A stretch of DNA of 29,408 nt from a virus. Below the pieces are notes generated by a model. It ran no database searches. It had not been told where the DNA came from and saw only the letters and a list, made by a program, of their open reading frames with translations. The stretch covers positions 1 through 29,408 of the IMG/VR virus record IMGVR_UViG_3300023184_000402; one strand, written 5' to 3'. Below are positions 1-29,408 of the stretch, one piece after another. Position numbers and translations under genes: made by a program. Position 1 is the first letter of the stretch. The number at the start of each line of letters is the position of its first letter.

Positions 1-1
1 A

Positions 2-1672
2 GATAATCAAGTACAAGAAAATTATTTACAATTTGCTCGTCAGTCAAATAATTTATTTGAACTAGCATATATGTTTGGTTATAAACCAAATGTAACTGGT
101 GTTGCTATAGTAGATATAGATGTATATCAACAAGTACCTTCAATAGTATCAGCAGGATCATATATTCCTGATTTTAATTATGCCTTATATATTGCGCCTA
201 ATTCAACAGTAACAAATACTTCAAATGTTTCATTTCTATTAAATGATCCTATAGATTTTACAATATCAAGTTCAGGTGACCCTACAGAAATAACTGTTTT
301 TCAAGTAGCTGGAAACAACCCACAATCTTTTTTATTAAAAAAAACTCGTAAAGCTATATCTGCTACTATAAATTCTACTACGTTTTCATTTGGATCTCCT
401 ATTAAATTTAATACTGTAGATATTAATGCCTCTAATTTAATAGGAATTTTAGATTGTGTAGATAGTGAAAATAATAAATGGTATGAAGTAGATTATTTAG
501 GTCAAGAAATGGTTTATGATTCTATAAAAAATACTAATACTAACGATCCTAATTTATCTCAATATAAAGGAGATACCCCATATTTACTTAAACTTAAAAA
601 AGTACAACATAGATTTACTACTCGTTTAAGAAATTCTAATACACTCCAAATTCAATTTGGAGCAGGAACCACAGCAGATTCAGATGAAGAAATTATTCCT
701 AACCCAGACAATGTAGGTATTGGATTACCATTTGAACAAACAAAACTTACAACAGCATATTCTCCTTCAAACTTTTTATTTACTAAAACTTATGGTATTG
801 CTCCTTCAAGTACTACTTTAACATTTAGATATTTAACAGGAGGTGGAGTAACAGCTAATGTAGATGCTAATACTTTAACCACATTAAATGGAACAGTTCA
901 ATTTTTAAATTCAAATCTTGTTACTGTAACCGCTAATGATATATTTGCTTCTTTAGTAGTTACAAATCCAAACGCAGCAAGTGGTGGTGGTGATGGAGAT
1001 TCAATTGAAGAAATTAGACAAAATTCATCTGCAAATTTTGCCTCACAACAACGAAATGTAACCCAAGATGATTATTTAGTTAGAGCATTATCTATGCCTG
1101 CTAAATATGGTGAAATAGCTAAAGCATATATTGAACCAGTAAAAGCACAGAGTATTTCCGCGGGTGAATCAGCAGGAATTTTAGATCTGTATGTTTTAAC
1201 TTATGATACTAATAAAAAGTTAAAAACAGCTTCATATGCTTTAAAACAAAATTTAGTAACTTATCTTTCCCAGTACAGAATGATAAATGATGCTATTAAT
1301 ATTAAAGATGCTTTTATAATTAATATAGGAGTTAATTTTGATATAATCGTATTACCAAATTACAATAGTAATCAAGTTTTAACAAAATGTATAACAACTT
1401 TACAAACATATTTTGCTATTGAAAATTGGCAAATTAATCAACCAATTATACTAAGAAATCTTTATACTTTATTAGATAAAATTGAAGGAGTTCAAACCAT
1501 TAAAACTATTGAAATATCAAACTTTGTAGGAACAAATTTAGGATATTCACAATACGCATACGATATTTCAGGAGCTACTAAAAACAATGTAGTTTATCCT
1601 TCATTAGACCCTATGATTTTTGAAGTTAAATATCCATCTACTGATATTCAAGGTAGAGTAGTATCATTATAA
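2..1672 (+). CDS. Baseplate wedge protein, T4 gp6 / baseplate J-like (5' partial)
   Basis: The reading frame is open from the window edge. Codons before the first ATG (base 71) encode FARQSNNLFELAYMFGYKP, which matches the start of gp6/baseplate-J proteins ('...LAxxLGYxP'), so the true start lies upstream and base 71 is an internal Met. Further in, EEIRQNSSANFASQQRNVT followed by DDY and, soon after, MPAKYG (about bases 1006-1110) is the conserved gp6/J segment in which a free end is followed by 'SQxRxVTxxDY'. The C-terminal half is a mixed alpha/beta region (INIGVNFDIIV, LLDKIEGVQTIK) also typical of the family. In T4, gp6 dimers join the wedges around the baseplate hub, so this protein should act in the contractile baseplate. 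The next gene follows after 9 bases. Family assignment is strong; equivalence to T4 gp6 rather than another J-like protein is inferred from length and neighbours. Confidence 0.85.
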   Translation, partial: DNQVQENYLQFARQSNNLFELAYMFGYKPNVTGVAIVDIDVYQQVPSIVSAGSYIPDFNYALYIAPNSTVTNTSNVSFLLNDPIDFTISSSGDPTEITVFQVAGNNPQSFLLKKTRKAISATINSTTFSFGSPIKFNTVDINASNLIGILDCVDSENNKWYEVDYLGQEMVYDSIKNTNTNDPNLSQYKGDTPYLLKLKKVQHRFTTRLRNSNTLQIQFGAGTTADSDEEIIPNPDNVGIGLPFEQTKLTTAYSPSNFLFTKTYGIAPSSTTLTFRYLTGGGVTANVDANTLTTLNGTVQFLNSNLVTVTANDIFASLVVTNPNAASGGGDGDSIEEIRQNSSANFASQQRNVTQDDYLVRALSMPAKYGEIAKAYIEPVKAQSISAGESAGILDLYVLTYDTNKKLKTASYALKQNLVTYLSQYRMINDAINIKDAFIINIGVNFDIIVLPNYNSNQVLTKCITTLQTYFAIENWQINQPIILRNLYTLLDKIEGVQTIKTIEISNFVGTNLGYSQYAYDISGATKNNVVYPSLDPMIFEVKYPSTDIQGRVVSL

Positions 1673-1681
1673 AATTAAACT

Positions 1682-2788
1682 ATGGCTATATATAAGATAT
1701 TCCCAACACAAGATGCTACAATGTATTCATTATACCCTAATAAAAATACAGGGTTAGATGAAATAATAGAAGCATCTCTTGAAACCGAAATTCCACCTGA
1801 CCCTACTCCTCAGGCAAGTCGTTTTTTAATTCAATTTTCACAAGATGAAATAATTGATGTTATTGATAATAAAATATCAGGATCACAATGGCAATCAAAT
1901 TTAAGATGTTTTATTGCTAACGTTTCTGCTTTTACTAAAGATACTACTTTAGAAGTTTATCCTGTTTCTCAATCGTGGGATATGGGATTAGGAAAATTTG
2001 CTTTTGATCCTGAAGTTCAAAACGGAGTTAGTTGGATTTGGAAAGATTATTATGGTGGAAGTACCTGGACATCAGGTGTTTTTAATCTAGGTACAACTGG
2101 ATCTTTCCCTCCTTCTGGAGAAGTAGGTGGAGGTACTTGGTATACATCATATGGTGAAGAACAAACTTTTGGATATTATTCTAGTAAAGATCTTAATATT
2201 GAAACATCAGGAACTGTTAGAGATTGGTACGATGAAGTTATACCGAACAATGGATTTATCGTAAAACAAAAAGATGAATTTATTGATAATATAAATGATC
2301 AACCTAAAATTAAATATTTTTCAATTGATACTCACACAATTTATCCTCCATGTTTAGAATTTAAATGGAATGATTGTATAATTAATACTGGTTCTTCAAC
2401 TTTATCCATATTAAATGTTCAACCTTTTGTAGTTAGTATAGGAAACAGTCCTGGAACTTTTTATCCAAATGATGTAAATATTTTTAGAGTTTATTCTAGA
2501 CCCCAATTTCCAGCTAGAGTATTCTCAACCGCTTCTTATTTTACCCAAAATTATTATTTACCAACAGCTTCATACTATGCTATTCAAGATTTAGATACTA
2601 ATGAATACGTAATAGATTTTGATAATGTTTATACTAAATTAAGTATGGATAGTACAAGCAGTTATTTTAAACTTTATATGAATGGTTTAGAACCTGAAAG
2701 ATACTATAAAATATTAATTAAAACCACAGTAAATAGAAGTACAGTAGTATTAGATGATAGTTATTATTTTAAAGTTATTAACGGATAA
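1682..2788 (+). CDS. Phage structural protein with DNRLRE-like N-terminus
   Basis: A 368-aa protein between the gp6-like gene and other baseplate/tail genes, starting 9 bases after the previous stop with no Shine-Dalgarno. The N-terminus (KIFPTQDATMYSLYPNKNTG) has the 'DATIYxxYPNxNxG' signature seen at the start of DNRLRE/disaggregatase-related beta-sandwich domains. The rest is rich in Trp, Tyr, Gly and Ser (for example SGVFNLGTTGSFPPSGEVGG), as in beta-sandwich tail proteins. The C-terminal third (about residues 235-368) reads like a second Ig/fibronectin-type beta domain ending in YYFKVING. There is no catalytic motif. It is probably a baseplate-associated or tail-decorating structural protein, an inference from position and composition. 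The stop overlaps the next start by one base (TAATG). Confidence 0.6.
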   Translation: MAIYKIFPTQDATMYSLYPNKNTGLDEIIEASLETEIPPDPTPQASRFLIQFSQDEIIDVIDNKISGSQWQSNLRCFIANVSAFTKDTTLEVYPVSQSWDMGLGKFAFDPEVQNGVSWIWKDYYGGSTWTSGVFNLGTTGSFPPSGEVGGGTWYTSYGEEQTFGYYSSKDLNIETSGTVRDWYDEVIPNNGFIVKQKDEFIDNINDQPKIKYFSIDTHTIYPPCLEFKWNDCIINTGSSTLSILNVQPFVVSIGNSPGTFYPNDVNIFRVYSRPQFPARVFSTASYFTQNYYLPTASYYAIQDLDTNEYVIDFDNVYTKLSMDSTSSYFKLYMNGLEPERYYKILIKTTVNRSTVVLDDSYYFKVING

Positions 2789-3291
2789 TGAAAAAAACAA
2801 TAACCAATATTATTAATCTATCAGCTACTAGTTCAAGATTAGATGGTGCTTCTATATTAAAAAATAATATTAGTATAAATAATTCAACTGTATTTTCTCA
2901 ACCTAACAATGAAATAGCAAAGGGAGAAACAGTTAATTTAAATAAAAAAGTATACGTTAAAAACCAATATGAGAAAGTAATCGATACGAAATTTTCTCAA
3001 TTAGCTTCTACTCCAACTATCATAAATACTTCCTTCCCAGAAGATTTAGTTGGTAAATTTTTTCAAGATTACGAAAATTTATTTTATATTATTCCAAAAA
3101 CCGGAGCAACTAATTCACACGAATATCTTATAAAAACAAGCACAGAATATATTAATTATACTCCTATAAATAATGATATTCAAGCTTTAATTGATGAAAT
3201 TAATTTGCTACAACAACAAAATCTAGAATTAAATCAACAACTAATAGAGTTACAAACCTCAGGATCAAATATTAATGGACAGAATAATTAA
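2788..3291 (+). CDS. Small tail/baseplate-region protein with C-terminal coiled coil
   Basis: 167 aa, not recognised. Its ATG shares the last A of the previous stop codon (TAATG), implying coupled translation. The N-terminal half is Asn/Ser/Thr-rich (TITNIINLSATSSRLDGAS), and the middle has a short hydrophobic beta segment (LFYIIPKTGATNSHEYLI). Residues about 130-155 (ALIDEINLLQQQNLELNQQL) form a clear heptad pattern predicting an oligomerising coiled coil. It overlaps the following 1075-aa gene by 17 bases in another frame. It could be a small structural linker or an assembly chaperone for the large neighbouring protein; the sequence does not decide between these. Confidence 0.5.
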   Translation: MKKTITNIINLSATSSRLDGASILKNNISINNSTVFSQPNNEIAKGETVNLNKKVYVKNQYEKVIDTKFSQLASTPTIINTSFPEDLVGKFFQDYENLFYIIPKTGATNSHEYLIKTSTEYINYTPINNDIQALIDEINLLQQQNLELNQQLIELQTSGSNINGQNN

Positions 3292-6200
3292 TATACAAAA
3301 TATAAATCCAGATAATCTTCAATTACAGAATTATAATATTGAAGATGAATCACTTATAACTAATTATATTCAACAGGATATAATTTTTAATCCATTTGAG
3401 GATTATGTTGAGTATTTTATTTTAGATTTAAACAATAATATTTTATTTAAAAATGAAGCTGGATATCCTAATTATAAACTTAGAGATAATTTAATTACAA
3501 TTGATCCTCAAAAAGATTTAGAATTACACGGTTATACTGAAGGTCAATATTATACAATATATAATTTTTTAAAAAGAAAACTTTCTTCATCAGTAGGTAG
3601 TACTTTTTATATTCAAGATATTAGTTCTGATAGAACTGAATTAAGATTAAATACTACTACAATTAATAATACTGATGTTACAGATTTAACAACCCAATTT
3701 GCTAATCAAATATCTTTAGCTACTGGATCATATTTAGATTTTTATTTAAATTTTGGGAATAATCAATTAATAATAGCTAACAACATAGCTTTAGATAATA
3801 CCAACATTGGTGATCCAACAGTTTTAATTAAATTATACGAACCCTTACCCCAAAACTTTACATTTAATTCTCAATGTTGGATTGTAGAACAAGTAGCAGA
3901 ATCTAAAACTTATCAAATTGAATTAACAACAGTTTTTAATGTTGAAGAACAATTAGATTATATTAGTGGCCCTAATTTTAATCTTGATATTCAAGATCAA
4001 ATCAATAATTCTACTCCTTATTATAATCAAAACACTTTAAACTTAAATAATTCCGGTTTAGGATCAGGAAGTTTATTATATCAAATTAATAGTCTTTTAG
4101 TAGAAAAAGGAATTGAAATTAATATTGATTATTCTGATTACTCTCAATTTATAAATTTTTCTTCAGCTCAAACTCGTTTAGAAAATTTTTATTATAAATT
4201 ATCATTAATTGAACAATATTCTATTAATGCAGGATATTCTAACGGGCCTTTACCTCTTAATACTTTTACATCAGGGAGTCAATTTATTTGGCAAAATAAA
4301 ATAAATGATATCATAACTAATTTTGATGGTTATGAATATTATTTATATTATGAATCTGGAAGTTATGCTTGGCCTAAATCCAATTCACTTCCTCCATACA
4401 ATAATCTTTCTACAACAAATCCCATAGCTTTAACTTGGTTAAATACACAGTTATCTATAGCTGAAAACTTTGATTCTGAAAATAATAATTCTTTAATTAG
4501 AACTATTCCTGAATATTTAAAAGAAGACGATAATAATAGTCAATATTTTTTGTTTACTCAAATGTTAGGTCAACATTTTGACAATATTTGGATTTACTTA
4601 AAGGATATTACTAATAAATTTGATGCAGACAACAGATTAAATTATGGTATTTCTAAAGATATAGTTGCACAAGCAATTCGTGATTTAGGAGTTAAAATAT
4701 ACCAAAATAATTTCTCATCAAACGATTTATATTCTGCTTTATTAGGTATAACTCCCTCAGGAAGTTTATTTAATGTTCCTAATATTACAAGTGCATTACC
4801 TACTCCTACAGGTTTAGAATATGTCAATACTTACATTTCAGCTTCTGCTCCTGAATCTTTAGAACCAGTAGATGATATTAATAAAGAAACTTATAAAAAA
4901 ATATACCATAATTTACCTTTATTATTAAAGAAAAAAGGTACAGCAGAAGGATTAAGACTATTAATTAATACTTATGGTATTCCTGATACAATTTTACGTA
5001 TAAATGAATTTGGAGGCAAATCAAACCAACTTCAAGCATGGGACAATTTTGTTGATCAATTTAATTATGCATTAAATCTTAATAGCCAAGGATATTTTTA
5101 TACTTCTTACGACGCATTCGGTGTATCACCATATAATCTTACCCCAGATACAATATTTTTTAGATTTAAACCTGCTCCACCACTTTCACCAACCTCAAAT
5201 TTTTCTCAAGTTTTATTTACTACTCCAAATACGACTCCATCCAATATAGTATCAATAATACTAACATATTCAGGTTCAAATAGTGGATCATATTCTGGTT
5301 CTATTGCTCCTTTAGATAATATATATGGAACTTTATCATTTTATAATTATAATGGAGTATGGAATTCATGTTCTATATCTTTACCATTTTTTAATGGAGA
5401 TTGGTGGTCAGTAGCACTAACTACAGATTCTAATCTTACTAATTATTTATACACGGCAAATAATCCATATAATGGATATGATGGTAGCCAAATAGGATTT
5501 TTTGCATCATCTTCTGAATCCTCAGTTAGTTGGAAAGCAAACTTAAATTACGGAAATTTGTTATATCTTTCAACAGATCAGGGAGTAGCAATTATTGATA
5601 GTATAACTTGTTTACCTTATTCAGGTGCATTTCAAGAATTTAGATTATATAATTCTTACCAATCTATTAATCCAGAAAGATTTAAAGACTATGTAATGAA
5701 TCCATATTCAATAGAAGGACTTACATTAACTGGATCATTTTCATCTTTTAATACTTTATATTTTAGAGCTCCATTAGGAGCAGATTTAAATACTACTCCA
5801 GGTATTCTTACCCCTATTTCTATCCACCCAGCAATATCACAGTATCCTCCTACTCAATCTTTTTATAATGGAGGATCTCCAAATAGCTTATATGGAGTAT
5901 CATATACTACAGGAGAAGGATTCTTTCCTAATACAGAAGTAATTTATCAAGATCAATTTGATGCAGGAGTTAAAAATTCAGTAGCAGAAAAAATAAGAAT
6001 AGTAAATACTACAGTACCACCAGGTGATACATTATCGCCATATATTTCAATCCAACAACATTCTTATACAGGTGAAAATTTTACCAAAGATGTAAATTAT
6101 GTTGAAGCAGCATTTTCGCCACAAGATGAAATTAACGATGATATTATAGCTCAGCTTGGCTCATTCAATGTAGGTAATTATATTGGTGATCCTAGAGATA

Positions 6201-6502
6201 TAATTAATTCACCTTTAACATATTATCCTGATTTTAATAAGTTAAGAGATTATTACTTCTCTAAATATACTCATAGTTATGACTTGAATGATTATATAAG
6301 ACTTATTAAATTCTTTGATAACTCGTTATTTAAAATGATTAAGGATTTTACACCAGCAAGAGCAGGATTAGCTTCAGGTATTGTAATTAAATCTACATTA
6401 CTTGAAAGACAAAGATATCCTCAACCTCCTGTTACTATAAACAGTAACTCAATAACATTTGTTGGAAGTCCTACAACTAGAACTCTTAATATTCCTTTAT
6501 AA
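3275..6502 (+). CDS. Large baseplate/tail protein with gpI-like segment and LamG-like domain
   Basis: 1075 aa. The start overlaps the previous gene by 17 bases; no other in-frame Met lies nearby, so this start is favoured. Residues about 545-575 (YHNLPLLLKKKGTAEGLR, then LLINTYGIPDTILRI) match the 'P.LLKxKGTxxgLrxLLxxYGIP' pattern of P2 gpI-like baseplate proteins that join baseplate to tail fibre. Residues about 625-805 look like a concanavalin/LamG-type jelly roll (DTIFFRFKPAPPL, GTLSFYNYNGVW, WWSVALTT, QEFRLYNSYQSINPERF). The last part (residues about 990-1040) is helical and mentions YYPDFNKLRDYYFSKY and KMIKDFTPARAG. The N-terminal 500 residues are beta-rich and Asn/Tyr-rich with no recognised domain. 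It is probably a baseplate or fibre-attachment protein whose LamG domain may bind glycan; that last role is inference. Confidence 0.65.
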   Translation: MDRIINIQNINPDNLQLQNYNIEDESLITNYIQQDIIFNPFEDYVEYFILDLNNNILFKNEAGYPNYKLRDNLITIDPQKDLELHGYTEGQYYTIYNFLKRKLSSSVGSTFYIQDISSDRTELRLNTTTINNTDVTDLTTQFANQISLATGSYLDFYLNFGNNQLIIANNIALDNTNIGDPTVLIKLYEPLPQNFTFNSQCWIVEQVAESKTYQIELTTVFNVEEQLDYISGPNFNLDIQDQINNSTPYYNQNTLNLNNSGLGSGSLLYQINSLLVEKGIEINIDYSDYSQFINFSSAQTRLENFYYKLSLIEQYSINAGYSNGPLPLNTFTSGSQFIWQNKINDIITNFDGYEYYLYYESGSYAWPKSNSLPPYNNLSTTNPIALTWLNTQLSIAENFDSENNNSLIRTIPEYLKEDDNNSQYFLFTQMLGQHFDNIWIYLKDITNKFDADNRLNYGISKDIVAQAIRDLGVKIYQNNFSSNDLYSALLGITPSGSLFNVPNITSALPTPTGLEYVNTYISASAPESLEPVDDINKETYKKIYHNLPLLLKKKGTAEGLRLLINTYGIPDTILRINEFGGKSNQLQAWDNFVDQFNYALNLNSQGYFYTSYDAFGVSPYNLTPDTIFFRFKPAPPLSPTSNFSQVLFTTPNTTPSNIVSIILTYSGSNSGSYSGSIAPLDNIYGTLSFYNYNGVWNSCSISLPFFNGDWWSVALTTDSNLTNYLYTANNPYNGYDGSQIGFFASSSESSVSWKANLNYGNLLYLSTDQGVAIIDSITCLPYSGAFQEFRLYNSYQSINPERFKDYVMNPYSIEGLTLTGSFSSFNTLYFRAPLGADLNTTPGILTPISIHPAISQYPPTQSFYNGGSPNSLYGVSYTTGEGFFPNTEVIYQDQFDAGVKNSVAEKIRIVNTTVPPGDTLSPYISIQQHSYTGENFTKDVNYVEAAFSPQDEINDDIIAQLGSFNVGNYIGDPRDIINSPLTYYPDFNKLRDYYFSKYTHSYDLNDYIRLIKFFDNSLFKMIKDFTPARAGLASGIVIKSTLLERQRYPQPPVTINSNSITFVGSPTTRTLNIPL

Positions 6503-9396
6503 TGTCGTTACAAGATATTACAATAACATCCTCTATAAATAGTTATCCTACGTTATCGTATGGACAAAAAACATATATTGCCTCTACTGATCAAGAATCA
6601 TTTCCTATCGAGACAATAGATGGAGGTCAAGCTGGAGTATGGCCTAATTTTGATGGTCAATATGCTACGACAAATTTATTTGTAAATATAAGTCAATCTT
6701 GGTTTGGATCTAATGTTACTTCTTTAGGTATAGTTCCTTTTGTCCATGATACTGAGGAAGAATTTTTAAACGGAGAATTTAGTGGATCAAATTATGTAGT
6801 AAGTGATGGAAATTTAAATGATGCTCAACGTCAACAATTTTTACAAATCAATACTACAATAGTAAATTATAAAATATTTCCATTTTATAAAAATAATACT
6901 ATAGATGCTTTTAATGTTTATATAAATAGAAACACCGCTCCAAATCCAGGAGAAGTCTATATATATTTTTATAATTTTACAGGAGCACAAGTTAGAGGAT
7001 TATATGCTAAGATAGCTAAAGTAGATGCTGATGGAAACGATAATACTTTATCATTACAAGAATTAAAACAATTTAATTATGTTGATACTAATCCATCTGT
7101 TGGAAAAATAACTTTTGATGTATTAAATATAAACGAATATAGTGATTATTATTTCTACGAAGTAAAAACCCAAGATACAACTGCTCTTCCTTTTAGTGAT
7201 AACAGATATTTACATTCTCTTTCTGCATCATACTCAGCTTCTTCTCTTCCTAGCACAACTGGTTTAGGATTTTTAGTTACACCTATATTATCTTCTAGTT
7301 ATGGAAGTTGGAAAGTTTTAAATGATTCATTAAATTATTTTAATACAAGTGGTAAATACATTTTTGGAGATACTCCAAATATAGAACTTAAATTTACTGC
7401 TTCTTTTAAATATACAGTAGCATCTCCTGTTACAGCAGCATTTGGTATGAATGAATACATTCCTGATGCTTTTAGTTATACACCTTATCCTTATGGGGTG
7501 GATGGTTTTGGAACCGGTCTTATTTCTCACTCAGCAGGAACATATACAAAAGTAATATCAGGATCTGGATTTTTTACTAATGTAAAAAACTATATTGGTA
7601 GTTTAGCATATTATTCTGATCAAATTCTTACTAATGTAACCGCTTCCTTTATAATTACTCAATCAGCAACTCCACAAACTTCTACTAACTTTTTCATATT
7701 AGAACCTTATTTAACTAGCGATTTCAATAATAGTGATAGTGATGTTTTAATAAATAATTATAGTGAAAACGATTATAGTCATTTTTATAGAGAAGTTTTA
7801 TACGATGATGGAGGAACTACTCCTTCAAATTTTCAACAAATCATAAGCGGTACAGCTCAGTTTGCAGAAGTAAATGATTATTTATTTAATGCTCATGCTA
7901 ATACGCTTCCTAGATATAGTGGAGTAAGAACAACTAGTGCTGGGTTTAATTTGCCTTCAACTAATGGATTTTCTAATGAATATTTAGCTAATATACTAAC
8001 ATCTAATGCTTTAATTATAAATAATGGAACCCCAAATGTAGAACAAACTACTACATATTTTGCTTATTTTGATAATTTAAAAGCTAATTGGCCTATATTT
8101 AAAAATACTACTTCCCCTGTAGTAAAATATTTAATTAGAGAAGACGGCACAACATTTAATCCAGCTACAGATGAGGCTACATACTATAATATGTTAGATT
8201 CATTTTCTAGAGGAACTAAAGCATATACTAATTTATTAAGTAATACTACTTTAGTATTTAATTCAACTCAATCTATTTTATTATCTGGAGAATCATATAA
8301 ACCTATATTATATACTATTTCTGCTTCTACAGCTACTACAGCTTACTTTTCGAATCCAGTTGCATTAAATTTTATTAATTTATCAAATCCTGGATCAAAT
8401 CCCCAAAGTTACAATTTTTCAGGATATGGTGTTTTTCCAACATCTTATGCTATTACTGCTGGATCTACAATCAATATATTCTATAAACCAGGTACTGGAC
8501 TTGTAGAAGTAATACAATATGATACTAGTAGTGGATTCAATACTAGTGGAACACCGGGAGATTTAAATTATCCTAGTTTTGAATTCCAATATGTTCCTCA
8601 AAATAGTGTTAATATAGAATGTGGTGGTAATATTAAAAGTACTACTACTAATTCAAATGTTCCTTCATCTTATAAATTTAATTTATGGTTAGAAAGAGGA
8701 GCAACATCTCAATCTTTGGGAGAACAAACAGGAGCAGTATATGGATCTACAATAAATGGTAGACCTAATAATGCTGGAACTAATTTAAAAATAGTCAAAA
8801 ACGATTTTTTCGCACAACCTGGAGATATAATTTATGTTACTTTAGAAAACTTAGGCCCATCTTCAATAGTTTTTTATCTTGCCTACCCTAGATTAAAAAT
8901 TACAACTAATGTAAATGTTCCTGGAGTATCAGGCCCTGGTCTTTGGACTACAGGTTCTGCTAATGATACAGTAATAACTAGTTCTTTAACTTTAGGAGAA
9001 GTTCTTCAAGGAAATTATATTCAAGAAGATATAGCAGGATCAGGATTTGACCCCATTGAAGTTCCATGTGAAATATTTCCTGGAGATGAAATTAGATTTG
9101 AATATGATGAAACTCTTTCATATAAAGTATTAGACGTTTTATCTACATCATCAGCTGGAGGAATTGGTATTGTAACATATTTAACACTAGATCGTTCTGT
9201 TCCTTCATACGGTATAAATTTAGATCACTTCACAGTTAGAAGAAAAGTAAAAGACTACATTACAGGGATAACATTAGATAATAACTTAATAACACCAATA
9301 CAAGCAGGATTCTTACTCCCAGAATACCCTTCAGAAACAATAAAGAAAAACTTACCAAATATAGTTAATGATTTATATAATAGAACTTTAATTTAA
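6502..9396 (+). CDS. Very large beta-rich phage structural protein
   Basis: 964 aa, with its start overlapping the previous stop by one base (TAATG). No enzyme motif, signal peptide or membrane segment is visible. The sequence is rich in Ser, Thr, Asn, Tyr and Phe throughout, with repeated SGS/STS patches, typical of long beta-sandwich tail proteins. The C-terminal about 120 residues (CEIFPGDEIRFEYDE, LDHFTVRRKVKDYITGITLD) look like a separate, more conserved domain with alternating strands, followed by a short helical tail (IVNDLYNRTLI). Position after the gpI/LamG protein suggests a baseplate periphery or fibre component. I do not recognise a named family. A 31-base gap with an ATATTTATA motif follows, suggesting a transcription-unit boundary. 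Confidence 0.55.
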   Translation: MSLQDITITSSINSYPTLSYGQKTYIASTDQESFPIETIDGGQAGVWPNFDGQYATTNLFVNISQSWFGSNVTSLGIVPFVHDTEEEFLNGEFSGSNYVVSDGNLNDAQRQQFLQINTTIVNYKIFPFYKNNTIDAFNVYINRNTAPNPGEVYIYFYNFTGAQVRGLYAKIAKVDADGNDNTLSLQELKQFNYVDTNPSVGKITFDVLNINEYSDYYFYEVKTQDTTALPFSDNRYLHSLSASYSASSLPSTTGLGFLVTPILSSSYGSWKVLNDSLNYFNTSGKYIFGDTPNIELKFTASFKYTVASPVTAAFGMNEYIPDAFSYTPYPYGVDGFGTGLISHSAGTYTKVISGSGFFTNVKNYIGSLAYYSDQILTNVTASFIITQSATPQTSTNFFILEPYLTSDFNNSDSDVLINNYSENDYSHFYREVLYDDGGTTPSNFQQIISGTAQFAEVNDYLFNAHANTLPRYSGVRTTSAGFNLPSTNGFSNEYLANILTSNALIINNGTPNVEQTTTYFAYFDNLKANWPIFKNTTSPVVKYLIREDGTTFNPATDEATYYNMLDSFSRGTKAYTNLLSNTTLVFNSTQSILLSGESYKPILYTISASTATTAYFSNPVALNFINLSNPGSNPQSYNFSGYGVFPTSYAITAGSTINIFYKPGTGLVEVIQYDTSSGFNTSGTPGDLNYPSFEFQYVPQNSVNIECGGNIKSTTTNSNVPSSYKFNLWLERGATSQSLGEQTGAVYGSTINGRPNNAGTNLKIVKNDFFAQPGDIIYVTLENLGPSSIVFYLAYPRLKITTNVNVPGVSGPGLWTTGSANDTVITSSLTLGEVLQGNYIQEDIAGSGFDPIEVPCEIFPGDEIRFEYDETLSYKVLDVLSTSSAGGIGIVTYLTLDRSVPSYGINLDHFTVRRKVKDYITGITLDNNLITPIQAGFLLPEYPSETIKKNLPNIVNDLYNRTLI

Positions 9397-9398
9397 CC

Positions 9399-9408
9399 AT
9401 ATTTATAA
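9399..9408 (+). promoter_or_regulatory. ATATTTATA intergenic motif, copy 1
   Basis: ATATTTATAA followed by TAAAATA in the 31-base gap ahead of the 218-aa structural gene, ending about 19 bases before its ATG. It contains TATAAT, a -10-like hexamer. The same motif recurs in six other gaps of the window. It is a candidate promoter or other regulatory element; its reverse complement (TATAAATA) equals the T4 late promoter core, so orientation is uncertain. Confidence 0.4.
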
Positions 9409-9427
9409 TAAAATACATATATAACAA

Positions 9428-10084
9428 ATGGGATATTTAAATAACGCGGTCGTAACAGTAGACGCAATTTTAACAACTAAAGGTAGACAATTACTAGCCC
9501 AAAATGATGGTTCTTTTAGAATTACTCAATTTGCCTTAGCAGACGATGAAATCGATTATACTATGTATAATCCTGATCATCCATCAGGCTCAGCATACTA
9601 CGGTGAAGCTATTTTAAATATGCCTTTACTTGAAGCATTTCCTGAAGAAACTCAAATCATGAAGTACAAGTTAACTACTTTACCTCGTGGTACAGCTAAA
9701 ATGCCTATTCTTGATTTAGGTTATTCTGCTGTTGTAATTAAACAAGGTGCTTCACTTGCTATCACACCTCAAACATTAAATTATTTTGGTGGAAATACTT
9801 ATGAAACAGCTGGTTATACCGCAACCATTTCAGATGTTCGTTTAATGAATACATTTGAAGGAGTAGGTATTAATACACCTCAAGCTCAAGCTTTAAATAG
9901 CACTACTACATTAGGTACTAATGTATCTAAAACGGTTGTTGGTACTACAATTAACATAAGAGCAACTACTGTAAATACATTATTTGGTACTACTAATACT
10001 CAATTACAAGCTACATTAACTGTAGAAGGTAGAGATAGTGGAGCAAGATTAACCATCCCAATAACAGTAACAAAAATATCATAA
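9428..10084 (+). CDS. Conserved phage structural protein (MGYLNN... family)
   Basis: 218 aa. The N-terminal about 100 residues (MGYLNNAVVTVDAILTTKGR, LLAQNDGSFRITQFALADDE) have the strongly conserved look of a structural protein common in T4-related aquatic phages, in which a short strand pair is followed by 'ILTxKGRxLLAxNDGSFxITxFALxDDE'. I know the pattern but no established name. The C-terminal about 70 residues are Thr/Asn-rich strands ending in RLTIPITVTKIS, like a small Ig-type domain. It starts a run of three closely spaced structural genes (gaps of 3 and 5 bases) and is preceded by an ATATTTATA motif, so it may head its own transcript. Higher expression, as for a tail or baseplate subunit present in many copies, is possible but not shown. 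Confidence 0.6.
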   Translation: MGYLNNAVVTVDAILTTKGRQLLAQNDGSFRITQFALADDEIDYTMYNPDHPSGSAYYGEAILNMPLLEAFPEETQIMKYKLTTLPRGTAKMPILDLGYSAVVIKQGASLAITPQTLNYFGGNTYETAGYTATISDVRLMNTFEGVGINTPQAQALNSTTTLGTNVSKTVVGTTINIRATTVNTLFGTTNTQLQATLTVEGRDSGARLTIPITVTKIS

Positions 10085-10087
10085 AAT

Positions 10088-11089
10088 ATGTCATTCAATC
10101 GTTTAGCACCTGAAGATTTTGTAGTAAGTTCTGATTCTGTAACTGCTCCCTTGTGGTCAGCCGGAGCTCCAACTTTAACAGCAATTTATTCTTCATCTGT
10201 TCAAGAAGCAGGATCTTCTGGAAATTTTTATTTAAATGCTTATCAAACTGCTTCAACCGATGATGCAGCTGAAATACAGTTTGCTATAGCTTATGGTAAC
10301 AAATATGGAAGTGGTAGTGAATATTATAATAGCGCTGTTCCTGGAGCTTCACCTACTAGAACAATTTATGGCCAATATAGAAATTTAGTTTTAGGATCAG
10401 AAACCGCAGACTTTGCTTTTGGAGGAGTTACTCAATCAGCTTTTGTAGCTTTATCAATAGATAGAAATCGCTATAAACAATCATTACTTCCAGGCACTTG
10501 GACTTTAAAGTTAACTTATAGTGGTGATGATATATATCTTACTGATGATAGTTTAGTTGCTTCATCCGTTGTATTCAATGATGCAGGTAGAGTATATCAA
10601 ATAGTAAGTGGTTCTGCTGGAGTAGTTGATCCAGTTAATAATGGATATAGTCCTCTTGATGGATCTTGGGGTTTATTCCTTCCAGATATCGGAACGCTTT
10701 TATTAAATTGTAGAGCTCTTAATCAATCAACACTTGGATTACCTTATGGTCTCTCAGCAAATACAGATAATGGAACCAATCAATTTTATTTTGTTGCTAT
10801 TAATGATGGAGCTTCATTCACAATGAATAGTCAAGAAAATATTTCATCAGATTACATATTTGTAAGAGCACGAAACGCAGAATTTAATTACTCAGAAAAT
10901 CCAAGTTTCATAGCAGGAAGTACAGGTGAAGTAATTTATAATTCATTTATAAATAATCCTCAAACCTTCCCTACAACAATTGGATTATATAACGATAACA
11001 ATGAACTTTTAGCTGTAGCTAAACTTTCAAGACCTTTATTAAAAGATTTTACAAAAGAAGCTTTAGTAAGAGTTAAATTAGATTTCTAA
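10088..11089 (+). CDS. Phage structural protein, paralogous C-terminal domain (copy A)
   Basis: 333 aa, starting three bases after the previous stop. The N-terminal 250 residues are beta-rich (LPGTWTLKLTYSGDDIYLTD, YSPLDGSWGLFLPDIGTLLL) with no enzyme motif. Residues about 256-333 (RARNAEFNYSENPSF, then TTIGLYNDNNELLAVAKLSRP) align by eye with the last about 80 residues of the next gene: AEFNY-ENPSF with NEFNF-LNPSS, TTIGLYNDNNELLAVAKLSRP with TTVGLYDEMQNLLAIGKLSQP, ending VRVKLDF against ILINIDR. The two proteins therefore share a C-terminal attachment domain on different N-terminal bodies. This suggests two fibre or decoration proteins docking on the same baseplate or tail partner, an inference from structure and location. 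Confidence 0.6.
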   Translation: MSFNRLAPEDFVVSSDSVTAPLWSAGAPTLTAIYSSSVQEAGSSGNFYLNAYQTASTDDAAEIQFAIAYGNKYGSGSEYYNSAVPGASPTRTIYGQYRNLVLGSETADFAFGGVTQSAFVALSIDRNRYKQSLLPGTWTLKLTYSGDDIYLTDDSLVASSVVFNDAGRVYQIVSGSAGVVDPVNNGYSPLDGSWGLFLPDIGTLLLNCRALNQSTLGLPYGLSANTDNGTNQFYFVAINDGASFTMNSQENISSDYIFVRARNAEFNYSENPSFIAGSTGEVIYNSFINNPQTFPTTIGLYNDNNELLAVAKLSRPLLKDFTKEALVRVKLDF

Positions 11090-11094
11090 AATGA

Positions 11095-12552
11095 ATGGGC
11101 GCTTACAAGCAACTTCTAACATCAGATATAATAGTTACTCCGTTTGAAGTAAATAAAAATTTTACTTTTTATTCTTCAAATAGTTCTAGTTTAGATTCTA
11201 TTGATAATAACTCGGTAGGAATAACCAGATTATTAGGCAATAATTTAACTCTTTTTGATTTTGATCCAAATAAAGATCCAATCACTGGAAGATATGATGT
11301 AGTTACTCCTGGTACTACTTCCTCTTTAACTTTTAGTATTACCCCATTTTATACTCAAGCCAATTCAATAGGATCAAGTTCTTTTTCTATAAATAATTTA
11401 TCAATTGTTATAACTGGAAGTTCCCCATTACCAAATAATTCTAATACTATTTATATTTTAAAACAAGGTAGTGGAACTGCTACAGCCACATTAGTAGTTT
11501 CAAATATTAATAATAGTTCCTCCAATTATTTAGAAATACAAAATATTACTGCTAGTAACTTAGCCGCTAATATAACTTTACACTCTAAAAATACAGGATA
11601 TATAAATAATTTTAATTATTTTACCTCAGCTAGTACAACTACATATTTTAGTGGAGGTACTAATGATGTTGTTTCTGGAAGTGTAGAATATCAAAGATTA
11701 GTTTATAATTCTATAAAACAACTTTATTATTCAAATTATTCAACTTCTAGTTACAGTGACTTAATTTCTCAACCTGTTTTAATTCCCGGAAGAGACGAAG
11801 AAGGAAATCGATTAACCGGATCGCTTCCTTTTCCTGCTTACGACAATTATTTACAAACCGATTTATCGTATCCTAGATTTCTTCCTACTATTACAGGTAG
11901 TTTTATAGGAGTTTTATCTATACCTAATGGAGTATTTGGTGACTATATTCAACCAAATTCATTCTCAATGAGATTTTCCAGTCAAAGTTTTTACGATGAT
12001 GGAGAAGGGAATCTTTTAACCGGATCAGCTATTGTAGGTAATATTATATATACTCACGGTATAGTTACATTAACAGGTAATTCATCAATATACGCAGCAA
12101 TTGCTGCGGCAGCAGCAGGTGGAAGTACACAAGCAGCAATATATGCTCTTGGATCAACAATTTATGGACATACATCCCCAGTTCCTACTATAGTTTATGG
12201 AGGATTAGGATCTAATTGGATTAATACAGTATTAAATTTTACATCTGCAACTGATTTTACATGTTCGTTTTTAAGCTCATATAACATATATGAAACCCAA
12301 TACAAATGTACTATTAGAGAAAACGAATTCAATTTTACCTTAAATCCAAGCTCAATCTCAGGTAGCTATGATACAAGTAGTAATGCAGGAACTCCATATG
12401 GTTTTGTAACTGAATCATATTTCTCTCCATATATCACAACAGTAGGTTTATATGATGAAATGCAAAATTTATTAGCAATTGGAAAATTATCTCAACCTGT
12501 TCCTTCCTCACCTACAACAGATACAACAATATTAATTAATATAGATAGATAA
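11095..12552 (+). CDS. Phage structural protein, paralogous C-terminal domain (copy B)
   Basis: 485 aa, starting five bases after the previous stop. An earlier ATG at 11091 is in a different frame, so 11095 (MGAYKQLLTSDIIVTPFEVN) is the start. The body is Ser/Thr/Asn-rich beta structure, including a region LSIPNGVFGDYIQPNSFSMR (about residues 275-294) and an Ala/Gly stretch AAIAAAAAGGSTQAA (about residues 331-345) that could be a helix or flexible hinge. The last about 80 residues share the domain of the preceding gene (NEFNFTLNPSS, TTVGLYDEMQNLLAIGKLSQ). It is probably a tail/baseplate appendage subunit. Its stop directly abuts the ATG of the GIY-YIG-like gene, so the structural operon runs into the nucleic-acid genes without a visible terminator. 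Confidence 0.6.
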   Translation: MGAYKQLLTSDIIVTPFEVNKNFTFYSSNSSSLDSIDNNSVGITRLLGNNLTLFDFDPNKDPITGRYDVVTPGTTSSLTFSITPFYTQANSIGSSSFSINNLSIVITGSSPLPNNSNTIYILKQGSGTATATLVVSNINNSSSNYLEIQNITASNLAANITLHSKNTGYINNFNYFTSASTTTYFSGGTNDVVSGSVEYQRLVYNSIKQLYYSNYSTSSYSDLISQPVLIPGRDEEGNRLTGSLPFPAYDNYLQTDLSYPRFLPTITGSFIGVLSIPNGVFGDYIQPNSFSMRFSSQSFYDDGEGNLLTGSAIVGNIIYTHGIVTLTGNSSIYAAIAAAAAGGSTQAAIYALGSTIYGHTSPVPTIVYGGLGSNWINTVLNFTSATDFTCSFLSSYNIYETQYKCTIRENEFNFTLNPSSISGSYDTSSNAGTPYGFVTESYFSPYITTVGLYDEMQNLLAIGKLSQPVPSSPTTDTTILINIDR

Positions 12553-12993
12553 ATGTGGTCATACCAAAATCAAGTTATAGAAAAAATAGAAGACTTTCCT
12601 GAAAATACGTTTGGATTTATTTACAAAATTACCAACAATGAAACTAAAAAGTTTTACATTGGTAAAAAACAGTTAATGTCTAATACCAATGTTAAATTAG
12701 GTAAAAAAGAACTTGCTGCTTTACCAGTACAACAAGGTAGAAAACCCACTAAAAAATTAGTTATAAAAGAATCAAACTGGAAAGAATATTGGGGTAGTAA
12801 CAAATATCTTTTAGATGATATAAAAAATTTAGGACAAGATAAGTTTCAACGCGAAGTTCTTATTATATGTCCTAATAAAAAACTCTTAACATATTGGGAA
12901 TTAGCAATGCAATGTAAATACGATGTATTACAAGTAGATTGCTATAACGATAATTTATTAGGAAAATTCTATAGAAAAGATTTTACCTCTTAA
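12553..12993 (+). CDS. GIY-YIG-like endonuclease
   Basis: 146 aa. Residues 21-26 (GFIYKI) and 34-37 (FYIG) are a variant of the paired GIY...YIG strands; Arg100 (DKFQREVL) and Glu116 (TYWELAMQ) sit where the catalytic Arg and metal-binding Glu of this fold are expected, followed by a conserved Asn (YNDN, 132-134). Family members cut DNA and include phage homing endonucleases (Seg type) and repair nucleases. No separate DNA-binding domain is visible, so it is a minimal catalytic module. The ATG directly follows the stop of the structural gene upstream. A lone GIY-YIG gene at a module border fits a free-standing homing endonuclease, but a resident phage repair or genome-processing nuclease is equally possible. 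Confidence 0.65.
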   Translation: MWSYQNQVIEKIEDFPENTFGFIYKITNNETKKFYIGKKQLMSNTNVKLGKKELAALPVQQGRKPTKKLVIKESNWKEYWGSNKYLLDDIKNLGQDKFQREVLIICPNKKLLTYWELAMQCKYDVLQVDCYNDNLLGKFYRKDFTS

Positions 12994-13031
12994 GTTTGGT
13001 TTTTTAAACATTTTATTGTATTTTAACGGTT

Positions 13032-13964
13032 ATGATAAATAATGCTCTAGTATTTTTGATAGATTCTGTTTTAGGTAAAGGTAAACCTACATCTAAAGGC
13101 AACAGAGCATACCACTGCCCCGAATGTAAACACCATAAATTAAAATTAGAAATTAATTTAAGTGAAACATCACCTCATTTTCAATTTTATCAGTGTTGGG
13201 TTTGTGGATTTAAAGGTAAAAAATTAACTACATTATTTAAAAAATTAGAAGTAGATCCTAGCAAAATCAGCCAGTTAAGACTTTTAGTAAAAACTGATGG
13301 AAAACAGATTGAAGTAGTTGATGATAAAAAAGCAATACTACCTAAAGAGTTTATTTCACTTGTAAATCCTCCATTAAATAGTTTAACAGCTAAACATGCT
13401 GTTTATTATTTAAAAAATAGAGGTATTACTCGAGATGATGTACTTAAATATAATATAGGTTATTGTGAGTTTGGTATATTTTCTAATATGATTATTATTC
13501 CTTCGTACGACGCGAATGGAAATCTCAATTATTTTACCGCAAGAAACTTTGATAAAAACTCATCTATTAAATATAAAAATCCTGACGTTACTAGAGATAT
13601 CATTGGTTTAGAGCATTTTATTAATTGGAATGTACCTATTATTTTGTGTGAAGGTATGTTTGATGCCATTGCTATTAAACGTAACGCAATACCTTTATTA
13701 GGCAAAACAATCCAGAAAAATTTAATGAAACGTATTATTAATTCAACAGTTGAAAAAATATATATTGCTTTAGATAAAGATGCTGTAAAGCAGGCTTTAA
13801 ACTTTTGTGAAACACTAATGAACGAAGGTAAAGAAGTTTATTTAGTGAATCTTGAGGACAAAGATCCAAGCGAGATGGGTTTTATAAAATTTACAAATTT
13901 AATTCAAAATACTTTACCATTAACCTTCTCGAATTTACTTGAGAAAAAACTACAAACAATATGA
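13032..13964 (+). CDS. DNA primase, T4 gp61-like (CHC2 zinc finger + TOPRIM)
   Basis: 310 aa. The N-terminus has a zinc-binding domain with two Cys pairs, C29-x2-C32 (HCPECKHHK) and C55-x2-C58 (YQCWVCGFKGKK), as in CHC2 primase fingers that read template DNA. The C-terminal half has TOPRIM hallmarks: the Glu motif in IILCEGMFDAIAI (about residues 203-215) and the acidic IYIALDKDA motif (about 243-251) that bind Mg for RNA primer synthesis. Length and lack of a helicase domain match the stand-alone T4 gp61 primase working with a separate gp41-type helicase, not seen here. The last codons overlap the next gene by four bases (ATGA). It is separated by 38 bases from the GIY-YIG gene, with no terminator or ATATTTATA motif in the gap. 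Confidence 0.85.
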   Translation: MINNALVFLIDSVLGKGKPTSKGNRAYHCPECKHHKLKLEINLSETSPHFQFYQCWVCGFKGKKLTTLFKKLEVDPSKISQLRLLVKTDGKQIEVVDDKKAILPKEFISLVNPPLNSLTAKHAVYYLKNRGITRDDVLKYNIGYCEFGIFSNMIIIPSYDANGNLNYFTARNFDKNSSIKYKNPDVTRDIIGLEHFINWNVPIILCEGMFDAIAIKRNAIPLLGKTIQKNLMKRIINSTVEKIYIALDKDAVKQALNFCETLMNEGKEVYLVNLEDKDPSEMGFIKFTNLIQNTLPLTFSNLLEKKLQTI

Positions 13965-14755
13965 TTGAAAAAAACGTAAATATTAATAAAAAAAGTGTTA
14001 AAAGATTAGTAGAAATAGATTCTGAATCTAAACGAGTTAATATATTAGATAACAGGTATTATAGTAGAAATAATAAACTATATCCATCTGTTACAAGTAT
14101 ATTACAATTTATGCCTAAAAATAAATTTTTTGAAAATTGGCTTAAAGATGTAGGACATAATGCTGATTTTATAGCTAAAAAAGCCGCCGAAGAAGGTACA
14201 CAGGTTCATGAAGCTGCTGAAAGATATCTTAAAGGCGAAAAAATACAATGGATAGATGAAAATGGAATATCTAAATACTCTTTAGAAGTATGGAAAATGA
14301 TACTCAAATTTCATGATTTTTGGTCTACATATAAACCAACTTTAATTGAGAGCGAAATCCATTTATTTTCAGATATATACACATATGCAGGTACTTGTGA
14401 TTTAGTAATAGAATTAGGTGGTAAAAAATGGCTACTAGATATTAAAACCTCAAATTCTTTACATACTAGTCACGACTTACAACTTTCAGCATATGCTCAA
14501 GCATGGAATGAGTTATATGAGGAAAAAATTGACAATGTAGGTATATTGTGGTTAAAGTCATCAAAACGTGGTGAAGATAAAAAAGGCGATAAAATTCAAG
14601 GTAAAGGTTGGGAATTATATAAACCTGAAAAATCTATTGAAGAAAATTTAAAATTATTCGGATATATACATGAATTGTATAAGTTGGAACATCCTGAACC
14701 TAAGGCATCAGATGAACAACTTCCAACAGAAATTCAAATTGTTTCAAGCATTTAA
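13961..14755 (+). CDS. PD-(D/E)XK exonuclease, RecB/Cas4-type fold
   Basis: 264 aa, with an ATGA overlap with the primase stop. The motif order is that of RecB-type PD-(D/E)XK nucleases: a conserved His in GTQVHEAAER (H83), Glu residues E130/E132 before a strand, Asp147 in YAGTCDLVIEL, the D160-I-K162 core (WLLDIKTS) and Q174...Y178 (DLQLSAYAQAW). Together these form the two-metal active site. Such phage proteins trim or resect DNA ends during replication-linked recombination; no helicase or four-Cys Fe-S cluster is visible, so it is neither a RecB fusion nor a typical Cas4. The primase-nuclease pairing supports a DNA replication/recombination role. The C-terminal about 25 residues are acidic and probably disordered. 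Confidence 0.8.
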   Translation: MIEKNVNINKKSVKRLVEIDSESKRVNILDNRYYSRNNKLYPSVTSILQFMPKNKFFENWLKDVGHNADFIAKKAAEEGTQVHEAAERYLKGEKIQWIDENGISKYSLEVWKMILKFHDFWSTYKPTLIESEIHLFSDIYTYAGTCDLVIELGGKKWLLDIKTSNSLHTSHDLQLSAYAQAWNELYEEKIDNVGILWLKSSKRGEDKKGDKIQGKGWELYKPEKSIEENLKLFGYIHELYKLEHPEPKASDEQLPTEIQIVSSI

Positions 14756-14756
14756 C

Positions 14757-14765
14757 ATATTTATA
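14757..14765 (+). promoter_or_regulatory. ATATTTATA intergenic motif, copy 2
   Basis: This ATATTTATA copy lies just after the exonuclease stop and about 54 bases before the metallopeptidase ATG, the longest distance of the set. It is followed by CAGG rather than AACA/AATA. A small hairpin lies just downstream. Confidence 0.35.
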
Positions 14766-14769
14766 CAGG

Positions 14770-14790
14770 ACTTGACTTAATCAAGTTTTA
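14770..14790 (+). terminator. Weak hairpin followed by T-run
   Basis: ACTTGA (14770-14775), five-base loop, TCAAGT (14781-14786), then TTTTA. The six-pair stem is AT-rich, so it would be a poor intrinsic terminator. It may instead mark an mRNA processing or leader structure ahead of the accessory-gene block. It is the only hairpin seen between the replication and cargo-like modules. Confidence 0.3.
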
Positions 14791-14819
14791 TATGTACTTA
14801 TAGTTAAATTGTAAATTAA

Positions 14820-15269
14820 ATGCTTTCATTAGTTAAAGAACTTATACAACCTTTATTACAAGAAGGATGTGGTTGTCAACATCCACAACCACCAACAGAT
14901 CTTAAACAAGCTATAGTACTATTAACTAAACATATGCTTGATCAGGGTTTAAATATCAAACCTTTACCTAAATTAAAAATAATAAACAACGATTCTAAAA
15001 ACGCTGAAAACATATTAGGTAAAACAGCATATTATAATCCAAGCGATTGTTCAATCACTTTATATACATTAAATCGTCATCCAAAAGATGTGTTACGTTC
15101 TTACTCACATGAAATGATTCACCGCATTCAAGACAACGAAGGTCGATTAAATAATGTTAACACTACTAATACTAACGAGGATTCTAACTTACAAGAGTTG
15201 GAAAAAGAAGCGTACCTTAACGGAAACATAATTTTTAGAAATTGGGAAGACTCAATTAAAAATAAATAA
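14820..15269 (+). CDS. HExxH zinc metallopeptidase-like protein with capsid-targeting-like N-terminus
   Basis: 149 aa. Residues 97-101 are H-E-M-I-H in a helix context (VLRSYSHEMIHRIQDNEG), the zincin zinc-binding and catalytic motif. A glutamate about 28-32 residues later (E126 or E130 in LQELEKEAYLNGN) can be the third ligand, as in gluzincins. The first 15 residues (MLSLVKELIQPLLQE) form an amphipathic helix ending in L-Q-E before Gly, resembling a T4 prohead-protease site (L/I)-x-E. Directly after it comes a GCGCQHPQPP patch. There is no signal peptide, so it would act inside the cell or virion. The preceding strands (AYYNPSDCSITLYTL) are typical of small zincins. Substrate unknown. It is the first gene of the long block of small genes with similar N-termini. 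Confidence 0.7.
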   Translation: MLSLVKELIQPLLQEGCGCQHPQPPTDLKQAIVLLTKHMLDQGLNIKPLPKLKIINNDSKNAENILGKTAYYNPSDCSITLYTLNRHPKDVLRSYSHEMIHRIQDNEGRLNNVNTTNTNEDSNLQELEKEAYLNGNIIFRNWEDSIKNK

Positions 15270-15271
15270 CT

Positions 15272-15931
15272 ATGAAATTTAAATATAGATTAATAGAAAA
15301 TGACGGTGAAGAAAGCGGATTAAAAAGTTTTAGAGGTAAAAACGCATTGTTTTTAACTGGTGAAAAAGGATTAACTGCTGATGAACTTAAAAAAATTATA
15401 AACGATCCTAAAAATTTAGAAGGTACTTTTGCCAAATACAGTGGTGGATTAAAAGAACTTAAATTAAACGTATTTGGTGATAGACCAAATATTAGAGCTA
15501 CTTTAAAAACAAATATTGAAATATATAACAATAATGGTAAATCTTTTTACACTGAAATAGAAACTACAACAGGTAAAAAATTTGATAAAAAAGGAGCTAT
15601 TATTAAAAAAGAAAAAGTAAAAGGAGAAGAAATAGAAAAAACACTATTTGTTTTTCCACAAAAGAATATACACAACGAAGAAATAGTTGAGGAATATTAT
15701 AAGATAACAAACAATGAAGACGAGAAATTTAAAAAATCTAGTCTTAAACCTACCACAGTAGACGATCATACGCTTAAGTTTCATGTAGGAGATGAAGCTT
15801 TTCTTAAAAAAATATTAACAAAATCTGGTTTACCTAAAGAAAAATATACTTTAAAAATAGAAAAAGACGATTTAGAAGAAAATTTAAAAAAATTAGTAAA
15901 AGAAGAAATTCTTAAATTTTATAAAAAGTAA
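15272..15931 (+). CDS. Lys/Glu-rich hypothetical phage protein
   Basis: 219 aa, not recognised. It starts two bases after the metallopeptidase stop with only AACT ahead of the ATG. The N-terminus MKFKYRLIEND contains L-I-E at residues 7-9, a very short version of the (L/I)-x-E motif found at the start of several neighbours. The rest is strongly charged, with beta segments (ELKLNVFGDRPNIRATLKTN) and a helical C-terminus (ENLKKLVKEEILKFYKK) whose final part resembles the tag helices of neighbouring proteins. No catalytic motif is evident. Clustering with the metallopeptidase suggests shared expression and perhaps a partner role, which is inference. Confidence 0.5.
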   Translation: MKFKYRLIENDGEESGLKSFRGKNALFLTGEKGLTADELKKIINDPKNLEGTFAKYSGGLKELKLNVFGDRPNIRATLKTNIEIYNNNGKSFYTEIETTTGKKFDKKGAIIKKEKVKGEEIEKTLFVFPQKNIHNEEIVEEYYKITNNEDEKFKKSSLKPTTVDDHTLKFHVGDEAFLKKILTKSGLPKEKYTLKIEKDDLEENLKKLVKEEILKFYKK

Positions 15932-15934
15932 GTT

Positions 15935-16504
15935 ATGGCAGAAAACGTTTTAAAAAAGGATTTTAAATCAGCCGATGTTCAACGTCTTCGTAACCTAATG
16001 ACAGGTAAACAAGGTGAAAGAATTGCTGCTGGTGTAGGTTATAGTAAAAAACATCAATTCCACGAAGAAGGTGATGTGTGGGAAGAGGATGGAAGACAAT
16101 GGACCATTAAAAATGGTATAAAACAAAATATTACTAAATTAGATAAAGCGAAGAAGGAAGTAACCCTTCCATTGTTTTGTCCTTGCTGTTCTAATTTAAT
16201 GAAAAATAAACACGATAAATTATTTTATATTCAATATAAAAGATGTTTCAATTGCCAGATTGATTTTGAAACAGATATTCGTAAAATGGGTTTATGGGAA
16301 GAATATGAAAAAAATATAATTAATTCTGATCTAGATAATTTAATCATAGATTATAATGTTTGGATGGATGAAATAATAAATGGCTCAAATGAATCTTTTA
16401 TTACTGAAGCAGGTGATGTAGAGAAATGGGTTGGTTCTTCAAAGAAAAAGTTGTTGGAAAATAAAGAAGAAACAATTAAATATTTACAAAGCTTAAAAAA
16501 ATAA
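15935..16504 (+). CDS. Zinc-ribbon protein of T4-like phages
   Basis: 189 aa. Residues 27-74 (AAGVGYSKKHQFHEEGDVWE, then RQWTIKNGIKQNITKLDKAK) form a strongly conserved-looking module I associate with T4-related phages, without a known function. It is followed by a zinc ribbon with C82-x2-C85 (FCPCCSNLM) and C104-x2-C107 (KRCFNCQIDFE). Near the C-terminus, SNESFITEAGDVEKW contains I-T-E followed by Ala, an ideal T4-type prohead-protease cleavage context but at residues about 155-159 rather than at the start. Zinc ribbon plus basic segments suggests nucleic-acid or protein binding. Spacing to both neighbours is 3 bases, placing it firmly in the operon. Confidence 0.6.
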   Translation: MAENVLKKDFKSADVQRLRNLMTGKQGERIAAGVGYSKKHQFHEEGDVWEEDGRQWTIKNGIKQNITKLDKAKKEVTLPLFCPCCSNLMKNKHDKLFYIQYKRCFNCQIDFETDIRKMGLWEEYEKNIINSDLDNLIIDYNVWMDEIINGSNESFITEAGDVEKWVGSSKKKLLENKEETIKYLQSLKK

Positions 16505-16507
16505 ATT

Positions 16508-17137
16508 ATGAATGCGTTTACTCCAGTAACAATTACTATTATTACTGCTTTAATAACTTCACTAATTGGTCCTACTATTTTAGAATGGATTAAAGTAAAT
16601 TTTATTCATAAGAAAAAATCAGATGCTTTAGGTGAAGCCATTATTACGGATGAAAAGATAGATCTACAACTCGAAATACTCATGACCGAGTTAGGATGTG
16701 ACAGAATATGTCTAACTCAATTCCATAATGGAGGTCACTATTACCCAACAGGTAAATCCATTAAAAAATTCAGTATATTTTATGAACGTATAACTGATAA
16801 AACTACATCTGTTAAAGAAATATTCCAAAATATACCAGTATCGTTATTTCCTAAAATATTTTCTTTATTATATAAAGATGGTGAAATAGATATTCCTGAT
16901 ACTAGCACTAACACTGTTGACTGTGGTTTATTTCCAATACAAGGTAAAGAATATAAAACTAAATCATTTTATTTGTTAGCTATTCATGATTTAAATGATC
17001 ATTTTATTGGTGTATTAGCTATATCATATTATGATAAAAAACATAAACTTTCATTAGATGAATGGATATTAATAAGACAAAAAATAGGCGCAATAGGTAG
17101 TATACTAACTGATTATTTAAGAAATAAATCTAATTAA
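16508..17137 (+). CDS. Membrane-anchored GAF-like domain protein
   Basis: 209 aa. Residues about 5-25 (TPVTITIITALITSLIGPTI) form one hydrophobic segment followed by the basic stretch FIHKKKSD, predicting a single membrane anchor with the rest in the cytoplasm. There is no cleavage site. The remaining about 170 residues resemble a GAF-type fold: LEILMTELGCDRICLTQFHN, then a Gly-rich turn, FSIFYERI, and the terminal strands FYLLAIHDLNDHFIGVLAIS, then a helix. GAF domains bind small ligands or mediate signalling; no ligand residues can be assigned here. A phage inner-membrane sensor, or lysis/exclusion factor, is possible, but the function is unknown. It is followed by a 32-base gap with an ATATTTATA motif, so it probably ends a transcription unit. 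Confidence 0.55.
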   Translation: MNAFTPVTITIITALITSLIGPTILEWIKVNFIHKKKSDALGEAIITDEKIDLQLEILMTELGCDRICLTQFHNGGHYYPTGKSIKKFSIFYERITDKTTSVKEIFQNIPVSLFPKIFSLLYKDGEIDIPDTSTNTVDCGLFPIQGKEYKTKSFYLLAIHDLNDHFIGVLAISYYDKKHKLSLDEWILIRQKIGAIGSILTDYLRNKSN

Positions 17138-17145
17138 AATTTACA

Positions 17146-17155
17146 ATATTTATAA
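17146..17155 (+). promoter_or_regulatory. ATATTTATA intergenic motif, copy 3
   Basis: ATATTTATAACAAAATATA in the gap before the LITE-tagged acidic protein, about 15 bases from its ATG. The extended form (AAYNAAAATA after the core) matches copies 1, 5 and 6. Confidence 0.4.
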
Positions 17156-17169
17156 CAAAATATACTTAG

Positions 17170-18216
17170 ATGAGCAAACAATTCTTACATATGCAAAAAC
17201 TCGCAGGTTTAATTACCGAAAACGAGTACAAAAATAAATTAACCGAAAATAAATACAAGTCCAAAGTAGACTGGTATTATGTTAACGATTATAGTGATTA
17301 CCCAGGACCTAAAGGTAGGGTAGTACCAGACGCTGAAGGATATGATAGTCCTAGTGATTATGAAGGAACTGAACTTTATATATCTAAAGATACAATTGGA
17401 AATAAAGAAGGAGAGAAGTTTGTAGATAAAGAAGGAAATGACGTTCCATTTGAAGATCAGTATTTTACTGAATTTAAAGCAATACATGAAAGCTCACTTA
17501 AAGACAAAATCAAAGAATTAGTACATTCTTCATTAGGTGAAGCTAAAAAGAAAAAAGAAAAGCCTGAAGACGTAGCCCCACAAGAAGAAGCACCAGCTGA
17601 AGATTCATTAGAACCAACAGACGCAGATATGGGTATGGATACCGAAGTCCCCAGTGTAGATACAGGTATTGATATCGACCCTAAAGTAAAAAATATTCAA
17701 GATTTACTTCAAAAAGCATATGCTAATGCTAAGTCATTAGGTGATGAAAAATTAATGACTCAAATTGGTAACACAATTACTATGGTTGTTAGAAACCAAG
17801 TATTGGGTGGTCAAGCAGTAGCTGAATCATTAAATGAAATGGAAGATACTTATTCACAAGATGAAGTAACTAATGATATTCTTAACGATGGTATAGGTAA
17901 TAAAGACAGAGGAACAGTATTTTTTGAAGCATGGCATTTAGCAACAAATTCTGATATGACAGATGAAGAAGCTTGGAATGCATATACTAAAGGAGATGTT
18001 AATATTAAAGAATCATTAAACGAAGATGACATTTTTGATGAAAGCTATAGAGTAAGTGATGAAGTATATACAAGAATGGATAATTTAGTAGGCCAATCAG
18101 ACTACATGAATTTTATAAACTCAGCTGATAAAATTATGAGAAATTTAGTAAGTGAAGGATTTGAAGTTAAAGATGTATATTATTACTTATATACTAGATT
18201 ACTAGCAGACATTTAA
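17170..18216 (+). CDS. Acidic protein with N-terminal MQKLAGLITE tag
   Basis: 348 aa, unrecognised. The first 17 residues (MSKQFLHMQKLAGLITE) are an amphipathic helix ending in I-T-E before Asn, a good match to the T4 capsid-targeting/prohead-protease pattern. A near-identical segment is found at the C-terminus of the gene at 24534 and a related one at the start of the gene at 28191. A second possible site is L-G-E|A in HSSLGEAKKKKEK (about residue 118). The middle is a low-complexity acidic Pro/Ala/Glu stretch (about residues 125-165). Downstream there are helical segments IQDLLQKAYANAKSLGDEKL and, near the end, a helix-rich domain. It may be a scaffold/core or internal head protein. It heads a run of five tightly packed genes and is preceded by an ATATTTATA motif. 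Confidence 0.5.
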   Translation: MSKQFLHMQKLAGLITENEYKNKLTENKYKSKVDWYYVNDYSDYPGPKGRVVPDAEGYDSPSDYEGTELYISKDTIGNKEGEKFVDKEGNDVPFEDQYFTEFKAIHESSLKDKIKELVHSSLGEAKKKKEKPEDVAPQEEAPAEDSLEPTDADMGMDTEVPSVDTGIDIDPKVKNIQDLLQKAYANAKSLGDEKLMTQIGNTITMVVRNQVLGGQAVAESLNEMEDTYSQDEVTNDILNDGIGNKDRGTVFFEAWHLATNSDMTDEEAWNAYTKGDVNIKESLNEDDIFDESYRVSDEVYTRMDNLVGQSDYMNFINSADKIMRNLVSEGFEVKDVYYYLYTRLLADI

Positions 18217-18218
18217 TA

Positions 18219-18668
18219 ATGAAACCTACTCCACGCGTACTAGCATTACAAAAACAATTTTTTAACCAATACAAGCGAAATAAAAGATCTTGGGTTGAAA
18301 AATATGGTGCGGATGCTGAAAAAGTAATGACAGGAGCAGCATTTAAAAGAGCCGAATCCGCAGCTATGAAAGAAAATAAACAACGAATTAAAGAGATGAT
18401 TAAAACGGCCTTAATGGGGCCTATTAAAGAGGAAGAAATCGACTCAAAAGCATTTATTCAATCTCGTAAATCAAAAGAAAATCCTGAAGATGTAATTAAA
18501 ATGGATGTTCCATTATTAATTCGTATGTTAGAATATGCTAGAGAAGATGCTAAAACGGATATGGACCTACATAAAGTAGCTGAAAACCTTATTCAATTAT
18601 CTAAAGAAGGCAAAACTTTAGACATGAGTGATTATAATAGTATAGTAGAACCAGATACAGAAGCATAA
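18219..18668 (+). CDS. Small basic/helical conserved phage protein
   Basis: 149 aa. The N-terminal half is Lys/Arg-rich and helical (QKQFFNQYKRNKRSWVEKYG, ENKQRIKEMIKTALMGPIKE), with an I-K-E site at about residue 70. The second half holds a helical domain VPLLIRMLEYAREDAKTDMD, then LHKVAENLIQLSKEGKTLDM, a pattern I associate with uncharacterised proteins of T4-related environmental phages. No enzymatic motif. It starts 2 bases after the preceding stop, and its own stop shares one base with the next start (TAATG). The charge pattern fits a nucleic-acid- or scaffold-binding protein, which is inference. Confidence 0.5.
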   Translation: MKPTPRVLALQKQFFNQYKRNKRSWVEKYGADAEKVMTGAAFKRAESAAMKENKQRIKEMIKTALMGPIKEEEIDSKAFIQSRKSKENPEDVIKMDVPLLIRMLEYAREDAKTDMDLHKVAENLIQLSKEGKTLDMSDYNSIVEPDTEA

Positions 18669-19186
18669 TGACCCAAAGCGAATTTAAAGAGAAAATAAAA
18701 GCTTTAGTAAAACAAGTTTACTCAAAGACTACTAAATCAACAGAAGTTGATATAGATAGTCCTTCTGTTGTTTCTTTAGATAGTGCTAGATTTCCAGTAC
18801 TAGTTAAATTTCCTACACTTAAAGAAGCTATTGTTAAATTATTAACAGACCAATACGAATTATTTATTAAGAATATTGAGTGGGTAGCTCCACGTCCTAC
18901 TACATTTCGTATTGTATTAGCAAACGATCAAGTATTCTATATGATTTATACTGATAGAACTTGGATTGCTAAAGTAGAGGGTAAAAAATATTATTTATTA
19001 AATTTAAGTGAAGAGCAAAATTGTATTGAAGCAATTGCTCGTGTATTATCATATGGTGCTAAAGCAGAAGTAGAAAAAGCTACTCCTTCAGCAGAAGCTC
19101 CAGCCCCTGAAGCTCCGGCTGAAGAACCAGCCCCTGAAGCTCCAGCAGAAGAAGCACCAGCAGAAGAAGTACCACCTCAAGCATAA
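18668..19186 (+). CDS. Small protein with Pro-Ala-Glu repeat tail
   Basis: 172 aa. Residues 1-20 (MTQSEFKEKIKALVKQVYSK) form a helix like the neighbours' tags but lack the closing (I/L)-x-E. Residues about 30-135 form a compact alpha/beta domain (FPVLVKFPTLKEAIVKLLTD, TFRIVLANDQVFYMIYTDRT, YYLLNLSEEQNCIEAIARVL) of unknown family. The last about 35 residues are a low-complexity repeat of APAEE/PAPEAPAEE units, likely extended and disordered. The domain looks like a small globular binding protein. It is tightly coupled to both neighbours (TAATG upstream, 6-base gap downstream). Confidence 0.5.
   Translation: MTQSEFKEKIKALVKQVYSKTTKSTEVDIDSPSVVSLDSARFPVLVKFPTLKEAIVKLLTDQYELFIKNIEWVAPRPTTFRIVLANDQVFYMIYTDRTWIAKVEGKKYYLLNLSEEQNCIEAIARVLSYGAKAEVEKATPSAEAPAPEAPAEEPAPEAPAEEAPAEEVPPQA
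19096..19182 (+). repeat. In-frame Pro/Ala/Glu-coding tandem repeat
   Basis: Degenerate repeats of a unit reading GCTCCAGCAGAAGAA / GCCCCTGAAGCTCC encode APAEE and PAPEAPAEE blocks at the C-terminus of the 172-aa protein. Local GC content is clearly higher than in the surroundings. Such tracts can change length by slippage, so length may vary between strains. Confidence 0.7.
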
Positions 19187-19192
19187 TAAAAA

Positions 19193-20329
19193 ATGGCTAA
19201 TGAATTAAAAACATATGGTGATTTAAAAAAAGCTATTCAACTTATTACTTTAAAGCAAAAAGTAAAAAACATAGCTGGAGGAGCAGGTGATGTTGCGATA
19301 GAAGCAGCAATTGATGCTGCTAAAACATTTATTCCTGGTATAGGAACTGCTAAAACAACATTTGATTTCATAAAAGCAGCAATATCTAAACCAGATACTA
19401 AAAAAACAAAAACTTGGTTAGATAAATTAGATATAGATGATGATATGTCTAAAATTATTGATAATACTGTTGAAAATGGATTTATGCAAATGATATCTAA
19501 AACTATAGAAGGAGAGTCTGATTCTAAACCTTTAGAACAAGATTTTAATATGAATCAAAAATTAGTTAATTATTTAAAACAAAACTATAAAGGACGTACC
19601 GTAACTGGTATACAAGAAAATAAAGAAAATAAAATGAAAAAATCACAATTAAGACAACTTATTAGAGAAGAAATCAAAACAGCTATTAATGAAAATGTCC
19701 CTGCTTTACGAATTTTTAATCGAACAAGTGAAGAAGGTAACCCTCAAATAGTCATTACTGCTACAACCCCAGGTTGGAGTGATGATAAAGAAATAATTTT
19801 ATCTAAAGAAGAAGCTACAGAATTACAAAAATTAGCCAAAAAGTTTCTTGGTAATAGAAATAGTTCTATATCAACAGCAGTAAATACTAAAGATAAAAAT
19901 TTTACCCAAAGTACTATAAGTATACAGCCTTTAAAAGATATGAAATGCGCTATTGCTAGACAAGAAGGATCTGTTTATAAGGGATATGATGAATCATCAG
20001 GTAGTGCTACAGGATATTGTGTAGTATTTCAAAGTAATATATATCAATTGAGTGATGATCTTGATAAATATCTAACAGAAATAGAAACACCACAAAATAC
20101 AACAGCCCCAGCTGTTAAACAAACAGCAGCATCAACTGCTTATCAAAAAACTGCTCAAAAAGCTACAACAGTAACTTCAAAAGCATCTCAGATTAAAAGT
20201 ATAAATGATTTACCTGGAGCATTTCAAACCTGGTTTGATTCATTAGGACTTAAAGATAAATCAGGAGTTAATCAAACGGCTATTATATCTAAAATAAAAG
20301 ATACTTTAACAAAGATGGGTATAAAATAA
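19193..20329 (+). CDS. Probable two-part fusion: conserved N-domain plus tag-bearing C-domain
   Basis: 378 aa. Residues 1-147 contain a Gly/Ala-rich, weakly hydrophobic segment (AGGAGDVAIEAAIDAAKTFI, PGIGTAKTTFDFIKAAIS) and an acidic helical part (TWLDKLDIDDDMSKIIDNTV, then DFNMNQKLVNYLKQNYKGRT), resembling a stand-alone uncharacterised protein of T4-like phages that ends at this point. At codon 148 (base 19634) an in-frame Met begins MKKSQLRQLIREEIKTAINE, a textbook N-terminal tag for this locus, followed by an unrelated about 210-residue region (RIFNRTSEEGNPQIVITATT, Thr/Ala linker about residues 300-325, C-terminal helix). Either two ancestral genes fused, or translation also starts internally at 19634. 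No Shine-Dalgarno is present, but none is used elsewhere. Function unknown. Confidence 0.55.
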   Translation: MANELKTYGDLKKAIQLITLKQKVKNIAGGAGDVAIEAAIDAAKTFIPGIGTAKTTFDFIKAAISKPDTKKTKTWLDKLDIDDDMSKIIDNTVENGFMQMISKTIEGESDSKPLEQDFNMNQKLVNYLKQNYKGRTVTGIQENKENKMKKSQLRQLIREEIKTAINENVPALRIFNRTSEEGNPQIVITATTPGWSDDKEIILSKEEATELQKLAKKFLGNRNSSISTAVNTKDKNFTQSTISIQPLKDMKCAIARQEGSVYKGYDESSGSATGYCVVFQSNIYQLSDDLDKYLTEIETPQNTTAPAVKQTAASTAYQKTAQKATTVTSKASQIKSINDLPGAFQTWFDSLGLKDKSGVNQTAIISKIKDTLTKMGIK

Positions 20330-21255
20330 TGGATTCACTAGATAAGTTTTTTAAAAAATACGCATATAAATTCCCTAAAGGATATCCTGACTTAACTAAT
20401 GAGCAGGATATCAATCTTTTAGCTGATTTATTAGAAAATATGGAAATAGATTTAGAAGAAAAATTAAAAAAAAAGTTAGAATCTAAAGGTCTCGAATCAG
20501 GATGGGCAGAATATGTAGATTTATACGCTTCAAAATTCAAATCAGATGAAAATTTATTTAATTATTTAAATTCTAATAAATTATTATCTTTTAAAAATTT
20601 AGGAAAATCTGGAAATTTATTTAATATCATAAAAACTAACACTAATAATTTTGATGATGTTTTTATTAAGAAAATAATAGATTATACTCCTGATTTTCAA
20701 AATAGAAAATTAGGTAAAGGAGAAATAGCATTAGCTGTGTTTTTTAATGCAATTAAAAAAGGAAAAGGAGATATAGAAATAGATAATAAAGAATTAATTG
20801 AAATTAAAGGAAACGGTAGTAGATTCTCAACAGAAGAAGGACCAGCCTCAGGAAGATCAGGTTATATAAAAACATATTTTGATAATATTAAAAAAAAATT
20901 TCCTCAAGCTCCTGAAAGTACAAATTTAAAAATATATATACAAAATATATTCAATTCATATTCTGATTCTATTTTAGAAATAGAAGAATATTTTAATAAA
21001 ATATTAAATGAGATTTATCCTTCATCAAAATCTATAGAAATTACTAAAGAAAACTTAAATCAAAATTCTTTATTAGTAAAATACGTAGCTAATTATATTA
21101 ATTATAACTTAGAAAATACACATTACATGTTATTAGATAATAATTATAATTATACAATCTACACTCCTAGTGAACTTTTAGACGAAGTAGAAACAGGTAA
21201 TATCAAAATAGGAAACATAACTCCTAGTAGTGCCTACCCACAAATTGTTTTATAA
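20329..21255 (+). CDS. Putative PD-(D/E)XK nuclease-like protein
   Basis: 308 aa, start overlapping the previous stop by one base. Residues 129-166 carry a nuclease-like signature: GKGEIALAVFF with E132, then GKGDIEID with D148, then ELIEIKGNGSRF with E158-x-K160. This E...D...ExK order with short strands matches the PD-(D/E)XK restriction-endonuclease-like core, and 'GDIxIxxxxxExKgxGxR' is a form I associate with phage-encoded nuclease-like proteins. The flanks are helical: an N-terminal 125-residue Lys/Asp-rich region and a C-terminal region rich in Asn and Tyr. No tag-like N-terminus is visible (MDSLDKFFKKYAYKFPKG). If catalytic, it could cut host or competitor DNA, or process phage DNA. 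Activity is inferred only from the motif. Confidence 0.55.
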   Translation: MDSLDKFFKKYAYKFPKGYPDLTNEQDINLLADLLENMEIDLEEKLKKKLESKGLESGWAEYVDLYASKFKSDENLFNYLNSNKLLSFKNLGKSGNLFNIIKTNTNNFDDVFIKKIIDYTPDFQNRKLGKGEIALAVFFNAIKKGKGDIEIDNKELIEIKGNGSRFSTEEGPASGRSGYIKTYFDNIKKKFPQAPESTNLKIYIQNIFNSYSDSILEIEEYFNKILNEIYPSSKSIEITKENLNQNSLLVKYVANYINYNLENTHYMLLDNNYNYTIYTPSELLDEVETGNIKIGNITPSSAYPQIVL

Positions 21256-21271
21256 ATAAATAATATTTATA
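21251..21271 (+). repeat. 8-bp inverted repeat TATAAATA/TATTTATA before a start codon
   Basis: TATAAATA (21251-21258), AATAA spacer, TATTTATA (21264-21271), perfect arms, ending three bases before the ATG at 21275. The first arm overlaps the end of the preceding gene. The right arm is copy 4 of the ATATTTATA motif (21263-21271). The left arm reads as the T4 late-promoter core in the + direction. Confidence 0.6.
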
Positions 21272-21274
21272 ACC

Positions 21275-22174
21275 ATGAATAAAAACACAGCTCAACGCAT
21301 AAAACATCTTATCCAGGAAGCACTATCTACACCTTCTAAAAAAGACAAATGTAATTGTGGTTGCCATTCATGTGAAAACGTGGGCAATCCTGGTCCTGTA
21401 CTTAACGAAAATTTAAATGCTAAGATCACGTTATCTGAAAACATGAAATATCATGTTGATAATAAATTACCCTTAACAGAAAACACATTCCGTTATGGTT
21501 CTGAAGCGTTTTTAGATTTATGGGCTGAAGCACGTTACTTATATTCTCGCAACGCTATTCATTTAAATGAAATAGATAAAGAAATCATAACAGAAACTAA
21601 TTTAGGTGAATATGGAATATATGAAGGTAAAAAAGTGCCTTTAGATTTACCTATGATGGAAGAAGATTCTGAATTAGGTAGTAGAGAAGATGTTGAATTC
21701 ACTACTAGCGTTTTAACTCAACCATATGCTGAATTGTTAAGACAAGCATATAAAGAATACGGTGGCACAGATTTTTACTTTGAATTAGAACAAGCACTTT
21801 GGGACAAACATCTTAATGAAATTCCAGGCATATTACAAAAATATGAAATGGATGGTCACTTTGGTCATTTGCTTGGTTTAAATGAAAAAATAGCTAAAAA
21901 GAAAAAACAACCCCCACTCAACAAACCCCATAGAGGTGGTTCTAAAAAGTTCTATGTGTATGTTCGCAAGCCCGGGGGCGGCATTAAAAAAGTATCATTC
22001 GGCCAGGCAGGAATGTCTGCTAAAATAAACAATCCTAAAGCACGCAAAGCATTTGCCGCTCGTCACAAATGTGCTCAAAAAACAGATAAAACAAAAGCTT
22101 CATACTGGAGCTGTCGTTTACCTAGATATGCTAGCTTATTAGGACTCAAATCATCATTCAGTGGTTACTGGTAA
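21275..22174 (+). CDS. Cys-rich tagged protein with C-terminal RHxC...YWSC domain
   Basis: 299 aa. The N-terminus MNKNTAQRIKHLIQE|ALS ends in I-Q-E before Ala, the best match in the window to the T4 prohead-protease site. It is followed by a Cys/His cluster KCNCGCHSCEN (residues about 25-35). The middle (residues about 75-215) is a conserved-looking domain (FRYGSEAFLDLWAEARYLYS, EIITETNLGEYGIYEGKKVP). The C-terminal about 75 residues (KKFYVYVRKPGGGIKKVSFG, FAARHKCAQKTDKTKASYWS, CRLPRY) match a small Lys/Arg-rich module known to me from many T4-like aquatic phages, with two Cys and one His probably binding metal. Codon use differs from the tail genes: CGC Arg codons and a GC-rich CCCGGGGGCGGC stretch at about 21971. 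It may be a packaged DNA-binding protein; function not established. Confidence 0.6.
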   Translation: MNKNTAQRIKHLIQEALSTPSKKDKCNCGCHSCENVGNPGPVLNENLNAKITLSENMKYHVDNKLPLTENTFRYGSEAFLDLWAEARYLYSRNAIHLNEIDKEIITETNLGEYGIYEGKKVPLDLPMMEEDSELGSREDVEFTTSVLTQPYAELLRQAYKEYGGTDFYFELEQALWDKHLNEIPGILQKYEMDGHFGHLLGLNEKIAKKKKQPPLNKPHRGGSKKFYVYVRKPGGGIKKVSFGQAGMSAKINNPKARKAFAARHKCAQKTDKTKASYWSCRLPRYASLLGLKSSFSGYW

Positions 22175-22186
22175 AAAATTAATCAA

Positions 22187-22567
22187 ATGTTAAAATCAAC
22201 ATTTAAAAATTTTATTAAAGAAGAAATACGTAATATATTACGTGAGGATTATGCTTCTAAACTTTATAAACTTGAAGGTTTACTAGTAACTGATACTAAT
22301 AAAAAAACTCAAACCCAAATACTATCAGATATTCGTTCTGTTCCTGGTGTTACTACAATCGATATTGAAGAATATACACCTAATATTTCAAAACCTGGAT
22401 ACATGTATGATAGAACTATAATTAAAATAGATCCATATCCTTATACTAAAAATGGTAAATCATTTACTATTGAAAATTTGCAAAACGTTATAGACAATAT
22501 AAACAGCATCAGAGGTGTAATTAAATTTAAGGTAGAAAATCCTCAACTATTAAATATAGGTATATAA
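22187..22567 (+). CDS. Small tagged protein with ferredoxin-like fold
   Basis: 126 aa. The N-terminal tag MLKSTFKNFIKEEIRNILRE has I-K-E at 10-12 and L-R-E at 18-20. The remaining about 100 residues alternate strand-helix-strand-strand-helix-strand: KLEGLLVTDTNKKTQTQILS, VTTIDIEEY, YDRTIIKIDPYP, IENLQNVIDNINSIRGVIKF. This looks like a small ferredoxin-like alpha/beta plait, with no visible catalytic or metal residues. Such plaits often bind nucleic acid or protein. The stop shares one base with the M15 peptidase start (TAATG), so the two are probably co-translated. Function not recognised. Confidence 0.55.
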   Translation: MLKSTFKNFIKEEIRNILREDYASKLYKLEGLLVTDTNKKTQTQILSDIRSVPGVTTIDIEEYTPNISKPGYMYDRTIIKIDPYPYTKNGKSFTIENLQNVIDNINSIRGVIKFKVENPQLLNIGI

Positions 22568-23037
22568 TGCAACTATCAGAACACTTAAACCTTTCAGAAG
22601 TTACAAAATCAGATACCGCTAAAAGATTAGGTATCGATAACAATCCAACTCCAGAACATTTAGCTAATTTAAAATTATTAGCAGAAAACATTTTTGAACC
22701 AATTCGTAAACATTTTGGTAAACCAATATTTTTATCATCAGGTTATCGTTCAAAAGCATTAAATGTTGCTGTTCCTGGTTCATCACTCACATCACAACAT
22801 TGTTCAGGTGAAGCATTAGATCTTGATCAGGACGATAAACAAACTGGTGTAACTAACGTTATGGTATTTAGTTATATTAAAGATCATATAAATTTTGATC
22901 AATTAATTTGGGAATTTGGTACAGACAAAAATCCAGATTGGGTACATGTTTCTTGGTCTCATACTGGAAAACAAAGAAAACAAATTTTAAAAGCTACAAG
23001 AGTAAACGGTAAACCAGTTTATTCACCCTGGAAATGA
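22567..23037 (+). CDS. Peptidase M15 family (D,D-/L,D-carboxypeptidase-like), candidate endolysin
   Basis: 156 aa. It shows the full M15A metal site: S-x-H-x-x-G-x-A-x-D at residues 76-85 (SQHCSGEALD; H78 and D85 bind zinc), catalytic E116 (QLIWEFG) and a third ligand H127 (DWVHVSW). The upstream LSSGYRSKALN (57-65) is the conserved YRS loop. The family cleaves peptidoglycan peptide cross-links, and short phage members are endolysins or virion lysins. There is no signal peptide or cell-wall binding domain, so export would need a holin, such as the candidate at 26591. The length equals that of a minimal catalytic domain. It starts in a TAATG overlap and ends in an ATGA overlap with the HAD gene. 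Confidence 0.85.
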   Translation: MQLSEHLNLSEVTKSDTAKRLGIDNNPTPEHLANLKLLAENIFEPIRKHFGKPIFLSSGYRSKALNVAVPGSSLTSQHCSGEALDLDQDDKQTGVTNVMVFSYIKDHINFDQLIWEFGTDKNPDWVHVSWSHTGKQRKQILKATRVNGKPVYSPWK

Positions 23038-23570
23038 TTAAGTTAATAGACATATTAAACGAAGTTAAAGGTAGAAAAATACTTCATATATATGACTTTG
23101 ATGATACCTTAGTCAAAACAAATACCTCAGTTGGTATTATAGATGCTGAAGGAAATAAACAAGTTCTTTCAAGTCATGAATTTGCATTATATAAACTCAA
23201 ACCAGGAGAAAAATATGATTTTTCTGAGTTTGATGCTATGATTAGAGGTTCACAACCTATTTTAAAAAATATTAAAGCTATTTCTCAATCTTTAAATGAT
23301 CCTAGTATTAAAACAACCGTTTTAACTGCTCGTAGATTAGCTTTTCCTGTTATGAAGCATTTACGAGACAAATATGGAGTAAATGTTTATGTAGTAGGAG
23401 TAGCAGGATCAAATCCAGAATTAAAAGCAGATTGGATAGAAAATCAAGTTCAAAAAGGATATAAAACTATCAAGTTTGTAGATGATTCTCAAAAAAATTT
23501 AGATGCAGTAGAAAAAAGATTAGAAAAATATCCTGATATAGATTTAACCTTAATTAATCCTCTTAAATGA
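23034..23570 (+). CDS. HAD-superfamily phosphatase
   Basis: 178 aa. Motif I is YDFDDTLVKT with nucleophile D21 and D23; motif II is TTVLTAR with T98; the acidic motif IV is KFVDDSQKNLDAV with D150/D151. A Lys in between (K131 or K144) can be motif III. The layout resembles phosphatase domains acting on polynucleotide 3' ends or small phosphoesters, such as T4 Pnkp-type HADs, but no kinase domain is attached and the substrate is unknown. The N-terminus MIKLIDILNE|VKGRK is nearly identical to that of the next gene (MIKLIDTLKQLLKE) and to the gene at 27407, so it may be a packaging or targeting peptide. Both junctions are ATGA overlaps, indicating coupled expression with the M15 peptidase and the following protein. 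Confidence 0.8.
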   Translation: MIKLIDILNEVKGRKILHIYDFDDTLVKTNTSVGIIDAEGNKQVLSSHEFALYKLKPGEKYDFSEFDAMIRGSQPILKNIKAISQSLNDPSIKTTVLTARRLAFPVMKHLRDKYGVNVYVVGVAGSNPELKADWIENQVQKGYKTIKFVDDSQKNLDAVEKRLEKYPDIDLTLINPLK

Positions 23571-23962
23571 TTAAATTAATCGACACATTAAAGCAACTTC
23601 TAAAAGAGGATCGCTGTAAACGTATTGCTGATCGCAAATACGATAAGCCATCTGCTTACAAATCAGGTGCTATTGTACGTTGTCGTAAAGGTAATATCTG
23701 GAAAGGATTAAAAGAGGAAGAATTAAAAGAAATCATCAAAGAAATCATTCAAGAAGATGAATCACTTCGTAAATGGTTCAAACGTCAAGGCGCCCCAGGT
23801 AAAGAAGGTGGATGGGTAGATTGCAATACCTGCCGAGACGGTAAATGTAAATCGTGTGGTAGAAAAAAAGGTGAAAAACGCGCTAAATATCCTTCATGTC
23901 GTCCTACACCTGCTCAATGTAAATCGCCTGGTAAAGGTAAAAAATGGGGAAAAACAAAATGA
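23567..23962 (+). CDS. Tagged small Cys/Lys-rich protein (DUF5872-like)
   Basis: 131 aa, highly basic. The N-terminus MIKLIDTLKQLLKE|D ends in L-K-E and is followed by a first small motif, CKRIADRKYDKPSAYKSGAI then VRCRKGNIWKG (residues about 17-48). A helix follows (ELKEIIKEIIQEDESLRKWF), then a Cys-rich module WVDCNTCRDGKCKSCGRKKG with KYPSCRPTPAQC (residues about 84-120), which I recognise as DUF5872-like ('LRKWF...GGWxxC...CGR...KRPxCRP'). These modules occur in phages and large DNA viruses without known function; the Cys and basic residues suggest metal and nucleic-acid binding. ATGA overlap with the HAD gene upstream and with the next gene, using the start at 23959. Confidence 0.65.
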   Translation: MIKLIDTLKQLLKEDRCKRIADRKYDKPSAYKSGAIVRCRKGNIWKGLKEEELKEIIKEIIQEDESLRKWFKRQGAPGKEGGWVDCNTCRDGKCKSCGRKKGEKRAKYPSCRPTPAQCKSPGKGKKWGKTK

Positions 23963-24240
23963 AAAAAGAATTTAACATAACAGATTGGGTATCTAAAAAT
24001 AGATTAAAAGAACAAGAAGGAGAAGAATATCCTCCCTACATGTATTCTCCTGTAGGATTTAGCTGTGCTGTTTGTAAATTTTATAGTATGGAAAATGGTA
24101 AACATTACTGTGCTAATAAAAGTTACGCCGCGTATAAAGGTACTAACGAGTTAGTAGATGATGAAGGAAATCAAATACAAGACCCTACTAAATGGTGTTC
24201 AAATTGGTTTTTACCTAAACAAGAAGATGAAACCGTATAA
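23959..24240 (+). CDS. Small four-Cys protein
   Basis: 93 aa from the ATG at 23959. An earlier in-frame ATG at 23944 would add five residues but create a 19-base overlap, whereas 23959 gives the ATGA junction used by its neighbours. The sequence has C-x2-C in GFSCAVCKFYS, a third Cys in KHYCANKSY and a fourth in PTKWCSNWFLP. Spacing C-2-C-13-C, then a longer gap to the last Cys, with aromatic residues around each, resembles small iron-sulfur (HiPIP-like) or zinc-knuckle proteins. The ligand cannot be told from sequence. The N-terminus includes R-L-K-E|Q, a weak (I/L)-x-E site. Function unknown. Confidence 0.55.
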   Translation: MKKEFNITDWVSKNRLKEQEGEEYPPYMYSPVGFSCAVCKFYSMENGKHYCANKSYAAYKGTNELVDDEGNQIQDPTKWCSNWFLPKQEDETV

Positions 24241-24487
24241 AGATATAGAAGTTACCGACAAATATATTATTCGCGAATTTAGCGAAAATATAGATCCAAT
24301 CGAGCTTATGTGGCATCGTGATAACGAGCACCGTGTAGTAGAAATACTAAATGAAACAAATTGGAAAATACAATTAGATAATCAGTTACCTACTTCTATA
24401 AATCAACCTATTAATATACCTAAACATGCTTGGCATCGTGTTATTAAAGGAACTGGTAACTTGTTATTAAAAATTCATAAATCTTAA
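24227..24487 (+). CDS. Small cupin-like protein
   Basis: 86 aa using ATG 24227 (MKPYKDIEVTDKYIIREFSE), which overlaps the previous gene by 14 bases. An upstream in-frame ATG at 24158 would lie deep inside the previous gene and is disfavoured. The strands IELMWHRDNEHRVVEIL, WKIQLDNQLP, INIPKHAWHRVIKGTG and LLLKIHK follow a one-domain cupin pattern with His residues in WHRDNEH and KHAWHR that could hold a metal. Short phage proteins with 'WHRDxExRxV...IPxxxxHRxIKGTG' are familiar to me but unnamed. The preceding EFSE lacks the tag pattern. Role unknown; a small regulatory or stabilising binding protein is possible. A gap with an ATATTTATA motif follows. Confidence 0.55.
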   Translation: MKPYKDIEVTDKYIIREFSENIDPIELMWHRDNEHRVVEILNETNWKIQLDNQLPTSINQPINIPKHAWHRVIKGTGNLLLKIHKS

Positions 24488-24498
24488 TTAATCCATAC

Positions 24499-24508
24499 AT
24501 ATTTATAA
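24499..24508 (+). promoter_or_regulatory. ATATTTATA intergenic motif, copy 5
   Basis: ATATTTATAACC followed by ATCAAAATATATA, about 26 bases before the ATG at 24534. The immediate flank (AACCAT) is the same as in copy 4, but here no start codon follows directly. Confidence 0.4.
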
Positions 24509-24533
24509 CCATCAAAATATATACAAATATAAA

Positions 24534-25163
24534 ATGAAAGCAACTGAATTTAGAACCCTTATTAAAGAATCAATCCAGGAATATATCAAAGAAATTGATG
24601 CAGCTGGTAACAGAGCTGCTTTAGAAGCTAAAATAAAAGCTACTACAGACGCTATTGATAAACGTAAAAAATTAACTAGTAAAGATGGTTTAGACGAAGT
24701 ATACCATGAATTTCTCGATGAGCGAAAGATGAAAGAAATGACATCAGAAATCAAACTTCTTGAAAAATCATTAACTAAGTACGGCAATATGCTTGAAAAG
24801 ATGGACGCTAAAAACGCTCCTAAAATGGAAGAAATAAAAGATGAGGACGTTGGAGAAGAAATAATTGATGAAGTATCAATTGATGAAAATGATCCTGAAG
24901 AAGAGTCATTAGAAGAAGCTAAGAAAAAAATGACTACTACTCAAAAAGAGAAAAAAGAAGATATCGTAAAAGGTATGAAAAAATCTAAAAGCTTTGGTAA
25001 GTCTAAAGAAGAAAAAGGCAAAATGTATGCTACTGCTACTAAATTAGCTATGAAAGAATCAGAAGTATTGAACGAATCATTCTTACATATGCAAAAATTA
25101 GCTGGTTTGATTACTGAAGCAGAATATAAAGCTAAATTAGACAATAATAGCGAAGATAAGTAA
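24534..25163 (+). CDS. Coiled-coil protein with tags at both ends
   Basis: 209 aa, very charged. The N-terminus MKATEFRTLIKESIQEYIKE carries three overlapping (I/L)-x-E sites (I-K-E 10-12, I-Q-E 14-16, I-K-E 18-20). Residues about 20-95 form a long coiled coil (NRAALEAKIKATTDAIDKRK, SEIKLLEKSLTKYGNMLEKM), followed by an acidic linker and a Lys-rich segment (KKEDIVKGMKKSKSFGKSKE). The C-terminus NESFLHMQKLAGLITEAEYK is nearly identical to the N-terminus of the gene at 17170. A strong terminator follows at 25192. The shape (helical, charged, multiple cleavage-like sites) resembles phage head core or internal proteins that are cut during maturation, which is inference. Confidence 0.55.
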   Translation: MKATEFRTLIKESIQEYIKEIDAAGNRAALEAKIKATTDAIDKRKKLTSKDGLDEVYHEFLDERKMKEMTSEIKLLEKSLTKYGNMLEKMDAKNAPKMEEIKDEDVGEEIIDEVSIDENDPEEESLEEAKKKMTTTQKEKKEDIVKGMKKSKSFGKSKEEKGKMYATATKLAMKESEVLNESFLHMQKLAGLITEAEYKAKLDNNSEDK

Positions 25164-25191
25164 TCAACTTATAAAATATAAAGTAAAGTTT

Positions 25192-25207
25192 GGCCTCTTC
25201 GGAGGCC
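25192..25207 (+). terminator. Intrinsic terminator, GGCCTC-TTCG-GAGGCC
   Basis: Perfect six-pair GC stem (25192-25197 with 25202-25207) around a stable TTCG tetraloop, extendable by T-A at 25191/25208 and followed by TCTTTATCTTT. It lies 28 bases after the stop at 25163. It is a convincing Rho-independent terminator closing the block of tagged genes. Confidence 0.9.
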
Positions 25208-25231
25208 ATCTTTATCTTTAAATAAAAAGTT

Positions 25232-25702
25232 ATGAACATATTCTATATTAACGAGGATCCTATCCTTGCCGCTCGCGAACTAGCCGACGACCACATCCGT
25301 AAAATGCAAATTGAAAGTGCTCAAATGTGTTGTACAACACATTGGGAAACAGGTAAAGAAGCACCATACAAACGTGCTCACAAAAATCATCCATCAACAA
25401 AATGGACTAGAGAATCTATACAACATTACAGATGGCTAGTAGCACATGGTTTAGAAATATGTAATGAATTTACTAAACGTTATGGTAAACATCATAAAAC
25501 ACAAGATGTACTAGAATGGTGTAAAACAAATGAACCAAACATCCCAGACAATGGTTTTGCTCCTCCTCCACAATGTATGCCTGAAGAATTTAAATCATCA
25601 GATACAATAGCAGCGTATAAAAAATTTTATATTGAAGATAAAATAGCTGTTAAAAAACTAGATTGGAAAAAACTAAATAATAAACCGACTTGGATTCCGT
25701 AA
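25232..25702 (+). CDS. Pyrimidine-dimer DNA glycosylase-like (DenV-related) conserved phage protein
   Basis: 156 aa. The N-terminus MNIFYINEDPILAARELADD then HIRKMQIESAQM, followed by HKNHPSTKWTRESIQHYRWL, AHGLEICNEFTKRYGKHHKT and PPPQCMPEEFK, is a strongly conserved pattern in phage proteins that I associate with the pyrimidine-dimer glycosylase superfamily (T4 endonuclease V), whose members have 'ELADxHxxxE' near the start. The equivalence of the catalytic N-terminal residue is uncertain, because T4 DenV uses Thr2 after Met removal, whereas Asn2 is here. A DNA-binding or repair role is therefore plausible, not shown. The gene sits just after a terminator and must have its own promoter; its GC content is locally higher. 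Confidence 0.5.
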   Translation: MNIFYINEDPILAARELADDHIRKMQIESAQMCCTTHWETGKEAPYKRAHKNHPSTKWTRESIQHYRWLVAHGLEICNEFTKRYGKHHKTQDVLEWCKTNEPNIPDNGFAPPPQCMPEEFKSSDTIAAYKKFYIEDKIAVKKLDWKKLNNKPTWIP

Positions 25703-25712
25703 ATATTTATAA
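25703..25712 (+). promoter_or_regulatory. ATATTTATA intergenic motif, copy 6
   Basis: ATATTTATAATAAAATATT directly before the papain-like protease gene, core ending 10 bases from the ATG. It starts one base after the stop of the DenV-like gene. It contains TATAAT. The flank is nearly the same as copy 1 (AATAAAATA). Confidence 0.4.
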
Positions 25713-25721
25713 TAAAATATT

Positions 25722-26558
25722 ATGGCTAAATCTAAAAAAGTTACTAAAAAAGCTACTCCTAAAAAAGCTTCTAAAAGTAAAGTAGTTAATAAAATTAAAC
25801 CAAAAGATAAAAGATTTTTTGGTTGGACACCTGATACCCCAGACCATCGTGACTTAATGTTTTCTCTTCCTAAGAAGATGAAAAAACTACCTGCTAAGGT
25901 AGATTTAAGAAAAAACGATTTACCTATATTTGATCAAGGTGCTTTAGGTAGTTGTACAGCTAACGCTATATCTACCGCATTTGCTTTTAGTGTACTTAAA
26001 CAACAAGAAGAAGCATTTTATGTTCCTTCACGTTTATTTATCTATTATAACGAACGTTTAATGGAAGGTACTGTTGATAGAGATAGTGGTGCCATGTTAA
26101 GAGATGGTATTAAGTCAATTAATAAAGTAGGAGCATGTACTGAAGATAGCTGGCCATATGTTATATCTAAATTCAAAAATAAGCCCACAGACAGTTGCTA
26201 TAAAGAAGCATCAGATAATAAAGCCGTAAAATATGAACGTTTAAATCGCTCGTTATATGATTTTAAATCATGTTTAGCTTCAGGATTTCCGTTTGTTGGT
26301 GGTTTTGCAGTATATGAAAGTTTTCAATCTCGTGAAGTAGCTAAAACAGGTAAAATGCCTATGCCTGATAAAGAAGAAAGAATGTTGGGTGGCCATGCAA
26401 TAATTGTGATGGGCTATGATGATGAAATGGAATGCTTTATTGTGCAAAATTCATGGGGAACTAAATGGGGTGATAAAGGATATTTTTATATGCCTTATGA
26501 ATACTTAACTAATAGACAATTATCAGACGACTTTTGGGTAGTTCAAAAGGTTTCTTAA
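25722..26558 (+). CDS. Papain-like cysteine protease (C1 family)
   Basis: 278 aa. All papain catalytic parts are visible: oxyanion-hole Q72 and nucleophile C78 in FDQGALGSCTANA, H225 in MLGGHAIIVMGYDD and N243 in FIVQNSWGTKWGDKGYFYMP. The segment FGWTPDTPDHRDLMFS (residues 33-48) precedes the mature-like start LPAKVDLR, as in several bacterial/viral C1 proteins. The first 30 residues are Lys/Ala/Ser-rich (MAKSKKVTKKATPKKASKSK) with no signal peptide or recognisable inhibitory propeptide, so the enzyme would be intracellular or packaged. The basic tail may bind nucleic acid or act in targeting. Papain-like proteases are uncommon in tailed phages; targets are unknown. It is followed by a holin-like gene 32 bases on. 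Confidence 0.85.
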   Translation: MAKSKKVTKKATPKKASKSKVVNKIKPKDKRFFGWTPDTPDHRDLMFSLPKKMKKLPAKVDLRKNDLPIFDQGALGSCTANAISTAFAFSVLKQQEEAFYVPSRLFIYYNERLMEGTVDRDSGAMLRDGIKSINKVGACTEDSWPYVISKFKNKPTDSCYKEASDNKAVKYERLNRSLYDFKSCLASGFPFVGGFAVYESFQSREVAKTGKMPMPDKEERMLGGHAIIVMGYDDEMECFIVQNSWGTKWGDKGYFYMPYEYLTNRQLSDDFWVVQKVS

Positions 26559-26567
26559 TATTTATAA
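26558..26567 (+). promoter_or_regulatory. ATATTTATA intergenic motif, copy 7
   Basis: ATATTTATAATAAACAATT beginning at the last base of the protease stop codon, 24 bases before the holin-like ATG. It contains TATAAT. Confidence 0.4.
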
Positions 26568-26590
26568 TAAACAATTAAAAACAAAACAAT

Positions 26591-26779
26591 ATGACAGACG
26601 TAAAATCATGGCTCCAATCGAAAACGATTTGGTCAGTGCTCGTAACTCTTTCTCCTCTCTTAACCAGACTTTTAGGTTTTGATTTAGGTGCAACATTAGA
26701 TGATGTATTAACTATTGCTGGTGCTGTTGGTGCAATTTATTTCCGCATCGCTGCTACTGAAAAATTAAAAGTAAAATAA
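26591..26779 (+). CDS. Holin-like small membrane protein
   Basis: 62 aa. WLQSKTIWSVLVTLSPLLTR is a hydrophobic helix after a short polar start, and DDVLTIAGAVGAIYFRIAAT is a second one, ending in a basic tail EKLKVK. The pattern 'SWLxSKTxWSxxVxLxxxLxxLxGxxL...AGAxxAIYxRIxATxKx' is that of small two-helix phage proteins often sitting with lysis genes and annotated as holins. It could form the pore releasing the M15 endolysin (22567), although that gene is over 3.5 kb away. A strong terminator follows directly, so it ends the transcript of the papain-like protease or its own. Confidence 0.6.
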   Translation: MTDVKSWLQSKTIWSVLVTLSPLLTRLLGFDLGATLDDVLTIAGAVGAIYFRIAATEKLKVK

Positions 26780-26786
26780 TTAATTT

Positions 26787-26814
26787 GAAGCCCACCTCAT
26801 ACGTGGGCTTCTTT
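26787..26814 (+). terminator. Intrinsic terminator, GAAGCCCAC stem
   Basis: Perfect nine-pair stem GAAGCCCAC (26787-26795) and GTGGGCTTC (26803-26811), seven-base loop, then TTT. It starts 8 bases after the holin-like stop. The short T-tract is its only weakness. Confidence 0.85.
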
Positions 26815-26827
26815 AAACAAAATTTAT

Positions 26828-27361
<534 letters not shown>

Positions 27362-27406
27362 TTTATAGATCCTAGAAGTACTTATTTTTACAACAAAATA
27401 CTATTA

Positions 27407-28177
27407 ATGAAACTAATAGATATATTAAAAGAACTCAATCTATCAGGACATTATAAAGATAGAAAAAAAGAAAGAGTAGATAATATTCTTGATTTATATG
27501 TTTCTAAAAATGCGTTAGGCAATTTTACTTTAGACCAAGTTAAAGAACCTCTAATCAAATATATCCAGAATATTCTATATAAAAAACTTTCTGATTTAGA
27601 AAATAAAGACACTGTACCTTTATCTGAAACGTATAGAGTAGGATATAAGTTTTTTATTCCTGTTATTGAAACTGGAGGCAGAAAATATTCGATTACTCTT
27701 ACTACATTAGAAGGAACAGGTACATACTATTACGTTATAGTAAAAGAAAATTCATTAGTTAGTGTGATTATCTCTGATGCTGAAGATTTTGGAAAAGAAG
27801 TAAGAGAACATTCTAAAAGAAAATACGGAGACGAACCAGTTAAAATTTTAGAATTTCCCGAAGCCTTATATCCTATTGATTTAAATAAAGTAATGGGTAT
27901 TGAAGATCCTAAAAAAGAAAAACCATCAACAGAAAATATATCGTATACTATAAGAACTGATTATAGAAAAGGAGCTGAGTTTGAACATGAAAAATTTGGT
28001 AAAGGTAAAATAATAAATACATCTACTGGAGTTGGTGGTAAAGGTGATGCTAATGGTAAATTAGATTGGATTGATGTTGATTTTGGAAAACCATTTGTAT
28101 CTGGAGGTAAATTACAAACTGTACGAAGAATACCTAATATTTATACTAAAACATATTTTGATTATCCATTAGAATAA
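27407..28177 (+). CDS. Tagged hypothetical protein with UvrD-tail-like motif
   Basis: 256 aa. The start MKLIDILKE|LNL matches the MIKLIDILNE/MIKLIDTLKQLLKE tags of two upstream genes and ends in L-K-E. It continues HYKDRKKERVDNILDLYV, a helix seen in uncharacterised phage proteins. The middle is an alpha/beta domain (FFIPVIETGGRKYSITLTTL, YYYVIVKENSLVSVIISDAE). The C-terminal about 60 residues (GAEFEHEKFGKGKIINTSTG, KLDWIDVDFG) resemble the small 'VxHxxFGxGxV...xVxFxxxGxK' module at the end of UvrD/PcrA helicases, which binds RNA polymerase in bacteria. The function of the whole protein is unknown; the resemblance to the UvrD tail is my reading of the pattern. Confidence 0.5.
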   Translation: MKLIDILKELNLSGHYKDRKKERVDNILDLYVSKNALGNFTLDQVKEPLIKYIQNILYKKLSDLENKDTVPLSETYRVGYKFFIPVIETGGRKYSITLTTLEGTGTYYYVIVKENSLVSVIISDAEDFGKEVREHSKRKYGDEPVKILEFPEALYPIDLNKVMGIEDPKKEKPSTENISYTIRTDYRKGAEFEHEKFGKGKIINTSTGVGGKGDANGKLDWIDVDFGKPFVSGGKLQTVRRIPNIYTKTYFDYPLE

Positions 28178-28190
28178 ACATAAAAAAAAC

Positions 28191-28766
28191 ATGAAAAAAC
28201 AGATTTTATCTAAAGAATTTCGCCGTATGCAGAAATTGGCGGGTATTATTACTGAAAATAATAATACTCTAAACCAGATTTTAGATAAAATATCTGATTA
28301 TGGTTTAGAATCATTAGATTATGATGAAAAAGAATACTTAGAAAAATATGCTGGAGGAGAAAAAAATCCAAAAGATCCATATATGTTCGACGAACTTATA
28401 GATTCACATAAAGAAGTATTAGATACATTAACTAATACTTTACCTGAAGAAAAAGAAGTAGAACTTGAACCCGTCCCAGAGTATTTTGAAGACTCTCTTA
28501 AAAATATACCCCCAGGTATTAAAAATTTATTCCCTCTTAAAAAAGGAGATTATAAAAAATTTGATACTTTTAATAGATGGTTTCATGCTGCCAATAATAT
28601 AGATCCAACTCCTAATTATGTAGCCGCAGCTTTAGGACCAGGTGCTTTTGATATATATGATCAAACTTGTGCTATAGAAGTACTTACATATTTAAATCAT
28701 AATAAATTCACTACCCCTGAAATAACTACTCAATATTTAGATGCTATAACAGCTAAATATTTTTAA
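28191..28766 (+). CDS. MQKLAGIITE-tagged protein with DUF6576-like motif
   Basis: 191 aa. The N-terminus MKKQILSKEFRRMQKLAGII then TE|NNN is a third copy of the LAG(L/I)ITE tag. Immediately after it, LNQILDKISDYGLESLDYDE then KEYLEKYAGG strongly resembles the short 'ILDKIxxxGxxSLTxxEKxxLxxxS' motif (DUF6576-like) found at the C-termini of Bacteroidota rhomboid proteases and other proteins. The remaining about 115 residues form a helical domain (KFDTFNRWFHAANNIDPTPN, YVAAALGPGAFDIYDQTCAI, EVLTYLNHNK) with no known match. It ends a transcript before terminators at 28797 and 28840. Possibly an internal head protein; the DUF6576-like part may bind a host target. That is inference. Confidence 0.55.
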   Translation: MKKQILSKEFRRMQKLAGIITENNNTLNQILDKISDYGLESLDYDEKEYLEKYAGGEKNPKDPYMFDELIDSHKEVLDTLTNTLPEEKEVELEPVPEYFEDSLKNIPPGIKNLFPLKKGDYKKFDTFNRWFHAANNIDPTPNYVAAALGPGAFDIYDQTCAIEVLTYLNHNKFTTPEITTQYLDAITAKYF

Positions 28767-28796
28767 CTTAGAATAAAATAAAAAAATAAACATTTA

Positions 28797-28820
28797 GACC
28801 GATTCATAGCCGGTCGTTTT
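28797..28820 (+). terminator. Short GACCG/CGGTC hairpin with T-run
   Basis: GACCG (28797-28801), nine-base loop, CGGTC (28811-28815), then GTTTT. It lies 30 bases after the tagged gene's stop. The short stem makes it a plausible but weaker terminator than the one at 28840. Confidence 0.55.
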
Positions 28821-28839
28821 AATTAAAAACTATGGAGCT

Positions 28840-28879
28840 GTGGCCCACCTTTTAAAAAAGTGGGCCACTCTTATTTTGG
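28840..28879 (+). terminator. Intrinsic terminator, GTGGCCCAC stem
   Basis: Nine-pair stem GTGGCCCAC (28840-28848) with GTGGGCCAC (28860-28868); loop CTTTTAAAAAA can extend pairing internally. It is followed by TCTTATTTT. It is strong and could work in both directions. No gene lies in 28767-28924 apart from the two hairpins; an AT-rich run before 28925 may hold the next promoter, but no clear -35/-10 pair stands out. Confidence 0.85.
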
Positions 28880-28924
28880 CTTTTAGAAAAAAATTAAATA
28901 TATTAAAGTATAATCTTAAAACAT

Positions 28925-29408
28925 ATGAACAAAAGAATTGTAATTGTAGGTGCTGGTGTAGCAGGTATTAATGCGGCTACTAAATTAGTTGACAATGGAT
29001 ATCCAGGTGAACTTATTACCATTATAGATAAAGGAAACGATCCACATAATCGTTTACCTGAAGAAGTAATGACAGGTATGTTAGGTGCTGGAGGTTGGAG
29101 TGATGGTAAATTAACTTATCATACAGCAATTGGAGGTGTATTAAGTAAATACTGTGGTGAAGATAAAGCAATGGAATTAATGGATCAAGTTATTAGTAAC
29201 TTTAGACGTTTTCATCCTAAACCAGAAGAAATATTTTGTTCTGATCCACAAGAAGAACCTGAATTCATTAAACCATACTTTGGATTACGTTTATTTCCTG
29301 TATGGCATATTGGTAGTAATTATCTTCATCTCATTGCTTGCAAATGGTATCAATATTTAGTTGATAAAGGTGTTCGATTTGCTTGGAATACTGAAATAGA
29401 TACAATTG
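28925..29408 (+). CDS. FAD-dependent oxidoreductase, N-terminal part (3' partial)
   Basis: 161 complete codons from ATG 28925 to the window end, no stop. Residues 1-18 (MNKRIVIVGAGVAGINAA) are a classic FAD-binding Rossmann start with G-x-G-x-x-G, followed by a strand ending in an acidic residue (ELITIIDKG). Then LGAGGWSDGKLTYHTAIGG resembles the 'GGAGxFSDGKLT' segment of large FAD-dependent dehydrogenases (COG2509-like). A later stretch GLRLFPVWHIGSNYLHLIAC, then KWYQYLVDKGVRF, also fits that group. Reaction and substrate are unknown. It begins after two terminators, so it belongs to a new transcript. This could be an auxiliary metabolic gene; the C-terminal part outside the window is needed to name the subfamily. 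Confidence 0.75.
   Translation, partial: MNKRIVIVGAGVAGINAATKLVDNGYPGELITIIDKGNDPHNRLPEEVMTGMLGAGGWSDGKLTYHTAIGGVLSKYCGEDKAMELMDQVISNFRRFHPKPEEIFCSDPQEEPEFIKPYFGLRLFPVWHIGSNYLHLIACKWYQYLVDKGVRFAWNTEIDTI

Follow-up and report, generated by a model that had tools for sequence, protein, structure and literature searches.

A putative capsid-targeting tag buried at an in-frame gene fusion in an uncultured T4-like aquatic phage

We found that the open reading frame at 19193-20329 (+ strand) of the window, which is the whole 29,408-base virus record analysed here and derives from an uncultured T4-like aquatic phage, is, as judged from its relatives, almost certainly a real in-frame gene fusion with its joint at codon 148. 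The explanation that we favour, with a probability of about 0.6, is that two head-cargo genes were fused, that the peptide at the joint is a capsid-targeting tag, and that a gp21-type protease would cut within it so that two proteins are delivered. The frame is open throughout, encodes 378 amino acids and comprises the following features.

19193-20329, + strand: fused gene, 378 amino acids, consisting of N-module, internal tag, PUR-like module, linker and C-module (from the open reading frame and its relatives)
19193-19633, + strand: N-module, residues 1-147, conserved in 46 viral contigs and stand-alone with an N-terminal tag in contig L055
19592-19636, + strand: probably flexible joint leading into the tag, residues 134-148 (pLDDT below 50)
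19634-19693, + strand: buried tag MKKSQLRQLIREEIKTAINE, residues 148-167, a predicted helix (17.2 bits with the tag profile; both models)
19667-19669, + strand: Glu159, predicted prohead protease site I-R-E/E, fitting the gp21 motif L/I-x-E (PMC9026906)
19691-19693, + strand: second candidate cut site, I-N-E/N at Glu167, by its fit to L/I-x-E
19694-20086, + strand: middle module, residues 168-298, predicted PUR-alpha repeat I-II fold (Foldseek, VIA-align, tagged stand-alone gene in L077 and L078)
20090-20191, + strand: low-confidence linker, residues 300-333 (pLDDT below 50 at model residues 153-186)
20162-20326, + strand: C-module, residues ~324-378 (stand-alone genes of 78-88 amino acids in relatives)

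A sequence-only reading of this DNA had proposed either a gene fusion or an internal start at codon 148, and had pointed to split versions among relatives as one way to examine the question. Such versions were found for both parts, and they strongly support the fusion. A separate gene of 226 amino acids, starting with the tag MKNQLNEIKRMQQLAGLLNE, is present in L069 (the same contig as that of L049) and in L075, and aligns with window residues 143-378 at 44% identity over 237 columns (pairwise E 4e-59). In L030 and L079, an 88-residue gene that joins the start MTKHQLQSLIREVVEEA, to which the buried tag is close, to the C-module sits immediately upstream of the N-module gene; the C-module is encoded by stand-alone genes of 78-88 amino acids in L030, L079, L080 and L083-L086. 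The middle module is a tagged gene of its own in L077 and L078, and in L077 it directly follows a gene resembling the prohead protease. The part that begins at codon 148 in the window, away from the N-terminus, is N-terminal in its stand-alone relatives. Residues 1-147 had likewise been read as a complete protein, and this is supported by L055, which encodes the N-module alone, with the tag MIKLKSILSEILLE in front and nothing downstream.

The cultured Flavobacterium phage immuto (L087, NC_055915.1) provides another split version. Its gp072 (73 amino acids, MKKSQIVKAVQEVLEEMSTTG...) matches, as a gene of its own, the segment downstream of the junction in L023-type relatives (53% over 66 amino acids, E 3e-19; E 5e-10 database-wide), and its start codon corresponds to the junction Met of these relatives. 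From the split tagged genes and immuto gp072, Met148 of the window is most readily interpreted as a fossil start codon, left from a tagged gene that was once separate.

The relatives also define the boundary. The N-module is encoded in 46 viral contigs and, at the sensitivity used, was absent from GTDB genomes and from cultured phages; searches of Pfam and PHROGs assigned it to no known family and gave only weak matches for the 378-residue protein. In all relatives it is conserved to about residue 142 (GI-x-E-N-K) and diverges beyond, so that an undivided protein conserved across codons 130-165, the pattern named earlier as speaking against two parts, is not what the relatives show. About ten unrelated sequences follow this one boundary: the window-type C-module (window, L005, L006), the SLVKQNK type (L002/L011, L003/L013), the IWNGMN type (L007, L008, L031, L038), the YGKFKK type, seen in many contigs, whose internal segment resembles immuto gp072, the FENLSPDE type (L044, L050), the KVPL type (L022, L026), the GGVGG type (L047, L048) and, in L046, the neighbouring DKFF gene. 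In L034 a bare tag, ENKMRNRFQKLAGIKKEA, ends the N-module and is followed by a stop. When placed on the N-module tree, the downstream labels require 15 changes, compared with a minimum of 10 and a mean of 19.6 after shuffling, a count that is only indicative as few forks of the tree are well supported.

Two further variants were observed. In L010 (6001-6126, equal to L056 4001-4126) a relative of the fused gene has shrunk to 41 amino acids through an in-frame deletion that seems to span the interval between two stretches coding for ILSK; this may mean that the gene is dispensable, or may reflect an assembly artefact. In L075 (4612-5772) and L080 (4192-5355), a different N-terminal domain, MELSIENKLLQEQLLQEAFLDSVKAYAREKY..., replaces the N-module before the same tag and C-modules.

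An internal start at Met148, yielding a tagged protein of 231 amino acids besides the full-length one, would account for the same Met, and we consider it improbable. The A-rich context upstream of Met148 exceeds that of ~90% of internal Mets and equals that of the gene's own start, and a similar bias is seen at the junction Mets of relatives (median in the top 10%); however, Met120 of the same protein scores equally, and such a context is also what would remain of a start codon no longer in use. Of 44 contigs, 33 retain the Met, but at this position 11 have neither ATG nor one of the alternative starts GTG and TTG. Conservation at the codon level around the junction does not discriminate between an internal start and a fusion, because an AT-rich genome would probably encode ENK as GAA AAT AAA anyway. 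The internal start retains a low probability in view of the precedent of T4 gp21 itself, which has an internal start giving a short form from Met45 (PMC9026906).

Next we examined the peptide that Met148 opens. The in-frame ATG at 19634-19636 begins MKKSQLRQLIREEIKTAINE (core tag MKKSQLRQLIREE). Expectation maximisation (EM) on the N-terminal ~30 residues of 284 non-redundant proteins of the window and related loci, with the fused-gene family excluded, yielded a 12-column profile in which L/I at position 6 and E at position 8 weigh most. Residues 152-163, QLRQLIREEIKT, score 17.2 bits, and the next-best site within the protein scores 7.7 bits. A chance resemblance in an ordinary single protein could be imagined, given the small size of the tags and their many K, E, L and I residues, which are common in this genome; however, none of 5,000 shuffles of the 378-residue protein and about 1 of 54,831 internal segments reach 17.2 bits, which leaves chance with a negligible probability. 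This candidate is refuted by the split relatives.

The suggestion that the buried peptide is of the kind that starts other genes of the window was borne out, with ten other window proteins carrying an N-terminal tag of at least 10 bits. Among the non-redundant proteins 84 of 284 do so, a fraction biased upward because the training loci neighbour the fused-gene family. The motif [LI]xE is present in 62 of the 84 tagged N-termini versus 26.9 ± 3.9 in shuffles, an enrichment that is partly circular because tagged proteins were chosen by a profile already favouring E. Downstream in the window, many genes begin with short peptides rich in K, E, L and I, and in immuto three unrelated proteins, gp094, gp080 and gp095, start with MKKSQLREIIRKEL, MKKSQLRQIIKEAL and MKKSELVKLIKEEL, which nearly match the buried peptide of the window. 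We found no description of these tags in the literature. The tag is mobile, and three other window genes carry it away from the start or at both ends.

18219-18668, + strand: second gene with a buried tag, at residue 52, ENKQRIKEMIKT (14.3 bits)
24534-25163, + strand: gene tagged at both ends, MKATEFRTLIKESIQE at the start and FLHMQKLAGLITE at the C-terminus (12.2 and 17.4 bits)
15272-15931, + strand: gene with a C-terminal tag-like peptide, NLKKLVKEEILKFYKK (11.4 bits)

The gene at 18219-18668 repeats the fusion pattern, since the tag that lies at residue 52 of the window gene stands at the start in L003, where the relative (ORF 4877-5407) has no N-terminal part and begins at the tag MNKVRIKEMVRMAL; the relative in L010 is a shortened version starting with MINEEQKLRIKEM.

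Other tagged genes were noted in the window. A second tag is present at residue 52 of 23567-23962, ELKEIIKEIIQE. At 23034-23570, the tag MIKLIDILNE stands directly before the catalytic domain of a HAD-type phosphatase-like protein (DFDDT motif), which is a candidate for head cargo. The gene that follows the fusion, 20329-21255, starts with another recurring leader, MD-x-DKFF-x-KFAYKFPKGYPDMNNEQD...LL, found on differing bodies in L002, L003, L006, L007, L009 and L046; this leader may represent another, longer type of tag.

Structure prediction suggests what the modules may be. For residues 168-298, Foldseek matched 8cht_B (E 2.4e-4), and VIA-align gave Z 13.1 with an r.m.s.d. of 2.2 over 113 residues for this structure and Z 12.2 for 5fgp_A, which is a complex with DNA, with Whirly proteins next at Z ~6. 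The model (mean pLDDT 66 overall, 73-92 for much of the PUR-like domain) contains the beta-beta-beta-beta-alpha repeats of PUR, the first repeat being modelled with three strands. The module is thus predicted to have the fold of PUR-alpha repeats I-II while differing from these domains in sequence (10-11% identity), and a Pfam search up to E = 1 gave no match to the PUR family profile. This fold suggests a nucleic-acid-binding cargo. The N-module is mostly helical in a low-confidence model (mean pLDDT 55). The same model has pLDDT below 50 at residues 134-148, just before the tag, which is compatible with the disordered stretch proposed to end the first part, although this model is of poor quality as a whole. 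The tag itself is helical in both predicted models.

Precedent for such a tag comes from phage T4, in which a capsid-targeting sequence (CTS) of 10-19 N-terminal residues binds internal proteins to the core (PMC9026906). The gp21 protease removes the CTS after L/I-x-E, and Alt, which has propeptides at both ends, is also cut at its C-terminus (PMC9026906, PMC5694885); the CTS has been proposed as a means to load various proteins (PMC9026906, PMC5694885). The window tag carries I157-R158-E159 and I165-N166-E167, both of which fit L/I-x-E. By analogy, a capsid-targeting function of the tag is quite probable, and cleavage at the tag is somewhat favoured; a cut by a prohead protease after Glu159 is plausible from the motif. 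A tag of this kind, probably cut after Glu159, is preferred because of the CTS and gp21 precedent together with the L/I-x-E frequencies.

Some of the relatives encode such a protease: of 11 related contigs, 5 combine a prohead protease gene of the gp21 type (PF03420) with a capsid gene of the gp23 type (PF07068). The gene order in L069 is terminase, portal, x, C-module gene, N-module gene, x, protease, x, acidic scaffold-like gene and gp23 major capsid gene, with both pieces between the portal and the gp21-type protease. The prohead core genes of T4 lie between portal and protease, and the position of both pieces in L069 matches that place. Relatives of the fused gene lie 14-30 kb from the protease in G001, G003 and G009. 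The 29-kb window fragment holds neither the protease nor the capsid gene; its fused gene follows tail and primase genes, the upstream part reading as tail/baseplate-like, GIY-YIG-like, primase-like and nuclease-like from sequence and immuto gene order.

Alternatively, the fusion may not be cleaved, with the tag serving as a core-binding helix or persisting as a relic linker in a whole multi-domain protein associated with the head or DNA. This is unlikely, though it has evidence on its side: the Met and tag sequences vary among relatives, several of which (L022, L026, L028, L039, L043, L046, L049) score weakly or not at all at the junction, the tag is a predicted helix, and the same in-frame fusion is kept in three independent contigs (window, L005, L006). 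Against it, 34 of 40 relatives have L/I-x-E within the 35 amino acids that follow the N-module, and related contigs encode the gp21-type protease.

Under the preferred reading, with targeting and cleavage, residues 1-147 would formerly have been one prohead protein and residues 148-378 another gene with its own start tag, MKKSQLRQLIREE. As a short amphipathic helix, the tag would bind to the prohead core and thereby bring any protein attached to it into the head; it would act from an internal or C-terminal position as from the N-terminus. Targeting might not depend on the internal tag, since the N-module itself starts with weakly tag-like residues, TYGDLKKAIKSI. Inside the head, the gp21-type protease would cut at L/I-x-E in the tag after Glu159, giving a helical N-module and a PUR-like protein that may bind nucleic acids. 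Because the cut would fall within the tag, one polypeptide would deliver two proteins.

Known systems resemble this arrangement in part. T4 IPI, IPII, IPIII and Alt are likewise unrelated proteins of a T4-type phage bearing short tags that end in L/I-x-E, and a gp21-type protease and gp23 capsid are also encoded in some related contigs. The CTS is N-terminal, with Alt also cut C-terminally, whereas the tags described here also occur internally or at the protein end, are shuffled among modules and are found on about ten window genes. The T4 core proteins gp67 and gp68, from the portal-protease interval, have the same position as the pieces in L069, but the window gene is larger, modular and located after tail and primase genes. 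The capsid-targeting signal of phage P1 DarB and the propeptides of phiKZ and SPN3US are alike in directing head cargo by a peptide, and the phiKZ/SPN3US propeptides resemble the window tag in having several cut sites. The DarB signal (first 30 amino acids) is, however, N-terminal and of another sequence, and the SPN3US propeptides, also N-terminal, are mostly 111-254 amino acids long with the motif AxE.

Tentatively, we propose that this T4-like phage family builds head-cargo polyproteins, in which joined tagged genes would deliver several proteins in a fixed ratio and former start tags would persist as internal, capsid-targeting, protease-cut linkers. Some relatives (L021, L035 and L037) have two internal tags one after the other. 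The tag provides a sequence rule to find head-loaded, probably host-injected proteins of aquatic T4-like phages, including those whose tag is buried or C-terminal and would escape a scan of N-termini. Position-independent capsid targeting is testable in the cultured Flavobacterium phage, which carries nearly the same tag. Our results suggest that the cargo set of these phages evolves by the shuffling and fusion of tagged modules.
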